Origin: Spirochaetes bacterium GWE1_32_154
GTDB taxonomy: Bacteria > Spirochaetota > GWE2-31-10
Assembly (NCBI GenBank): GCA_001829315.1
Contig: MIAY01000008.1
Coordinates: 124,001 to 188,000, forward strand
DNA length: 64,000 nt
Direction of reading: 5' to 3'
In this document: one piece after another, positions 1 to 64,000 of the stretch
How the letters are laid out: every line of letters starts with the position of its first letter
Numbering within the stretch: the first letter of the stretch is position 1
Made by a program: the position numbers and the translations under genes
The notes under the pieces: model-generated
What the model saw: the letters and a program-made list of their open reading frames with translations, nothing else
The model's database searches: none
What the model was told of the DNA's origin: nothing

Positions 1-44
1 ACAAATAAAAAGGAGTGACGTAATTGTCACTCCTTTTTATTTGT
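1..44. terminator. Bidirectional intrinsic terminator
   Basis: Two perfectly complementary 19-base arms (1-19 and 26-44) enclose a 6-base loop. The GGAGTGAC core is flanked by A and T runs, so either strand reads as hairpin plus U-tract. It lies 27 bases beyond the stop codon of the minus-strand histidine kinase and probably ends its transcript. Confidence 0.85.
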
Positions 45-71
45 ATATCAGATTTATAGAAACGCTTAAAA

Positions 72-2192
72 CTAAAGTGTATTTTGGATTTCAGAAATTA
101 GTGATAATAATTCTTCAGGTGTATAAGGTTTTGCAAGAAAAAATATTTCTTTATGTTCTGAAGCATTTTTAAGTAAACCTGAGTTAGTACCAAAACCCGA
201 TGAAACGATAACTTTCATATTCGGGTACAGTTGTTTTATTTGTTCTAAAGTTTGTGCTCCATTCATTTGAGGCATAATCCAATCTAAAATAACTAAGTTA
301 AATATATTTTTTTCCAAATGAGATAATGCTTCTATACCATTTTGTGCTGTTGTTACGGTATGAGAAAAATCTTTTAAAAGATTGCTTGTATTTTTTCTGA
401 TTATTTCTTCATCATCGACAAGTAGTATTTTCCATTGAGTCATATTTGAAATAATACTTTTCATAATCTTTTTATTATTTGGTTGTGATTCTGAAAGAGG
501 AAGAAATAAAGAGAATTTTGTACCTATGTCAATTTCTGAATATAATTTTATTATTCCTTTATGTCTTTTTACAGTTCCATATACAGATGATAAGCCAAGC
601 CCTGTACCTTTTCCTTGTTCTTTTGTCGTAAAAAACGGGTCAAATACTTTGTTATAGAGGTGTTTTGGAATCCCGCTCCCTGTGTCTGTGACATCGAGTT
701 GAACATAATAACCATCGCTTATATTATCCTCAGGAAAAGTGTTTGATGAGAGAAAAACTTTTTTAGCGGAATATGTTATACTCCCGCCATTTTTTTCCAT
801 TGCATCCCGGGAATTAATTCCTAAATTGAGCAAAGCATTAACAAGCTGAGCATTTTCACCTTTAATTATGAGGGGGACTTTACTGTCTATACTAGTGTTT
901 ATTGTTATAGTATTTTTTATTGATCTTTTTAATAATGCAACGGTATCGTTTATTGCTATTTCAATATCAAAAAGTTCAGTGGGACCTGACTCAACTCGAG
1001 AAAAATTAAGTAATTTTTTTACAAGAGATGATGCCTTATTCCCGGCATTTAAAATAATATCAATATATTCCTGGTTTTTATTTAGATTTTCTTCATCAAG
1101 AGAAAATTTAAGCATTTCAGTTGATCCGATAATTCCGGTTAAAAAATTATTAAAATCATGTGCAACACCGCCTGCTAATTTACCGATCGATTCCATTTTT
1201 TGTGACTGAATAAATTTCCCCTCAAGCTCACGATATTCTGTCATGTCAATTCCCGATATAAACCAATGGGAAATAGTACCTTGATCAAATCTGATTGGAT
1301 TGAGAGTAAAATTGATTAAATGGGGATTTCCGTATTTATTTATCCACTTTATTTCATATCTTTTTTTATTATTTTCATTAAATAATGTAGTAAAATCGAG
1401 AGCTTTATTTTCAAATAAAAAAGTATCTATAAATGATTTATTGATAACATCATTCAGACTATACCCGGTTGCAGTTTCACATGCTTTGTTAATATCTGAA
1501 ATAAGACCTTTTGAATCAGTAATTATGACAAAAGAGTCTGTAGTGTTAAATAAAGCAGCTCTAAATCTGTTTTGCATGTCTAATTCTTTATTTTTTATAT
1601 CAATTGTTGCAATATATTTTTTAATAATTTTATGCATCTCACCAATACCCATTATTAACATGAAAATTGGGAGTATAAAACCGGATAGGGCATTATACCA
1701 AGCTGTTTTTGATTGAACATAAGATGTTAGAAATCTAATAATATGAAGACCATTTTTTGAAAATACATAGTTAGTATAAAAAATAAATAGAATAGTACTA
1801 ACTGTTAATAATATAAAACCTGCTCGTTTTCCGATTACAAGAGCAGCAACGATACAACCGAATAACCCCATCCCGAAAAAAGCACTCCCGACTATGCCAA
1901 AACTGAAAAGTCCAAAATAGGAAGATGATATAGAAATGCCGATAAGAGTTATTGTACGAACTAAAAGAGAAAACCTGTTTCTCAATACAATAATAAAAGT
2001 CCCGATTAATAAAATGACAATATGATTAATAGTAACAGGCTGCCATCCTGTTTTAATTATTCGCATAATGTACATTGGCAACACAAGATACCCGGTAATT
2101 AATAAAGCTATTAAACAAATATTTATTAAACTGCTTCGTGCGGTATTAAACAATACTTTTTCTGAAACTGTAAATGAATTGTTATTTTCCAT
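72..2192 (-). CDS. Membrane hybrid sensor histidine kinase / response regulator
   Basis: Two-component signalling protein that should autophosphorylate and pass phosphate to its own receiver. Residues 20-190 hold about six or seven hydrophobic membrane segments with no obvious extracellular sensor. A PAS domain follows (about 205-320), then a HisKA domain with phospho-acceptor H345 in GGVAHDFNNF. The GHKL ATPase domain carries DTGSGIP near 503 and GKGTGLGLS near 528-536. A C-terminal receiver starts near 587 with the acidic patch VDDEE and phospho-acceptor D637 in VILDWIMPQMNG. There is no output domain and no separate regulator or HPt gene next door, so the partner is unknown. It is transcribed alone from a clear promoter at 2212-2240. 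The fold assignments are secure; the signal sensed cannot be told from sequence. Confidence 0.93.
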   Translation of the reverse strand: MENNNSFTVSEKVLFNTARSSLINICLIALLITGYLVLPMYIMRIIKTGWQPVTINHIVILLIGTFIIVLRNRFSLLVRTITLIGISISSSYFGLFSFGIVGSAFFGMGLFGCIVAALVIGKRAGFILLTVSTILFIFYTNYVFSKNGLHIIRFLTSYVQSKTAWYNALSGFILPIFMLIMGIGEMHKIIKKYIATIDIKNKELDMQNRFRAALFNTTDSFVIITDSKGLISDINKACETATGYSLNDVINKSFIDTFLFENKALDFTTLFNENNKKRYEIKWINKYGNPHLINFTLNPIRFDQGTISHWFISGIDMTEYRELEGKFIQSQKMESIGKLAGGVAHDFNNFLTGIIGSTEMLKFSLDEENLNKNQEYIDIILNAGNKASSLVKKLLNFSRVESGPTELFDIEIAINDTVALLKRSIKNTITINTSIDSKVPLIIKGENAQLVNALLNLGINSRDAMEKNGGSITYSAKKVFLSSNTFPEDNISDGYYVQLDVTDTGSGIPKHLYNKVFDPFFTTKEQGKGTGLGLSSVYGTVKRHKGIIKLYSEIDIGTKFSLFLPLSESQPNNKKIMKSIISNMTQWKILLVDDEEIIRKNTSNLLKDFSHTVTTAQNGIEALSHLEKNIFNLVILDWIMPQMNGAQTLEQIKQLYPNMKVIVSSGFGTNSGLLKNASEHKEIFFLAKPYTPEELLSLISEIQNTL

Positions 2193-2211
2193 AATTTTAC
2201 CCTATTTTTAC

Positions 2212-2240
2212 ATAATACATGATAGAAAAGTAAGAGTCAA
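2212..2240 (-). promoter_or_regulatory. Promoter of the hybrid histidine kinase
   Basis: Reading the minus strand, TTGACT (2240-2235) and TATTAT (2217-2212) are separated by exactly 17 bases. Transcription would start near 2205, a dozen bases before the ATG at 2192, with an AGGG ribosome-binding site between them. Confidence 0.6.
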
Positions 2241-2273
2241 TTTTTTTTAGTTAAAATCTACCATTTATTTCTA

Positions 2274-2302
2274 TTGACGAATTGTTTCCTTTTTATTACT
2301 CT
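2274..2302 (+). promoter_or_regulatory. Promoter of the 863-aa protein gene
   Basis: TTGACG (2274-2279) and TACTCT (2297-2302) are 17 bases apart. The predicted start near 2309 would leave only a short leader with GGAG (2310-2313) before the ATG at 2323. It is divergent from the kinase promoter at 2212-2240. Confidence 0.4.
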
Positions 2303-2322
2303 AATGTTTGGAGTTATAGTGA

Positions 2323-4914
2323 ATGAAAAAAATATTGAAAGTTGTATTTGTTGGTTGTTTATTATTATTACTTTTATTAACCATATCTTTTGTTTATTAT
2401 TTAGGAACAAGGGAAAAACCGGAAACATTTTTATCTGATGACTTTAATGTATTAGTACATGTTAAATCTATTAAGAAATTATATAATAATCTGATTGATC
2501 TTAAAGTAACTGACTATATATTAAGTGAAACTCCATATTTTGAATTATATAAATATGTACTTGATTTTAGAAATCTTGAAGTTTCCAGAAATAAGTTATT
2601 ACTTAACTTTTTAGAATTACCTGTTTATTGTAGATTGGATACATCAAATAATGTATTTTTAATTGCTGATTTAAAATATGCTTCTATTATATTAAGATTT
2701 ATTCGTCTGGATTTTTTTTTAAAGAAATATAATGTAACGTTGCTGTCAAAAAATTCTTATCAAATTGTTATAAATAATGCATTTTTCTATCTGACATTAA
2801 AAAATAATTTATTATTTTTCAGTAATACGAAAGAGAATATAATAATTGATTCAGATAAGTCAATTCGTGATAATGAAGAATTCTTAAAACTTTCTAAAGC
2901 CCGAACATCATCTACATTACTTGATGTTTATTTTCGCAGTGATTTTATAGTTAAAAATGCCAGGGGTTTGGGAAGCGGGATTGATAATGTTTTGTCAAGA
3001 ATTACATTGGGTCGTTATGTGATGCTTAATTTGTTTTTATCGAATGAAGATCTATTAGTTACTCTTCATTCACAGGTTAAATCTGATGATGAAATTATTA
3101 ATACGATAATCAATAAGAAAGATAAATCTATTGATGTTCTGCATTATTTGCCGGATGATACTAATTTTCTTTTTAAATCGGATATTGGTGATTTAAAAAG
3201 TGCATATAATTTTTTTATTTCAACTCTTACAATTGATAAAAAGCGTAAATTAGCAGCTTTAGAAAAAGGAATTGAATTATTGTTAAATATGACAATTGAT
3301 GAACTACTATTTTCATGGCCCGGTTCAGAATTAGGTATTATTAATTCTGACAATTCAATAAATCCAATATATTTTTTAGAAATTAATAATAACAAATCGT
3401 TTAAAAAAGTACTTAATAATCTTGATCGAAATGGTATTTTACAGCAAAGTGCTGATATAGTATTTGACGGGGTGAGACTTAGTAAATTCGAATTTCCCGG
3501 TGCTATGAAATCATTTATTAATATGATTGTAAAAAATATTGAAATGCCTTATTTTATACAAATTGATAATTATATTTTTTTGTCACAAGATCCCCAATCG
3601 TTATCAGGTATGGTAAATAAATATACGGGCAGCAATACTTTACCATTTGATAATCAATTCAAGGTCGCTTTAAAATCAATCGGTATTAAAACAGATTCAT
3701 TAGTCTATTATAATACGAAGTCAACAAGGTTTTCATTATTTAATAAATCAGAATTTATCGATAAAATAATCAATTTATATCAATGTGGTATCATTGCAGT
3801 TTCAACCGGCAATGATACAATAACAGTATCTTTATCTGCAACAGGTACTGATCGTTTAAATGTAAGGACATTTCCGGGTTTTCCTGTTTATAGTGATGAC
3901 GCAATCACCGGTAATGTCATTTTTGGTTCAGTATCCGGTAAAAAAGTACCTGAAATAGTATACTTGACAGAGGCCGGTAGTATTCAGGTGAAGAATATTA
4001 CCTTTAAAGATGTTAATGGTTTTCCACTACCATTAGGTAACGATTCCAGAACTATTACATTTGATGAGCTTAATAAATCTTTAACTGTTTTTTCAACTAG
4101 AGGAATAGTCAATAAAATATCAAAAGAAGCTACGACGATTCATCCTTTTCCACTTATAATTAATTATAAAGGGGGATGGGTATCTGATACTGTTAATAGT
4201 AAAAACTATTATTTTTCTCCACGGGATGCAGATATTCAAAGTATTGATAGTAAAGGAGTAATTTCAAGATTAGATTATATATTTTCTGCACCTGTATTAT
4301 CACAACCATCTTTTTCAGGTATCTTGATTGCACTTGCAGATCGTTCAATTTCAGGTCAATTATTTTTGTTTAATACTTCGGGAATACTACAGGAAGGTTT
4401 TCCTTATCAGGCCGGCTCTATGATTAAATCTTCCCCGGTCTTCGTTGATAGTACTGTCGTTTTTGTAACTCAGGATGGTTTTGTGCATTGTGTTAATGAT
4501 AAAGGTCAGTCACTAAAAGGATGGCCAATAAAACTTGATGGAAAATATAATTCAACTCCTCTTGTAATCACAGTGAAAAATAACAAATTATTAGTTATTT
4601 TAAATAATGAAGGAGTTATTTCCATATTAAATATAAATGGTAATGTAACTAAAAAAATGCAACTTAATGGAATACATGGTAATGATGCAAAATTATCTGC
4701 ATTTGATATTGATTCAGATTCAAATGATGAAATATTTATTTATAATGCTGGTAATTATATAATTTGTTTAAATGCAGATTTATTACATTATTCAGGTTTT
4801 CCGGTCTCCGGTTATTCTAAACCCGATTTTATTGATATAGATAGAGACGGGAATTTTGAAATGATAACTTCTTCGATAGATAGTAATATATATATATATA
4901 CAATTATGAGGTGA
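2323..4914 (+). CDS. Membrane-anchored exported protein, C-terminal beta-propeller-like repeats
   Basis: Unknown function. An N-terminal hydrophobic helix (about residues 5-27) should act as signal anchor and leave the rest outside the cytoplasm. Residues 35-500 form a large mixed alpha/beta region whose opening resembles, by eye only, DUF3352-type proteins. From about 510 onward the sequence turns into repeated short beta units of propeller type: recurring GFP motifs (FPGFPVY, GFPLPLG, GFPYQAG, GFPVSGY), SSPVF/STPLV units and Asp-rich turns such as FDIDSDSNDEIFIY and DIDRDGNFEM. These are typical of FG-GAP/VCBS or PQQ-like blades. GGAG at 2310-2313 fixes the ATG start. The downstream lipoprotein gene starts within ten bases of its stop, so both probably work together at the cell envelope. 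Confidence 0.8.
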   Translation: MKKILKVVFVGCLLLLLLLTISFVYYLGTREKPETFLSDDFNVLVHVKSIKKLYNNLIDLKVTDYILSETPYFELYKYVLDFRNLEVSRNKLLLNFLELPVYCRLDTSNNVFLIADLKYASIILRFIRLDFFLKKYNVTLLSKNSYQIVINNAFFYLTLKNNLLFFSNTKENIIIDSDKSIRDNEEFLKLSKARTSSTLLDVYFRSDFIVKNARGLGSGIDNVLSRITLGRYVMLNLFLSNEDLLVTLHSQVKSDDEIINTIINKKDKSIDVLHYLPDDTNFLFKSDIGDLKSAYNFFISTLTIDKKRKLAALEKGIELLLNMTIDELLFSWPGSELGIINSDNSINPIYFLEINNNKSFKKVLNNLDRNGILQQSADIVFDGVRLSKFEFPGAMKSFINMIVKNIEMPYFIQIDNYIFLSQDPQSLSGMVNKYTGSNTLPFDNQFKVALKSIGIKTDSLVYYNTKSTRFSLFNKSEFIDKIINLYQCGIIAVSTGNDTITVSLSATGTDRLNVRTFPGFPVYSDDAITGNVIFGSVSGKKVPEIVYLTEAGSIQVKNITFKDVNGFPLPLGNDSRTITFDELNKSLTVFSTRGIVNKISKEATTIHPFPLIINYKGGWVSDTVNSKNYYFSPRDADIQSIDSKGVISRLDYIFSAPVLSQPSFSGILIALADRSISGQLFLFNTSGILQEGFPYQAGSMIKSSPVFVDSTVVFVTQDGFVHCVNDKGQSLKGWPIKLDGKYNSTPLVITVKNNKLLVILNNEGVISILNINGNVTKKMQLNGIHGNDAKLSAFDIDSDSNDEIFIYNAGNYIICLNADLLHYSGFPVSGYSKPDFIDIDRDGNFEMITSSIDSNIYIYTIMR

Positions 4915-4919
4915 TTATG

Positions 4920-5960
4920 ATGAAAAAAATACATTTTTTCTGTTTAATGGCTTTTGTATTATTGTTTTTTTCATGCAAATCATTAGGTGATGTAGTAGCT
5001 CAGGGTATTGATGAGGAATCAGCATTAGAAATTAACAAAATAACTACTTTATTTTCAGAATATTCAGATACGCAGTCTAAAAAAATTATAAATGAAATAA
5101 TTGATTTAAATAATTCCTTAAGAAAGAAAGCGAAAAATAATAGAATTTTTGAAGCAAAAGTTTTAGGTATTGACGGTGAAGTTGCTTATTATTCCAATAA
5201 TGTATTGTTAGTTGATCGAATAATTAAGAAAATTGAGCAATTAAATGAACGGGAAGAATGGTTTTATTATTTAAGTGCATTACAATCTAATGATGTAATA
5301 AAAAAAATTACTATTCTTAATGATGGTATTTTAAAAGCTACACATAACTCCCGTTTGAAACTGTATTTAGCTGATTTATATTATACAACAGCGAAGTATA
5401 AAGATTCTATTATTATATATGATAAACTATTAGCTGATGGAATTATTTTACCTAAGTTAAGTTTGATTAAACGGGACATATCATTTTATTTAAGTACAAC
5501 TGAAGGATTAAAAAATCAATCAACAGCTGCTATTTTATTCCACAATGAAATTGATGCAAATAATTTTATTACTATGGTAAGAAATGAAACCAAATTTTTT
5601 AATAATTTTACGTCATCTGCGTTGACTATGGATATAGTATTAAATGAATTGCATAAACTTGGATATATTTATACTGCAAATTCTATCACGGTGACTAAAA
5701 AATATATTTCATTTTTATTTAATCGTATTTTTAATAAACAATCAATTACTAATGAAAAAAGTGAATTTGTTGGAAAGAGTTCAATCGATGATGTAACTAC
5801 TGAAAGTATTTTTTATAAACCAATATTATTTACTGTCGAATGGGATATAATTGAGCTTGAAGACGGGAAGAAATTTATGCCTGATAAAACTGTTTCAGCT
5901 TTTGATTGTTTTAAAATAATCAAAAATGCAGAAGAAAAATATAGTATGTTTGATAATTAG
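4920..5960 (+). CDS. Lipoprotein of unknown function
   Basis: No family recognised. From the ATG at 4920 the protein opens with MKK, a hydrophobic core, and a lipobox FFSC with C19, so it should be lipid-anchored. A GTG at 4911 and an ATG at 4917 are in frame, but AGGTG at 4909-4913 is best spaced for the ATG at 4920. The mature protein is mostly helical with TPR-like stretches near residues 85-170 (for example LYLADLYYTTAKYKDSIIIYD) and no cysteine motif or enzyme signature. It directly follows the 863-aa exported protein, so a shared envelope role is likely but unproven. A strong terminator follows. Confidence 0.82.
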   Translation: MKKIHFFCLMAFVLLFFSCKSLGDVVAQGIDEESALEINKITTLFSEYSDTQSKKIINEIIDLNNSLRKKAKNNRIFEAKVLGIDGEVAYYSNNVLLVDRIIKKIEQLNEREEWFYYLSALQSNDVIKKITILNDGILKATHNSRLKLYLADLYYTTAKYKDSIIIYDKLLADGIILPKLSLIKRDISFYLSTTEGLKNQSTAAILFHNEIDANNFITMVRNETKFFNNFTSSALTMDIVLNELHKLGYIYTANSITVTKKYISFLFNRIFNKQSITNEKSEFVGKSSIDDVTTESIFYKPILFTVEWDIIELEDGKKFMPDKTVSAFDCFKIIKNAEEKYSMFDN

Positions 5961-5969
5961 TGTTATAAA

Positions 5970-6011
5970 AAACCGGATTTCTCACGTGTTAATCACTTTG
6001 AAATCCGGTTT
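5970..6011. terminator. Bidirectional terminator between convergent genes
   Basis: The 12-base arms 5970-5981 and 6000-6011 (AAACCGGATTTC and its complement) pair perfectly across an 18-base loop. It sits between the lipoprotein gene (+) and the aspartyl-tRNA synthetase gene (-) and can serve both. Confidence 0.8.
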
Positions 6012-6034
6012 ATATATAAATTGTCAATTAGAAA

Positions 6035-7372
6035 TTATGGTTCAAGTCTGTTAATATCCCGTGGGAATAAACTTGCTTCTTTAACATTTGAAAGACCGCA
6101 TATTAATGCAGTTAATCTTTCTAACCCAAGTCCCAGACCACCATGCGGAGGCATACCGTATCTGAATGATTGTAAATAACTGTCAAAAAGTTCAGTGTTT
6201 AAACCAAATGATTTCATCTTTTTAAGATAATCATCGTAGACATTGAGTCTTTGGCCACCTGTTGTAATTTCCATACCTCTGAAAAGCAGGTCAAATGATA
6301 ATGTTTTACCTTCGTCATCCGGATCATCCATTGTATAAAATGGTCGTTTAACTGTAGGAAAATGAGTAACAAAAAGCAGTTCTGTATCCCAATTTTTCTT
6401 TGCATAACCACATATTAAACTTTCCTCTTCAGGAGCAAGATCTTTTTCTCCACGGTAATCTTTATTGAATTCTTTAAAAATAATATCATGAACATCATCA
6501 AATTTTATGGTTACAATTTTCTCAATATCCGGTACCGTTACACCTAGTAACTCAAGTTCGTTTGAGCATAACTCATTTAATTTTGAAAAAATATGTTTTA
6601 AAAGTTTAGTTTCAACTTGAATGAGATCGGTAAATCCATTTTCCAGTATCATTTCTAAATCAAGGGAGATATATTCATTTAAATGACGTGATGTGTCGTG
6701 TTTTTCAGCTCTAAATACCGGTGCTTCTTCAAAAACTCTTCCAAATGTACCAATCATAATCTGTTTATAAAATTGTGGAGATTGTGCAAGGTATGCGTTT
6801 GTTTCAAAATAATCTAATTTGAAAATGTTAGCTCCACCTTCGGCTCCAGTTTTAACTATTTTTGGTGAGCATATTCGAGTAAACCCGTTGGTTGTAAGAA
6901 AATTACCAAACTCATTAAAAATTGTTGATGATATTCTGAAAATTGCTCTTTGTCTCGGATGTCGTAGCGTTAATGGTCTTTTATCAAAATTGGTATTGAG
7001 ATTTATATTCAATTCTTTTTTTGTTGTATCAACAGGCAATGGATTTTCTGATGGTGATGATAAGATTTCAACTGTTTTAACATGAATCTCTATATTTCGA
7101 GGAACAATTGAGATATCTTTAATTGTTGCTGATTTTACAATACCGGTTATTTTTATAGCAGCTTCAACTTTAATTGCTTCAGGTTCAATGTTTAGAGTAT
7201 TTCTATCGAGTACACATTGAATATTATTATTAGGCGTTCTAATGATAATAAAACCACCCCAACCGGTAACTCTACTATTTTGAACCATTCCGGTTATTGT
7301 TATTTCAGAATCAATTTTCTCGTCAAAATTGATATATGATGAAATTGAATCAACTATTGTAAATTCCTGCAT
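6035..7372 (-). CDS. aspS: Aspartyl-tRNA synthetase, archaeal type (likely non-discriminating)
   Basis: Class IIb synthetase that charges tRNA-Asp and possibly tRNA-Asn. An N-terminal OB-fold anticodon domain spans about residues 1-100. The class II core shows AEGGANIF near 178-184, motif 2 FRAEKHDTSRH (220-230), ITTGGQR, and motif 3 GLGLGLERL near the C-terminus. At 445 residues it is the short archaeal type, without the roughly 130-residue GAD insertion of standard bacterial AspRS, and its wording matches Deinococcus/Thermus AspRS2. In discriminating archaeal-type enzymes a Trp follows the OB-fold turn; here the aligned residue is Gln31. That suggests relaxed anticodon recognition and an indirect, GatCAB-dependent Asn-tRNA route. 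The relaxed specificity is inference; the enzyme family is secure. Confidence 0.9.
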   Translation of the reverse strand: MQEFTIVDSISSYINFDEKIDSEITITGMVQNSRVTGWGGFIIIRTPNNNIQCVLDRNTLNIEPEAIKVEAAIKITGIVKSATIKDISIVPRNIEIHVKTVEILSSPSENPLPVDTTKKELNINLNTNFDKRPLTLRHPRQRAIFRISSTIFNEFGNFLTTNGFTRICSPKIVKTGAEGGANIFKLDYFETNAYLAQSPQFYKQIMIGTFGRVFEEAPVFRAEKHDTSRHLNEYISLDLEMILENGFTDLIQVETKLLKHIFSKLNELCSNELELLGVTVPDIEKIVTIKFDDVHDIIFKEFNKDYRGEKDLAPEEESLICGYAKKNWDTELLFVTHFPTVKRPFYTMDDPDDEGKTLSFDLLFRGMEITTGGQRLNVYDDYLKKMKSFGLNTELFDSYLQSFRYGMPPHGGLGLGLERLTALICGLSNVKEASLFPRDINRLEP

Positions 7373-7475
7373 TTTTTTCTCCTATGAATAATTAGGAAAA
7401 AATATATATTATTATACATAAAAATGCAATAAATTATTATCAATCCTTCTTGCAAAAATACGTTAATTTTTATAT

Positions 7476-7504
7476 TTAACATGGTACGCATACATAGTTA
7501 TACT
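7476..7504 (+). promoter_or_regulatory. Promoter abutting the xseA start codon
   Basis: TTAACA (7476-7481) and TATACT (7499-7504) lie 17 bases apart. The first ATG of xseA is at 7509, so transcription would begin at or next to it, giving a leaderless mRNA, unless the second in-frame ATG at 7521 is used. Confidence 0.5.
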
Positions 7505-7508
7505 ACAA

Positions 7509-8771
7509 ATGGATAAAACAATGGATTCAACTGATCGATATATTTCTGTTTCGACATTTTCCGATATGATAAAGTTAAGTATGGAAAGACTTTTTCCCGG
7601 TACAATTTATTTAAAAGGTGAGATTTCAGGTTTTCGTCCATCTTCAACCGGTCACTGGTATCTAACAATTAAAGATGATGAAGCGGTTATTTCTGCTGTT
7701 ATTTTTAAAGGAACTCACAGTTCAATTCTTGACGATTTTAATAAATCAGGAATTAAAAATATTAAAGATGGTCAGGAAGTTTTAGTAGAAGGTAAAATTA
7801 ATCTATACAAAAAATCCGGTTCTTATAATATTATTATCAATAAAATGAAACCGCTTGGAATTGGTGAGTTATATTTTAAATTTGAAGAATTAAAGAAAGA
7901 ACTATCTGAACTTGGTTTTTTTGATCAGGCTGTAAAAAAAAATATTCCTTCTCATCCGCGTGTTCTTGGTATAGTTACTTCGCCAACCGGAGCAGCTTTG
8001 CAGGATATGCTTAATGTATTGAAAAGAAGAGCTCCGGGTATTCAAGTGAAAATATTTCCGGTCGCTGTTCAAGGTGATAATGCAAAAAATGAAATTGTTA
8101 AGGCTATTAACTATGCTGATTTTAATTTTATTAATGATGGCAAAGATAAAGTTGATGTGTTAATTCTTGCCCGTGGTGGTGGATCAATTGAAGATTTATG
8201 GCCATTTAATGAAAAAATTGTTGCTTATGCTATTAATAAATGTAATATACCAATAATTTCAGGAATAGGGCATGAAATTGATTTTACCATTGCTGATTTT
8301 TGTAGTGATTTAAGAGCTCCGACTCCTTCTGCAGCAGCAGAACTCGTTTCAAAAAGCTCTGAAGAAATTAATTCAACTGTATCTTCTTTGCAATTAAGAA
8401 TTCAGGCAGTAATGAAAAGTATGATCAGGAATGCCCGTATGCGATTTGATGCGGTTTCCTCCACTAAATTAAATAGAGCATTCAGACGGATTTATGAGAG
8501 TAAATTGCAGGATCATGCGTATTTAGATGAAAAAATCCGTAACATTTTTAAAAATAAAATTACTTCATATAGACATTCTCTTGAATTAGTTAATAAAAGA
8601 TTAATCGCTTTGAATCCACTTAATATTCTTGAACGGGGGTATTCTGTTGTGTATAGAGTTGATGACGGGAAATTAATTAGTTCTGTAGGTTCAATAGATA
8701 ATCATGATTTAATTAAAGTTGTTATGAAAGACGGTGATTTTAAGGCTCTTGTTGAAAATAAGGATTTTTAA
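7509..8771 (+). CDS. xseA: Exodeoxyribonuclease VII large subunit
   Basis: Catalytic and DNA-binding subunit of exonuclease VII, which degrades single-stranded DNA from both ends and acts in repair. An N-terminal OB fold (about residues 12-110, ISVSTFSDMIK through LKGEISGF) is followed by the nuclease domain with VLGIVTSPTGAALQDML, ARGGGSIEDLWPFNEKIVAYA and SGIGHEIDFTIADF, then a long coiled-coil region and a C-terminal ERGYSVVYR element. Length 420 is normal. The small subunit gene xseB is not adjacent. The ATG at 7509 has no ribosome-binding site and lies five bases after a -10 box; the ATG at 7521 (fifth codon) is an alternative start. Confidence 0.95.
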   Translation: MDKTMDSTDRYISVSTFSDMIKLSMERLFPGTIYLKGEISGFRPSSTGHWYLTIKDDEAVISAVIFKGTHSSILDDFNKSGIKNIKDGQEVLVEGKINLYKKSGSYNIIINKMKPLGIGELYFKFEELKKELSELGFFDQAVKKNIPSHPRVLGIVTSPTGAALQDMLNVLKRRAPGIQVKIFPVAVQGDNAKNEIVKAINYADFNFINDGKDKVDVLILARGGGSIEDLWPFNEKIVAYAINKCNIPIISGIGHEIDFTIADFCSDLRAPTPSAAAELVSKSSEEINSTVSSLQLRIQAVMKSMIRNARMRFDAVSSTKLNRAFRRIYESKLQDHAYLDEKIRNIFKNKITSYRHSLELVNKRLIALNPLNILERGYSVVYRVDDGKLISSVGSIDNHDLIKVVMKDGDFKALVENKDF

Positions 8772-8799
8772 AGAATATTTTGTTTACCAAATTAATTAA

Positions 8800-8831
8800 A
8801 AAAGGGGAACAGCATTTGCTATACCCCTTTT
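8800..8831. terminator. Bidirectional terminator between xseA and the 228-aa gene
   Basis: AAAAGGGG (8800-8807) pairs with CCCCTTTT (8824-8831), with an inner AGC/GCT helix in the loop. The minus strand continues into a T6 run. It separates two convergent genes. Confidence 0.75.
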
Positions 8832-8847
8832 CGATTTAATAGGAAAT

Positions 8848-9534
8848 TTATAAATTACCCTTTATTGATGAGTTCGGATCTCTGTTTTTTTCAATTTCAA
8901 TCATTTTAAGTTTTTCTTTTTCTACTTCAAGATCTTTTTTTAAGATCATATTTTTTATATTATTATTTTCATAGGTAAAATAAATTGAATCATCTGCAGA
9001 TAATCTGTTATTTCCAATGTCTGCAGCAAATGTTACATAAATACCGTTTATTATTATTTCATAATCATATCGGGTAAAAATCATATTTTCATCATTTTGT
9101 TTTAAAGTAACTTCATAGTTTTCACAGAAAAATGAAATTAAACTTTTAAATACCGATTTTGTATTAACCCATGACCTGTCTGCATATCGTTTTTTTAAAT
9201 AAACTTCAACTTTTGCTAATTTTAAACCATCAATTGTATTATTTGAATTATAAAAAGTGAATATTACATCAGAAGGTATATTTAAAAAAGGAGAACCTGT
9301 AGATACATATCGTACTTGTGAAGAAGTTCTTAATTCTGTTAATTCATCTTTCCCGGCAACAGTTTGGTAAAATTTTAAAGTTGATAAACCGGCTTCTTTC
9401 GTTGAGATTGTTCGTTGAATGTCCTTTAGACCGGAGCCCCATTCAAGTTTTAGTACTTTAGGTATTTCTTTTCCTTGAGAAAAGAATGTAAATGTCAATA
9501 AAATGTACAAGGAAGTAACGATAATTTTTTTCAT
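8848..9534 (-). CDS. Exported protein of unknown function
   Basis: No family recognised. Residues 1-20 form a clean signal peptide (MKK, hydrophobic core, TFFSQG), probably cleaved by signal peptidase I because no lipobox cysteine is present. The mature 205 residues are beta-rich and include KLEWGSGLKDIQ, an acidic middle, and a charged C-terminal helix (KKDLEVEKEKLKMIEIEKN). It lies 12 bases downstream of galK on the same strand and may be its last operon mate, though nothing connects it to galactose. It is the final gene of the long minus-strand run and is followed by a terminator. Confidence 0.75.
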   Translation of the reverse strand: MKKIIVTSLYILLTFTFFSQGKEIPKVLKLEWGSGLKDIQRTISTKEAGLSTLKFYQTVAGKDELTELRTSSQVRYVSTGSPFLNIPSDVIFTFYNSNNTIDGLKLAKVEVYLKKRYADRSWVNTKSVFKSLISFFCENYEVTLKQNDENMIFTRYDYEIIINGIYVTFAADIGNNRLSADDSIYFTYENNNIKNMILKKDLEVEKEKLKMIEIEKNRDPNSSIKGNL

Positions 9535-9546
9535 AGTAAATTCTCC

Positions 9547-10728
9547 TTAGAATAATTTGCAAGTTCCATTTCCGGCATTAAAACTATAGAAATCAGGTTT
9601 AATTCCTGAATCATTTGTATATTTGTTAGAAATTGTATTACACAATTGTTCCAATTTACCCGATTGGACAATATTTACTGTACATCCGCCAAACCCGGCT
9701 CCTGTCATTCTTGACGCAATAACTCCTTCAGTAGATCGAGCAATATCAACAAGTAAGTCAAGATGAAACCCGGTTACCTCATATTTTTCCCGTAATGAGT
9801 CACCGGATACGTTAATCTGCTTTGCAAGTCCCATTATATCATTATTTTTTAAATTTTCAACAGCCTTTTTTACTCTTTCATTTTCCTGAATAACATGATC
9901 TAATCTTTTTGTTAGTAATTCGTCATTTATACCATCTTTAACTGTATTATATCTGTCTAAACCAACATTACCCAGTTTTTTTTCGGTTATTCCCAGTTTC
10001 TTTAGCAATTCAAAACCTTTTTCACATTCTAATCTTCTTTCATTATACTTACTTTCTTCGAGTCTTCTTTTTTTATTGGTATTGATTACAAGTATTTCAT
10101 ATTCACCGGTTTCAAGCGGGGCATATTGAAATGATAAAGTATCACAGTTTAATTCTATTGCCTGACCTTTTTTTGCATTAGCACAAGCAAATTGATCCAT
10201 AATACCACATTGCAGTCCAATAAACTGATTTTCTGCCTGCTGCCCTTTTAATGAAAGTTCAACCATTTTTTCAGATCCGGGTTGAGGTATGGTATAACCA
10301 TTTTGATCTAAAAGACATATCATTGAAACCATTTCAAAAGATGCTGATGATGACAGACCGGCACTATCAGGAATATTGCCGGCAATAACAGCATCAAAAC
10401 CTGAATTGATTGAATATGAATCATTCGATAAAACATACAATACTGCTTTAAAATAATCACTCCAATGAGATTTTTTTATCATTGATGATTCTGTTTCAAT
10501 AGATATAATACCATCTTTAAAATTATCAGAATATATATTGATTTTCGATGAATTATTTTTTACTGCAAATATATACGTACCCTTATCTATACCAAAAGGA
10601 AGAACTAATCCACCGGTATAATCAGTATGTTCACCGATAAGATTTACTCTGCCCGGTGAAAAATAAAGATTACCTTTTGAATTATAATTAAATATGTCAT
10701 TAAACAGTTTTATTATAGCTTCTTTCAT
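9547..10728 (-). CDS. galK: Galactokinase
   Basis: Cytoplasmic GHMP-family kinase that phosphorylates alpha-D-galactose to galactose-1-phosphate, the first Leloir step. The galactokinase signature GRVNLIGEHTDYTGG spans 26-40, the ATP-binding loop PDSAGLSSSAS spans 120-130, the catalytic Asp is D178 in GIMDQF, and the third GHMP motif TGAGFGGCTVNIV is near the C-terminus. Length 393 is normal. No galT, galE, galM or sugar transporter lies in this window, so the rest of the pathway must be elsewhere. Family members can act on related sugars, but the conserved galactose signature makes the standard assignment likely. Confidence 0.94.
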   Translation of the reverse strand: MKEAIIKLFNDIFNYNSKGNLYFSPGRVNLIGEHTDYTGGLVLPFGIDKGTYIFAVKNNSSKINIYSDNFKDGIISIETESSMIKKSHWSDYFKAVLYVLSNDSYSINSGFDAVIAGNIPDSAGLSSSASFEMVSMICLLDQNGYTIPQPGSEKMVELSLKGQQAENQFIGLQCGIMDQFACANAKKGQAIELNCDTLSFQYAPLETGEYEILVINTNKKRRLEESKYNERRLECEKGFELLKKLGITEKKLGNVGLDRYNTVKDGINDELLTKRLDHVIQENERVKKAVENLKNNDIMGLAKQINVSGDSLREKYEVTGFHLDLLVDIARSTEGVIASRMTGAGFGGCTVNIVQSGKLEQLCNTISNKYTNDSGIKPDFYSFNAGNGTCKLF

Positions 10729-10787
10729 TATTGTATAATAGTAAATCCTCAGGAAATATCAAAGTGTTATTTTAAAATTAATAAAAT

Positions 10788-11651
10788 TTACTTATTTTGT
10801 AATTTATTTACATCAATTCCATAGGTATTTTCATCAATACATCGCTGTGCCTTACTTTTTGTTCCTTTATCTGAAGATTCAAGGGATTTTTTCATAAATT
10901 CCGGGTTAGCTGTAATAAAATCAGAACCATATTTATTAGGATCTATTGTAAAATCTACAATCATTTTGTATTGATTCTGACTGAGAATTCCTTCATTGAG
11001 AGCTGTGTCGAAAAATTCCCGTTCGATTTTTACCGATGAATAACACTCAATCCCTTGGCCGGTTAAAAATTCATACCCGCCCTGACAACGGTCAACAATA
11101 CTTGCAGTATGTATAAGTTTCCCGTTTGCATTTTTAATTGCCGGAATCCAGGCTCTTTCGTAACTTGATGCCTCGGTGATTAAATCGGCGATATGTGATA
11201 CTTTTTCATTATTAAGGTTTTTTATTTCGCCATCTTCATCATACAATTTTAAATCTTTAAAAATAAAAACATGTCGTTTACCGGTAAGTTTTGCAACGAG
11301 AATTGAGAAAAACCAATCCCTTCTTTCACCGCCTGTAATAATTGTTGCGTCATTAAAAAGACTTGATTTTTTTATCGATTCAACAAATTCTTCCATAACA
11401 TCCTGATAAAGGGCATTTGAATTGTAAAAACCGGTCACTTCTTCGGTAATTTCTTTAATAAGTTTTTCAGGCGTAGACACTAAAGAATCAATCAATGATA
11501 ATAATTGATCTGCATCATTTTTAGAACCATACAAAAAATGAGTATTAATGAAATACGGTCCGATTTTTCCAGACGTATACCAGAATGGACTCTCAGGATT
11601 TGCTACTTTAATAGCTTCTGTTTCAAATAGTTTTTTTGCAATAATATTCAT
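10788..11651 (-). CDS. Orotate phosphoribosyltransferase-like protein (degenerate PRPP motif)
   Basis: Resembles the phosphoribosyltransferase type I fold but is unlikely to be a standard PyrE. The opening ETEAIKV...FWYTSGKIGPYFINT matches the OPRTase substrate-binding hood, and TIITGGERRDWFFSILVAKLTGK matches the strand-loop-helix before the catalytic loop. The PRPP-binding motif, normally VEDLITTGGS, reads HIADLITEASS, so one acidic residue and the glycine pair are lost. About 287 residues, larger than PyrE (about 210), with an extra C-terminal region. Its start is two bases from the end of the ParB-like gene upstream, so the two are translated together. The family is moderately sure; the activity is unknown. 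Confidence 0.65.
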   Translation of the reverse strand: MNIIAKKLFETEAIKVANPESPFWYTSGKIGPYFINTHFLYGSKNDADQLLSLIDSLVSTPEKLIKEITEEVTGFYNSNALYQDVMEEFVESIKKSSLFNDATIITGGERRDWFFSILVAKLTGKRHVFIFKDLKLYDEDGEIKNLNNEKVSHIADLITEASSYERAWIPAIKNANGKLIHTASIVDRCQGGYEFLTGQGIECYSSVKIEREFFDTALNEGILSQNQYKMIVDFTIDPNKYGSDFITANPEFMKKSLESSDKGTKSKAQRCIDENTYGIDVNKLQNK

Positions 11652-11652
11652 G

Positions 11653-12567
11653 TTAACCTCTAATAAAAATTGATTTAATTTTTTGAAATGCTAATACGAC
11701 AGGATTTTGACCAAACTTTTTATTGTATGATTTTACAGCATCTTTTATTTGAATATCCTCACCGTATTTCTTTTTAAGATCATCCCAATGCCTGATAATC
11801 CAAACATATAAGTCTGACTCAGTTCTTCCCGGAAATCTAGTAAGCAGATTTTCGGACTTGATTTCGTTTATAATCGGCATAAATAAGTTGTCATACCAGC
11901 TTAACATAGCTTCATTAAAAGTTATTTGCTTTCCGCTGTCAATTCCAAGGTAATATTGATGACCGTGAATATGAGATAGTATGTCATCAAATCGTCCGGG
12001 AAATGAAAAATGCAGATCACTGACATCCCGTAGTTCATCAAGTCGGGTAATTTCTAAAAATGCTTTATTTTCATGTTCTATGACAATTTGTAATAAATCT
12101 TCCCGTGTCATATCAGGTTGTATAACAATATCAGTTTTTATTTCAATGACTTCCGCATCAATAAATTCTCTTCTTTGTTCTTTGGATACCGAAACTCTAT
12201 GATTACCGTCTCTTACAAAATAAACCCCGCCTAATTTATACAGCTTTATAGGTGGTAAGATTTTCTCCTGATAATGTGCTTCGTCAACCCGTTCCCATCG
12301 TTGTCGTAAGTTTCTTCTTTTAGGAAGAAATTCTTTATTAAAATCATTATAGCGTCCCTCACTACCGACAATTTCATTTATTTTCACGCATTGAAGTCCC
12401 CGGTACGCTTCATTTTTTACTTTAACATATTTCATAACTTCATGAAAAGAAAGTAAAGTGTTATTCTGACCTTTAATTCTTGATAAGATTCTGGAAAATA
12501 AAGCTTTTTGAAATGCCTTATCAAAATCTGTTCTAGTTACTTCTTTTATTGTCTCATTACTATACAT
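11653..12567 (-). CDS. ParB-like nuclease-fold domain protein
   Basis: The middle contains KLGGVYFVRDGNHRVSVSKEQ (about residues 140-160), the box-II-type turn of ParB/sulfiredoxin-fold domains, preceded by LPPIKLYKL. No helix-turn-helix or centromere-binding region of a true ParB is evident. The C-terminal half contains DLYVWIIRHWDDLKKKYG, which recalls DUF4032-type proteins (weak, by eye). It is not next to parA and is not the chromosome-segregation ParB. It sits immediately upstream of the phosphoribosyltransferase-like gene, so the pair may share a nucleotide-related or regulatory job. Function unknown. Confidence 0.7.
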   Translation of the reverse strand: MYSNETIKEVTRTDFDKAFQKALFSRILSRIKGQNNTLLSFHEVMKYVKVKNEAYRGLQCVKINEIVGSEGRYNDFNKEFLPKRRNLRQRWERVDEAHYQEKILPPIKLYKLGGVYFVRDGNHRVSVSKEQRREFIDAEVIEIKTDIVIQPDMTREDLLQIVIEHENKAFLEITRLDELRDVSDLHFSFPGRFDDILSHIHGHQYYLGIDSGKQITFNEAMLSWYDNLFMPIINEIKSENLLTRFPGRTESDLYVWIIRHWDDLKKKYGEDIQIKDAVKSYNKKFGQNPVVLAFQKIKSIFIRG

Positions 12568-12610
12568 TTTTCATCTCCAATTTATAACTTCCATTTCCTT
12601 CATTGAACTA

Positions 12611-13270
12611 TTAAACAACTTCATCTGTCTTTGGCTCTTTGATTTTAATTTTATAAAAACCGGAACAATTAATTACTTTTGTATTATGGTATTGAATTTC
12701 TCTTATAGCATTTCGATCCAACAGATGGACATGTCCGTGTATAAAGAATTGTGGCTTAAATGTTTTGATAAACCAGTTAAATGCTTTTAACCCATTATGA
12801 CACGGGTCTGGTAAATCGCCAATTTTAAAAGGTGGTGAATGAGCTACGAAAATATCAATATATTTACCATAAATAAGTTTGTTAATACATAATCGTGGAA
12901 TTAAAGCTAATAATTTGAAAAAGACTTCCCACTGTCTATATTGAAACGGACCACCGTTATACCATACTGAACCTTCAAAACCTGATATGATAACACCATT
13001 GATGGTATGCATTTTTAAATGGCAGTTTTTAAAACAAGATGGTATGTTTACTCTTGCTTTCTCACCAATACTCATCGTATAGTTTTTCGGATTAATATGA
13101 TTACCAACAACAAACAAAAGTGGTTTATTCAATTCACTCATTACAAAATCCATGTAATTCACTGAAATATCACCGCAACTTATAATTAAGTCAATATCAC
13201 TCATACGATATTTTAATTTTTCCGAATAAATAAGCGGGTCTATCCAATCTGAGATCGCAAGAATATTCAT
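12611..13270 (-). CDS. Calcineurin-like metallophosphoesterase
   Basis: Predicted cytoplasmic metal-dependent phosphoesterase. The ligand motifs appear in order: ISD near residue 7, ISCGDIS near 30-36, VVGNH near 54-58, VAHSPPF near 145, and FIHGHVHL near 185. The first motif lacks the usual second His (ISDWID instead of SDxH), as in many small members of the family. There is no signal peptide and no accessory domain. The substrate cannot be predicted. It starts six bases from the stop of the small zinc-ribbon gene downstream in the same operon. Confidence 0.8.
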   Translation of the reverse strand: MNILAISDWIDPLIYSEKLKYRMSDIDLIISCGDISVNYMDFVMSELNKPLLFVVGNHINPKNYTMSIGEKARVNIPSCFKNCHLKMHTINGVIISGFEGSVWYNGGPFQYRQWEVFFKLLALIPRLCINKLIYGKYIDIFVAHSPPFKIGDLPDPCHNGLKAFNWFIKTFKPQFFIHGHVHLLDRNAIREIQYHNTKVINCSGFYKIKIKEPKTDEVV

Positions 13271-13276
13271 AATTCC

Positions 13277-13507
13277 TCATTCTGTTGATAATTGTCTGGC
13301 TAATCTGTCATATTTATATTTTTTCATACACTCTTCACTGCAAACAAAATTTTCTTCGTTGTCATTGCCTTGTTTAATAAAGAAATTTCCGCACACACTG
13401 CATCTGATAAATTCTTTATAACATTCTGCACTGCAATATTGAATTGAACTGTTTTCTTCGAGGACTTCAAAATATTGTCCGCAGCCGGCACATCTTTTAT
13501 AAAACAA
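13277..13507 (-). CDS. Small double zinc-ribbon protein
   Basis: A 76-residue protein with two CxxC-type knuckle pairs: CAGCGQYF with YCSAEC, then CSVCGNFF with VCSEEC. Eight cysteines in regular spacing point to two zinc-binding ribbons of the MYM/TRASH-like kind. The start is TTG, chosen because AAAGGA lies seven bases upstream. It sits between a methyltransferase and a metallophosphoesterase gene. A role in protein or nucleic-acid contact is plausible, but nothing identifies its target. Confidence 0.75.
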   Translation of the reverse strand: MFYKRCAGCGQYFEVLEENSSIQYCSAECYKEFIRCSVCGNFFIKQGNDNEENFVCSEECMKKYKYDRLARQLSTE

Positions 13508-13534
13508 TTTTTTATCCTTTACAATATATTCTAA

Positions 13535-13554
13535 AAAGCCTTTATAGAGGCTTT
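13535..13554 (-). terminator. Weak intra-operon hairpin after the methyltransferase gene
   Basis: AAAGCCT (13535-13541) pairs with AGGCTTT (13548-13554) over a six-base loop, and the minus strand ends in a short T run. The hairpin overlaps the stop codon of the methyltransferase gene and may attenuate read-through into the zinc-ribbon gene. Confidence 0.4.
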
Positions 13555-14384
13555 ATTTTTTCAGGTTGTATTAAAAATGTTCCTCTATCACCGCATTTTA
13601 TTTTTTTTGCTGAATAGTCAAAAATCCGTTTGAAAAATGGATGTATCATCCCTGATGTAAAACCACTTCCAAATCGTGTATAACCGGTTACCTTCAGATT
13701 GTATCTTTTTAAAAGCATAATCAGTCCTTTTTTTGAAGGAATTTGAATATGTTCATCAGGCATGAAAAAACGCCATTTTGCACCAAAAAAGTTTTGAACA
13801 AAACCTGATAGTGGAACTTCGATTATAATAGAAGAATCCGGTTTAGTGATTCGTATACTATTTTCCATGAGTGATTGAATATCGGGAATATGTTCAAGAA
13901 CATTAAAAAGAAATAAAGTATCACAAGAAGATGTTTTAATGTCATCTAAAGATCCGTTAATGAGTGTGACGCCGTTTAAATCAATGGAATTTAAAAGCTC
14001 ATCAGATATGTCAATACCAATCGTTTCTTTGCTATTCATTTCAACCAGATAGCGAAGAAAATGCCCATTTGCACAACCTAATTCGATATTGGTTTTATTT
14101 GGGATTGTTTTACTATCAAATCCGATTTCTTTCAATGTCATATTTCTTTCATTTTTTAATGCATTATACCCCTGTTGATTAAGATACCCGGGATTCATAT
14201 TTTTTTTGATTTCTCTATAATTATTGTAGTATTCTTTAATTGTATTTTCATCCGGTAAAGGATATTGCATGATTGAACCGCATCGCTGACATGTATAATA
14301 GGTAACAGTTTTATTGTTTTCTGAAGATTGTACATGATAGCGTTTTTTATGTTTTGTTGAATTACAATAATTGCATTGAATCAT
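13542..14384 (-). CDS. SAM-dependent methyltransferase with N-terminal zinc ribbon
   Basis: Class I methyltransferase. The N-terminal CNYC and CQRC pairs form a zinc ribbon (about residues 4-35). The Rossmann core follows: IELGCANGHFLRYL (motif I, SAM-binding, near 100), TIGIDISDELL, and FLFNVLEHIPD near 155. The C-terminal half includes the insertion FFMPDEHIQIPSKKGL common in methyltransferases that modify sugars or small molecules. This architecture often occurs in polysaccharide or lipid modification, but no glycosyltransferases are nearby. It overlaps the upstream GHKL-HDOD gene by four bases, so the two are translationally coupled. The substrate is unknown. Confidence 0.82.
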   Translation of the reverse strand: MIQCNYCNSTKHKKRYHVQSSENNKTVTYYTCQRCGSIMQYPLPDENTIKEYYNNYREIKKNMNPGYLNQQGYNALKNERNMTLKEIGFDSKTIPNKTNIELGCANGHFLRYLVEMNSKETIGIDISDELLNSIDLNGVTLINGSLDDIKTSSCDTLFLFNVLEHIPDIQSLMENSIRITKPDSSIIIEVPLSGFVQNFFGAKWRFFMPDEHIQIPSKKGLIMLLKRYNLKVTGYTRFGSGFTSGMIHPFFKRIFDYSAKKIKCGDRGTFLIQPEKIKPL

Positions 14385-15856
14385 AGATGATCCACTATTT
14401 TTTTTATATCGTCAGGGGTGTTTATTCTGAAGAAATCCAGAGACTCTTTATTCATATTGGTATATATTTTTTCATAGTCTTTATTATGATTTTCAATACA
14501 ATTCGCAAAATAAACAAAATACACAATATCTTTATTTTCTTCATGTGATTTCTCGGGAGAGTGATGATTATCTATAACATCGATAAGTAAATCAGGAAAA
14601 TTCCATTTTCGAGCCAGTAAACCACCGATTGTTCGATGATTAATCCCTTGTGCAATTTTTTCAATCAGACTTAATGATATTTCTTTGTCATGACATATTT
14701 TATTAATTGAAGTAATGAAGGTTTCATCAATTGCAATAGCGAGGATTTTTCCAAGATCGTGGAGCAAGGCAGCAATATAGAGGTTTTCAAGTAAATGTCT
14801 GTGTAATTTCTTTTTTGCCAGAGAGAATGCTATATTTGCGACATTATTACAATGAGTGAATATCCCCTGTAATTTTTCTGTTTTATATCTTTCTTTGAGT
14901 ATTTTTTCACTGCCATACGAATAAATAATTGATTTTAAACCGGATAATCCTATTGTTTTTATTGCATCACTAATGGAAGAAACTTCTCTATACGTAAGAT
15001 ATAGTGGTGAATTTGAAAATTTAATAATTCTACCGGTTAATGCTGCATCTCTTATTACGACTTTTGAAAGTTCTTTGATATCAATGTTATCATTTAGAAG
15101 CATATTCTGAATTTGCATTATATGCTCGGGGAATTGTGGGATATCTTCTATCTCGCTCAGGATAGTGTCTTTAATGAATTCCTGATTTTCTGCAGTTGTC
15201 ACTGATAATGGTATTTTAATAGTTGAGTGAGTTATTCTGTCGTCAGAAAATATAATTAGATTATTTTGATCAAGATTTAATTTTTTTAATATTAAAATTG
15301 AGATAATAAGTCCTAATCCGGCACCTTCAGGATTATTTGTTACTGTTATCATAGCATCTTCAATTGATTTGAATTCAGTGGCATTTTGAATTTTATCATT
15401 GATTACTTTTTTTTCTTCATTAGTAAGACATGAATTATTTTCTATTGTGATTTCAAGAATATCATCAATAATTGTATAGCCGGTTTTTATATAAAAACCT
15501 TGCTCAGGCAGACTTTCTGTAAATTTATCCGTTTCAGAGATCAACGCTTTTTTAAAATTAATCATACCTTTACTATAATCATCTTTATTGGTTATCGTAA
15601 GGTTATTTTCGATAAAATATAATCGTTTTAAATTGCCTTTTTTTGCATTATTTAATATCTCTCTGTATATGTAACTGATATAATCAAACACATTATCTTT
15701 GCCTATATTTATTAATAATTTCTTTAATAGAATATTAAGAAAATCTTCTTCTTCAACGGTGAGTTTACTGCATTCAATTTGAAAATTTAAATCTTTTAAA
15801 AAAACATCAATAAGTTGTTCATGTGATGATTTATCTATTGAAAATACATTTTTCAT
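14381..15856 (-). CDS. GHKL ATPase-like / HDOD signalling protein (paralogue 1)
   Basis: Two-part signalling protein. The N-terminal 220 residues look like a histidine-kinase-type ATPase: YIYREILNNAKKGN is an N-box-like helix and EGAGLGLIISILILKKL a G2-box, but the G1 DxGxG is replaced by IENNSCL. The C-terminal half is an HDOD domain (about 235-430) with IPQFPEHIMQIQNML, the helix around TGRIIKFSNSPLYL, and LLHDLGKILAIAI. HDOD domains are noncatalytic HD relatives used in signalling. A 494-residue paralogue with the same order lies at 50845-52329. It precedes the methyltransferase gene with a four-base overlap and follows deoC by 12 bases, inside a metabolic operon. The output is unknown. 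Confidence 0.82.
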   Translation of the reverse strand: MKNVFSIDKSSHEQLIDVFLKDLNFQIECSKLTVEEEDFLNILLKKLLINIGKDNVFDYISYIYREILNNAKKGNLKRLYFIENNLTITNKDDYSKGMINFKKALISETDKFTESLPEQGFYIKTGYTIIDDILEITIENNSCLTNEEKKVINDKIQNATEFKSIEDAMITVTNNPEGAGLGLIISILILKKLNLDQNNLIIFSDDRITHSTIKIPLSVTTAENQEFIKDTILSEIEDIPQFPEHIMQIQNMLLNDNIDIKELSKVVIRDAALTGRIIKFSNSPLYLTYREVSSISDAIKTIGLSGLKSIIYSYGSEKILKERYKTEKLQGIFTHCNNVANIAFSLAKKKLHRHLLENLYIAALLHDLGKILAIAIDETFITSINKICHDKEISLSLIEKIAQGINHRTIGGLLARKWNFPDLLIDVIDNHHSPEKSHEENKDIVYFVYFANCIENHNKDYEKIYTNMNKESLDFFRINTPDDIKKIVDHL

Positions 15857-15868
15857 TATATACTCCGA

Positions 15869-16540
15869 TTAAAGGCTTTTATCTATGATTTCCAATCCTT
15901 TCGATGAACCAATTATATCAGCACCGGCATGTAACAGATTTACACAATCTTCAAGAGTTGCAATGCCCCCTGACGCTTTAATTTTAATTTTATTTTCTGT
16001 TAATGATTTTAGAAATCGAATACCATTTTCATCAGCTCCACAGGTTCCAAATCCGGTTGAAGTTTTTACTACATCACAGCCGGTTTTTATTATCAGATTA
16101 ACAATCAAACTGATTTGTTCTTCATTTAAATAACATGTTTCAATAATAATTCGTAATTCTTTGCCTGATGTTGCTTTTCGTATTGATGATAGTTCTTTTT
16201 CTATTAAAGGAATACTGGTCTTGTTAGTTGTACAATTTTTCAATAAAGAAATATTTAAAACAACATCAATAAAAGTTGCCCCGTCGTTGATCGCTTTTTC
16301 AGCTTCAAAGACTTTTGTTTCAACGCAATTGTACCCGAAAGGGAAGCCGATAACGGTTGCAATTTTATCTTTTGAACTGATTAGTTTCATCGCATCCCGA
16401 ACAAAAACAGGAGGTATGCAAATAGAATTAAAGTCTTTTCCGGCACTTTGTTTAATGAAATTATAATAGACATTCGCTTCAATACCCGGTTTGAGAATAG
16501 TGTTATCTATTTTAGACGCTAATTCATTAATTGATATCAT
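15869..16540 (-). CDS. deoC: Deoxyribose-phosphate aldolase
   Basis: Class I aldolase that cleaves 2-deoxyribose-5-phosphate to glyceraldehyde-3-phosphate and acetaldehyde in deoxynucleoside breakdown. The Schiff-base lysine lies in CDVVKTSTGFG (near residue 155), and the second active-site lysine in IKIKASGGI (near 185). The early segment DNTILKPG is a slightly divergent DHTxLKP. The N-terminal Asp/Lys relay and TIM-barrel length (223) are standard. The gene overlaps the end of purD by four bases, joining salvage and de novo purine functions in one transcript. Confidence 0.94.
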   Translation of the reverse strand: MISINELASKIDNTILKPGIEANVYYNFIKQSAGKDFNSICIPPVFVRDAMKLISSKDKIATVIGFPFGYNCVETKVFEAEKAINDGATFIDVVLNISLLKNCTTNKTSIPLIEKELSSIRKATSGKELRIIIETCYLNEEQISLIVNLIIKTGCDVVKTSTGFGTCGADENGIRFLKSLTENKIKIKASGGIATLEDCVNLLHAGADIIGSSKGLEIIDKSL

Positions 16541-17778
16541 GAGCCAATATCCTTTCTATAGAAAGAACCTTCAAAGCTAACCTGAGTGGCAAGTTTATAT
16601 GCTTTCTGAAGTGCTTCTTCTTTTGTTTTTGCTGTTGCAACGGCATTAAGCACACGGCCTCCGTTGGTAACAATTTCACCATGCATAAAAGCTGTTCCTG
16701 CATGAATATAGTCTTTCATAGACGTTTGAAATGAAATCTTTTTCCCTTTTTCATACTGTGCGGGGTAGCCTGCTGATGCGATAACAACAGATACTGCATA
16801 TTCATTTTTCCATTGCACCTCATTGAATTGTAAATTACCTGTTGCAGATTGATAAAAAATCTCAAGTAGATCATTATCAATTAATGGCATAATACCCTGG
16901 GTTTCAGGATCACCAAATCTGCAATTAAATTCAACAACTTTTGGGCCCTCATTTGTTAACATAAGACCTACATATAAAACACCGCGATAATCAAAATTTT
17001 CATTTTGAAAGCCTTTAATTATTCCGGGCATTACATCACTTTCTATTTTTTCTTTAAGTTTTTGTGTTAGTGAATTATGAGGCGCATAACAACCCATTCC
17101 ACCTGTATTATCACCCTGATCATTGTCATAGGCTCTTTTATAATCTTTTGCAGCAATAAGTTGAACAAATTTCTTACCGTCTGTAAGATAGAAAACGCTC
17201 ATTTCTTCACCGGTCATAAACTCTTCAATAACAATTTTATTACCTGATTTCCCAAGTGTGTTGTCTATCATATAGTCTTGTAACGTATGTAATGCTTCTT
17301 TTTCATTTAACGCAATTTTGACACCTTTGCCGGCAGCAAGGCCGTCTGCTTTAATCACCGTTGGATACTTTTTCAATGATTTTATGAACGTAACTGCATC
17401 ATCGTAATCTGTAAAAACATTAAAACCGGCAGTTGGAACATTATATTTTTTCATAAATTGTTTTGAAAAATCTTTACTGCCTTCAAGCATAGCTCCTTTT
17501 TTAGTCGGCCCGAATACTGGAATACCAAACTTTGCGGCTTCATCAGCTAAACCGGCAACAAGATATGTTTCAGGACCGGAAACAATTAAATCTATAGCGT
17601 TTTCCTTTGCCCAGAGTGCAATAGAGTCAATAGAATCATCACATTGAGCTTTTTCTGCTAAAGATTCAATACCGGGATTCCCGGGAAAACAAAAGAACTT
17701 TGTCAATTTTTGTGATTCTGCAATTTTTTGTGCAATTGCATGTTCTCTACCGCCACTGCCTATTAATAAAACTCTCAT
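16537..17778 (-). CDS. purD: Phosphoribosylamine-glycine ligase (GARS)
   Basis: ATP-grasp enzyme of purine synthesis: phosphoribosylamine plus glycine plus ATP gives glycinamide ribonucleotide. Visible motifs are LLIGSGGREHAIAQKI at the N-terminus, FGPTKKGAMLEGSKDFSKQFM, the ATP-grasp lysine in VIKADGLAAGKGV, and metal-binding VEFNCRFGDPETQ. Length 413 matches stand-alone bacterial PurD. No other pur gene lies in the window. The upstream element on this strand is tRNA-Leu (17842-17926), so purD could be part of a tRNA-led transcript. It is coupled to deoC by overlap. Confidence 0.96.
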   Translation of the reverse strand: MRVLLIGSGGREHAIAQKIAESQKLTKFFCFPGNPGIESLAEKAQCDDSIDSIALWAKENAIDLIVSGPETYLVAGLADEAAKFGIPVFGPTKKGAMLEGSKDFSKQFMKKYNVPTAGFNVFTDYDDAVTFIKSLKKYPTVIKADGLAAGKGVKIALNEKEALHTLQDYMIDNTLGKSGNKIVIEEFMTGEEMSVFYLTDGKKFVQLIAAKDYKRAYDNDQGDNTGGMGCYAPHNSLTQKLKEKIESDVMPGIIKGFQNENFDYRGVLYVGLMLTNEGPKVVEFNCRFGDPETQGIMPLIDNDLLEIFYQSATGNLQFNEVQWKNEYAVSVVIASAGYPAQYEKGKKISFQTSMKDYIHAGTAFMHGEIVTNGGRVLNAVATAKTKEEALQKAYKLATQVSFEGSFYRKDIGS

Positions 17779-17841
17779 TATAACTCCAATTTTTTGATTT
17801 AAGAAGAATTTTCTTCAAGAAGCCCTTGTTTATTTATATAT

Positions 17842-17926
17842 TGCCCGGAATGAGACTTGAACTCACAGGAACTTATCGTTCACTAGAATCTGAATCTAGC
17901 GTGTTTACCAATTTCACCACCCGGGC
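17842..17926 (-). tRNA. tRNA-Leu (anticodon CAG)
   Basis: The minus strand folds into a full class II tRNA. The acceptor stem GCCCGGG pairs with TCCGGGC, and the D-loop carries GGTAAACAC. The anticodon stem CTAGA/TCTAG holds the loop TTCAGAT with anticodon CAG. A long variable arm (GAAC/GTTC) and T-arm GTGAG-TTCAAGT-CTCAT follow, with discriminator A. The 3' CCA is not encoded. The 5' half overlaps the 3' end of the LCP reading frame. Confidence 0.96.
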
Positions 17927-19072
17927 TTTTGAACCGATAACAATATGATTGTTAACTAAGAGTTTAACATTATTTATCCATCTTTTCAAATCAAATTTGA
18001 TGAAATCCATATATCCTATTTTGATTTGAGAAAGTATCGGATTACTTTTTTCATCTGAGTAAAAAAGGAGTGATAATCTTTGCGGTATATTTTCATTTAA
18101 TTTCCAGCAGGATAGATTTTGCCTATTCAAGAGTTTTGAATCAAATACATCAAAATTCCCGGGAAGTACAGATGTATAAAAATGTGATTCGGGATTAAAA
18201 TTATTTGTTTTAAAGATGTAGAGTAGTTTTATAAAGTCTTCTGTAGTTAGATCTGTTTGAACAATTTTTCGTAAACTTGAAAATAATATTGTTGAAATAA
18301 AAACATTTCCATTTCCGGTTATTTTCCATAATTTATTAATCGATTTTTTTAAAAATACCTGATGCCGTTTACACCGGTCAATATCACCAAATTTGAAACT
18401 TCGATTTCTAATCCATTGAACGCCTAATTTTCCTTCAAGTTTTTTATCAATTGATACTCCGCCAATAATAGAAAGAAATGCCTCAAAACTTCTGAAATTA
18501 TCAATTATTACTACTTTATAGATAGGACTGCCAATGAGTGTTTCACAACTTTTTTTTAAACCATCCAAACCATTCCAGTACATACTGTGACCGATTTTAT
18601 CAAGATATTCTTTATTATTTGAACCGTATACTGTAATTAATGTATCTCGTGGTATAGAAATTGATAAAACTTTACCTTCCGGAGTTATTCGTATTATGAT
18701 AATGACATCAGCTCTTGACTTTGAGACGTAAAAATCCTTTTTATCACTTCCGGTAACAAGTATATTTATTCCATTATCCCAATCACTATTTTTTAAATCA
18801 CGTAAATCATCTTTATATTTCAAGTCATATGCATTATGTGCTTTTTCAGGATTATAATTAAGGTGACTATAGTCGTCAAAACTATTAAATGAATTATTAA
18901 TTACTTGAATGTTGCCTTTTTTATTTTTGAGAGCTTCATTAACAGTAGAATTTATGTTGATAATATATCGTGTGTATTTCATTATGTTTATACAAAGTAT
19001 GAAAGAAGCAAATGTGATAAGAGTCAATAAAAGAATTCTTTTTAAAATTGAATATAATTCATGTTTATCCAT
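17873..19072 (-). CDS. LytR-CpsA-Psr (LCP) family protein, 3' end overlapping tRNA-Leu
   Basis: Membrane-anchored LCP protein; the family transfers polyisoprenoid-linked glycopolymers to the cell wall or related acceptors. A single N-terminal membrane helix (about residues 12-30) is followed by a short linker and the LCP core: INILVTGSDKK, RADVIIIIRITPEGKVLSISIPRDTLI with the family Arg, KIGHSMYWNGLDGLKKSCETLIG, and FKFGDIDRCKRHQVFLKK. The frame has no stop before the tRNA: the last 17 or so residues (ARVVKLVNTLDSDSSER) are simply the translated 5' half of tRNA-Leu, ending at a TAA in the variable arm (17873-17875). The true functional end is probably near residue 381. RNase P cleavage would remove the stop codon from the mRNA. 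Confidence 0.85.
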   Translation of the reverse strand: MDKHELYSILKRILLLTLITFASFILCINIMKYTRYIININSTVNEALKNKKGNIQVINNSFNSFDDYSHLNYNPEKAHNAYDLKYKDDLRDLKNSDWDNGINILVTGSDKKDFYVSKSRADVIIIIRITPEGKVLSISIPRDTLITVYGSNNKEYLDKIGHSMYWNGLDGLKKSCETLIGSPIYKVVIIDNFRSFEAFLSIIGGVSIDKKLEGKLGVQWIRNRSFKFGDIDRCKRHQVFLKKSINKLWKITGNGNVFISTILFSSLRKIVQTDLTTEDFIKLLYIFKTNNFNPESHFYTSVLPGNFDVFDSKLLNRQNLSCWKLNENIPQRLSLLFYSDEKSNPILSQIKIGYMDFIKFDLKRWINNVKLLVNNHIVIGSKARVVKLVNTLDSDSSER

Positions 19073-19150
19073 ATAAATAATATCGGCATAATTTTTATTT
19101 TATAAAATAATTGAAATAATAGAGTTTGTGTGATAAAACTAATATATTGA

Positions 19151-19200
19151 GGCATTTGCAAAATTTAGATTGAAGTACGGTGTTTTTGCATGAGGCTTCA
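19151..19200. repeat. Short copy of the dispersed TGCAAAA repeat
   Basis: About 50 bases running from GAGGCATTTGCAAAATT to TTTTTGCATGAGGC. The two ends match the two ends of the long copies at 23521-23720 and 24247-24453, but the internal 150 bases are absent. It lies just upstream of the ribosome-binding site of the PilZ gene. Confidence 0.6.
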
Positions 19201-19214
19201 TTTGGAGGATTTCT

Positions 19215-19544
19215 GTGTTAAATAAAAGATCTGACAATAGAAGAAAGCAGACTAGATTTTCTGTTGATGTTGATGGTTTTTATTATTATGGCGGTAAATG
19301 GGTTAAATGTAAAATTTATGATTTAAATCTTGATGGTGCAGGTCTTAGATTAAATCAGTTTTTTGTTAAAGATGATATTATAAAGTTAAAATTCGGAATT
19401 GATGATGAATTAAATTCAATTGATTCTGTTGTTGTGAATGTAAATGGTCCGCGAATCGGGGTTCACTTTGTCAATGTTGATGAATTTGATGTTGATTTTT
19501 TACGAAGAGTAATTAATAGTTTATCAAAAAGATTTAAAATATAA
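19215..19544 (+). CDS. PilZ domain protein
   Basis: Small single-domain protein of the kind that binds cyclic di-GMP. The N-terminal RRKQTRF supplies the RxxxR motif (residues 8-14 region), and YDLNLDGAGLRL supplies a (D/N)xSxxG-like motif with Asp in place of Ser (NLDGAG). A beta-barrel sequence follows to the helix FLRRVINSL. Length 109 is typical. The start is GTG, chosen because GGAGG at 19204-19208 is correctly spaced. No diguanylate cyclase is adjacent. Cyclic di-GMP binding is likely but the second motif is imperfect. Confidence 0.85.
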   Translation: MLNKRSDNRRKQTRFSVDVDGFYYYGGKWVKCKIYDLNLDGAGLRLNQFFVKDDIIKLKFGIDDELNSIDSVVVNVNGPRIGVHFVNVDEFDVDFLRRVINSLSKRFKI

Positions 19545-19566
19545 AAGTGCTAATTAACTGGTGTTT

Positions 19567-20553
19567 TTACATTTTTATATAATTAAATCCGCCGCATTTT
19601 TTACATGTTCCATCTTTGTTGATATTATAAAGTTTTGTCTGATAGCCACTTCGTTCTATAAGAAGTGTTTTGCAGTGAAAACACAATGTTTTAGTCATTG
19701 TATTTATATTCCCGGGATAGACAAAAGCAAGTTTCTCTTCGCACAGTCGTGATAGTTTTATAATTTCATCCGGATTCGTTGCTCTTATAGACATTTTCCA
19801 TGACGGATGATATGAACTTATATGAAGTGGTATTAATGGTGAGAATGATTGAATAAATTCTGAAATTTGAATAATTTCTTCTTTACTATCATTTAAACCG
19901 GGTATTATCAGCGTGGTAATTTCTGTGTGGACTTTTTTTTCTATTGAAGTACTAATAAATTGTTTAACCGATTCTAACGATCCTTCAAGATATGTTGTAT
20001 AAAAAGAGTTTTTGAAACTTTTTAAGTCTATATTTACTGCATCAATATAATTAAGCAGAAGTGATCCCGGCTCTTTATTTATAAATCCATTGGTGACTAA
20101 AATTGTTTTAATACCATTTGCTTTGCAAAGTTTTGCTGTTTCCAATACCCATTCAAAATATACAAGGGGTTCAGAGTAAGTGAATGCAATTGACGGATAT
20201 TGATTCGCAATGAGTATATTGACTATTTCTTCAGGTGAATATCGTTTTGAATCATGAGGCGGTGTTGTCTGGCTGATTGTATAATTTTGACAGAACTGAC
20301 ATTTTAATGTACAGCCATAAAATCCTATGGAAAAAACTGAGCTTCCCGGCATAAAATGATAAAGTGGTTTTTTTTCGATCGGGTCAACAGACATTGCTGA
20401 TATTATTCCGGAATACGGATTAATAATAGAATGGTCTACTTCCGAGAACTTTCTTATTCCGCACAATCCAACCGTTTTTTTTTGTGATAATTGGCACGAA
20501 TTGGGGCATAGTAAACAAATGCTATAGTTATTTTTTATTTCGTATAATTTCAA
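19567..20553 (-). CDS. AmrS-like radical SAM enzyme (AmmeMemoRadiSam family)
   Basis: Radical SAM protein related to pyruvate-formate-lyase activating enzymes. Its N-terminal zinc-type cysteines CLLCPNSCQLSQ...GLCGIR, the segment SMSVDPIEKKPLYHFMPGS, and the cluster motif CTLKCQFCQNYTIS (CxxxCxxC) are diagnostic of the AmrS subgroup. A further CFHC...CKKCGG zinc motif closes the C-terminus. The usual AmmeMemoRadiSam partners (AMMECR1 and Memo domains) are not in this window. It is the last gene of a five-gene overlapping operon, overlapping the Gx transporter by 26 bases. Its substrate is unknown. Confidence 0.85.
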   Translation of the reverse strand: MKLYEIKNNYSICLLCPNSCQLSQKKTVGLCGIRKFSEVDHSIINPYSGIISAMSVDPIEKKPLYHFMPGSSVFSIGFYGCTLKCQFCQNYTISQTTPPHDSKRYSPEEIVNILIANQYPSIAFTYSEPLVYFEWVLETAKLCKANGIKTILVTNGFINKEPGSLLLNYIDAVNIDLKSFKNSFYTTYLEGSLESVKQFISTSIEKKVHTEITTLIIPGLNDSKEEIIQISEFIQSFSPLIPLHISSYHPSWKMSIRATNPDEIIKLSRLCEEKLAFVYPGNINTMTKTLCFHCKTLLIERSGYQTKLYNINKDGTCKKCGGFNYIKM

Positions 20554-21052
20554 TGAATTTCTCCAGATGATTATTATAAATCGAATTACTCAATATCCCT
20601 GTTATTACTCCGGTAACTAAACCTATCGGCAATAGTATGATAGCAATCAATTGTATTGTTTGTATAGGAATAAATAATAATGCTGCGAGTAATTGTCCGA
20701 TATTATGAGAAAAAGCTCCGATAATTGATATACTGATCAGGCTGATTTTTGTTCTGAACAATTTATAAAATGGAATGGTAAGCAGTAGAAATATACTGTT
20801 TCCTGCGAGTGAAACTACAAACGGAAATGAAAATATTGTACCACGTACAATACTTGAAATGAGTACTTTAAAAATTGTAATAAACAAAATATCTTTTGTA
20901 CTGAATAATGTAATTCCAATACAAATCGGGATATTTGAAATCCCGAGTTTTATAAATGGAACGGGTGTTGGAATTAATGATTCTGATACTGATAAAAAAG
21001 CTGAAATTGCTGCAAAAAAAGGCACCAGATATTTATTTTCTTTTTCAATCAC
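20528..21052 (-). CDS. Gx transporter family membrane protein
   Basis: About five hydrophobic helices in 174 residues. The composition and the order FFAAISAFLSVSESLIPTPVPFIKLGISNIP, KVLISSIVRGTIFSFPFVVSLAGN and IGAFSHNIGQLLAALLFI match the Gx_transp family, often annotated as heptaprenyl diphosphate synthase component I although it looks like an ECF-type substrate-binding subunit. Family members commonly adjoin NusG-II domain genes, as here. It overlaps that gene by four bases and AmrS by 26. The substrate is not established; no ECF ATPase or T component lies nearby. Confidence 0.82.
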   Translation of the reverse strand: MIEKENKYLVPFFAAISAFLSVSESLIPTPVPFIKLGISNIPICIGITLFSTKDILFITIFKVLISSIVRGTIFSFPFVVSLAGNSIFLLLTIPFYKLFRTKISLISISIIGAFSHNIGQLLAALLFIPIQTIQLIAIILLPIGLVTGVITGILSNSIYNNHLEKFIEIIRNKK

Positions 21053-21432
21053 ATTGCAACTCCATCAATTTGAATTGAATGTTTTTTTTGCTTTTTAATT
21101 ATTTTAGCAGACACTCCATTGGGAAGGCAAATTACCGGTATTAATGAAGATGAAATAAACCCGGTGTGAGTGCATGTTTTATTCGGGCAGGCAGAGTCAA
21201 TAAATTTAAATTTTCCTTTGGATATTTCAATTATTGTTTTTCCAAGATGTCCGGTTGCTTCAACCGTTTTATCATGGTCTAAGTAATATTTAAAATCACC
21301 ATCGGGCGTATTTACAAGTAAATAATCATTTGAAGATTTATTTGAAATTAAGACAATTATAATAAGTATAGAAATTATTGAAAATAAAATGCAAATAACA
21401 CCATCTGTAATGGTTAGTTTCATTGTATTCAT
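21049..21432 (-). CDS. NusG domain II-containing protein
   Basis: A 127-residue protein with one N-terminal membrane helix (about residues 10-30) and an extracytoplasmic domain of the NusG_II type: GHLGKTIIEISKGKFKFIDSACPNKTCTHTGFISSSLIPVICLPNGVSAKII. The cysteine motif CPNKTC plus a later Cys, and the ICLPN turn, are characteristic. Despite the name the family is unrelated in role to transcription factor NusG. It is regularly found beside Gx transporter and flavin or redox genes. It touches splB-like by one base and overlaps the Gx gene by four. Confidence 0.85.
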   Translation of the reverse strand: MNTMKLTITDGVICILFSIISILIIIVLISNKSSNDYLLVNTPDGDFKYYLDHDKTVEATGHLGKTIIEISKGKFKFIDSACPNKTCTHTGFISSSLIPVICLPNGVSAKIIKKQKKHSIQIDGVAM

Positions 21433-22535
21433 TATTTGATAATACCCCGTTTTTTAAAGAGAAAGTCCATCTTAGCCGAACATCCCGGAGTTGTACCCAA
21501 AACTGACCTCCAAACTTCCGGACTTTCCATACAAAGATACATCGGCATATCAGGATTAATAGCGGTAAGAGATTCTTTTACTGCCTTATATAATGCAGTT
21601 CTGACAGGTCTGAAATATCTGTATTTTCCATCAGCTGTTAAAACAAAATCATCCGATAAAAGACCGCTTTCGGGATAATTATATTCGATCATACTTTTTA
21701 AGTCATTTGTGTATCGAAATGTTCCCATACTAATCCATGCAATGTCATTGTGTGAGATTCTTGAGAAAATTTTCTGAATTAACGAATTATATTCGTCCCG
21801 AAAGTTTGGTATATTTAAAATCGGGTCAAAATGAAGCGATATTTTGTATCCTTTCTCAACGAGTAATGAGGCTGCATTTATTCTCTCATCGATTGTGGCA
21901 GCATCAGATTCCAGTTTTACAGTAAGTGATTCGGGGTTCATGGAAAACCCGATAACAATATTTCCCGGGTTAGGCTCTTTTAGCAGATTATCAATATTAT
22001 TTGTTTTTGTTTTAAACTCAAACATGAATTCTCTTCTATTCTTAAAGAATTGTATGAAATCAAGAGAAAAATCTGTTAAATGATCATAAACCAAGGAATC
22101 ACCAAGTTCTCCGGTTCCAATTCTCAGTATTTCATTCTGATTTTTTACTGAGACTGTGCTTAATGTTTCTAATATATTTTCAATATCAACATTAATTATT
22201 GTAAAAGGCTGATTAAGATATCCTTGTAAAATGCAATATGCACAATTGACGGGGCATCCGATGTATTGATTAATCACATGGTAATTACAACAGATATGCC
22301 CATGAGTTCCGGGACATTTTCTTAATATTTCACCCCTGATTGAACTTAAGACAAGGTTTTTTGAGCGATCTGACGGATGATATACCTGGTGACTTGATTT
22401 AATTAATGTGTGTATATTATCAAATTGTGATATTTCCCCTGTATGTTGTAACCTTTCTAAAATAAGTTTAGTTTTAGGGTGTTCCATTAAATGGGATTCA
22501 ATATAAATGTGGTTAAAACTGGTATTATTTTTCAC
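21432..22535 (-). CDS. Spore photoproduct lyase family radical SAM protein
   Basis: Radical SAM enzyme with cluster motif GCPVNCAYCILQGY (CxxxCxxC near residue 95), preceded by CPGTHGHICCNYHVINQ, and downstream IGFSMNPESL and LHFDPI segments typical of the SPL family. In spore formers the enzyme repairs the thymine dimer called spore photoproduct. Non-sporulating bacteria carry homologues of unsettled role, so DNA repair is likely but unproven here. The family's thiol cysteine near the C-terminus may correspond to CMESPEVW. It overlaps the upstream 312-aa gene by 11 bases, suggesting that gene is a dedicated partner. Confidence 0.82.
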   Translation of the reverse strand: MKNNTSFNHIYIESHLMEHPKTKLILERLQHTGEISQFDNIHTLIKSSHQVYHPSDRSKNLVLSSIRGEILRKCPGTHGHICCNYHVINQYIGCPVNCAYCILQGYLNQPFTIINVDIENILETLSTVSVKNQNEILRIGTGELGDSLVYDHLTDFSLDFIQFFKNRREFMFEFKTKTNNIDNLLKEPNPGNIVIGFSMNPESLTVKLESDAATIDERINAASLLVEKGYKISLHFDPILNIPNFRDEYNSLIQKIFSRISHNDIAWISMGTFRYTNDLKSMIEYNYPESGLLSDDFVLTADGKYRYFRPVRTALYKAVKESLTAINPDMPMYLCMESPEVWRSVLGTTPGCSAKMDFLFKKRGIIK

Positions 22536-23439
22536 AATCGCTATCCATAATTGAATTAAAGAGTGTTTCTACATTAAGGAAATCAGGTTCATTTTTCTTT
22601 GATGATAGATGGGTGTTTAGTGAACTAATTTTACTTTTTAAATCATCTATGTTGGAAAATGTTATGTTCATAGTATGATTTGTTTTTTCGAAATTTGCAT
22701 CATATACGATTGTTGCATAATCAGGTAATTGAAGCTCTTTAATATATTTAGTAATTTCCAGCCTTGACCGGATTAATCGTTCATGTTTAAGCGAGTATAA
22801 ATAGTTTGTTATATCTAAACCGGGTTTTATATCCAGTAATTTTTGATAAAACCATAGAGCGTTCTGATTATTGTTTCCGGATATTTCAAATGTAAGACGA
22901 ATTCTAATGTTACTTTCTGAATATGTTGAGTTCCGGGTTAATAATGTTAAAAGTTCATCATAGTTATTTTTAAATGTATTGTGAAAATAAAAAGACTCGT
23001 TAATTCCAATTTTTTTTGATTTAATTAAGGAAATTAAAACAGTAGAAAAATTACTAAACTCATGATAGATATCCAGACCTTTTTTTGAACCGGGCCATGA
23101 TAAAAGGGAAAATAACTTAAACAATTTTTTTTCATCGTTATTATAATGAAGAAAATCATCAATTATCAACTTTGCTGTATAAAAATCAATTTTGTTTTTA
23201 TTAATAAAATTAGTTATAAAATATTCGTATTGTAAATATATATCCCCATCGGTTGCCATGATTACATCAGATTGAGAATCAGAAAGAATAATTATAGCAT
23301 CATGTATTATAAATGCAAAACCGGTTGTGTTTATTAGTGGATGAAATATTTCTGACGTGTTATTATCATTGTCTTTAATTAATTCAAATAAAGATGAAAA
23401 TATATGTTTTGAAGTTTTATTCACCATTGAAACTGTCAT
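22525..23439 (-). CDS. Unknown protein, first gene of the radical SAM operon
   Basis: No family recognised. Mixed alpha/beta, cytoplasmic, no signal peptide or cysteine motif. A longer frame starts at 23463, but GGAG sits five bases before the in-frame ATG at 23439 and nothing suitable precedes 23463, so I use 23439. Recognisable features are only general: FAFIIHDAIIILSDS near the N-terminus and a charged C-terminal helix region. It heads the five-gene overlapping unit and overlaps the SPL-like gene, so a role in supporting that radical SAM enzyme is a reasonable guess. Confidence 0.65.
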   Translation of the reverse strand: MTVSMVNKTSKHIFSSLFELIKDNDNNTSEIFHPLINTTGFAFIIHDAIIILSDSQSDVIMATDGDIYLQYEYFITNFINKNKIDFYTAKLIIDDFLHYNNDEKKLFKLFSLLSWPGSKKGLDIYHEFSNFSTVLISLIKSKKIGINESFYFHNTFKNNYDELLTLLTRNSTYSESNIRIRLTFEISGNNNQNALWFYQKLLDIKPGLDITNYLYSLKHERLIRSRLEITKYIKELQLPDYATIVYDANFEKTNHTMNITFSNIDDLKSKISSLNTHLSSKKNEPDFLNVETLFNSIMDSDCEK

Positions 23440-23520
23440 ATGAACTCCGTTTTTTTGTATCATGAAAATACTTGATTTTACAATAAGGTTACTATATATT
23501 AAAATAAAAAAAGTGTCTAT

Positions 23521-23720
23521 ACCGGGTCACATGCAAACATATTCTTTTTATATCGAATTTTTACCTGAGGTAACATTAGTTGTATGTCTGAGCAACTGTA
23601 TTCAACGACCATGGAGTAATGCAATTATATTCCGTATGGTGGCGGGAGCTGAAATAATTCAGGGTATTGGAGTGCCGAATTCCATAACTCATGATTTTTG
23701 TAAGAGCCTCTACCGGTATT
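23521..23720 (+). repeat. Long copy of the dispersed TGCAAAA repeat
   Basis: Aligned by eye with the reverse complement of 24247-24453. The copies share CATGCAAA, TATTCTTTT/TACTCTTTA, a GTYGYATGYCYGAGCA block, CGACCA, CAATT-TATT-CGTAT-GGCGG, and the end TTTTGYAAGARCCTC. Most differences are C/T or A/G changes, with about 30 bases deleted here. The stretch 23464-23735 contains nothing else I can support; the 104-codon open frame across it is not convincing. Confidence 0.65.
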
Positions 23721-23735
23721 TCTATAAAAAATATC

Positions 23736-23764
23736 TTGTCAAATTCATATTTTGGAATTATACT
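23736..23764 (+). promoter_or_regulatory. Promoter of the 115-aa protein gene
   Basis: TTGTCA (23736-23741) and TATACT (23759-23764) are 17 bases apart, about 40 bases before the TTG start at 23806. Confidence 0.6.
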
Positions 23765-23805
23765 GTTAAGCGTTAAATATCTACAGTAAAAAATGGAGGT
23801 TCGTT

Positions 23806-24153
23806 TTGTCTGATATTGAGATTGTTATTAGAGAGGAGTTTTTTTCTCCTGAAAGGAAAAACAGCGTAGAATTAAATAGAGCTGTTTCGTTTATTGGTTC
23901 TCCCAGTAAACATCCGTATGAACAGGATAAGTTCATATTGATTAAGGATCCTGTTAGTGAACATACCGAATTTATTGAGTTTATAAAAGATGATGTTTTG
24001 TTTGTAGAAGATTTGCCTTCTTTATTAACTAATGATAATGAGTCAGTTTCAATGAAAAAAGTCTGGATTAAAGAAGGTTCAACCGGTCTTCGAATGGAAC
24101 CTTTTATTGTTGCAAAAACAAAATCAAGAACATTTATGTCCATCAGAAAATAA
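23806..24153 (+). CDS. Small protein of unknown function
   Basis: A 115-residue, soluble, acidic-then-basic protein with no family I recognise. It starts with TTG, supported by GGAGGT at 23795-23800 five bases away and a 17-spaced promoter upstream. The sequence includes FIGSPSKHPYEQDKFILI, an acidic central stretch and a basic end (AKTKSRTFMSIRK). The middle block EHTEFIEFIKDDVLFVEDLPSL suggests a beta-rich compact domain. It is monocistronic, ends at a strong terminator, and is flanked on both sides by inverted copies of a decayed repeat (23521-23720 and 24247-24453), which hints at past insertion of the block. Confidence 0.75.
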   Translation: MSDIEIVIREEFFSPERKNSVELNRAVSFIGSPSKHPYEQDKFILIKDPVSEHTEFIEFIKDDVLFVEDLPSLLTNDNESVSMKKVWIKEGSTGLRMEPFIVAKTKSRTFMSIRK

Positions 24154-24204
24154 ATAATATTTGTCACTAATTGAGTTGTCTCAAACGGTGGTTTTAGAAA
24201 GGAA

Positions 24205-24238
24205 AAAAACGAAGCTTGAGGGTTATAGCTTCGTTTTT
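24205..24238. terminator. Bidirectional terminator
   Basis: AAAAACGAAGCT (24205-24216) pairs perfectly with AGCTTCGTTTTT (24227-24238). The plus strand ends in T5 and the minus strand in T7, so it can end the 115-aa gene and the sigma-factor transcript. Confidence 0.85.
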
Positions 24239-24246
24239 GTTGTTAG

Positions 24247-24453
24247 TCGAGGTTCTTGCAAAATTCATAAGTACATGATGAAAAAAGAGTACTTTTTTTA
24301 TACATCCGCCGATACGCAATAAAATTGGGTTATGCAATATTTCGGGGTACCTAAAACTGTACCTGGTCGTGATGGATGCATTACTGCTCGGGCATGCGAC
24401 CAGAGTAGTCTCATGCAAAATTCAAAATTTAAAGAGTATTTTTGCATGAGGCT
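24247..24453 (-). repeat. Long copy of the dispersed TGCAAAA repeat, inverted
   Basis: Read on the minus strand it begins GCCTCATGCAAAAA and ends TTTTGCAAGAACCTC. It contains a GGTCG...CGACC pair able to fold around an inner ATGC/GCAT. It is the most complete copy, about 205 bases, and abuts the 3' end of the sigma-factor gene. No open frame with a credible start is conserved between copies. Confidence 0.65.
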
Positions 24454-25283
24454 TAGCCATGAAGATATTCCTTTAAGTATGGATATTCTGATCTTATTTT
24501 GCTAATAGCCTTAATTTCAATTTGTCTTACAGTTTCAGGACTTATCCCCATATCCTTAGCAATACTTTTTAAAGTGTTTTTTTCCTGTCCTTGGGATAAA
24601 AACCTTTGTTTTATTATAAATTTTTCTTTTTGTTTAAGTTTTTCGAGTACCTTATCTGTTTCAGTTATCATTTCGTTAGCATTAAAAACAATTTCCGGTG
24701 AAAATCTGAGATCTCCAATTCCGCTTGACAGTGATAAGCCGTCTTCATTTATTTCTGCATCAAGAGATGCTATTGATTCTCCCATGCTTAAAATACTTTT
24801 TATTTTTGTTTCAGAATAGTTCATTTCACTTGCCAATTCTTTAATTGATGGTGAACGATTGAGTTTTTGAAACAATTCTGAAGTCATTTTTTTTACAAGT
24901 CTAACACTTTCTTCTTTTCTATGTGGTAATCTTATTGCTCTTCTTTTATTACTAAGAGATCTGATAATTGATTGTTTAATCCACCATGATGCATATGTTG
25001 CAAAACGCACTTCTTTGGTATAATCAAATTTTTCGATTGCTCTCATTAAACCAATATTACCTTCCTGTATCAAGTCTTCAAGTTGCCATTCATTTGTGAT
25101 ATAAATTTTAGCTATTTTTATTACTAACCGTAAATTTGATCTAATCATTGTAGTAACTGCTGTTTTATCACCAGCCTCAATTTTTTTAGCTAAATCTATT
25201 TCTTCTTCTCTTGATAATAATTTGTCATTTTTTAAATCATCAAAGTAGTACTTGATAGTATCCATATCTTTTACTGCTTTCAT
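24453..25283 (-). CDS. RNA polymerase sigma factor, RpoD/RpoS family
   Basis: Group 2/3 sigma-70 factor of 276 residues. Region 1.2 (DTIKYYFDDLKNDKLLSREEEIDLAKKIEAG) opens the protein; region 1.1 is missing. Regions 2.1-2.4 follow (LRLVIKIAKIY, LEDLIQEGNIGLMRAIEKFDY, RFATYASWWIKQSIIRSLSNKRRAIRLP), then region 3 and region 4 with the helix-turn-helix LKSIAKDMGISPETVRQIEIKAISKIR. This looks like a secondary housekeeping-type factor able to use -35/-10 promoters. No anti-sigma gene is adjacent. In other spirochaetes a similar factor is called RpoS, but orthology cannot be settled from one window. Confidence 0.9.
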   Translation of the reverse strand: MKAVKDMDTIKYYFDDLKNDKLLSREEEIDLAKKIEAGDKTAVTTMIRSNLRLVIKIAKIYITNEWQLEDLIQEGNIGLMRAIEKFDYTKEVRFATYASWWIKQSIIRSLSNKRRAIRLPHRKEESVRLVKKMTSELFQKLNRSPSIKELASEMNYSETKIKSILSMGESIASLDAEINEDGLSLSSGIGDLRFSPEIVFNANEMITETDKVLEKLKQKEKFIIKQRFLSQGQEKNTLKSIAKDMGISPETVRQIEIKAISKIRSEYPYLKEYLHG

Positions 25284-25457
25284 TTTGAACTCCTTTCATA
25301 CAGCATTATTAAGCATTTTCTATGCCAATGTGAAAAAATGAATTATAATACATTTTTAAGTAAATATTTTGTGTAAGCTGTATAATTAATCATACTTTTA
25401 GTTATTATTAATATAATATAAAAAATGCCGATAAATAAATTATGCAGATCGTTTCTA

Positions 25458-25486
25458 TTGTAAATATTAATTTTATTCATTATACT
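25458..25486 (+). promoter_or_regulatory. Promoter of a candidate small RNA or leader
   Basis: TTGTAA (25458-25463) and TATACT (25481-25486) are 17 bases apart and match the boxes seen before other genes here. Transcription would start near 25493. The rest of 25284-25457 is AT-rich and shows nothing else I can name. Confidence 0.5.
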
Positions 25487-25492
25487 ATAAAA

Positions 25493-25579
25493 CCTTATGC
25501 GGGTGAGGTTAATGTAGAAGTAGAGTTTAAAGTTGTAATATTGCAATTATCTCAGGCGATTTTGCAATAATTTTTTTTT
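25493..25579 (+). ncRNA. Candidate small RNA or attenuated 5' leader
   Basis: Between a 17-spaced promoter and a terminator-like hairpin lies an untranslated stretch of about 87 bases. A possible first hairpin pairs AACCT with AGGTT around TATGCGGGTG. The last one pairs TATTGCAA (25539-25546) with TTGCAATA (25562-25569), followed by T9 at 25571-25579. The 519-aa gene starts 42 bases later, so this may be a stand-alone RNA or a leader controlled by early termination. It matches no riboswitch class I know. Confidence 0.4.
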
Positions 25580-25620
25580 ACTGATAGTTCATTATATATA
25601 TTTTTTTTTAAGGGGTTGTT

Positions 25621-27180
25621 ATGATTTTATCAATAGGTGATTTCTTTGTTTATTTTCATCATCTAATTAAAGGAGATAGTGAATATCTTTTAAAGCATAA
25701 TGAACTTAAAATAATTTATAAGACATTTACTTCCTCTAAGTTTAAATATATTACCAAAGACAGGTATATTACCCAATTATTTGTAAATAAAATGTTTAAT
25801 TTTTTTAATAATATACTTATTTGTTTTGAATTTTTAGATTCTACTTTATTTAGTAATGATGATAAACGAAAAAGGGTATATACAAAATTTTATATTGAAA
25901 GTTTTTTATCAGACGCTGATTTAGAAATCAGGGACAAATTTACAAAAGAATATATAATTAGAAAATTAAATGAAACGGATAATCCTAATAAAGCAATCTC
26001 TTTAGTCGAAAATGAATTTGTTGAATTTAAAAAAAAGTTAAGTGGTTCTGACTTATTTAAAGTTGAGCCTGAATATAATTTTTTTAATTGCATGTATCAT
26101 ATTTGTATATTTAATTATGAATCATTTTTTTCAAAATTTGATCCTTCTTTCAGTCTTAAAAATGTAAAACAACCTGTTTTTTCTGCTATTTTGGGAAGTG
26201 AGATACTTAATGAATTAAAAGATTTTTATTACATAATTGCTTCTTTACCGAAAAAAATGTCTGTTATTGAATCTGTAAGGAAATTATCATCAAGAGAAAA
26301 AGGACCGGATGCAGAAGCTTTTGCTAAAAAAGTACAACAGGCGATAGATGAAATTTATAAAATCATTCAATCTGAAATTACACCGGACATAATTTTAAAT
26401 ATGATTCGTTATATTGATTCTAATCCAAAAGTTAAAATTAGAGTTTTTCATGAATCCCTTAAAATAATAGAAGATTATAAGAAAAATCTTAATGAAAGTT
26501 TTAATTCGATAAAGAATGTTGTTATTCAACAGTTTTCAGAAAGTACATTACAAAAAGATATAAAAGATTTATTTCGCGGAAAACAACTTGTTACAATTGA
26601 AGGATATAATGAAGCTCTCATTGATTTGATGGGTAAAAAAAATGTTGAATGTAGAGGTGTACAAGGCTTACGAATTACAAAAACATTTCTTATGGAAACT
26701 TATGAACAAAATAGTAAAGATGTTGTGAATACATTTATTCTGGAAGGTTTTTTTGGTGACAAAGATTTTCAGAAAAAGTTTTCCGATGCTTTTTTTAGAG
26801 TTAATGAATTAAAAAAACTATTTTTAGAAAAAGAACAGGAAATCGCTAATGCAGGAAGTAATTCATTTAAGACATTAGCTTTGTTATTAGGTGGTGGAAC
26901 TAATAATGAAAAAAAAATTAAAATGACATTAAGTGTTATTGAAGAGCGTATAAGAATTCTTAATTTAAGAGTTGTTGAAGATTTTCTGGTGCTTGGAAAG
27001 AATTTATTCATTACATTAAGTGAGTATAAAAAGACAAAACCTGAGAAAATTACAAATATTAAGGAAATAAAAGGCGGTGGTAATAAAGAATTTATTGCAT
27101 ATATTGTAAATTTTTATACATCAATAACCAAATATATTAAGTTAATGAAAAATTATGTTGAAAGTGATTCAGAAAAATAA
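25621..27180 (+). CDS. Large helical cytoplasmic protein of unknown function
   Basis: 519 residues, almost entirely alpha-helical, with no signal peptide and no enzyme motif. In length and composition it resembles spirochaete-restricted conserved proteins such as those labelled DUF5312; this is an impression, not a match I can demonstrate. An internal KRK/coiled-coil part (about 270-330) and a GGGTNNEKKI turn near 425 are the only distinctive pieces. AAGGGG precedes the ATG at a good distance. It is read as a single gene downstream of the candidate leader RNA at 25493-25579. Confidence 0.75.
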   Translation: MILSIGDFFVYFHHLIKGDSEYLLKHNELKIIYKTFTSSKFKYITKDRYITQLFVNKMFNFFNNILICFEFLDSTLFSNDDKRKRVYTKFYIESFLSDADLEIRDKFTKEYIIRKLNETDNPNKAISLVENEFVEFKKKLSGSDLFKVEPEYNFFNCMYHICIFNYESFFSKFDPSFSLKNVKQPVFSAILGSEILNELKDFYYIIASLPKKMSVIESVRKLSSREKGPDAEAFAKKVQQAIDEIYKIIQSEITPDIILNMIRYIDSNPKVKIRVFHESLKIIEDYKKNLNESFNSIKNVVIQQFSESTLQKDIKDLFRGKQLVTIEGYNEALIDLMGKKNVECRGVQGLRITKTFLMETYEQNSKDVVNTFILEGFFGDKDFQKKFSDAFFRVNELKKLFLEKEQEIANAGSNSFKTLALLLGGGTNNEKKIKMTLSVIEERIRILNLRVVEDFLVLGKNLFITLSEYKKTKPEKITNIKEIKGGGNKEFIAYIVNFYTSITKYIKLMKNYVESDSEK

Positions 27181-27266
27181 GAAATAGCAAAGTCTTAGCA
27201 TGAGACCATATTTTGTTATTAAAATGTAATTTTGCACGATCCGTATAAATATACAAATAAAAAACA

Positions 27267-27294
27267 TTGTAATATTGGTTAATTCTGTTATATT
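27267..27294 (+). promoter_or_regulatory. Promoter of the 441-aa lipoprotein gene
   Basis: TTGTAA (27267-27272) and TATATT (27289-27294) are 16 bases apart. A 10-base perfect palindrome, ATGATATCAT (27307-27316), lies just after the predicted start point and could be an operator. Confidence 0.4.
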
Positions 27295-27332
27295 CTAGTA
27301 TGTGAATGATATCATATTAATCGGAGTAACTA

Positions 27333-28658
27333 ATGTTCAAAAAAATGACAATACTGATTTTTCTTGTTTTAATAACAATATTTTCCTGTGAATTACCTAA
27401 AGATGAGGTGGTGACATATGATGCTTGTAATTATATAAGCGGGTTTTCCAATCCAAAGAAAATATCACTTATTGATGCGAATAATGCGATTGTATATGAT
27501 TATACGAAAGGTTTAATTAAGTTGGATTTAAACTCATTTCCTGATTATGAAGTTATTTCAGGAAAAACTTTTACTATAGATGAAAAAAGTGGTGCTTTGC
27601 CTCAATTTGTTTTTGATCGTGCTGTAAATTATGGCAGTATTTTACCGTATGATTTGACCGGTGATTCTGCAATTACACTGAATCCTGTAGATTTTTCAAT
27701 TGTTGATAATGGAACTGTAAAGATCTTGTATGTATTAGCTTCTTCTTCAGCTACTGAAGTTTCACCATATTTAGGTGGTGCTTTTTTTGTCTATAAAATT
27801 GATATTACAGACACAACCAATATTAAAGCACCAACTAAATCAGATGTTATTTCTCTTGATTCTTTTCCGGTTTCAAAAGTAGATAATACAACTGATTTAA
27901 AAAACACTGCATTGGCAATTTATGCAACTCAGGAAAGATTATATATTTCAGGTAATCTTGCGAATCCGATAAGAATTATACAATTAAAATCAGAAGGCAC
28001 TTTATTTGATGATAGTATGATTCCTGATAGTAACGGAAATGTAAAAATGATAAAAGTTGATGGTGACTCCCGCAAAACACTTGATCCGGGAGTAATTGTA
28101 GTTAATGAAGATGCTGCTAATGATTCTATTTTTATTGCTTCGAGGAATCCGACTGAGTTAGGTTTCCATTGTTATAATTATAATGGCGTTAAATTAGATA
28201 TGAATCAGAATAAGTCGGTTTTTGAATCTTCTTTTCCTAAATCATTAAAGATTTTATCATTAAATAATAAAGATAAATATATATTTGGTGCTTCTTATAA
28301 AAATGTTGCTGTTTATAATACTGTAACTTCATCCCGGGAAAGATTAATAAATGTCTCTGATGATGTCTTAATCAGTGATGTTGGTACGTATGCTTTGTCT
28401 TCAATTGATTATCTTGTTGCTGCATATAACTATAAAATAGTTGAAAATAAATATACTGACTATGGTTATGATCATAAGATGCTGTATAGTGGTCTTGTTA
28501 TTTATAGTGATTTTATGAATACCGGTATTAAAAAAGAACAGGATATCAAAATCGATGGTCTGGTAAGTAGTTTTGTAGTCGTTGAGCAAAATGGAACAAA
28601 AATTAGTTTATCAGCTTCTCAAAATAATGGGCGGATTTATATTAATAAATTAAACTAA
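27333..28658 (+). CDS. Lipoprotein, beta-rich, unknown function
   Basis: A type II signal peptide (MFKKM, hydrophobic core, lipobox IFSC with Cys at residue 19) predicts a lipid-anchored protein. The mature part is beta-rich with WD/NHL-like units (for example NNAIVYDYTKGLIKLDLNSFPDYEVI, FVYKIDITDTTNI, LYISGNLANPIRIIQL, KNVAVYNTVTSSRERLINVSDD), consistent with a beta-propeller of about six or seven blades. The best-fitting description is a surface or periplasmic propeller with no assigned ligand. The VanY-like peptidase gene follows after four bases, so the two are probably co-expressed. Confidence 0.8.
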   Translation: MFKKMTILIFLVLITIFSCELPKDEVVTYDACNYISGFSNPKKISLIDANNAIVYDYTKGLIKLDLNSFPDYEVISGKTFTIDEKSGALPQFVFDRAVNYGSILPYDLTGDSAITLNPVDFSIVDNGTVKILYVLASSSATEVSPYLGGAFFVYKIDITDTTNIKAPTKSDVISLDSFPVSKVDNTTDLKNTALAIYATQERLYISGNLANPIRIIQLKSEGTLFDDSMIPDSNGNVKMIKVDGDSRKTLDPGVIVVNEDAANDSIFIASRNPTELGFHCYNYNGVKLDMNQNKSVFESSFPKSLKILSLNNKDKYIFGASYKNVAVYNTVTSSRERLINVSDDVLISDVGTYALSSIDYLVAAYNYKIVENKYTDYGYDHKMLYSGLVIYSDFMNTGIKKEQDIKIDGLVSSFVVVEQNGTKISLSASQNNGRIYINKLN

Positions 28659-28661
28659 ATT

Positions 28662-30047
28662 ATGAGAAAGTTTTTTATATTTTTATATTGTTTTTTTTAT
28701 TTTCATAATTCAATTATTGCCAATGTTATAATTAAAGGAAATGGTTCATTTGGGATTATTCTTATAGATGGTTTTAGAAAGAGTAATCCATCTAAAGATT
28801 TATTCTATAGTGAGCTTGTTAAAAGGTATGAGTCTATAATTCTTGAAACTAATAATAAATCTTTAGTTTGTTTTTCTCAAATCAATGATAAAGCATTTGA
28901 TTCTTATATTTCATATAATGAAAATAATGTTGTGATTTCAAGAAATTTTCCTACACCTGACCGGAAAGAAAAGGCGTTTTTTTATTCCAAACCAATAATT
29001 ACATCACTCAACGAGGAAACAGAAAAGTGTTTAACTGACTTTTTAGATACATTACATTCAATGAAATTTAAAAAGAAAATTATTATCAATTTAGATACTG
29101 ATTTTGACGGTATTGAAATTTCTGATTTTGATTATGAGTCACAGAATCTTGTGCGTGCATTAAATCCTGAAAAAAATATAAAGGTAAAACCGGTAATAAA
29201 AGGATCAGGGTCGATTGAAGCCTTTTTTTCCACAACTAAAGATACTTTGATTATTTCAATTGGTGTAAAAGATTTTAATATAGAAAGTTTTGAACAGATA
29301 TTTTCGAGAATTGATATACTGATTAAAATAAATTTCTCAGATGATATTTTTAAGAGAAATGAAAACTGTAAATCTGAAGAAGATTTTTATAGTGAATTAT
29401 TAAAAAATAGCTTACCTGAAAATATAGGGATTGAAGATGATTTGTTTAATGATTTTAAAATACGTTATTCTCAAATAATAACTAATGAGGAATTGTTATT
29501 ACTTGTGAATAAAACGCATCATTTAAACAATGATTATATTCCTGATGATTTGATAAATGTAGATTCTTTATTTTCTGTAATTCGACCTGAAACAATGTTA
29601 AGAAAAATAGTACTTGATGACTTACTCATTATGTTTAATGATACTAAAAAACAAAATATTCAGTTAAAAATAATTTCATCATATCGTTCTTTTGAAAGTC
29701 AGAAGATAATTTTTAATCGATGGGTTAAAGTATTGGGTGAGAAGGAAGCTAAACGGGTAAGTGCAGTACCGGGAGCTTCTCAACATCAATTAGGAACCGC
29801 GATTGATTTTAATATGCTGGAAGAAAGTCTGGAAAAAACTGAAGTTGGTGTTTGGTTGTTGAAAAATAGTTTTAAATACGGTTTTGTTTTATCGTATCCG
29901 AAAGGAATGGAGTCTTTTTCCGGTTATAAATATGAACCATGGCATTATCGATATATTGGAAAAGATGCTGCATATATTGTTTATTCATATTTTAACAATA
30001 ATCTTGAACTTTTTCTACAATGGTTTTGGTCCTTAAAAAAACAATAA
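28662..30047 (+). CDS. VanY-type D-alanyl-D-alanine carboxypeptidase with extra N-terminal domain
   Basis: Exported peptidoglycan peptidase of the M15B family, removing the terminal D-Ala of stem peptides. A signal peptide covers about residues 1-20. Residues 21-260 form an unidentified domain unusual for VanY. The catalytic domain (about 285-450) has the zinc motif SQHQLGTAIDF (SxHxxGxAxD) and YEPWHYRY (ExxWH), plus SSYRSFESQ ahead of them. Spacing is standard and all zinc ligands are present. It lies four bases after the propeller lipoprotein gene and shortly before the division cluster. Confidence 0.88.
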   Translation: MRKFFIFLYCFFYFHNSIIANVIIKGNGSFGIILIDGFRKSNPSKDLFYSELVKRYESIILETNNKSLVCFSQINDKAFDSYISYNENNVVISRNFPTPDRKEKAFFYSKPIITSLNEETEKCLTDFLDTLHSMKFKKKIIINLDTDFDGIEISDFDYESQNLVRALNPEKNIKVKPVIKGSGSIEAFFSTTKDTLIISIGVKDFNIESFEQIFSRIDILIKINFSDDIFKRNENCKSEEDFYSELLKNSLPENIGIEDDLFNDFKIRYSQIITNEELLLLVNKTHHLNNDYIPDDLINVDSLFSVIRPETMLRKIVLDDLLIMFNDTKKQNIQLKIISSYRSFESQKIIFNRWVKVLGEKEAKRVSAVPGASQHQLGTAIDFNMLEESLEKTEVGVWLLKNSFKYGFVLSYPKGMESFSGYKYEPWHYRYIGKDAAYIVYSYFNNNLELFLQWFWSLKKQ

Positions 30048-30058
30048 AGGTTGTTGTT

Positions 30059-30409
30059 GTGGATGAGCACGGAATAAAAATTAAATATAATCAATTAGAA
30101 AATAATGGACTGCGTTTATTACCTTTAGAGAAAGTTATACAATTAGAAAAAAATAAAGAATTAATTGCTAAAGAATATTTATCAAAAATAGTTGATATTG
30201 ATGAGCACAATATCTACTTTTCAAATGGATTAACTAATGTTGATTTTGTCGCATTGTGTGTTAAATATTTTGGATTTGTTAATTATAATGACATAAGAAA
30301 TGAAAGTGGTAACCTGATTTATATTTATATATTTGACTTATGCCAAATAACTATTACAAAAAAATCACTAACTATAAAAACCTCAATTAATATTTACTGG
30401 GATATATAA
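30059..30409 (+). CDS. Small unknown protein, possibly a decayed gene
   Basis: An open frame runs from 30020 inside the VanY gene. The more plausible start is the GTG at 30059, because AAAGG (30047-30050 region) lies eight bases before it. The first 70 residues (VDEHGIKIKYNQLENNG...) look coding, but the last 40 are Tyr/Ile/Lys-rich and resemble translated intergenic sequence, so the gene may be truncated or frameshifted. No family recognised. Confidence 0.4.
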   Translation: MDEHGIKIKYNQLENNGLRLLPLEKVIQLEKNKELIAKEYLSKIVDIDEHNIYFSNGLTNVDFVALCVKYFGFVNYNDIRNESGNLIYIYIFDLCQITITKKSLTIKTSINIYWDI

Positions 30410-30528
30410 AACATTTATATCGCCTGGCACTAAATCTTCATACAATAACACTTTTCTTATCTCAAATTTTTCCATGTGGCTCTATTATTAATAGTAAAAA
30501 AATAAATACTTTTTTTATACTATTTTAT

Positions 30529-30594
30529 TTGACAAAAATTTTAAATAGTATAATAATAGTGGTATAAAGTGGTAGAAGGTGTTAGATGGAGTGG
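30529..30594 (+). promoter_or_regulatory. mraZ promoter and MraZ-type operator repeats
   Basis: TTGACA (30529-30534) pairs with TATAAT (30549-30554, 14 bases) or AATAAT (30552-30557, 17 bases). Immediately after lie GTGG at 30559, GTGG at 30569 and GTGT at 30579, exactly 10 bases apart, with a weaker GAGT at 30589. Evenly spaced short direct repeats before mraZ are the known binding pattern of MraZ, which represses its own operon. Confidence 0.65.
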
Positions 30595-31071
30595 GGTTTT
30601 TGCGGTGAATTCTATAATACATTAGATGAAAAAGGGAGAATCGCATTTCCTTCCAGATTAAAAGGTGTTTTAACTACCGATGAAGTGTGGATAACTAAAG
30701 GCTTAGGCGGTGATAAAGCGTTAGTTATTTATTCTATTGAAGAATGGGATCGAACTCTTAAGGAATTAGAAGCTAATCTTAGTATTTATAATTCTGATAC
30801 GAGAAAATTTTATAGAATGTTTATAGCACCCGCTCAAAAAGTATCGATAGATAAAAATGGCAGGGTTGCTATTCCTCAAAGTTTAAGAGAATATGCGTCT
30901 TTACAAAAAGAATGTGTTTTTCTGGGTATGAACAAAATAATAGAACTTTGGGATGTTAGTGTTTTTAATGCATTTAATAATGCTTCAGATTTCAATACAG
31001 ATATATTTGGTGAGCTCGAAAAAGTAAAAAAGACATCAAATAATAACTGCCTTGGGGGAGGGAAAATTTGA
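30586..31071 (+). CDS. mraZ: Transcriptional regulator MraZ
   Basis: DNA-binding regulator of the division and cell-wall cluster. It contains two AbrB-like repeats: GEFYNTLDEKGRIAFPSRLKG near residues 6-26, and AQKVSIDKNGRVAIPQSLREYA near 84-105. MraZ normally forms a ring that binds direct repeats in its own promoter, and such repeats are visible at 30559-30582. It is first in the cluster; the rsmH start overlaps its last codon by four bases. Length 161 is slightly longer than the usual 143-152. Confidence 0.95.
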   Translation: MEWGFCGEFYNTLDEKGRIAFPSRLKGVLTTDEVWITKGLGGDKALVIYSIEEWDRTLKELEANLSIYNSDTRKFYRMFIAPAQKVSIDKNGRVAIPQSLREYASLQKECVFLGMNKIIELWDVSVFNAFNNASDFNTDIFGELEKVKKTSNNNCLGGGKI

Positions 31072-31988
31072 AATATGTCCATTCTCCAGTTTTACTGGAC
31101 TATATTCTTTCTGATTTAGTTCAGGAAACTGATTCGTATTATCTTGACTGCACTCTTGGTGAGGGTGGGCATACTGAAGCTATTTTAAATAGATATCAGA
31201 ATATTAAAGCCTGTGGTTTAGACAGAGATAGTTCTGTTCTTCAAATTGCAAATGAACGGCTTGCTGTATTTGGTGAACGATTTTCTTCATTTAATATTAA
31301 TTTCAATGAAGCCGGCCAGTTGAAAGAATCAGGTTTGCAATTTGATTGTGCTTTAATTGACCTGGGAATTTCTGTATTTCATTATAAGAGCTCAGGTAGA
31401 GGTTTCACTTTTTTAAAAGACGAACCTTTAGATATGAGGTTAGATTCCGAGGGAACAAGTGTTGAACATATTATTAATACATATTCTGAGAAAGAGTTAA
31501 AAGATATTTTTTATAAGTATGCTGAAGAAAGATTTACTCCTAATATAGTAAAAAGAATTATGCAATCACGAATTGAAAAACCGATAACAAGTTCATTAGA
31601 GTTAGCTACAATAATTGAAAATGCCATTCCTCATAAGTTTAGAAGTAGAAATATTCATCCCGCAACAAAGGTGTTTCAGGCATTGCGAATAGTTGCAAAT
31701 AATGAACTTGATAATATTACCAAGGGTATACCTCAAGTTCTTTCTTTATTAAAAAAAGGCGGGAGATTAGGCGTAATAACTTTTCATTCTATTGAGGATA
31801 GAATAGTTAAAAAAATATTTGCTGAATTAAATAAAGAATGTTTGTGTCCTCCAAAACTACCAATTTGCAGTTGTGGTAAAGTTCGGGAAGTAAAAATTAT
31901 TGGTAAATCAATTATTCCTACAGAAACAGAAATTGAAAATAATCCGCCATCGAGATCTGCCAGGTTACGAATAGTGGAGAAATTATGA
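31068..31988 (+). CDS. rsmH: 16S rRNA (cytosine-1402-N4) methyltransferase
   Basis: Formerly MraW. It methylates N4 of C1402 in the ribosomal decoding centre. Motifs are HSPVLLDYIL at the N-terminus, SAM-binding DCTLGEGGHTEAIL (near 25-38), SSGRGFTFLKDEPLDMRLD (near 110), HPATKVFQALRIVANNEL (near 198) and the C-terminal NPPSRSARLR. It starts with TTG, strongly supported by GGGGGAGG just upstream (31054-31062). Length 306 is normal. Coupled to mraZ by overlap and to ftsL by a four-base overlap. Confidence 0.96.
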   Translation: MKYVHSPVLLDYILSDLVQETDSYYLDCTLGEGGHTEAILNRYQNIKACGLDRDSSVLQIANERLAVFGERFSSFNINFNEAGQLKESGLQFDCALIDLGISVFHYKSSGRGFTFLKDEPLDMRLDSEGTSVEHIINTYSEKELKDIFYKYAEERFTPNIVKRIMQSRIEKPITSSLELATIIENAIPHKFRSRNIHPATKVFQALRIVANNELDNITKGIPQVLSLLKKGGRLGVITFHSIEDRIVKKIFAELNKECLCPPKLPICSCGKVREVKIIGKSIIPTETEIENNPPSRSARLRIVEKL

Positions 31989-32266
31989 GTAAAGAATATG
32001 CATGGATGTTTTTTATAGCCTCCTTAATTATTGCTGTTCTTTTTGTCGGAACAGTATATTCTGTTATAGCGGTTAAACAACTTTCAAAGACAGTGCATAT
32101 TAAATATAGTGAAATTGAAAAATTAAGAACAGAAAATAAAAGAATTAGTATCGAAGCTTCAGTTTTTACCAATCCTCTTGATACATTGGATTATATTAAA
32201 AAAGAAGCTTTTTCTGTTGTTCCTTTGAAGAATATTAAAATTATTGAAATTAAGAAAACGAAATAA
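31985..32266 (+). CDS. ftsL: FtsL-like cell division protein
   Basis: A 93-residue bitopic membrane protein. A single membrane helix (about residues 7-28) is followed by a short coiled coil (VKQLSKTVHIKYSEIEKLRTENKRI), the usual FtsL/DivIC arrangement for the division ring scaffold. Sequence identity is always low in this family; the assignment rests on size, topology and position between rsmH and mraY. The gene overlaps rsmH by four bases. It could equally be called DivIC-like. Confidence 0.75.
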   Translation: MSKEYAWMFFIASLIIAVLFVGTVYSVIAVKQLSKTVHIKYSEIEKLRTENKRISIEASVFTNPLDTLDYIKKEAFSVVPLKNIKIIEIKKTK

Positions 32267-32287
32267 AATGTTAATTGTGGAGGGGAA

Positions 32288-33367
32288 ATGTTATATCATA
32301 TTTTATATCCTTTATCAAAATATGTAACTTTTTTTAATGTATTTGGTTATATAACAGTAAGAGCTGCAACTGCTTTTGTCATTTCATTTATTTTATCATT
32401 AGTCTTATTTCCCCCATTTATAAGAAAAATGAAAGCCTGGAAAGCTTCGCAAATTATTAGAACTGATGGACCTGAAAGTCATCTTATTAAAGTTGGTACA
32501 CCAACAATGGGAGGACTTGTTGTAATTGTTGTGGCAATTATTACGATGGTATTGTGTGGTAATCTTTCAAATTTATATATTCTGGTATTGTTGTTTTGTA
32601 CAATATCATTTGGTATTATTGGTATGATTGATGATTTTTTAAAATTATCGAAAAAATCATCAGATGGTCTGCATGCCAAATTTAAATTAATAAGCCAGAT
32701 TATTTTGGCTCTTATAGTAACGTTATGTATTTATTTTATTATGGGTAAAAGTGCAGGCGAAATATCTATTCCTTTTGTAAAAAGTTTCAAACTTGATATC
32801 TCAATATTCTACATCCCTTTTGGTGTTTTTCTTATTACAGGGTTTTCAAATGCAGTTAATTTAACTGATGGTTTAGACGGTTTAGCCGGCGGATTGTTAA
32901 TGCTGGTTTTTGCAACATTCGGATTATTGAGTTATATCTTCGGTCATAAAGAAATTGCTGATTATTTACTTGTTGATTATTTACCGCAGGCAAGTGAAGT
33001 TTTAGTATATTGTTTTGCTATGTTAGGTGGATTAATTGGTTTTCTCTGGTTTAATTCTCATCCGGCTGATATATTCATGGGTGATACAGGTTCATTATCA
33101 TTTGGCGGGATAATAGGCACAATAGCAATGATGATTAGACAGGAATTTTTATTAGGAATAGTTGGTGGTGTATTTGTTGCAGAAACATTATCAGTAATAA
33201 TCCAGGTTATATCATACAAAAGAACAGGTAAAAGAGTTTTTTTAATGGCGCCACTTCATCATCATTTTGAATTAAAAGGCTGGCATGAATCAAAAATTAT
33301 AACAAGATTCTGGATAATTGGTGCTATCTTAGCGGTTGTTGCATTAAGTAGTTTAAAATTACGATGA
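32288..33367 (+). CDS. mraY: Phospho-N-acetylmuramoyl-pentapeptide transferase
   Basis: Integral membrane enzyme making lipid I from UDP-MurNAc-pentapeptide and undecaprenyl phosphate. It has about ten membrane helices. The catalytic and metal motifs are MGGLVV, GMIDDFLKLSKKSSDGL, GFSNAVNLTDGLDGLAGG and APLHHHFELKGWHESKIITRFWI. Length 359 is standard. GGAGGGG precedes the ATG by only a few bases. It overlaps ftsW by four bases. Normally flanked by murF and murD, neither of which is present here. Confidence 0.97.
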   Translation: MLYHILYPLSKYVTFFNVFGYITVRAATAFVISFILSLVLFPPFIRKMKAWKASQIIRTDGPESHLIKVGTPTMGGLVVIVVAIITMVLCGNLSNLYILVLLFCTISFGIIGMIDDFLKLSKKSSDGLHAKFKLISQIILALIVTLCIYFIMGKSAGEISIPFVKSFKLDISIFYIPFGVFLITGFSNAVNLTDGLDGLAGGLLMLVFATFGLLSYIFGHKEIADYLLVDYLPQASEVLVYCFAMLGGLIGFLWFNSHPADIFMGDTGSLSFGGIIGTIAMMIRQEFLLGIVGGVFVAETLSVIIQVISYKRTGKRVFLMAPLHHHFELKGWHESKIITRFWIIGAILAVVALSSLKLR

Positions 33368-34488
33368 AAAATATTAAAGATAATTCATTAGATGTATTAT
33401 TAATCGGTTTTATTACTATTCTGTTAGGTATCGGGCTTGGTTTTTTATATACGGCAAGTCAACCGGTTAGTGATAGATTTTATGGTGTTCCCTATCATAT
33501 TGTGTTAAAACAAGCTATTCATATGGGGGTTGGTTTAGTTTTTTTTATTTTTGCTATTTTTATTGATCATACAATTTATAAGAAATATATAAAATTATTA
33601 GTATTTATAACTTTAATATTATTAGTTATAACACTGATTCCCGGTATTAGTAAAGAAATAATGGGGGCAAGAAGATGGCTTACTGTTTTTGGCTTAAGTT
33701 TTCAACCCTCTGAACTTGCAAAACTGGTTGTAATAATTTATTTGAGCTCAGTATTAAGTAATAAAGAAGAGTATATTTTAGATTTTTATAAAGGTGTTTT
33801 TCCGCCCCTTTGTGTTTTAGGTGTATTTTTAGTTTTTATTTTTGCAGGAAATGATTTCTCAACTACATTTTTAATTATTATGTGCTCCTTTATAATATTT
33901 TATCTTGCAGGGGTTAATATTTTTACTTTAGGTATGATGTCATTAATTGGTTTATTGAGTTCTGCTATAATGATAATGTTAGCACCCTATAGAATGAAAC
34001 GATTATTTGCATTTATCAATCCCTGGAATGATCCTTTAGGTTCAGGTTGGCAGACTATTCAAGCTATGAAGTGTTTTGCGTTGGGTAAATTTTTTGGTGT
34101 TGGTTTAGGTGAATCAACACAGAAAAATATGGCATTACCGGAGGCTCATAATGATTATATTTTTGCGATAATAGCAGAAGAAGGGGGGGCTGTAGCCGCT
34201 GTTTTTATTGTCATTCTTTTTTTTGGATTAGCCCTGATAGGTTTAAATATTTCTAAAAGGGTTGAAAATAAATATTCATATTTATTAGCGAGCGGGATTA
34301 TTGTTATGATTTTTATACAGGGTATTATGAATATTGGTGTTGTTTTAGGTTTGTTACCTGCAACCGGTATTACATTACCTTTTATTAGTTCAGGCGGTAC
34401 TTCATTAATTGTGTATATGTTTATGATTGGGGTATTGTTAAATATTTCTTTAGTGAACAAGAAAGGATTGGTAAATGAAAATAGGTAG
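33364..34488 (+). CDS. ftsW: Peptidoglycan glycosyltransferase FtsW
   Basis: SEDS-family septal peptidoglycan polymerase with about ten membrane helices. Conserved stretches include GARRWLTVFGLSFQPSELAKL, AGNDFSTTFLI, WNDPLGSGWQTIQAM, GVGLGESTQKNMALPEAHNDYIFAIIAEEGG and LPFISSGGTSL. The catalytic Asp of SEDS proteins lies in the periplasmic loop region that begins after AGNDFST. The position next to ftsQ, ftsA and ftsZ favours FtsW over the elongation paralogue RodA. It overlaps mraY and, by 14 bases, ftsQ. Its usual partner FtsI is not in this cluster. Confidence 0.93.
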   Translation: MKNIKDNSLDVLLIGFITILLGIGLGFLYTASQPVSDRFYGVPYHIVLKQAIHMGVGLVFFIFAIFIDHTIYKKYIKLLVFITLILLVITLIPGISKEIMGARRWLTVFGLSFQPSELAKLVVIIYLSSVLSNKEEYILDFYKGVFPPLCVLGVFLVFIFAGNDFSTTFLIIMCSFIIFYLAGVNIFTLGMMSLIGLLSSAIMIMLAPYRMKRLFAFINPWNDPLGSGWQTIQAMKCFALGKFFGVGLGESTQKNMALPEAHNDYIFAIIAEEGGAVAAVFIVILFFGLALIGLNISKRVENKYSYLLASGIIVMIFIQGIMNIGVVLGLLPATGITLPFISSGGTSLIVYMFMIGVLLNISLVNKKGLVNENR

Positions 34489-35197
34489 ATGGATTCTATT
34501 TTTTATTGTAATCATTCTATTCATTTTTATTTTTTTATTTATTTTTAACAAAGATTTATTTACTGTTAAAAAAATCAAAGTAATTTCTGATGTAAAAATA
34601 AATAATGCTGATTTTTTTAAGAAAATTAATGTTAAAAAAGGATATTATATCTGGCAATATGATATTGAAAGTATTAAACGAAATGTTGATAGGCTATTTA
34701 TTTTTGATTCAGTAAAAGTGAGTAAAAAATTTCCTGATTTAATACAGATAGAATTAAAAATGAGAGTACCATTGGGACGTGTTGTAGGAAAAGGGGGGGT
34801 CCCATATCTTTTAGATAAAAGAGGTGTTGTTTATTCAAGTAGTAGAGTAGGGGGAAATATACCATTATTAATTGTTGATACTAGTAATGAAGTATTACCA
34901 GGTAGAAAATTAACAGGAAGGTATACCGAGATTATCCAATTTTTATGGATAATGAAAAATAAATATGATATATATTATAGTTCAATATCTCAAATTGAGA
35001 TAGAAAATAGTAACAACCAATTTTCTTATCATTTTAATTTTCGAACTATTAATAAAACAATAACTTTAAAAAAAAATTTAAATGTCGAAAATATAATAGA
35101 TGCCTTTTCTATAGCTTATTTTTCTGATTGGAGTAATTCAGGCTATGCTGAGGTTTCGATAATTGATAAAGGTGTTTTCTATAAACGGGAGGAATAA
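34475..35197 (+). CDS. ftsQ: Cell division protein FtsQ/DivIB
   Basis: Bitopic division protein of 240 residues. The N-terminal membrane helix (about 6-26) is followed by a POTRA domain (about 33-102: TVKKIKVISDVKINNADFFKKINVKKGYYIWQYDIESIKRNVDRLFIFDSVKVSKKFPDLIQIELKMRVPLG, shown here only to delimit it) and a beta domain with YLLDKRGVVY. The family binds FtsL/FtsB-like proteins at the septum. The gene overlaps ftsW by 14 bases and abuts ftsA with no gap. Confidence 0.88.
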   Translation: MKIGRWILFFIVIILFIFIFLFIFNKDLFTVKKIKVISDVKINNADFFKKINVKKGYYIWQYDIESIKRNVDRLFIFDSVKVSKKFPDLIQIELKMRVPLGRVVGKGGVPYLLDKRGVVYSSSRVGGNIPLLIVDTSNEVLPGRKLTGRYTEIIQFLWIMKNKYDIYYSSISQIEIENSNNQFSYHFNFRTINKTITLKKNLNVENIIDAFSIAYFSDWSNSGYAEVSIIDKGVFYKREE

Positions 35198-36460
35198 TTG
35201 AAACCGAGATATGATGATTTAATAGTGGCAGTTGATATCGGTTCAAGTAAAATTGTAACAGTTATTTCTGAAATAAATGATACCGGTTCAACAACAATAA
35301 TTGGAATTGGAAAATCGAAAAATAATGACGGTGTAAAAAATGGTGTTGTTGTTAATATAAATGCTGTTGTTGAGGCACTTAATGAATCTATAAGTGAAGC
35401 AGAAATGCAGGCTGGAAGAGAAATTAAAAGTGTATATGTTGGAGTATCAGGTAAGGATGTTGAATCGATAAATTCCAAAGGTGTTGTAGCTATTTCCGGG
35501 CATGATAAAGAAATAAGAAAGAATGATGTTGATCGGGTTATTGAAGCTGCGAAAGCCGTTGCAATTCCACTGGATCGGGAAATATTACATATTGTTCCGC
35601 AATGGTTTAGTGTTGATGGTCAGGATAATATTAAATTACCTATTGGAATGGTTGGTACCAGGTTAGAGTCTCAAATCCATATTATTACAACCTCGATTTC
35701 TTCTATACAAAATGTTAACAAATGTTTTGAACGAATAGGGTTGCCGATAAATGGCATTATTTTACAAAATCTTGCTTCGGCACGATCTGTGTTAACGAAT
35801 GATGAAAAAGAATTAGGTGTTGTATTGATAGATATTGGTTCAGAAACTACAAAGGTTTCTGTATATCAAAGACAATCACCTATTTATAATACTATTTTTC
35901 ATAAAATTGGTGGTTATTTAGTAACGAATGATATTGCTGTAGGTTTGAAAATATCAACAACAGTTGCTGATGCATTAAAAATTGAACATGGTGTTGCTGA
36001 TTTTGAAATGGTTGATGATTTAGAAAAGTTACAAATACCGGTAGTTGGCGGAAGAAGTAATAGAGTGATACCAACAAAGACTCTTGTTCATATTATAAAA
36101 CCACGATTGGTTGAAATGTTTAAAATAATTAAGGAAGATATTGAAAAGAAAGGATATCTTAATAATTTATCAGGTGGAGTTGTTTTAACCGGTGGTACTT
36201 CTCATATTCCCGGAATAGATTTACTGTGTCAGGAAGTTTTTGATTTACCATCACGAGTGGGATATGTGAAAAGATTATCAGGATTAGGTGATCAGATTGC
36301 AAGTCCTGAATTTGCTGTAGTTAATGGTCTGGTTTTAATGGGATTTGATCGCTATCTTCCATTACAATCATCATCGTATGAAACAAGAAAGAAGAAAAAT
36401 AATGAATCGGGTAATACTGTCTTTGATGGAATCAAATCATTTTTTTCTAATTTCTTTTAA
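35198..36460 (+). CDS. ftsA: Cell division protein FtsA
   Basis: Actin-like ATPase that tethers FtsZ to the membrane. The phosphate-binding and adenosine motifs are AVDIGSSKIVTVI near residue 10, VLIDIGSETTKVSVY near 208, and GVVLTGGTSHIPGI near 325. The C-terminus ends in an amphipathic helix (FDGIKSFFSNFF), the expected membrane-targeting segment. Length 420 is normal. TTG is the start codon, directly after the ftsQ stop, with GGAGGAA just upstream. Confidence 0.96.
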   Translation: MKPRYDDLIVAVDIGSSKIVTVISEINDTGSTTIIGIGKSKNNDGVKNGVVVNINAVVEALNESISEAEMQAGREIKSVYVGVSGKDVESINSKGVVAISGHDKEIRKNDVDRVIEAAKAVAIPLDREILHIVPQWFSVDGQDNIKLPIGMVGTRLESQIHIITTSISSIQNVNKCFERIGLPINGIILQNLASARSVLTNDEKELGVVLIDIGSETTKVSVYQRQSPIYNTIFHKIGGYLVTNDIAVGLKISTTVADALKIEHGVADFEMVDDLEKLQIPVVGGRSNRVIPTKTLVHIIKPRLVEMFKIIKEDIEKKGYLNNLSGGVVLTGGTSHIPGIDLLCQEVFDLPSRVGYVKRLSGLGDQIASPEFAVVNGLVLMGFDRYLPLQSSSYETRKKKNNESGNTVFDGIKSFFSNFF

Positions 36461-36488
36461 TAATTTATTTTGGTAGGGGGGGACTAAA

Positions 36489-37703
36489 ATGGAAATAGGT
36501 TTTTATGAGGCTGAGAATGCATGTACAAAAATAATTGTTGTAGGTGTTGGTGGCGGTGGATGTAATTCTGTGAATAGAATGATTCAGGCAGGTGTTAAAG
36601 GTGTTGAGTTTATTGCAGTTAATACTGATAAACAAGCACTAAACCATTGTAAAGCAACAAAAAAACTGGTTATTGGTGAAGCTCTAACCGGTGGTCGTGG
36701 GGCAGGTGCTGTGCCTGAAGTTGGTGAGAAAGCTGCTTTGGAAGATGAAGGAATTATTAAAGAAAACTTAAAAGGTGCAAATCTTGTTTTTATTACTGCA
36801 GGTATGGGTGGTGGTACAGGAACCGGTGCAGCTCCTGTAATAGCCAAAATAGCAAAGGATTTAGGTTGTTTAACTGTTGCTGTTGTCACAAAACCTTTTG
36901 ATTTTGAGAAAACAGTAAAAGGTAAATTAGCGGCTGAAGGCATTGAAAAACTTGAAAAAATAGTTGATACCTTAATCGTTATATCTAATCAGGCATTAAT
37001 TACTAATTGTTCTGATAAAATAACTTTGATGGACGCATGGCGTTTAGCTGATGATGTTTTAAAGCAAGGCGTTCAGGGTATTTCTGATTTAATAATAAAC
37101 TCAGGTGAAATGAATATTGATTTTGCAGATGTACAAACGGTTATGAAGAGTAAAGGTAAAGCGCTGATGGGTATCGGTTATGGAAAGGGCGAGAATGCTG
37201 CGATTGAGGCGGTGACAATGGCTATTGAAAATCCATTAATGCCGGAATTGATTGTTGATAAAGCAAAAGCAATTCTGGTTAACGTTTCCGGATCGTCGAA
37301 TTTAAGCTTTAAAACATATACTGATGTTATGAATTTTATTCAAAATATTGCCAGTGATGATGCACTTGTTATTCCCGGTCAGACTTTTGATGATACATTA
37401 GAAGATAAAATTAAAGTTACTATTATAGCAACCGGTTTTCAGGATGCTGAAAGAGTTGTATTAAAACCTGAAGTAGAAGTAAAGCAGGAAGTTGCTAAAG
37501 AAACAGAAAAACAACCGGTGAATTCGTCAGCTAAAAGAAATGATATCTATTCAACAGCGGAATTTCTAGAACTTATCAATATTAATAAAAATCATGATGA
37601 TAGATCATCTCATGAAGAGCCTGCATATTTACGTGAATTAAATAAAAAAAATAAACTGAATACTACCTATGATTTTTTAACAAAAAAAGATAGTGGATTT
37701 TAA
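36489..37703 (+). CDS. ftsZ: Cell division protein FtsZ
   Basis: Tubulin-like GTPase that forms the division ring. The N-terminal GTP-binding segment VVGVGGGGCNSVNRM (about 17-31) and the tubulin signature GGGTGTG (107-113) are intact, as is the T7 loop NSGEMNIDFADV. A variable linker rich in Glu and Lys leads to EPAYLRELNKKN, the conserved FtsA-binding peptide, which here is followed by about 20 more residues instead of ending the protein. Length 404. A strong GGGGGG-rich ribosome-binding site precedes the ATG, consistent with high expression. It overlaps the xer gene by 11 bases. Confidence 0.97.
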   Translation: MEIGFYEAENACTKIIVVGVGGGGCNSVNRMIQAGVKGVEFIAVNTDKQALNHCKATKKLVIGEALTGGRGAGAVPEVGEKAALEDEGIIKENLKGANLVFITAGMGGGTGTGAAPVIAKIAKDLGCLTVAVVTKPFDFEKTVKGKLAAEGIEKLEKIVDTLIVISNQALITNCSDKITLMDAWRLADDVLKQGVQGISDLIINSGEMNIDFADVQTVMKSKGKALMGIGYGKGENAAIEAVTMAIENPLMPELIVDKAKAILVNVSGSSNLSFKTYTDVMNFIQNIASDDALVIPGQTFDDTLEDKIKVTIIATGFQDAERVVLKPEVEVKQEVAKETEKQPVNSSAKRNDIYSTAEFLELININKNHDDRSSHEEPAYLRELNKKNKLNTTYDFLTKKDSGF

Positions 37704-38601
37704 TCAGTTATTACATGACAGTGTTATCAGATTTAAAGATTATATAATTTCCGAAAGAAGATTATCTGATAACACTGTTTATGCGTATCATAATGATATC
37801 ATACATTTTATTACCTATTTAATTGAACATATACAACCGGTAAAATTTGAAGATTATTTTTTATTAGACGAATTGGATATATATATAATATATTTATATA
37901 ATGCAATGTTTGATTCTTCTTCAATACAAAGAAAACTTTGTTCATTAACATTATATCTTAAATTTCTAAAATTAGAATCATTAATTGTTTCCAATCCATC
38001 GAATTATTTAATCAGACCAAAGTCAGTTCAATCATTACCTAAATATTTAACTCTTGAGGAAATTGAGCAGTTTATTAAGGTTTTTGATAGCCAGTCTCCA
38101 ATAAATCTACGGGACAGGGCATTATACGAGTTATTATATAGTTGTGGATTACGAGTAAGTGAGGTGACTGAATTGAATTGCTCTGATATTTATGTTGATA
38201 GTAAAATAATAAAAGTCACGGGTAAAGGTGATAAACAACGATTGATACCCGTGGGGGCTCAAGCATTACTGTTAATAGATCAATATATAAAAAATGGTCG
38301 GGCTAAATTGTTAAAAAAAAAGAATTGTTCTAATTTGTTTTTAAATTATCGAGGCGAAAAATTAACAAGAAAAGGTATCTGGAAAAACCTTCAAATGGCT
38401 GCAATAAAATCTGGAATTGATAAGAAATTTACAGTACATACATTACGGCATAGTTTTGCAACACACCTCATTCAAAATGGTGCTGATATACGATTTGTAC
38501 AAACGCTATTAGGTCATAAATCTATTTCAACAACAGAAATATATACACATCTTGATATGAATTTTGTTCGTTCTGTGTATAATAAATCTCAAATTAGATG
38601 A
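37693..38601 (+). CDS. XerC/XerD-type tyrosine recombinase
   Basis: Site-specific recombinase, most likely the one that resolves chromosome dimers at dif. The N-terminal SAM-like DNA-binding domain spans about 1-100. The catalytic domain has the full set: Arg in YSCGLRVSEV, Lys in VTGKGDKQR, His-x-x-Arg in HTLRHSFATHL, His in LLGHKSISTT and the nucleophile Tyr in TEIYTHLD. Length 302 fits XerC/XerD and not an integron or phage integrase. It starts with GTG inside the last codons of ftsZ, tying resolution to division. Whether it is XerC, XerD or a single-recombinase XerH-like system cannot be told without the dif site and any second gene. Confidence 0.9.
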   Translation: MDFNQLLHDSVIRFKDYIISERRLSDNTVYAYHNDIIHFITYLIEHIQPVKFEDYFLLDELDIYIIYLYNAMFDSSSIQRKLCSLTLYLKFLKLESLIVSNPSNYLIRPKSVQSLPKYLTLEEIEQFIKVFDSQSPINLRDRALYELLYSCGLRVSEVTELNCSDIYVDSKIIKVTGKGDKQRLIPVGAQALLLIDQYIKNGRAKLLKKKNCSNLFLNYRGEKLTRKGIWKNLQMAAIKSGIDKKFTVHTLRHSFATHLIQNGADIRFVQTLLGHKSISTTEIYTHLDMNFVRSVYNKSQIR

Positions 38602-38632
38602 GTTGTATAGTGATAAATACTTTTTAGAATTG

Positions 38633-39871
38633 TTATTTTTCCAGTGAATTATAAATTAAATATGTTAATCCGGTATATAATAATTTTGTCTCTTCAGGAT
38701 ATTTATAGTTTGATTGTAAAATGTAGATAAAACTATTGTAAAACTCACCTTTTTGATAATAACTTAACCCAAGATAATATGAAACTCTATAGAATATATC
38801 TTTTGAAATATTATTCGTGATAATTAAATAAAATGTATTAATTGCATTATCCCATTCTTCATTTTCTATATGAATAATACCGGTTTTATATTCTTCAGCG
38901 AATGTATCAGGAATAAAAATATCTTCATCCGGAAGTTTTTCTACTGGAATAATTTGTTCGTTTATAAATTGAGATTGTCTTATAGTTTCAACAATATCAT
39001 TATAATTGAGAGAAGTTTTATTTACTATTGCATTCAGTTTCACAGTCTTATTTTTTATAAAGGGAAATTTTAATATTTGTGAGTCTTCAAACAAATCTCC
39101 ATTTTGCGGATTTTGATTAAGCGATAATAAAGGTAGTGCTGTAAACTGTGAAAAATTGATCGATTGAATATAATTACTGTTACTAGTTAATTGAACAGGA
39201 TTTTCAGTATAATTAACACCTTTTGTAAGCGGAAATGTATTTTTTGATTCTTCTATTGTTGCATAAAAATAATTTATACCGGGAATACTTTTATCAATAT
39301 AATTTTTATCGAGAATATTTACTCGTGCAACTTTTATTGATTTTTTTAATATATCGATTGAATTAATTTGTATTGTATTTCTGTATATATTAATAAATTG
39401 ATCAGTATCACCTTCTTTTGTATATGCCCATTGTATGTTTATTTTTGAGTCTACTGATACAGTTAGTTTTGTAATACGAAATTCTTTTTCTTTTTCAATT
39501 GATACCGGATAAGGAAGCGTATTTCTATATGGAATCACTATTTCGTTAGTTTTTTTTAGTTTTAGATCTGATAATACTATTGCATAGTAATAATTTCCAT
39601 GTGGCGGAGTATCAGTATATGATGATTCTGATTTATCGATAGTAGCAATTTTAGTCACTTGATTTAGATTCTCAATCATAGAAGATGATCTATAGACTTC
39701 GAAATTAAGGGTATTGTTTTCCGGGGGGGTCCAGTGTATTAAAATTGAATTGCCTGACGAATAAATTTGTATATCGGTGACAAATGGAAGAGACGACGAG
39801 TCAGATATGTTTTGAGACCAGATAATTAAAGCCGTAGTAAAAATGTATAATAAGATATAATTTTGTTTCAT
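38633..39871 (-). CDS. Exported protein with fibronectin III-like and TPR-like regions
   Basis: Signal peptide at residues 1-19 (ending IIWSQ). Two fibronectin type III-like domains follow: SGNSILIHWTPPENNTLNFEVYRSS near 40-110, and TVSVDSKINIQWAYTKEGDTDQFINIYRN near 130-210. A low-complexity middle leads to a C-terminal TPR-like part (GIIHIENEEWDNAINTFYLIIT, YYLGLSYYQKGEFYNSFIYIL). The mix suggests an envelope protein mediating protein contacts. No catalytic motif. It is convergent with the xer gene and monocistronic. No family name can be given. Confidence 0.8.
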   Translation of the reverse strand: MKQNYILLYIFTTALIIWSQNISDSSSLPFVTDIQIYSSGNSILIHWTPPENNTLNFEVYRSSSMIENLNQVTKIATIDKSESSYTDTPPHGNYYYAIVLSDLKLKKTNEIVIPYRNTLPYPVSIEKEKEFRITKLTVSVDSKINIQWAYTKEGDTDQFINIYRNTIQINSIDILKKSIKVARVNILDKNYIDKSIPGINYFYATIEESKNTFPLTKGVNYTENPVQLTSNSNYIQSINFSQFTALPLLSLNQNPQNGDLFEDSQILKFPFIKNKTVKLNAIVNKTSLNYNDIVETIRQSQFINEQIIPVEKLPDEDIFIPDTFAEEYKTGIIHIENEEWDNAINTFYLIITNNISKDIFYRVSYYLGLSYYQKGEFYNSFIYILQSNYKYPEETKLLYTGLTYLIYNSLEK

Positions 39872-39969
39872 ATTTTAATTATCGTATACTATCATCAATA
39901 AATAAAGTATTTTACAACTGGATTTATAGTTATTATGATAAACAGTATTGATATTGTAATGTTTATAAA

Positions 39970-40000
39970 TAGAAAAGCCCCTTTTATAGGGGCTTTTCTA
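39970..40000. terminator. Terminator of the greA transcript
   Basis: The 12-base arms 39970-39981 and 39989-40000 (TAGAAAAGCCCC and its complement) pair perfectly around a seven-base loop, directly against the greA stop codon at 40001. Confidence 0.85.
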
Positions 40001-42712
40001 TTAGAAGTCAGTAACTTCTATTTTCTTTATTACATAATGATACTCTTTATCGTTCAATGTAAAAGAAACATCTTCTTTTACTTTTTTATCCAACATCTTA
40101 GAACCAAGAGGTGATTGATATGAAATAATATTTTTTTCAGTATCTGATTCCCATGGACCTAATATTGTGTATGTTATTGGATTATTGTTATCAAGTTTAT
40201 CAATTAAACTTACTTTAGTACCAAATGTAACGAAATCAGATTTAATTTCCTTTCTATCAACAATAATTGCTTTTGTAAGATCATTATGAAGTTTTGTAAG
40301 TTTATTTCTAAGAATTTCCTGTTTTTCTTTTGCAGCTTTGAATTCAGAATTTTCTTTTAAATCTCCCCTTTCCATAGCTTCACCGATATCTTTTGAATTC
40401 TCAGGTATTTGAACTTCAGAAATATTATGAAGTTCTCTTTGCATCCTGTAATAACTTTCTTTAGTTGTAAGCAATTTATCCATAATGGAGCTTTTCTTTC
40501 CTTCTGAATATGTGAGACTTTGATTATCAACATCAATTTCAGGAAATCGTTCTGATATTTTTGTTCTGATTTTGATTTTGAGGTTACCATCCAAGGAAAT
40601 TAATTCATTAGAAATATTATAAAGTCGTTTACAGAAATTTTCATCTGATTTCTCAATATATTTTTCAAGATAATTATTTTTAAATAAATAATCTTTTACT
40701 TGAGAACCTAATTTTTTATTCTTTGTCATTTCTTTTTTAATAGAAACATCTTTACCGGTTATTTCTATTAAATGTAGCAATGATAATATGATATTATCAT
40801 ATATGATATCCATTTTTTTTGCCAGATCTTCATTTAATTCTTTTGACACAATCCAGAAAAATGCTTCTCGATTTTCTTTATATGTAGCAATCAGATCTTT
40901 TACTAACTTTTCAATATAATCTTTATCACCTTGTTTTGAGTTTAATAATAATTCTTTAAAAATATACTCACTTGGATAAATATGAAAAAATCGTATATAT
41001 GTTTCTTGCCAGCTATCATTAGAATTTTTAAGATTTAATAAGAAATCTTTTTTAAGGTCACCTAAAGTAATCTTTTCATAAATTTCAAGCGGATCTTCAA
41101 TACCTTTTAATAAAATTTTGAAATCATTTGTAAACTGAATATTCATAAAATTATACTTTTTTTGAAATTGTTTTAATAATAAATAACTCATGAAAGTTTG
41201 TTCGTTTACATTATCTGTTGTTTTGAGATATGTTGTAAAATAATTAGCCATACTATCGAGTAAGTCACTATCAGGATCATCAGTTTCATTAAAATATTGA
41301 TATGCAATATTAAATCTTTGCATAAAATCTTTTGATGCCTTAAACATATTTGAAGTTCTTTCTTCAACAGATATAGGTTTATCTCTTAATTCATATGTAT
41401 CATTATTATCATCAACTGTTCCAAAGGTTGTATCTTCTTTCATAAGTTTTTTCGCATTGGTCCACCAGCTATTCCATTCGGATGTTTTTAAAACATCCGG
41501 AACCAATTCGATTTTGAAATCTTTCATTTTTGCTTTGTTGTTATAGCTTTTGATTAGTATTTTTAAAGCCCAAACCGGATCATTCTTTACCATTTCCCGT
41601 AATTTATCCAGATTTTTAAGTTTTAAAATCCATATATGATTTTTGGGAAGTACTTGAAGTGATGATATGGCTAATTTTAATGACATTTTATGATTTTTGC
41701 TTTTCTGAAAATCAATTATGAAATCATCTTTAGCAATATCTTTTATAACGCCTAAACCCCAGTCTCTATGAAAAACAAAATTACCTTTATCAAATGCAAT
41801 ATGTTTTTCAAAAGTAGAAATTGCTTCGTTACTCGTTCTCCATAAACCATCTAAATTACTCTTTTTTATATATTCGTCTAAATATGAGTGACCGGCATAT
41901 TTGTTTTTGTAGACAAAAACAATTTCAGTTCGTGCTTCTTCATTTCTTGAGTCATTATCAAGAATTAATTTCAGTATTTTGATGCATGTTTCCCAATCTT
42001 CTTTATCTTTAAAAACCTTATATGTTAAAAAGAATAATTCTACAGTTTTATCAATTGAAAAAACTCTGGTAATTCTTTTCTCGTGATTGATAAAAAAGTC
42101 ACAACCAACATCCTCAAATGTAAGTAACTTTTTCCATATATCTTCAAGTTGAGAAAAATTCTTGATATGAATGTTTCGATTTATCGCTTTTTTGTAATAA
42201 CTGATAGCTTCTTTTATGTTTCCCTCTGCTTCTTTTTTCTCACCGAGTTTAACAACTATTGTTGCTTCATCATAATCTACCTTGATTAGCTCTTCCCAGT
42301 ATTGATAGATTGATTCTTTTTTATTAAGGTTATTTAATGCTTCAATAAGTGACCGGATAACAACTTTATCTTTTAACTGCTCAGTAATTTTGCAACAGAT
42401 ATATTCAACAATATTCCATTTCATATTATCAGAAAAAATCTTTATTAAACTGTAAACATTATTATTTTCTATAATCCCGTCAGTAATTTGAAAAACAGTT
42501 GAAACATATAAAGCAACAATTGAGTTTTTATTTTTATTTAAATATTCCTCTGTTAGTAGAAGAATTTCAGATTGAATGTGATTATCGTAGAATTGAGTTA
42601 TTAAATCATTCAGTTCTTCAAAATTTTTAACTGTATAATTATTAATTGTAGCTCTCGTCCACTTTTCCTCATTCAACAAATTTTCATACTTTTCAATTAG
42701 CTGGCTGCTCAT
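40001..42712 (-). CDS. greA: Transcript cleavage factor GreA, long spirochaete form
   Basis: Rescues stalled RNA polymerase by stimulating transcript cleavage. The last 160 residues are a standard GreA: a coiled-coil hairpin with the acidic tip EAMERGDLKENSEFKAAKEKQE, then the C-terminal domain VTFGTKVSLID...YTILGPWESD...ISYQSPLGSKMLDKKVKE. The first 740 residues are helical with TPR-like repeats in the first third (for example EAISYYKKAINRNIHIKNF), and a beta insert near 300-345 (GNFVFHRDWGLGVIKDIAKDDFIIDFQ) that looks like a CarD/KOW-type fold. Such long GreA proteins occur in Borrelia and Treponema. The upstream TPR gene overlaps it by four bases. Confidence 0.93.
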   Translation of the reverse strand: MSSQLIEKYENLLNEEKWTRATINNYTVKNFEELNDLITQFYDNHIQSEILLLTEEYLNKNKNSIVALYVSTVFQITDGIIENNNVYSLIKIFSDNMKWNIVEYICCKITEQLKDKVVIRSLIEALNNLNKKESIYQYWEELIKVDYDEATIVVKLGEKKEAEGNIKEAISYYKKAINRNIHIKNFSQLEDIWKKLLTFEDVGCDFFINHEKRITRVFSIDKTVELFFLTYKVFKDKEDWETCIKILKLILDNDSRNEEARTEIVFVYKNKYAGHSYLDEYIKKSNLDGLWRTSNEAISTFEKHIAFDKGNFVFHRDWGLGVIKDIAKDDFIIDFQKSKNHKMSLKLAISSLQVLPKNHIWILKLKNLDKLREMVKNDPVWALKILIKSYNNKAKMKDFKIELVPDVLKTSEWNSWWTNAKKLMKEDTTFGTVDDNNDTYELRDKPISVEERTSNMFKASKDFMQRFNIAYQYFNETDDPDSDLLDSMANYFTTYLKTTDNVNEQTFMSYLLLKQFQKKYNFMNIQFTNDFKILLKGIEDPLEIYEKITLGDLKKDFLLNLKNSNDSWQETYIRFFHIYPSEYIFKELLLNSKQGDKDYIEKLVKDLIATYKENREAFFWIVSKELNEDLAKKMDIIYDNIILSLLHLIEITGKDVSIKKEMTKNKKLGSQVKDYLFKNNYLEKYIEKSDENFCKRLYNISNELISLDGNLKIKIRTKISERFPEIDVDNQSLTYSEGKKSSIMDKLLTTKESYYRMQRELHNISEVQIPENSKDIGEAMERGDLKENSEFKAAKEKQEILRNKLTKLHNDLTKAIIVDRKEIKSDFVTFGTKVSLIDKLDNNNPITYTILGPWESDTEKNIISYQSPLGSKMLDKKVKEDVSFTLNDKEYHYVIKKIEVTDF

Positions 42713-43683
42713 TTTATCTCCTGAATCATATTGTTTTTTAAATTTGTATACACTTTAATAGATAGATTTTTAATCTTTTCTTCAAGTTCTATTAGTATTT
42801 CATCTTCAGGCTTTTTAATATAATAATAATCATAAAGCCATAAATAATAGTTTATAAGTCGTGCGATAGTTATTTCATCGTCACTAACTGACTTATATAA
42901 TTCCTGTTCTAATTGAAAAATTTCCTGTCTGATTTTACCAACTTCAACAGCAAGTAAATCTCTTTTTATGTTAAATATATTTAATACTCGTCCATAAACA
43001 GGAATCCAAAAGTTTAACTCATCTTTCGGGATTTTAAACTCTGTTATTTGATGAATTAATGCATGTATCATATTAGAATCTAAAGATTCAATATCTATTG
43101 AGAAAGGATCAATAAAAAAAGCTTCTCTAAATAAAACTTTTGCTTTTTTATCTTCATCAATCAAGGCGTAGCAATCGGCTAAATTAGCATACGCATTTGA
43201 GTTATTTCTATCATTTTTAATAACTCTCTCAAAATAAATAATCGCATTTGAAAAATCACCAATTTTTTTGTAAGACATCCCTGTTAAAAATAATACGGGA
43301 ATATCTACAATCCTATTATCTTGTATATCTTTTTTTAAATATTGTAAAGCTGTATTAAACACGAAAAACATGATAGCATTTATGACTTTCATACTTATAT
43401 TTTTTTGTGCTTCAAGGTGTTTTTCAAAACGCTTCCACTCTTCATAAAGCATTTTACCTTTATTATATGGTGTATTGTTTTCTATGGTTGATAATCGATT
43501 AGCCCAGTATTTACATATTTTCAAACCCGTTTCAGCTATTAAATTTGAGTAGTCCTCGTTCAAAATAGTAATAAAAAGATCATAGGCATCTGAAATTCTA
43601 CCGTCTCTAAGAAGACTCAAAGCAAATTCCATATTTTGAATTACTTGAGTATTGTTATTATCAGATTTTCTTTTTTGATTCAT
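42709..43683 (-). CDS. TPR protein, greA operon partner
   Basis: Cytoplasmic helical protein with TPR units in the centre (FLTGMSYKKIGDFSNAIIYFERVIKND, NAYANLADCYALIDEDKKAKVLFREAFFIDP). The frame is open from 43752 (a TTG), but the bases 43724-43752 form a 17-spaced promoter, so that extension cannot be in the mRNA. The ATG at 43683 has AAGG eight bases before it and is the start. About 324 residues result. It ends with a four-base overlap into greA, so it may assist or regulate GreA's long N-terminal TPR region through helical contacts. Confidence 0.82.
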   Translation of the reverse strand: MNQKRKSDNNNTQVIQNMEFALSLLRDGRISDAYDLFITILNEDYSNLIAETGLKICKYWANRLSTIENNTPYNKGKMLYEEWKRFEKHLEAQKNISMKVINAIMFFVFNTALQYLKKDIQDNRIVDIPVLFLTGMSYKKIGDFSNAIIYFERVIKNDRNNSNAYANLADCYALIDEDKKAKVLFREAFFIDPFSIDIESLDSNMIHALIHQITEFKIPKDELNFWIPVYGRVLNIFNIKRDLLAVEVGKIRQEIFQLEQELYKSVSDDEITIARLINYYLWLYDYYYIKKPEDEILIELEEKIKNLSIKVYTNLKNNMIQEIK

Positions 43684-43723
43684 GTAATGAACCTTGATTT
43701 GTAAGGTAATATAGAACTTTTTG

Positions 43724-43752
43724 AATATAACTTTTTTATTAAATAATGTCAA
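43724..43752 (-). promoter_or_regulatory. Promoter of the TPR-greA operon
   Basis: On the minus strand TTGACA (43752-43747) and TATATT (43729-43724) are exactly 17 bases apart. Transcription would begin near 43717, 34 bases before the ATG at 43683. Confidence 0.75.
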
Positions 43753-43830
43753 GATAATGAGTTATGCAATTACATTTCGGAATTAAATCAAACTTTCAGC
43801 TGGTGATTTTTTAATATATGAATATTTTTC

Positions 43831-43858
43831 TTGAATTGTAATGAAAAAATGGTATTCT
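43831..43858 (+). promoter_or_regulatory. Promoter of trpS
   Basis: TTGAAT (43831-43836) and TATTCT (43853-43858) are 16 bases apart, leaving a leader of about 55 bases before the trpS ATG at 43921. Confidence 0.5.
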
Positions 43859-43920
43859 AATTATTATTATTTAATTTAATACATTTTCTAAACATTTTAT
43901 TATATACAGGATTTTAATAT

Positions 43921-44910
43921 ATGCAAAATCAGAAAAAAAAAGTTATACTGTCAGGAATTCAACCTTCAGGAGTTATTCATTTAGGTAATTATTTTGGAGC
44001 AATGAAACAATATGTAGATCTTCAGGATACATCAATTAATTATTTTTTTATAGCAAATTTTCATGCACTTACCACGTTACGAAATCCTCAGGAGTTACAA
44101 TTTAATACATTGGATATAGCAAGACATTATCTTGCTATAGGTTTAGATCCTGATAAATGTGCATTGTTTCTTCAGTCTGACGTTCCGGAGGTTTGTGAGT
44201 TAAGTTGGTATTTATCAATAATAACACCCCTTGGATTACTTGAAAGATGTCATTCATATAAGGATAAATTGGCTAAAGGGTTTTCTCCTGAACATGGATT
44301 ATTTGCATACCCGATTTTAATGGCCGCTGATATTCTTATGTATGAGCCTGATTTTGTTCCGGTTGGTAAAGATCAAAAGCAACATGTTGAAGTCGCGAGG
44401 GATATTGCAATTAAATTTAATAATACTTTTGGTAATATAATGAAAATACCAGAAGTTATGATTAAAGAGTCAACTGCTGTTGTTCCCGGGATTGATGGTC
44501 AGAAAATGAGTAAATCATATGGTAATTTTATTTCATTTCTTTCTGATGAGAAAACAATAAAAAAACAAGTAATGAGTATTGTGACAAATTCAACTGCTGT
44601 TGAAGAACCAAAAGATCCTGCACAATGCAATGTTTTTGCGCTCTATAAATTATTTGCCCAACCTGATGAGATTATTTCATTACAGGATCGTTATGTTAAA
44701 GGTGGCTTAGGGTATGGTGAGGCAAAAAAGATATTATTAGCTAAATTGTTGGATTATTTTGCAGAATCGAGAGTCAGGTATAATCAATTAAAAGCCGATG
44801 ATCAATATGTAAAAGATGTATTGAAAAAAGGTGCTGATAAAGCAAGAGAACAAGCTGACAGCTTTATGATCAAGGTGAGAAATGCTGTCGGAATAGTAAG
44901 AAGTAATTAG
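43921..44910 (+). CDS. trpS: Tryptophanyl-tRNA synthetase
   Basis: Class I synthetase charging tRNA-Trp. Motifs are ILSGIQPSGVIHLGNYFGAM, carrying the HIGH-type element HLGN, then FALFLQSDVPE-type dimer-interface wording, MAADILMYEPDFVPVGKDQKQHVEVARDIA, and the KMSKS loop in DGQKMSKSYGN. Length 329 is standard for bacterial TrpRS. AGGA lies ahead of the ATG. The next gene begins 21 bases after the stop and is probably in the same transcript. Confidence 0.97.
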   Translation: MQNQKKKVILSGIQPSGVIHLGNYFGAMKQYVDLQDTSINYFFIANFHALTTLRNPQELQFNTLDIARHYLAIGLDPDKCALFLQSDVPEVCELSWYLSIITPLGLLERCHSYKDKLAKGFSPEHGLFAYPILMAADILMYEPDFVPVGKDQKQHVEVARDIAIKFNNTFGNIMKIPEVMIKESTAVVPGIDGQKMSKSYGNFISFLSDEKTIKKQVMSIVTNSTAVEEPKDPAQCNVFALYKLFAQPDEIISLQDRYVKGGLGYGEAKKILLAKLLDYFAESRVRYNQLKADDQYVKDVLKKGADKAREQADSFMIKVRNAVGIVRSN

Positions 44911-44931
44911 TCGGATGTGGTGGAGTTAATT

Positions 44932-46131
44932 ATGGAAGATCGAAGTATGATTAAACCGATTCTTGAGGCACTTGAGTATTTTTCAACAAGTGATGAAGAA
45001 TTACAGTTTTACTATAAAGTTATTGATAAATTTTGTGCAACCTGGTTCGGCAGAAAAATACTGGCTTCAAAATTTACAAAATTAGATTATTTACTAATCC
45101 ATGATCTTTTGGGTGAATATATACGATTTGAATCAAATAATAAACGAGTTGCACTTTGGATCCTTTCAATAAATCGTGTTTGTTATAATTATTCTGTTAA
45201 TTTGAGTTTTATAAAAAAAGATTTAAGAGAAATAGCCGAAGGTATTGATGATACATTAGATACTTCACTTATTGAACCTATTATCAATAATTTAAAGGAA
45301 TTCGAAAAGCTTCATTTAGAAGCAGGTGTTGATAACAGAGGTGAGGCTGATATTATTGGTAATTTTCTTCAATGGGTTGGTTTATATACTTCATTTATAT
45401 ATCCTTCGCTCGAAAATAAAGAAAATTTTTATGATAAAAATATTATTAAGGCAATGAATTTTTTATTAGTGGAGTTTATTAAACAAAAGTCGAATGATAA
45501 AAGATTGGCTTTTTTAATAATGGCAATAATGGAGGCTTGCAGTCAATATTCCTTAAGAGGTGATATTAATTCTGTTATAATTGACGATATGTCCAGTGAA
45601 TTATCCGATGGTTCTGTAATTCCGGGAACAGAAGAAAATATGGTTAGTGAACTGCTTAATAAGTTAAAAGAAGAAAATGATAAACAAAGACAAAGACCGA
45701 TTTTATCGAAAGAAATATTAGCTGATCAATATATTAAAGATAGTTTTGATCAGTTTATTGAAGATTTAAATTATGATATAAATGAATCAGTATCAGTTTT
45801 TAATAATTATGTTAATACATTAACTAATAAATTTGTAACATTTGATCAGGGAAAACAGTTTTTATTTATGCAAACATTAAACAGGTATAGAAGAAATTGC
45901 AAATCAAGTTTAAAAGATGGTGTTTATAAAACATTAAAAAAATCTGTACGTTTATTATCCGAACAATCAAAAAAATGGTTTGTTGATGAGTTAAAAAAAT
46001 TAGAAAATGAAAGTGATGTGTATATTGACTTTGTAATACAAAAATTAAAATCAGAAAAAGTTTCAAAAACAAATACTTCCAAGTTATTTGTTATGCTATA
46101 TTTGATTTATAAATTCGAACTTATGGAATAG
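44932..46131 (+). CDS. Helical protein of unknown function downstream of trpS
   Basis: About 399 residues, predominantly helical and acidic, with no signal peptide, cysteine motif or catalytic signature. The frame is open from a GTG at 44917, but GGAG (44922-44925) is correctly spaced for the ATG at 44932. Features include the N-terminal segment EALEYFSTSDEELQFYYKVIDKFCATWFGRKIL and a coiled coil near 245-265 (MVSELLNKLKEENDKQRQR). I do not recognise the family; it may be lineage-specific. It is followed after nine bases by the LRR lipoprotein gene. Confidence 0.72.
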   Translation: MEDRSMIKPILEALEYFSTSDEELQFYYKVIDKFCATWFGRKILASKFTKLDYLLIHDLLGEYIRFESNNKRVALWILSINRVCYNYSVNLSFIKKDLREIAEGIDDTLDTSLIEPIINNLKEFEKLHLEAGVDNRGEADIIGNFLQWVGLYTSFIYPSLENKENFYDKNIIKAMNFLLVEFIKQKSNDKRLAFLIMAIMEACSQYSLRGDINSVIIDDMSSELSDGSVIPGTEENMVSELLNKLKEENDKQRQRPILSKEILADQYIKDSFDQFIEDLNYDINESVSVFNNYVNTLTNKFVTFDQGKQFLFMQTLNRYRRNCKSSLKDGVYKTLKKSVRLLSEQSKKWFVDELKKLENESDVYIDFVIQKLKSEKVSKTNTSKLFVMLYLIYKFELME

Positions 46132-46140
46132 GAGTTTTTA

Positions 46141-47241
46141 TTGAATTATTTTATTTTTATACAAAAATGTGTTTTAATAGTGTTTTTATTAGGGGGCTGT
46201 TCACATACAAATAGTGATAAGAAAATTACTCATAGTGTTGATTTATCGGGAGTTGGAATTGTTAATCTTCCTGTTGATATATCCGGTGAGTATAATGCAA
46301 AGATATTGAACTTATCAAATAATAATATGACTGATTTGCCGGATACAATAAAAAAATTTAAACAGCTTGAATATTTAGATCTTTCAAATAATAAAATAGA
46401 AGAAATTCCTTCTGTATTATATGAAATGAAGTCATTAAAAAAAATTAAGTTAGATAATAATAATATTATCTACCTGAGAAGTTTATTCAATAAACTCACT
46501 AATTTAGAAGAGTTAAGTATTAGAAATAATAAAATTAAAAATATATCAAGAGATTTTTCATTACTTAATTCCTTGAAAATTTTAGATTTGACGGGAAATC
46601 AGATCGAAAAATTTGATGATTTATTCTTTCCTCAATTAAAAATATTAACTTTATCCCGGAATAATATATTTTTATTTCCTGAAACTGTTATTACAGAAAA
46701 TATTAAAATTATTAATGTATCAAATAATAAAATTAGAAGAATCCCTGATAGTATTAAGAATGCTACTTCATTAAATGTTTTGAATTTATCAGGTAATAAG
46801 ATATGGTATATACCAGCTGATATAGATGGTCTGGTGTCCCTGAAATCTTTTGATTTGTCTTATAATGAATTAAGCTACTTAATACCGGAAATTACAAAGA
46901 TATTTGCTTTAGAAGAACTTTATCTTGATGGAAATAAGATAAAAAGCATTCCTCATTCTATTAAATCCTTGTCTAATTTAAAAAGATTATCATTAAAAAA
47001 TAATGAATTATCCGAGGTTCCTTTAATCATTTTTGACAATGATTTTAATCTTTTTGAAATATATTTAAATAATAACAATTTTTTTATTTCTAATGAAATA
47101 TTAAGTAAAAAAAGTTATTATACTGTTGATTTAAGAGGAAATAAAATGAAATCTGATATAAAATCAGATTTATTAAAGTATAAAGTGACTAATGGAATTC
47201 AAAATGTTTTTGGTGATAAAAAAAATGTAATAAGGTTATGA
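46141..47241 (+). CDS. Leucine-rich-repeat lipoprotein
   Basis: Type II signal peptide with lipobox LLGGC (Cys at residue 20). The mature protein is a run of about 12 leucine-rich repeats of 22-24 residues, of the pattern LEYLDLSNNKIEEIPSVLYEMKS and LEELSIRNNKIKNIS, the shape of a curved solenoid for protein binding. The C-terminal 25 residues serve as a cap. The start is TTG, with AGGAG about six bases before it. Such surface or periplasmic LRR lipoproteins are common in spirochaetes, some acting in host or cell attachment; that role is not shown here. It is followed closely by the acidic-repeat protein gene. Confidence 0.88.
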   Translation: MNYFIFIQKCVLIVFLLGGCSHTNSDKKITHSVDLSGVGIVNLPVDISGEYNAKILNLSNNNMTDLPDTIKKFKQLEYLDLSNNKIEEIPSVLYEMKSLKKIKLDNNNIIYLRSLFNKLTNLEELSIRNNKIKNISRDFSLLNSLKILDLTGNQIEKFDDLFFPQLKILTLSRNNIFLFPETVITENIKIINVSNNKIRRIPDSIKNATSLNVLNLSGNKIWYIPADIDGLVSLKSFDLSYNELSYLIPEITKIFALEELYLDGNKIKSIPHSIKSLSNLKRLSLKNNELSEVPLIIFDNDFNLFEIYLNNNNFFISNEILSKKSYYTVDLRGNKMKSDIKSDLLKYKVTNGIQNVFGDKKNVIRL

Positions 47242-47259
47242 TTAGTAAGGAGCGTATTA

Positions 47260-48201
47260 ATGAGTTGTTTTAAAAAGTATATTGTATTTTTTTTAGTTTT
47301 ATCATTTGTAATACAATTAAATGCTATTCCGCTAAAAGATTATACATCAATGGCAGATAGAGATAGAATCATGCTTGCCATTTCATATTATGAAGTAGGC
47401 GAGAGGTATATTCAAAATAATAAAAAAAATCTTGGTGAGGCACATATTAAGTATGCAATAGAAATAGAGCCTCAAGTAAAACGTTACAGGAGTGGAGAGT
47501 TAACTTTACCTGTTAAATCTATTTCCATTGACTGGGAATCAATATTTGATGATTCAAAGGAAGATGTATCAACGGATACTGTAGATGCTGATGAACCAAT
47601 TGATGACGCAACTACTGATTCTGTTGTAGCTGATGAACCAATCGATGACGCAACAACTGATTCTGTTGTTGCTGATGAACCAATTGATGACGCAACTAAT
47701 GATTCTGTTGAAGCTGATGAACCAATTGATGACGCAACTACTGATTCTGTTGTAGCTGATGAACCAATCGATGACGCAACTACTGATTCTGTTGTAGCTG
47801 ATGAACCAATTGATGACGCAACTACTGATTCTGTTGTAGCTGATGAACCAATTGATGACGCAACTACTGATTCTGTTGTAGATTTATTTCATTATTTTAT
47901 GAAAAATTTAAATGACAGAAATGTTAAGGACGCTGTATCAGTTTTCTCTGATACTATTTTTATAAGAGATCTTGATATAAATTTGACGAAAGAAGAGTTT
48001 TTTGAGACAATATCAGGTTGGTTAGAAGGTGGGACTGAATTGCCTCATTATGAAATAATTTCTTTAAGTGATTCTATAATTTCTGTTGTTTTTTCAAATA
48101 GTAATTTCTTTCTACCGTTGAAAGATAATCGGGTTTATTTAAAAGCAGAAAAAAATGATGTTAATTTATTGTTTACATTAATCTCTACTGAAATTTTCTA
48201 A
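47260..48201 (+). CDS. Exported protein with seven 14-residue acidic repeats
   Basis: Signal peptide at about residues 1-23 (ending LNAIP). A helical segment with YYEVGERYIQNNKKNLGEAHIKYAIEIEP resembles a TPR. Then come seven tandem copies of ADEPIDDATTDSVV (residues about 110-207), differing by single changes (N for T, E for V). The C-terminal 100 residues (FHYFMKNLNDRNVKDAVSVFSDTIFIRD...) could be an NTF2/SnoaL-like fold; this is a guess from pattern only. The acidic repeat is likely an unstructured spacer or a length-variable surface region. It follows the LRR lipoprotein gene by 18 bases. Confidence 0.8.
   Translation: MSCFKKYIVFFLVLSFVIQLNAIPLKDYTSMADRDRIMLAISYYEVGERYIQNNKKNLGEAHIKYAIEIEPQVKRYRSGELTLPVKSISIDWESIFDDSKEDVSTDTVDADEPIDDATTDSVVADEPIDDATTDSVVADEPIDDATNDSVEADEPIDDATTDSVVADEPIDDATTDSVVADEPIDDATTDSVVADEPIDDATTDSVVDLFHYFMKNLNDRNVKDAVSVFSDTIFIRDLDINLTKEEFFETISGWLEGGTELPHYEIISLSDSIISVVFSNSNFFLPLKDNRVYLKAEKNDVNLLFTLISTEIF
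47587..47880 (+). repeat. Seven tandem copies of a 42-bp in-frame repeat
   Basis: Seven adjacent units of exactly 42 bases, beginning GCTGATGAACCAAT. All units keep the reading frame and differ at only a few positions (for example T/C at the third base of Ile, and AAT for ACT in the third unit). High identity between units indicates recent expansion or homogenisation. Confidence 0.95.
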
Positions 48202-48225
48202 TTCTTATATTTTTACATGGCACTT

Positions 48226-48930
48226 TTACCAGAGAGAATCTTGATTAAAAGTGTCTTGTATAATAAAATTTTCAAATCGTGTTGTTGTAATCGATAATCC
48301 GATACTGTTAAAATATTCTTTATCAATTTTACCCCTGTTTGCAAAACTAATATTAATCATTGCCGGATTTGAAATCAGAAAATTATTAAATGATAATGTA
48401 GAAATCTCATTTATAGATATATTTGAATTATATTTTACAAATTTATTGTTTACGTTTTTTAAGGTCATTGATGATATATAAATAGTTGTATACCAATTTT
48501 TCATGTTGAATATTAATTCTGTATTATTTTCAGTTGTGGTTATTTTTGTATTTGGTCTCAGAGGTGATAGTGTGATTTGATCGGATATATTCCTATCAAT
48601 TGGATAATTTGGAGAATATGCAAGTGATTCAATATATATTTGATTTTCTGACTTGTATTTTAGTTTATAACAATATAAATCATAATATCCAGAATTGAGA
48701 TTATTAAGTATTAATTCTGAATTTTCAGTAGACTCGGATGTGCTTGAATATCTCATGCCTGATGATAGATTGATACAATATATATGCCATAAGGTTTTAG
48801 TTGATTTCTTTTGAGAATCAGCATTTAATTTCATATTTAAAGAATAATTTTCCCGGTTTCCGATTATTTCGATTGATTTACTGGAACATGAAAAGAATAA
48901 AACTAAAAGTGTCAATTGAATTAATTGCAT
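48226..48930 (-). CDS. Lipoprotein of unknown function
   Basis: Type II signal peptide with lipobox FFSC, followed by a beta-rich mature part with no family I recognise. The frame is open from a GTG at 48939, but AAAAGG (48944-48940 region) is well spaced only for the ATG at 48930. That ribosome-binding site is part of one arm of a 20-bp perfect inverted repeat (48940-48993), so expression is probably controlled there. The stop lies 24 bases from the stop of the convergent repeat protein gene. Confidence 0.75.
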   Translation of the reverse strand: MQLIQLTLLVLFFSCSSKSIEIIGNRENYSLNMKLNADSQKKSTKTLWHIYCINLSSGMRYSSTSESTENSELILNNLNSGYYDLYCYKLKYKSENQIYIESLAYSPNYPIDRNISDQITLSPLRPNTKITTTENNTELIFNMKNWYTTIYISSMTLKNVNNKFVKYNSNISINEISTLSFNNFLISNPAMINISFANRGKIDKEYFNSIGLSITTTRFENFIIQDTFNQDSLW

Positions 48931-48939
48931 TTTATGCAC

Positions 48940-48993
48940 CTTTTACTGTATTTAATATATAAATTTCTTATATTATATTAAATACAGTAAAAG
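48940..48993. promoter_or_regulatory. 20-bp perfect inverted repeat over the lipoprotein ribosome-binding site
   Basis: Arms 48940-48959 and 48974-48993 are exactly complementary over 20 bases and separated by 14. On the minus strand the second arm ends in AAAAG, part of the ribosome-binding site ten bases before the ATG at 48930. No T-tract follows, so it is not a terminator. It could be a two-site operator or an RNA hairpin that hides the ribosome-binding site. Confidence 0.75.
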
Positions 48994-49047
48994 TGAATAA
49001 TCAATACAAAAAATGAGATAATTTATCAATATGAGGTTTTTAATAAT

Positions 49048-50829
49048 TTAATTATCACCAATGATTGCTTTTAATTGTCGGATCGATTCAGCAATCTTTA
49101 CTTTTGGCATATTCTGATATTTCATTGGTATCATATCTTTATGGGTACACTCCAAAACTGAAACCAGATTTTGCAACTCCACTTCGTACGGATATACTGC
49201 CGGTATAAAATTATTAATAGCTTCTTCAATATGTTTGTCCGTTACAATATCCAGGTTCTCAGATGCAGCTATAAATTTCCCACGCACAAGAATTGCTTCT
49301 ATATCAGCACCGGAATAGGTTATTTTTTGTTTTTTAATTAAATCATCATTATATACAACATCGGTCTTAATGCGGAGTTTACGTATCATGGTGTAAAAAA
49401 GTTCCTCTCTTTCTTTTTCCGTTTCAGGATAAAAAAGTGATAAATGCTCTTCGCATCGTCCCTGTCTTTTTATATCTATTGGTAAGATATCAGGACGGCA
49501 TGTGATGAGAAACCATAATATTCTTCCCCGGTATTCGGTATTACCCATAAATGATGCGATTTGCGCAAACACTCTATTGGATGTACCGCTGTCCCCATCC
49601 TGATTTCTATCTCCAAGAACAGCATCAGCCTCATCAATTATTACTCCGACAGGTGACATCGCTTTTAGTATATTCAGTATTTTTTCAATATTTGATTCTG
49701 TAGCACCGACATATTTTGATCTAAAATTAAGAACCTTAACAACAGGAATCCCAATTTCGCCGGTAAAACACGTGCAGAGAAATGATTTCCCCGTTCCAAC
49801 CGGTCCGGAAATTAAATACCCCATAGGAAGAACATCTAATCGTCCATTTTTTATATTTAAAGCTGCTTTTTTTAATGCACTTTTTACAAAATCGTGACCA
49901 CTAACCATTGTTAAATTATCTTCACTTTCAATAATTTCAAGCATTCCTACGGACTCGGATTCTATAAGTTCTTTTTTCTTTTGCCTTAAATATTCCAATG
50001 ATATATTTTTCTTTTCCTGATAGCTTTCTGAAATAATTTGATTTATATTAACAAGATTTAAACCTCCTGTTACTTTTGAAATCGTTTTTATTGAAATTGA
50101 ATCATCAATAAGAAGTCGTCCGGTAGTTTTATTATAAGTTAAAAAGTCGTCCCTGGTTTCTTCGTCAGGAATGGGTATGTTGATCTTAATGATATTCGGG
50201 CATTTTACAAGACTTGCATTCATTTCAGATAAAGTCTCGGTTAAGAGAATAATTGTTACATCTTTATTGATCCACAAAGGGTTATAAGCCCATCTTTTGA
50301 TAGTTACTAAAGCAAAACGGTCTTCTTCAGAGAATATTGAGCCGGTCATTGCAGGTGCAACTGTTTCAGCAAAATCAATAACTAAAACGGTTCTTTCTTT
50401 CTGTTCAACTTTTTTATAAAAGTAATTTTCAAGTATTTCAAATGATTTATAAAGATTGCGGGTTAATATACCGGAAATATTGTTTTTAGATATTCCCTCT
50501 ATCTGACTTGCTGCAGCAGTATCAATAAAATCGTTTTTAGTTGTGGCACCTGTTTTATCAAAAGGATTTTCAATAAATGAAATACCTGATGAACGGTCAT
50601 AACAAATAATTTTTCCTTTATATCCAAATAAAATATCAGCAAAATATTCCTGAATTTTTACAAATTTATATTCATTATCACTTGTTCTTTGTGCAAGAAA
50701 ATCTCTGATATTTCCATGAAATATGTATGTTGATGCTGTATTTGAACAATATTTAATTGCGAATGTTTTTGCCCACTCGGGCAGTTTTCTTATAAAGTTA
50801 TAATTTTTTTGAATTAAATGTTCTGACAC
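49048..50829 (-). CDS. AAA ATPase with a degenerate N-terminal ATPase-like half
   Basis: 593 residues. The C-terminal half is a complete AAA module: Walker A GPVGTGKS near 345, Walker B VGVIIDEADAV near 395, sensor-1 region ILWFLITCRPD, and arginine-finger region IDIKRQGRCEEHLSLF, then a helical lid with SGADIEAILVRG. The N-terminal half resembles an AAA fold without Walker A (RTVLVIDFAETVAP stands where Walker B would be), a layout recalling Ycf46-type proteins. The GHKL-HDOD gene upstream ends 15 bases before it, so both are in one operon. Probable remodelling ATPase; target unknown. Confidence 0.85.
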   Translation of the reverse strand: MSEHLIQKNYNFIRKLPEWAKTFAIKYCSNTASTYIFHGNIRDFLAQRTSDNEYKFVKIQEYFADILFGYKGKIICYDRSSGISFIENPFDKTGATTKNDFIDTAAASQIEGISKNNISGILTRNLYKSFEILENYFYKKVEQKERTVLVIDFAETVAPAMTGSIFSEEDRFALVTIKRWAYNPLWINKDVTIILLTETLSEMNASLVKCPNIIKINIPIPDEETRDDFLTYNKTTGRLLIDDSISIKTISKVTGGLNLVNINQIISESYQEKKNISLEYLRQKKKELIESESVGMLEIIESEDNLTMVSGHDFVKSALKKAALNIKNGRLDVLPMGYLISGPVGTGKSFLCTCFTGEIGIPVVKVLNFRSKYVGATESNIEKILNILKAMSPVGVIIDEADAVLGDRNQDGDSGTSNRVFAQIASFMGNTEYRGRILWFLITCRPDILPIDIKRQGRCEEHLSLFYPETEKEREELFYTMIRKLRIKTDVVYNDDLIKKQKITYSGADIEAILVRGKFIAASENLDIVTDKHIEEAINNFIPAVYPYEVELQNLVSVLECTHKDMIPMKYQNMPKVKIAESIRQLKAIIGDN

Positions 50830-50844
50830 TTTAAGAAATCCTTT

Positions 50845-52329
50845 TTATTTATCTTTAATCTTTACTCTTATTTCTTCAACCAGTTTTTTAAAATCACTTT
50901 CATTTGGAATCTTAAAGTCATTGACAATCATTGATTCGTAACTTAAATATTCAAAATTATTATCATCAATTTTATTGGCGATAATGTTTGCAAGATATAC
51001 AATTTTTGCGATTTTTCTAACGTCTTCTTCAGCACCAAAAGGGTTTGATTGTGCTTTAATAATATCGATAATATGTTGTGGAACACCCCATTTTTCGGTC
51101 ATTTTTGCACCTATTTGAAAATGATTAGCACCCTCTAAGAGATTATCGATTATGTTCATAGAAATATTTTTATTCATACAAAATTTAGCAATTTTATCGA
51201 GTGTTTTTTCGTGAAGACTTTTTAATACTATCATACCTATGTCGTGTAATAAACCGCCAATATACGATTGTTCTCCAAAGTTAGTAAGATTATATTTGTC
51301 ACAAAGAATTGATGAAATTTTTGCAACTTCATAGCTGTGCTTCCAGATTTGCTCAAGTATATGAGCATCATATTTTTCTTCCATTGCTTTTTTTATACCA
51401 TAGGATTGAAGCATATATTTCAGCCCTTTAGCTCCAATAATATTAACAGCAAGTTCTATTTTTTCAATTTTATTTAATCTTCGATAGTGAGCAGAATTAG
51501 ACATTTTTAATATATCGATTGTTAAACCAGGGTCTTTTCTTATTAGTTCGCTAACTTGCTTAAAATCGACATCGTGACTTTCAATCATTTTTCCAAGAAT
51601 TCGTATGTTTTCCGGAAATTGCGGAATAGTATTTATTTCTTTTACAAGAACTTCACTTAAACTTTCAACATCTTCTTCAGTAACTAAAGATAATGGAACT
51701 GCAATTCGAACATGGGTCATGTTATTTTCCTGGACAATAGCAAAGTTTTTGTCGAAAATACCAATTTTTCTTAGCATTAATATCATGATTACAATACCAA
51801 GCCCGGCACCTTCGGTATCATCAAGAACAGTATTAAATGCATCTTCTATAGAATTAAATGTTTTCGCATGAGTTATTTTTGAAAGTATTCTTTCTCTCTC
51901 CTGTGGTTGAAGAGTTGAATTATTTGAAATAATTATATTTAAATACGGGTCTTTTATATGATAATAAACTTGTACAAAAAGTCCTTTCTTTTCCTGTAAA
52001 TCTAAATAATATTCAATATTTGATATTGTTTTTGTTTTAAACAATTTCATTCCTTTTTCATATTGTTCAGGTTCACTGATCTCCAGTTTCTCTTCGTTAA
52101 AAAAAACCCTCTTGGTATTTGCCTTTTTACCGTTATTTATTAGCTCTCTAAGACAGTATGATAAATGATCAAAGATTTTTTCTTTGCCGATTGATTTAAG
52201 ATAAAATTCAAGAATCGAAATAAAATAATCCTCAGTTTCACGACTTATTTGATAATCTTTTAAAATAAGTGGTTTTGCTTTTTCAATGTAATTTAGTACA
52301 TCAGTTTCAGTAAGAAAAATATTTTTCAT
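50845..52329 (-). CDS. GHKL ATPase-like / HDOD signalling protein (paralogue 2)
   Basis: Same two-part architecture and length (494) as the protein at 14381-15856. The N-terminal GHKL-like part has YCLRELINNGKKAN (N-box-like) and EGAGLGIVIMILMLRKI (G2-box), again with the DxGxG of the G1-box replaced (IIISNNSTL). The HDOD part (about 237-430) contains IPQFPENIRILGKMI, LTIDILKMSNSAHYRRL and GLLHDIGMIVLKSL. It is followed by the AAA ATPase gene 15 bases later. The shared loss of the G1 motif in both copies suggests altered nucleotide binding or a structural role. Confidence 0.83.
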   Translation of the reverse strand: MKNIFLTETDVLNYIEKAKPLILKDYQISRETEDYFISILEFYLKSIGKEKIFDHLSYCLRELINNGKKANTKRVFFNEEKLEISEPEQYEKGMKLFKTKTISNIEYYLDLQEKKGLFVQVYYHIKDPYLNIIISNNSTLQPQERERILSKITHAKTFNSIEDAFNTVLDDTEGAGLGIVIMILMLRKIGIFDKNFAIVQENNMTHVRIAVPLSLVTEEDVESLSEVLVKEINTIPQFPENIRILGKMIESHDVDFKQVSELIRKDPGLTIDILKMSNSAHYRRLNKIEKIELAVNIIGAKGLKYMLQSYGIKKAMEEKYDAHILEQIWKHSYEVAKISSILCDKYNLTNFGEQSYIGGLLHDIGMIVLKSLHEKTLDKIAKFCMNKNISMNIIDNLLEGANHFQIGAKMTEKWGVPQHIIDIIKAQSNPFGAEEDVRKIAKIVYLANIIANKIDDNNFEYLSYESMIVNDFKIPNESDFKKLVEEIRVKIKDK

Positions 52330-52441
52330 ATTGATTCTCTTTAATAAAAATTATATATATTTAAGTATTATAATTTATCAATTGAAAAAAGACAAACTTT
52401 TTTTTAAATTTGAATTTTTTATTAGTTATAGAGGGGGAATT

Positions 52442-52924
52442 ATGTCAAAATATAATTTTGATGATATTTTATTGTTTGCTGTTAATATTGAAAAGAATGG
52501 AGAAAACTTTTACAGGAACTTTGCCAACAAATTTAAAGATGAAACTATTAACGCGTTATTTGTATTTCTTGCAGATCAGGAAGTTGAACATTCCAGGTAT
52601 TTTTCAGAGTTATTGCAATCCGTTCAAACATTTGATACTGATAATGGTAATTATAATGATGAATATTTTGCTTATCTTCGTGCTTTTGTTGATAATGCAA
52701 TTTTTAATCAAAACAAAAATAATGAGATATCAAATTCAATTAATTCTATTGTAGATGTTTTAGATTTTGCATTACAAATGGAATCAGATTCGATCACTTT
52801 TTATTCTGAATTAAAATTATTTATGAATCAAAAAGATATTTCGAAAGTTGATATTATTATTGATGAAGAAAAAAAACACTTTAGAAAACTATATGAATTA
52901 AAATCTAAATATAATACGAAATAA
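52442..52924 (+). CDS. Ferritin/rubrerythrin-like diiron protein
   Basis: A 160-residue four-helix protein. Carboxylate and ExxH elements in order: FAVNIEKNGENFYRNF (helix 1), FLADQEVEHSRYF (helix 2 with ExxH), FALQMESDSITFYSEL (helix 3) and IIDEEKKHFRKLYEL (helix 4 with ExxH). This spacing matches rubrerythrin-like ferritin-family proteins that bind two irons and act in oxidative-stress defence or iron handling. There is no C-terminal rubredoxin domain. An upstream extension is open from 52331, but GAGGGGG directly precedes the ATG at 52442, which is the start. Confidence 0.85.
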   Translation: MSKYNFDDILLFAVNIEKNGENFYRNFANKFKDETINALFVFLADQEVEHSRYFSELLQSVQTFDTDNGNYNDEYFAYLRAFVDNAIFNQNKNNEISNSINSIVDVLDFALQMESDSITFYSELKLFMNQKDISKVDIIIDEEKKHFRKLYELKSKYNTK

Positions 52925-53014
52925 ATATTATTTTATTTCGTGTCTTTTCTTTACATAAAATATTATTTACATTAAAATAACCGGAAAATATTAATCTTTG
53001 AGGAGTCGTTTATT

Positions 53015-54049
53015 ATGGAAAAAGCTGATCTTGATTTTGCTAATCTTGACTTTAAATATAGAAAAGTTGATGGTAATATACGATATTTTTTTAAAAATGG
53101 TCAATGGGATAATGGAACTCTTCATGAGGAAGAAACTGTCGATTTGCATATTGCATCAACATGTCTTCATTATGGACAAAATTGTTTTGAAGGAATGAAA
53201 GTTTTTGAAACAAAAGATGGCTCTGTTGTTTGTTTTAGACCTGAAGAGAATTATTTACGATTAAAAAAATCTGCCGAAAAAATTTTGATGGAACCTGTTC
53301 CAAAAGAGGTTTTCTTTGATGCTTTAGAAAGGGTTGTGAAAGCAAATAAACGATTTATACCACCTTATGGCACAAGTGCTTCATTGTATATTCGACCGAT
53401 TTTACTAGGTATTTCACCTCATATCGGTTTAAGCAGATCTGAAGATTATCTGTTTATGATGATGGTAACACCGGTTGGTCCTTATTTTAAAGGCGGTTTT
53501 AAACCGGTTAAAATGCTTGTTGCTGAAGATTTAGATAGAGCAGCGCCTTATGGTTTAGGGGATATTAAAGCTGCAGGTAACTATGCAGCTGGTTTACGAG
53601 GGGCTTATAGAGCAAAAAGTACCGGTTTTACTGATGTAATATATCTTGATTGTATTCATCGAAAGTTTATTGATGAATCCGGTCCTGCAAATTTTATAGG
53701 TATTTTAAAAGATGGTACTTTTGTAACACCGTATTCCGGTTCAATTTTACCGTCAATTACTAATATGACGTTACGAACTATTGCCGAGAACGAATTTGGC
53801 TGGAAAGTAGAACAGCGACCTGTTGATATCAATGAGATTTCAAATTTTGCTGAAGCCGGCTGTTGTGGTACGGCTGCCATTATAACTCCTGTTGGGTCGA
53901 TACGATATAGAGATAAAGATTATAACTTTTATAATGAAGGTAAGGACGCCGGACCAAAAATAACAGCTTTGTATGAGCATCTTTATAAATTACAGTATGG
54001 AGAAATTGAAGATAAATACAATTGGCTTTATAAAATTGATGTGAAATAA
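53015..54049 (+). CDS. ilvE: Branched-chain amino acid aminotransferase
   Basis: Fold-type IV PLP enzyme that transaminates Val, Leu and Ile with 2-oxoglutarate. The phosphate-loop segment YGQNCFEGMKVFETKDG, the PLP lysine in YGLGDIKAAGNYAAGL, the glutamate region IDESGPANFIG, and the C-terminal AGCCGTAAIITPVG are all present. Length 344 is normal for the long bacterial type. GGAG precedes the ATG. It is monocistronic. D-amino-acid aminotransferases share the fold but are shorter and differ in the active-site wording. Confidence 0.95.
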   Translation: MEKADLDFANLDFKYRKVDGNIRYFFKNGQWDNGTLHEEETVDLHIASTCLHYGQNCFEGMKVFETKDGSVVCFRPEENYLRLKKSAEKILMEPVPKEVFFDALERVVKANKRFIPPYGTSASLYIRPILLGISPHIGLSRSEDYLFMMMVTPVGPYFKGGFKPVKMLVAEDLDRAAPYGLGDIKAAGNYAAGLRGAYRAKSTGFTDVIYLDCIHRKFIDESGPANFIGILKDGTFVTPYSGSILPSITNMTLRTIAENEFGWKVEQRPVDINEISNFAEAGCCGTAAIITPVGSIRYRDKDYNFYNEGKDAGPKITALYEHLYKLQYGEIEDKYNWLYKIDVK

Positions 54050-54055
54050 TTCAAA

Positions 54056-54078
54056 AAGGGTAGCTAATGGCTACCCTT
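54056..54078. terminator. Terminator between ilvE and the oxidoreductase gene
   Basis: AAGGGTAGC (54056-54064) pairs with GCTACCCTT (54070-54078) over five bases. The minus strand ends in T5, so it mainly serves the oxidoreductase gene; ilvE may share it. Confidence 0.7.
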
Positions 54079-54102
54079 CGTAATTGTGTAATGGCTAATG
54101 AA

Positions 54103-55635
54103 TTAAAACTTTTTCCTGTTTACCAGTTCGGCACCTAACATACCGGAAAGACTTGATCCGTAAACACCACCGTGTTGAATAGAAAACATTCCAACCTGAT
54201 ACAAATTTTTAACCGATGTTTTGCTATACACTTTTGTTAGGAGCATTGTTTTCATAAAACTTTTTTTTCGTTCCCAGGAAAAACCGCCGGAAGCTCCATT
54301 AGAGCTATTTATCCAGTTTTCAATGGTTCTTGGTGTTGCAATATCAATTACTTCGATTTTGTTTGATATACCCGGAACGAGTGATTCCATTCGTTCAATA
54401 AGAATAGTAATTAATGAATCTTTTATTTCTTTGTATTTTTCTTTTGACATATCAAACCATGGCATATTATGTTCAGGCGGTATCGATGTATGAATAATTA
54501 TTGAGGTACCACCTTCTTTTTCTCTTGTTTCATTAAGATAGTATGATGGTGAAATTTGAAGTGAACATGTTTTTAAATAACTGAATAAGTCATGAGCTGG
54601 TTTAAAATCTTTATGAACATAGAGCATTTCTGTTTCAGGAATATACTTTTTTAATTCATCATTTGAAATTGACACGCCCATATAGAGTATAATACCCGAT
54701 TCTGATGGTCGGGCTTGGGTAATGCGTTTTATTGCAGATTTTTTAAATGTAAAGTCAGGGCACATTTCTAATAGTAATTTTTTTAAATCAATATTTGATA
54801 TAATGCTATCAGCGTAATATTTTTCATTTTCGGTTTCAACTCCGATTGCTTTCTTATTTTCAATAATAATTTTAACAACTTTTTTATTTTTTAATAAGAC
54901 AGCGCCATTTTCTAATGCAACATCCATTATTTTTTCAGCAAGTTCAAGATACCCGTTTTTCGCAATACCTATTCCTCCTTCATATTCCATCCAGACACCT
55001 AAAAACATAAATATTGCAGGATTATAATAGTATGTTATGTTCGCAAAATAATAACCCGGGTTAGTATCAACCGAGCCAAAAATTTTTGTTAATAATGTAT
55101 TTATTTGCTGGGGATAGTAGTGGATAAAAAACCACAGGTTTTTTATGATAACCGGCAGTACTTTAATAAGTATTAATGTTTTACCGAAAAAACCGCTTTT
55201 AAAATATTGATAATGATTAAAAATATGTAAGAATTCTTTTAAAATAGAAACTTTTTTCTTAATAAATGAAAATAAGGTCCGAATTTGTTGAATATTGTCA
55301 GGAAACATTTTTACATATTGTTCTTCAACTTCAATAATATTTCTTCCGTCACAAATTTTATCACATATAACATATTTATAATACTGCTTTTTTATTTCAT
55401 CTGATAAAGACGGTGATATATCATGCAATAAACTTCTAAAATAATCGACAAGACTAATACCAAGTGTACCGGCTTCCATGTAGTACCCTTTTCGATAAAA
55501 ACCGGATGTCATTCCGCCAATGACATTATTTTGTTCAAGAAATAGGATTTTCTTTTTTGTATATTTTGAAAGGAGTGAACCTGCTGTTAATCCGCCGATT
55601 CCCGTACCAATTATTATTACATCATATTTTTCCAT
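54103..55635 (-). CDS. FAD-dependent oxidoreductase, phytoene desaturase/CrtI-like
   Basis: 510 residues. The N-terminal dinucleotide-binding motif IIIGTGIGGLTAGSLL (GxGxxG) and the following LFLEQNNVIGGMTSGFYRKGYYMEAG are typical of the CrtI/CrtISO/retinol-saturase group. A C-terminal FAD segment reads NLYQVGMFSIQHGGVYGSSLSGMLGAE. A hydrophobic middle (about 150-185) suits membrane association or a lipid substrate. No other carotenoid gene is present, so the substrate may be a carotenoid, a retinoid-like lipid or a polyprenol. The family is certain, the reaction is not. Confidence 0.82.
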   Translation of the reverse strand: MEKYDVIIIGTGIGGLTAGSLLSKYTKKKILFLEQNNVIGGMTSGFYRKGYYMEAGTLGISLVDYFRSLLHDISPSLSDEIKKQYYKYVICDKICDGRNIIEVEEQYVKMFPDNIQQIRTLFSFIKKKVSILKEFLHIFNHYQYFKSGFFGKTLILIKVLPVIIKNLWFFIHYYPQQINTLLTKIFGSVDTNPGYYFANITYYYNPAIFMFLGVWMEYEGGIGIAKNGYLELAEKIMDVALENGAVLLKNKKVVKIIIENKKAIGVETENEKYYADSIISNIDLKKLLLEMCPDFTFKKSAIKRITQARPSESGIILYMGVSISNDELKKYIPETEMLYVHKDFKPAHDLFSYLKTCSLQISPSYYLNETREKEGGTSIIIHTSIPPEHNMPWFDMSKEKYKEIKDSLITILIERMESLVPGISNKIEVIDIATPRTIENWINSSNGASGGFSWERKKSFMKTMLLTKVYSKTSVKNLYQVGMFSIQHGGVYGSSLSGMLGAELVNRKKF

Positions 55636-55768
55636 TATTTCCTCTTTGTTTTTTTTAGTATTGAGTATTTATAAGGTATTACTCGATAGTGAAAAGTAGT
55701 AAACTGAAAATAGTACCGAAGAATACAATATTTAGTTGAGTATAAAACAAAATTGATTTCATTGGATT

Positions 55769-56311
55769 TTATTGTGCTCTCATATATTCTGTATCTGACT
55801 CAACGAGTTTCCCGTGGCGTTTAAGGATAAAAAAACCATACTCTTCTGCTTTTGTAACGACATCCTCATTGATATGAAAACCTGCAATACCTGCGAATAT
55901 AGTATAGTTTGCATATATAGGAAAAAGTTTACGGAAATTAGGAATCTTTCTATTTTTGAGGTGTTCAACATCATTGATATGAGCTTTGTATTTCGTTTCA
56001 ACTATAGCAAGACAGTTCCCGTTTGTTAACAGGATATCATACTCATCTTTAATGCCATCTCTGGTTTTTAGAACATTAGCAGATACATCATCAAATTGCA
56101 TAGACCCGATTCGGGGATTAACTTTCAATGTATTAAAGAAAAATTCCTCTGCGACATCGCCCTGATTATTACCGATATTACCGACCATTTTTGCTATTTT
56201 ATCCAGTTTTCTGTCGAGTTTTTCAGCTCTTTTATCCGCTTCAATCTGAAATTTAATCTGTTGATCTTCAGATCTCTTTATAAGATCAAGCACTTCCTGA
56301 TATGTTGTCAT
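55769..56311 (-). CDS. PD-(D/E)XK nuclease-fold protein of unknown role
   Basis: About 180 residues. An N-terminal coiled coil (ADKRAEKLDRKLDKIAKMVG) is followed by a predicted restriction-endonuclease fold: IKDEYDILLTNGNCLAIVETKYKA supplies Asp, then Glu-x-Lys, the core of this superfamily, and GDVAEEFFFNTL supplies the upstream Glu. It resembles DUF3782-type proteins. The frame is open from 56326, but AAGAGG is best spaced for the ATG at 56311. There is no methyltransferase or helicase nearby, so it is not part of a recognisable restriction system. Confidence 0.7.
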   Translation of the reverse strand: MTTYQEVLDLIKRSEDQQIKFQIEADKRAEKLDRKLDKIAKMVGNIGNNQGDVAEEFFFNTLKVNPRIGSMQFDDVSANVLKTRDGIKDEYDILLTNGNCLAIVETKYKAHINDVEHLKNRKIPNFRKLFPIYANYTIFAGIAGFHINEDVVTKAEEYGFFILKRHGKLVESDTEYMRAQ

Positions 56312-56512
56312 AATGCCTCTTTGCATAACTTTATTAATACAATTTTCAGTTTAATAAGAAAAGTAAATTTCGTCAATATTATTTTTTATTTCATTGATTT
56401 TTATGTATTTAAAAATGTACGGTATGGTGTTTATGGATAAAAAGTCGTATTTTTTAATTTTCGATATAATAAGAAAAATGTTTCACGTTTACGATAATTG
56501 TGTGATATAGTA

Positions 56513-56562
56513 GGCTTCTTGTAAAACTTGAGACATTGAGTGTATTTGTAAGTTGTACAATT
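56513..56562. repeat. Divergent short copy of the dispersed TGCAAAA repeat
   Basis: Beginning AGGCTTCTTGTAAAACTT and continuing through TATTTGTAAGTTG. It aligns by eye with the short copy at 19151-19200 (AGGCATTTGCAAAATTT ... TTTTTGCATGAGG) over about 50 bases, with several substitutions. As in that copy, it lies just upstream of the ribosome-binding site of a plus-strand gene. Confidence 0.4.
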
Positions 56563-56588
56563 GTTAAAAAAAATCAGGAGTGGTCTTT

Positions 56589-57992
56589 ATGAAAAAAATG
56601 TTTTTGATGGTTATCGTATTATCTAACCTGTTGATTGCACAACTATTGAATGGAACTGAGTTGCGACTCAGCGGGATGGGTGGTGTTGATCCGTATGGCG
56701 GATATTTAATGCCTGATGTCTGGGTGGACAGTTTTTATGTAAACCCCGCAACAGCGGTATTCAGTAAAGAGAATATTATCAGGATTCAATCTATTTTTGA
56801 TTTAGATCCTTTAAAATATAATTTTACTGATGATGAAATTGATGTTACAATAACTCAGGATTTGAAGACGGGGTTTTTAAGAAATTTGAAATCAATCGTA
56901 ATTGGATATGATTGTGGATTAAATATCGATTATAATTATAATACAATTCAGGGAATGTATAAAAAAGGTTTAGATACTAAAAATGATTCATTAACTCTCT
57001 CATTGAATAACTCTCTGGTTATGGCTGCAAAAATTAATGAAAATAGTGTTATTGGCTATTTAGCCACTATTTTGTACTCTTACAGTGATGCAGATAGTTA
57101 TTATATAGATGAAAATGATAAAAATCAAGCATATTCGATAAAAAACACATCGCCTGTTGTTATGGAAGTAAATCAGAAATGGTCTTATCTGTTTAATAGA
57201 GGTAATTACTTTTTTTCAATTATTTTCCCGCTTCGTGTATATTATTCATTAACATTTTCAGATTTTTTGTATCCTGAAGAAAACGCCGAATGGGAAGATG
57301 GTGAAAATAAACTGTCTATTTATAGCGGTATAAACTTTCATTATGAAAATACTATTACAAAACATACTTCATTAAGATTTGTCTCTGAAAACAGTGTTAT
57401 GTATCATGATGAATTTACTGCTGATGAACTCGAAGATACGGATCATTTGAATTCGTTTGGCATATCAGTCCCGATTCTGACTTCATTGTCTTTTATACAT
57501 ACGTTTGATAAATTTTTATTTTTCTATGGGTTTACGTTTCATACATCACCGGGAGTTATATTTGATTATATTTCACCTGAAGATTATAGTCGTGGGATAT
57601 ATACAAATACTGAAGTGTATAGTTCAATTGGAATGGAGATTGCTGCTTTTAAAAAAATTACAGTAAGAGCAGGGGTAGGTTTTGATTTGTTTAATTTAAG
57701 AACTTCAAATTATATTGATAAATATTCAACCCAGACCGAACCTGTTTCTACAGATTACATAGATATTTCGTTTCCTGTAAATCCTGAAATCAGTATCGGT
57801 ATGGATATTAAAACTGGAAAAAGACTTACAATACAGTTGACCAATAAATTTATATATCGTGATATCTATCATTCTCAAAACAATTATTATTATTATAATT
57901 CAGAGGATTTAGAATATAAGAAATTTGATATTGCATTTCAATCAAGCATTGGATTTCTTATCGGGCCTGCTGTAAAGGATAATGGATTATAA
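56589..57992 (+). CDS. Predicted outer-membrane beta-barrel protein
   Basis: Signal peptide at about residues 1-20 (ends AQLLNG). The mature protein of about 447 residues has alternating hydrophobic/polar beta strands with many aromatic girdle residues (YIDISFPVNPEISIGMDIKTG, LTIQLTNKFIYRDIYHS, FDIAFQSSIGFLIG), fitting a barrel of about 14 strands like OMPP1/FadL or PorV-type proteins. The N-terminal LSGMGGVDPYGGYLMPD and NPAT segments resemble the opening of such barrels (NPA motif). CAGGAG at 56575-56580 selects the ATG at 56589 over the GTG at 56580. The ligand is unknown. Confidence 0.75.
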   Translation: MKKMFLMVIVLSNLLIAQLLNGTELRLSGMGGVDPYGGYLMPDVWVDSFYVNPATAVFSKENIIRIQSIFDLDPLKYNFTDDEIDVTITQDLKTGFLRNLKSIVIGYDCGLNIDYNYNTIQGMYKKGLDTKNDSLTLSLNNSLVMAAKINENSVIGYLATILYSYSDADSYYIDENDKNQAYSIKNTSPVVMEVNQKWSYLFNRGNYFFSIIFPLRVYYSLTFSDFLYPEENAEWEDGENKLSIYSGINFHYENTITKHTSLRFVSENSVMYHDEFTADELEDTDHLNSFGISVPILTSLSFIHTFDKFLFFYGFTFHTSPGVIFDYISPEDYSRGIYTNTEVYSSIGMEIAAFKKITVRAGVGFDLFNLRTSNYIDKYSTQTEPVSTDYIDISFPVNPEISIGMDIKTGKRLTIQLTNKFIYRDIYHSQNNYYYYNSEDLEYKKFDIAFQSSIGFLIGPAVKDNGL

Positions 57993-58065
57993 ACGGGCAT
58001 CTAGGTTGTTTTTTTTATATAACTGAATTGAAACCTCTTCTGATAAACCATTAAAAAACGCTGTG

Positions 58066-58236
58066 TTCCGGATAGAAAATCTTAGGAATTTTCCACCACA
58101 GAGATACGGAGAGCACGGAGATGGGATGAAAAAGTAGATATTTAATGATTTTGATTATATAAAGAAAGAAACAATTTCACAAAAAACTCTGTGCCCTCTA
58201 GTGAAACGGGTGCTTCTGTGGTGATTCTGCCCGGAA
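58066..58236. mobile_element. MITE-like hairpin element with CACCACAGAG arms
   Basis: Outer arms TTCCGGATAGAA (58066-58077) and TTCTGCCCGGAA (58225-58236) are inverted with 10 of 12 matches. Inside them CACCACAGAGATACGGAGAGCACGGAG-type sequence (58094-58120) is answered by CTCTGTGCCCTC...CTTCTGTGGTG (58187-58223). The whole 171 bases would fold into a long hairpin. The CACCACAGAG...CACAGAG motif is known as a dispersed noncoding repeat in several bacterial genomes. No open frame lies inside. Confidence 0.6.
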
Positions 58237-58270
58237 ATAAAACTCGAGAATTGGGTCAAAGATACTATTA

Positions 58271-58425
58271 CTAATCGACATCGTATATATTTAGAATATT
58301 ATTATAAAAACCGATAAAATCATCTGTGTTTCTGGTTACCAGAATCAGATTATTAATTTGAGCGGTAGCTAATATAATATTATCAGGAACTTTTATTTTT
58401 TTTTGTTTTTAATTGCACTGTTCAT
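58271..58425 (-). pseudogene. VapC-type PIN toxin remnant (C-terminal 50 codons)
   Basis: On the minus strand, codons from 58390 to the TAG at 58271-58273 read VPDNIILATAQINNLILVTR then NTDDF and continue to YDVD. This is the C-terminal active-site part of a VapC toxin (PD..ILATA, L.TRNT.DF). Upstream, ATG at 58425 gives MNSAIKNKKK, which would join in frame but for a frameshift within an A9 tract (58396-58404). The N-terminal three-fifths of the gene are gone. It lies just after the intact DUF3368 toxin gene. Confidence 0.8.
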
Positions 58426-58481
58426 CCTATTCTGAGCGAATATTTTTTTGCCATAACGCAGGATCAATTTTTATTTCTATA

Positions 58482-58955
58482 TTATTCCCCGGCAAGTTCG
58501 ATGATTATATTGTAAACTCTATCACTTATATAAATTTTGTTATAGATAAGTTCGTTTAGAATTGGCTTGACTTTATCAATAATTTTCATTTGTTTCGCTT
58601 TTATTAAAACACCTAATGTACCTGTAATTTTTAATCCCATATACTCGGCAAATTTTCTTGCAGTAAGATCATCTATGATAGAAAGATCAGCTTCTAACTC
58701 CTGTGCTAACAGTATAACTTCAACTTCTCCCTTATGTAGAGCAGTTTTAAAAAATTTAGCAACATTTATATTTTTAATTTCACAGATTTTGAAGAAATCA
58801 AATTTTTCAATAATTTTTGATTTTACATTAATTTCTTCTCTTACAGCGTTAGGAATAATAATTTGACCGTACGTTTTATTTAAAATATCTAAACGATTAA
58901 TTGAATGTAACGATATTATCGGTGTTGAGTTGCAAATTACTTTAAGCATTTGCAA
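58482..58955 (-). CDS. DUF3368 PIN-like toxin
   Basis: 157 residues of the DUF3368 family, a PIN-fold group found as toxins beside UPF0175 antitoxins. Diagnostic pieces are VICNSTPIISLHSINRLDIL, IIIPNAVREEI, ALHKGEVEVILLAQEL, SIIDDLTARKFAEYMGLKITGTLGVLIKAKQ and the end VYNIIIELAGE. Acidic residues expected of a PIN site (near NSTP, E in GEVE, DD in IIDDL) are present, so ribonuclease activity is plausible. It overlaps its antitoxin gene by 14 bases. Translation may start at the second Met (58949). Confidence 0.88.
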   Translation of the reverse strand: MQMLKVICNSTPIISLHSINRLDILNKTYGQIIIPNAVREEINVKSKIIEKFDFFKICEIKNINVAKFFKTALHKGEVEVILLAQELEADLSIIDDLTARKFAEYMGLKITGTLGVLIKAKQMKIIDKVKPILNELIYNKIYISDRVYNIIIELAGE

Positions 58956-59199
58956 TATCCTTCAATAATTCATCACGATCATAATGTTCAAATATTGATA
59001 TTTTGTTATCAGATAAATAGTGAATGAATGTTTCCTCCGGCATCTCTGCTAATAATGCTGCCTGTCCAATTGAGAGCTTTTTATGGTAATAATAATGCAT
59101 CGCACTATAAAGCTTCATTTCATACGCAATTTCTGTTTCTGATTCCCGTAATGAAAATAGTATTTCTTCCGGTATGTTTATCGTAGCGACCTTATTCAT
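58942..59199 (-). CDS. UPF0175 family antitoxin
   Basis: 85 residues. The sequence reads as a typical UPF0175 protein: INIPEEILFSLRESETEIAYEMKLYSAMHYYYHKKLS begins with the family pattern, followed by the helix-turn-helix-like IGQAALLAEMPEETFIHYLSDNKI and the end DELLKDIANA. It would bind and neutralise the DUF3368 toxin and probably repress the operon. AAGGAGG lies close before the ATG. It precedes the toxin and overlaps it, the usual antitoxin-first order. Confidence 0.88.
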   Translation of the reverse strand: MNKVATINIPEEILFSLRESETEIAYEMKLYSAMHYYYHKKLSIGQAALLAEMPEETFIHYLSDNKISIFEHYDRDELLKDIANA

Positions 59200-59218
59200 A
59201 TAACCTCCTTACTTTATC

Positions 59219-61378
59219 CTAATAATCACCATTATTTCTCATTTCAAGTAATAACTTAGGGTTTTGCTGAAAGAATTTAATCATGCTTTGCCATGGGATT
59301 CTAAAAAGTTTTGAGTTTGTTTTTGCTACAATACCTATTTTATGATCCCGGTTTGAAATGAGATTCTCAGGATTTCCTATGAAATTCCCTTTATTTATTT
59401 CTTTTATCGTGTTGCCATTTTCATCGGTTAACAAACCAATACCATCACCCCAAAGATACGCGTAATCCATAGAATTAGAATAATTTTCGATAACTTCATT
59501 CTCTTCAACATTGTATTCTTCAAGAATGATTTCAAGATTATTTTTTTGATTTATGGTTAGCTCATTAAAATATTTATTATTATTAATTGTTTCCCATGAA
59601 CCGATTTTTCTATTATGACAGAGTTTTTGCAGTTTTTCATATATATTCATATTGGAAATCAGTGCAAGAAAATCATCACTATCAATAACAATTGAAACAA
59701 TATCAGTTACTGCAATTATCGTATTTAAAGCAGGTGCATTTTGTATAATGGAAGATTCACCAAAATAACTTCCCGAACTTATAAATGCTTTATCAGTTTC
59801 GTTTTCAATAACCCGCGCTTTTCCCGCTATAATTATAAAAAAACGTTTATTAATATCTCCTTCTTTAACAAGGCAGTCACCTGATTTAAATTTTACATAT
59901 TTAATAACACTTAGTATTTCCCCGCCTTTTTTTAAAGGAGTGTCTTCAAAAATGTCTATATGAGTTATGAGGTTTAATATTTCGATGGATTCACCATGAA
60001 TTGTCGGAGTACTATCTATAATCATTGTGTTTGCAAGTCCCGTCGGTGATATTTTTAAGCCTGAGTCATCCGGGATTTTAGATTTGTCAGTGTGAACCAA
60101 ATAAATATTGCGTTTATTTTCATACGGTAATTTAAGTAATGTTTCCATTGGCGTATGAAGCGGAGGAACGCCTGCTTCGTGGATAATAATATTTTTATTC
60201 CAGTCAAAACCTGCTAACTCATCATATCGACCTTGGCTTAGTATCCCTTTTTTTAATAGTTTATTAAAGAAATCAATGTCATTTAAGTGATCTGAAGTGT
60301 AGACAACAGTACGATTTTTAAATGATATTTCAAAACCTATTGTTGGTATTGAATGTAAACGATAACTGAAAGTTACCATTGCTCCATTTATATTTATTGG
60401 TTTGGCTATCATAATTGGTATAAAATCAATTAATTCAATAATATCAATGACTGATAATTCTGCAAGTAAAGATATTTTTTTTATAAAACTTGAAAATATT
60501 GTCGGAGTCGTATAGAGCGTAATTCTTCCTTCCTGAAGTATTTTTTGCATAACACCTGAATCGTGGTCTGAATGACAATGAGTTAGTATTACCGAGTTTA
60601 CCATTTTTGGCGTTACATTTTGTTCCATAAGCCAGAGAGCCGAGTCAACCGGCGGGTCAACCATAACACCCACTCCGTTTATCCAGAAAATAAAACCGCT
60701 CGTTTTCCCTTTTGGATCAAACCCGTGTGATGAGCCGAGAGTTGTAATGCCAAATGAGGGTGGTATAAAAATATCTGAGTAGATTCGATTTCCAATATCA
60801 CTTTCCTGATAATTAATATCCCATGGTAATGAAACTTTTTGATTTTGGTCAATAATTTCTATTGTTGAGTCATCATTATTGAGTTTAATGTCAACACCAT
60901 TAATTGTAACGGTATTGATTGAATTAAATGTCCGGAAATCAACAATATTTTCTATTTTAAATGTTTCATTATTCTCTTCATTAGTTCTGAAATACATCAT
61001 TTCTTTTTTCATATCAGGAAGTGCGGGGTTATTCCGGCCATCATAATATTCTAAATCAATATTAATTTGTTCGGGACCGATAATTGATTCTTCTAAAATT
61101 GAGTAAATTATTTTTTTTTGTTTTTCAGTGCATACAATTGTAGTTTTTTTTTTCATAATAAAGAAATTGTAATTGCATGGAAATTCTATATCCATTAATG
61201 AAAGCATTTTTTTATTTGAGAATAATGATTTTGGTGCAATATAAATTTCAGGAACAGCTCTATTCATTGCAAGTGAATCTTTTATTGTCTCCGGAGGTGA
61301 GCCGAGTTGAATCGCCCCGGCAGTTGTATCAACTATTATTCCGCCTTTCGATAAATATATTGTTTTCATTTTTTTCAT
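59219..61378 (-). CDS. Metallo-beta-lactamase-fold protein fused to cyclic-nucleotide-binding-like domains
   Basis: 719 residues. The middle (about 215-475) is an MBL hydrolase domain with the full metal set: THCHSDHDSG (HxHxDH), a His in YRLHSIPTIGFE, Asp-His in YTSDHLND and the last His in YLVHTDKS. The N-terminal 210 residues are unassigned. A cyclic-nucleotide-binding-like domain follows (about 495-600: VKEGDINKRFFIIIAGKARVIE and SGSYFGESSIIQNAPALNT), then a second degenerate one to the end. In the first, the Arg that grips the cyclic phosphate (FGE-x8-R) is replaced by Ala, so it may not bind cAMP or cGMP normally. The substrate is unknown. Confidence 0.85.
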   Translation of the reverse strand: MKKMKTIYLSKGGIIVDTTAGAIQLGSPPETIKDSLAMNRAVPEIYIAPKSLFSNKKMLSLMDIEFPCNYNFFIMKKKTTIVCTEKQKKIIYSILEESIIGPEQINIDLEYYDGRNNPALPDMKKEMMYFRTNEENNETFKIENIVDFRTFNSINTVTINGVDIKLNNDDSTIEIIDQNQKVSLPWDINYQESDIGNRIYSDIFIPPSFGITTLGSSHGFDPKGKTSGFIFWINGVGVMVDPPVDSALWLMEQNVTPKMVNSVILTHCHSDHDSGVMQKILQEGRITLYTTPTIFSSFIKKISLLAELSVIDIIELIDFIPIMIAKPININGAMVTFSYRLHSIPTIGFEISFKNRTVVYTSDHLNDIDFFNKLLKKGILSQGRYDELAGFDWNKNIIIHEAGVPPLHTPMETLLKLPYENKRNIYLVHTDKSKIPDDSGLKISPTGLANTMIIDSTPTIHGESIEILNLITHIDIFEDTPLKKGGEILSVIKYVKFKSGDCLVKEGDINKRFFIIIAGKARVIENETDKAFISSGSYFGESSIIQNAPALNTIIAVTDIVSIVIDSDDFLALISNMNIYEKLQKLCHNRKIGSWETINNNKYFNELTINQKNNLEIILEEYNVEENEVIENYSNSMDYAYLWGDGIGLLTDENGNTIKEINKGNFIGNPENLISNRDHKIGIVAKTNSKLFRIPWQSMIKFFQQNPKLLLEMRNNGDY

Positions 61379-61539
61379 TGTTACATCTCTTTTTTAGGAT
61401 TTTACATAGTATATCATAATTTAAAAAAAAATATCGAATGTTATACTAAATTTAATTATCGGAAATATATTCTATTAAAATTAATCTATTTTTGTATAGG
61501 AAAAATACTTTTATTGCTTTAATTAAATGAGGTGAAGTT

Positions 61540-62226
61540 ATGAAAAAAATATGGATTAGTATATTGTTTATTTTACTGAACAAACGTATCTATGCTTACA
61601 ATAGTATGCCGATTATTCGTGTCGGAAGTTCGTTTTCAATAAATTTTGAAGATTATTTACATAAGAATTTATTAAGTAAAACTGAAGAGAAAATTTATAC
61701 AAGTATTGATTTTACTTTAGCACGGGTTATTCATATTTTCTCAAAAGTTGAGTATTCAATAGCATTGAAATACAGTTCATCTGATTTTATATCAAAATTC
61801 AGGGTGTCATATATAAAAGATATACTTCGGGTTAAAATACTGGTGAATAAATATTTTTTTATGTATGCCGGAGTAAATCCTTCGTATGGATTAGAAGATT
61901 ATTACTACAGAAATATATATAGCTTTGGTGGTGTCGTACAATTTAAAACATTCCGTTTTTCGTATACTTACTCAGGATATCATAAAAATACTAATGATGG
62001 CGAATTCGATCAGACTTTAGTAAGCGGATTAGATTGGGTGAGTGGAAAAAAAATTTATGCTTTTCATTCTGTTAAACTATCTGCACGATTTAAAATATAC
62101 TCAGTTGACGGTGCTGTTCGATGTATGGTTGACTCTCTAAAGTGTAATTACGAAATACGATTTGATATAAAAAAAATATTTGATTCATTTCAAATCCCGG
62201 AAGATTACAATCAGGAGAGTGAATAG
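61540..62226 (+). CDS. Exported protein, small beta-barrel candidate
   Basis: Signal peptide at about 1-19 (ends RIYAYN). The mature 208 residues show short amphipathic beta strands rich in Tyr and Phe (KVEYSIALKYSSSDFISKFRVSYIKD, VVQFKTFRFSYTYSGYHKN), as in an 8- to 10-stranded outer-membrane barrel; the final residues are polar, not a typical barrel end. No family recognised. AGGTG lies before the ATG. It is followed 61 bases later by rlmE on the same strand. Confidence 0.65.
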   Translation: MKKIWISILFILLNKRIYAYNSMPIIRVGSSFSINFEDYLHKNLLSKTEEKIYTSIDFTLARVIHIFSKVEYSIALKYSSSDFISKFRVSYIKDILRVKILVNKYFFMYAGVNPSYGLEDYYYRNIYSFGGVVQFKTFRFSYTYSGYHKNTNDGEFDQTLVSGLDWVSGKKIYAFHSVKLSARFKIYSVDGAVRCMVDSLKCNYEIRFDIKKIFDSFQIPEDYNQESE

Positions 62227-62287
62227 ATTGCTTTTTTTGTTCTTTTTTGGTACTCTCTTTAAACTATAGTAATTAAGAAGGTTTAGT

Positions 62288-62944
62288 ATGAATGATTATG
62301 AAAATCCGGATTTTTATTCGAGGAAAGCAAAAGATGAAGGGTATTTTGCTCGAAGTATTTACAAACTCGAAGAAATTGACAGTCGATTTTCTCTTATAAA
62401 AAAAGGTATGAAAATCGTTGATTTAGGATGTGCACCAGGATCATGGTGTCAGTATCTTTCAAATATTGTTGGCGATACAGGTCTTGTTGTCGGTATCGAT
62501 TATAAAAAGATTCTTGTTACTGCTCCAAATATTGTTATTGTTCATGGGAATTTTTTAAGGGATTATAACCAGGCGGAAATTATGACTCATGGGCCGTTTA
62601 ATGGAATTGTGAGTGATATGGCGCCGGATACAACGGGGGACAGATTAACTGATTGTTTTAATTCTTCTGATTTAGTAAAAGATGCATTGCGGTTTTCCTA
62701 TGATCATTTGAAAAAATCCGGTTTTTTTGTTGCAAAAATATTTCAAGGCGGTGATGAGAAAGCTATTTTTGATGAAATGAAAATGGCATTTAAAACGGTG
62801 AAATGGTTTAAACCAAAATCATGCAGAAAGATTAGTTTTGAAACTTTTATAATTGGAATGGATTTTACGGGGAAGCCGCAATTATCAGAAGAAGCAGAAG
62901 ATATTATGGATGTTGATAATTACTCAGGTGATATGCCCTGGTGA
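62288..62944 (+). CDS. rlmE: 23S rRNA (uridine-2'-O-)-methyltransferase RlmE/FtsJ
   Basis: Heat-shock-related methyltransferase acting on U2552 of the ribosomal A-loop. The N-terminal YSRKAKDEGYFARSIYKLEEID carries the first catalytic Lys. SAM-binding VDLGCAPGSWCQYL follows near 45. GIVSDMAPDTTGDR gives the Asp, FFVAKIFQGGDE the second Lys and KISFETFIIG the Glu of the K-D-K-E tetrad. Length 218 is normal. AAGG precedes the ATG. Its 3' end overlaps the convergent acyltransferase gene by 25 bases. Confidence 0.94.
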   Translation: MNDYENPDFYSRKAKDEGYFARSIYKLEEIDSRFSLIKKGMKIVDLGCAPGSWCQYLSNIVGDTGLVVGIDYKKILVTAPNIVIVHGNFLRDYNQAEIMTHGPFNGIVSDMAPDTTGDRLTDCFNSSDLVKDALRFSYDHLKKSGFFVAKIFQGGDEKAIFDEMKMAFKTVKWFKPKSCRKISFETFIIGMDFTGKPQLSEEAEDIMDVDNYSGDMPW

Positions 62945-63984
62945 TTTTTTTTGCTTATCATAAAGAAGAAATTAAGCAGATATATACTAATGATTAGTAT
63001 ACAATAGTACATTATAAATGATAATAGTGATAGTTTTCCGAAACCGATTATTTGTGTACTTAATGCAATTATTGTTAAATGAAAAATATAATTAAAAAGC
63101 AAGTATTGTGCCGGTAACGTAATCAATTTATTTATTTTGATTTTCTGGAAATTTATCAGATAATCACAACAAATAACAAGTATAAAAACTAATGAAAGTG
63201 AATATACAAAGCATAGAATATCAAAATTCCATATTCTTGCAGTAAAAAAAGAAGCAGTATGCGTTTTCAGAAAAATATCCGGTATAAAATAGCTGCTGTT
63301 AAATATCCTTTCAATTGTATATCTGCCGACATCCGGGTATAATGGAGCAAATATCCCGTAAATATATGAATAGACTGAAAAAATAGCTATTGAAACGGCG
63401 AATATAATCATTTTTACCCATTTGGTTAATAAACCGGCTCTTTTTAGTTCTCCATATAAAAATCCAAAAAAACCATAAATCACTGTCGGAAAAAACGGTT
63501 CATACCCTGTAGTTAGATGAAATATATTATTATTTGCTAATCGTAAACTAATAAATAGTATTGATGTAAGAACTGTAAGAGATGAAATGATGAATATTTT
63601 GTATTTTTTTGTTGTGCCTATTAATGTACAAATAATAGTATTTAAACCTATTGTATAAAGAATTCCCGGTGAGAAAATAAAATCAGGAAATTGAAACCCG
63701 TTTTCTGCAACAAAAAAAACACTGGCTATAAGCATGAGAAATAATGAAAAAAATATTCTTTTTTTCACTTTTAAATATGACTGACCAATGGTAAGTGAAT
63801 ATCCTGATAAAAATAGAAATAATGCAGGACAAAGCGGTATAATGTTATCAATAAAGTCAATAAATGGAACCTGTATTGAATTGTTATAGAGAGTGATATA
63901 CAAATGACTAAAAATCATGTGGAGCAATGCAAATACTTTTAAAATATCAATTGCAGCGTCTCTTGAATTGTTTTTTATTTTCAT
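62920..63984 (-). CDS. Membrane acyltransferase family protein
   Basis: 354 residues with about ten membrane helices. The opening RDAAIDILKVFALLHMIFSHLY matches the acyltransferase-3/HGSNAT-like (DUF1624) pattern of a charged N-terminus, ID.L....L....I..H, where the His is the proposed acyl-transfer residue; PLCPALFLFLSGYSL and a PGILYTIGL helix support the family. Members add acetyl groups to sugars or lipids at the envelope. No partner gene is visible, and the window ends 16 bases after its start, so the upstream context is missing. The substrate is unknown. Confidence 0.75.
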   Translation of the reverse strand: MKIKNNSRDAAIDILKVFALLHMIFSHLYITLYNNSIQVPFIDFIDNIIPLCPALFLFLSGYSLTIGQSYLKVKKRIFFSLFLMLIASVFFVAENGFQFPDFIFSPGILYTIGLNTIICTLIGTTKKYKIFIISSLTVLTSILFISLRLANNNIFHLTTGYEPFFPTVIYGFFGFLYGELKRAGLLTKWVKMIIFAVSIAIFSVYSYIYGIFAPLYPDVGRYTIERIFNSSYFIPDIFLKTHTASFFTARIWNFDILCFVYSLSLVFILVICCDYLINFQKIKINKLITLPAQYLLFNYIFHLTIIALSTQIIGFGKLSLLSFIMYYCILIISIYLLNFFFMISKKNHQGISPE

Positions 63985-64000
63985 ATTGAATATATCGAAT

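Follow-up and report, generated by a model that had tools for sequence, protein, structure and literature searches.

In the 64,000-nucleotide stretch of DNA from an uncultured spirochaete that was analysed (the window), a cell-wall-enzyme gene of the LCP (LytR-CpsA-Psr) family (17873–19072, minus strand) was found to continue without a stop codon into the tRNA-Leu(CAG) gene that follows it on the same strand (17842–17926). We consider it probable that LCP and tRNA-Leu(CAG), followed by purD, form a conserved mRNA-tRNA unit in which the LCP stop codon has been lost in this one lineage. The LCP frame starts with an ATG at 19072 and consists of 399 codons followed by a TAA at 17875–17873. The 1146 bases ahead of the tRNA make up 382 whole codons, so that the frame enters at tRNA base 1, and codons 383–399 are tRNA sequence encoding the 17-residue peptide ARVVKLVNTLDSDSSER. 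The overlap (17873–17926, minus strand) comprises these 17 LCP codons and the stop codon TAA, which corresponds to tRNA bases 52–54 in the loop of the variable arm (GAAC-GATAA-GTTC). A preliminary description of this DNA had claimed that the LCP frame has no stop codon upstream of the tRNA and that the last 17 LCP residues are translated tRNA, and the open reading frame together with the coordinates obtained from ARAGORN and Rfam confirmed both. It had also placed the TAA in the variable arm, as found here, and 54 bases inside the tRNA, which needs correction since 51 tRNA bases precede the TAA and base 54 is its end.

Gene order and transcription of tRNA-Leu(CAG)

LCP orthologues from eight genomes of the same order (42–56% identity) were compared. 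The family has three further members (L002, L003, and L006), and in each of them, as well as in L009 from a sister family, LCP was followed by a same-strand tRNA-Leu(CAG); in a third family (L004, L005, L007, and L008) no tRNA was found after LCP within the locus sequence examined. As judged from these comparisons, the order LCP-tRNA-Leu(CAG) is ancestral in the family. The two genes lie on the same strand, with a short gap or none, and their adjacency is conserved, as is characteristic of a tRNA embedded in an operon.

The 80 bases upstream of each lead tRNA (a tRNA not situated closely behind another tRNA) were compared within this genome. Fifteen of the 16 other lead tRNAs were preceded by TTGACA or TTGACG and a -10 box, and in 14 of these 15 the -10 box was located 9–16 bases before the tRNA. 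The lead-tRNA promoters (L015–L041) were very uniform, with TTGACA, a spacer of 17–19, and a -10 box of the TATAAK type. The only other lead tRNA without a TTGAC promoter was tRNA-Trp, which is embedded in rpmG-trnW-secE-nusG and served as an internal control. In the sequence containing this cluster (L120, 398–980, minus strand; G000:C16), the order was tRNA-Thr(GGU)-rpmG-tRNA-Trp-secE-nusG, with tRNA-Trp located 8 nt after rpmG. No TTGAC-type promoter was detected in the 80 bases upstream of tRNA-Leu(CAG), and no terminator was found between this tRNA and purD in the window. A clear terminator follows the tRNA in L002/L011, and a weaker hairpin followed by T's was detected in L003 (L011 and L012 represent the same genomes as L002 and L003, respectively). 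In L111 and L112, in which tRNA-Leu(CAG) is located away from LCP, a promoter-like site was found 12 bases upstream of this tRNA (P 0.01). Cotranscription of LCP and the tRNA, which the preliminary description had taken as its premise, is thus likely in this genome, as the tRNA lacks the promoter type found at 15 of the 16 others and is not followed by a terminator.

It is possible, but rather unlikely, that the tRNA is instead transcribed independently from a promoter inside the 3′ end of LCP, in which case the overlap would be of little consequence for RNase P and for LCP translation. A promoter-like site (TTGAAA-17-TAAACT, with TG before the -10 box; 17961–17989, minus strand) is present 34 nt upstream of the tRNA, and a strong one was found at a similar place in L009, where a near-consensus TTGAAA-16-TATAAT (approximately 2525–2588) is located within the 3′ end of LCP, 24 nt upstream of tRNA-Leu(CAG); in that genome the tRNA may thus be transcribed on its own. 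A site with an intermediate score was found in L003. However, the site in the window is weak and scored no better than shuffled sequences (P approximately 0.12), it differs from the lead-tRNA promoters of the genome in both boxes and in its distance to the tRNA, and in L002 and L006 nothing above the level of shuffles was detected at this place. Even with a promoter of its own, the tRNA would still be carried by transcripts reading through from LCP. A consensus promoter is hardly to be expected within coding sequence, and its absence is therefore not proof.

The LCP protein and its C-terminal end

The LCP product matched Pfam PF03816 above the cut-off (E 1.2e-12; 48.7 bits, cut-off 24.6) and NCBIfam TIGR00350 below it (48.5 bits, cut-off 62.3). 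The protein has an N-terminal membrane helix, an LCP domain, and a C-terminal helix of low confidence. Foldseek matches of its AlphaFold model (mean pLDDT 78) included TagV, TagT, TagU, Cps2A, and LcpA, with the best E-value (6.6e-13) for TagV of Bacillus subtilis (6uf3). Residues R120, D122, R142, D143, R222, R224, and R233 were invariant in an alignment of nine LCP orthologues and are candidates for the conserved Asp and Arg of the active site. In the model the fold is complete by approximately residue 350, which places the residues encoded by the tRNA beyond the domain; residues 354–398 were modelled as a single helix, and the last 30 residues had pLDDT values of approximately 56–61. With 382 amino acids ahead of the tRNA, compared to 361–389 amino acids in the orthologues, the protein is not truncated. 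The tail varied in length as well as in sequence among the orthologues, and the final codons ahead of the tRNA (17927–17956, minus strand) were conserved in none of the relatives, which had either a stop codon or a differing tail at this place. The preliminary description had suggested a search for the LCP tail elsewhere in the genome; this search gave a single LCP match, with no second match and no detached tail. By these alignments and the model, LCP is full length and the change is confined to an unconstrained tail, which is probably dispensable.

In the relatives in which the tRNA follows LCP, the gene has its own stop codon 47 bases (L002), 39 bases (L003), 2–3 bases (L006), and 11 bases (L009) ahead of the tRNA. 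Orthologues that end naturally at a comparable distance, which the preliminary description had named as refuting its reading, thus do occur, and stops positioned 2–47 bases before the tRNA indicate that the stop was lost locally and recently (unless the assembly is in error) and that the overlap is not an old junction.

An error in assembly or base calling appears unlikely; in that case, the actual LCP stop would be masked by a one-base insertion or deletion among the final codons, which are under little constraint, and no overlap would exist. Both other frames contain stop codons in the 32 bases directly ahead of the tRNA, and the overlap is known from a single assembly of 43 contigs, with no second genome of the genus found in the genome search. 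Similarity of LCP to its orthologues fades at approximately codon 373, but it persists in frame up to that point (DLKRWINNV-K compared to DFKNFMKNF-K). The error would need to fall within a short stretch, and the genes beside LCP are open at full length.

Features of tRNA-Leu(CAG) and frequency of the overlap

The tRNA-Leu(CAG) gene comprises 85 nt without an encoded CCA and was recognized by Rfam RF00005 (53.5 bits, cut-off 29), in agreement with ARAGORN and with the comparison of Leu tRNAs. The class II cloverleaf is intact and carries the anticodon CAG. When distinct tRNA-Leu genes were translated from their first base onwards, 31 of 33 were free of stop codons in this frame, the exceptions being the copy in the window and an unrelated one (L114). 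Among the tRNA-Leu genes sampled, this frame was nearly always open from end to end and encoded a peptide like ARVVELVDTLDSGS. With one sense frame of tRNA-Leu so rarely closed, protein frames can easily run into such a gene, and spurious genes are easily called. Selection for the variable-arm TAA was also considered from the two genes of the 33 that have a stop in this frame, and was set aside, since the observation is suggestive but the numbers are too small.

A real protein gene running into a tRNA was found for one out of 165 distinct tRNAs in the loci examined from this genome and its relatives, when frames of at least 100 codons were considered. A second candidate, a 189-codon frame preceding a tRNA-His, was rejected as spurious, being antisense to a thiD-like gene. 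A search with the translated tRNA in 296 spirochaete genomes gave 41 matches outside the window, in open frames of 30–129 codons compared to 408 here; the tRNA-Leu matches outside the window came from 38 other spirochaete genomes. Thus, the overlap is rare, whereas it is common for a tRNA-Leu gene to lack stops in this frame. A literature search on overlaps between coding sequences and tRNAs in bacteria found nothing on point.

The tRNA-Leu(CAG) in the window has A37, whereas G37 was found in each of the 11 further distinct Leu(CAG) tRNAs from spirochaetes and in all Leu(UAG) tRNAs compared. G37 is the site of m1G37 and is conserved in the GAG, UAG, and CAG isoacceptors of Leu (PMC8384417). 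Possibly the tRNA no longer depends on TrmD or is under relaxed constraint; as one observation in one assembly, A37 would fit the latter. Five Leu tRNAs were found in the genome (UAA, UAG, GAG, CAA, and CAG). The codon CUG is rare, at approximately 5.8 per 1000, compared to 870 UUA among 18,370 codons (window ORFs of at least 200 codons, with overlapping spurious ORFs included). The tRNA-Leu(UAG) could read CUG by wobble, which, together with the rarity of this codon, may be among the reasons that the overlap is tolerated.

The probable shared transcript and its surroundings

The overlap most probably arose as a minor accident of evolution within a transcript shared by both genes. The stop codon would have been removed by a small mutation in the LCP tail, where constraint is lacking, and, with tRNA-Leu naturally open in this frame, the LCP frame would have been extended as far as the variable-arm TAA. 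The tRNA, having no promoter of its own, would be cut by RNase P from the LCP transcript, a step that finds moderate support in the promoter comparison. If the two are cotranscribed, cleavage by RNase P would separate the LCP message from its stop codon; the cut would fall between 17927 and 17926 and leave a stop-less message ending at codon 382 (AAA). A ribosome close behind the RNA polymerase may nevertheless complete LCP by reaching the TAA, and the tRNA would then refold and be cut; with just 51 tRNA bases to read such a trailing ribosome could reach the TAA first. On transcripts that are cut first, the ribosomes stalled on the LCP message would presumably be freed by tmRNA. Competition of LCP synthesis with tRNA maturation, and a rescue of the tmRNA type, had been predicted in the preliminary description and may both take place. 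A tmRNA gene is present in the genome (G000:C19; tag ANNNFALAA), but tmRNA is present in nearly all bacteria and its presence here is therefore no special evidence. Completion of LCP and maturation of the tRNA may thus be sequential and need not exclude each other, and either outcome would be cheap since the LCP tail is probably dispensable.

A different outcome would be expected if the overlap were used, that is, if the variable-arm TAA had been retained or favoured by selection as the stop of LCP, with each transcript giving a complete message for LCP or else a mature tRNA-Leu(CAG). LCP output would then be tied to RNase P and to the demand for the tRNA, with tmRNA clearing the losers; we regard this as improbable.

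The predicted shared transcript resembles secG-leuU of Escherichia coli, the polycistronic transcript of which was reportedly found by Mohanty and Kushner in 2008 to be processed by RNase P: in both, a protein gene precedes a tRNA-Leu gene in one transcript, with cotranscription predicted from sequence in the present case. The protein gene in E. coli is said to end before the tRNA, whereas the LCP stop in the window is inside it, so that the cut by RNase P would remove the stop. The rpmG-tRNA-Trp-secE-nusG cluster of the same genome is similar in that a tRNA for which no own promoter was found lies between protein genes, after a gap of 8 nt, but the stop codon of rpmG is retained ahead of the tRNA. 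Ordinary 3′ overlaps between genes that result from loss of a stop codon are likely to share the same origin, with a short gap and extension to the next in-frame stop. They differ in that the downstream gene at LCP is a structured RNA, and two readings would therefore compete for one molecule if LCP and the tRNA are cotranscribed. The overlap is best read not as a new kind of system but as a curiosity of modest weight that may serve to test translation versus RNase P. One RNA segment would have to act both as coding sequence and as tRNA, which would provide a clean natural case, and it may allow a test of how a transcript is shared between translation and RNase P and of the tolerance of the cell for a nonstop message.

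Downstream of the tRNA, the order LCP-tRNA-purD-deoC was common to L011, L012, and the window. The purD gene (16537–17778, minus strand; TIGR00877, E 1.5e-151) starts 63 bases past the tRNA; the other gene names in these neighbourhoods were read from translations. Further downstream, L012 contained methyltransferase, phosphoesterase, and ParB-like genes matching those in the window. An old recombination or integration at the tRNA that removed the natural end of LCP, as the preliminary description had proposed and as the common use of tRNA genes as integration sites might suggest, is extremely improbable, since the gene order is ancestral and relatives keep it to the left as well as to the right of the junction, and nothing is missing from LCP, which is full length and without a second match in the genome. 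Between deoC and the methyltransferase gene, the window contains a gene encoding 491 amino acids (14381–15856, minus strand; HDOD/HD-like by eye); in L012, deoC and the methyltransferase gene adjoin without it.
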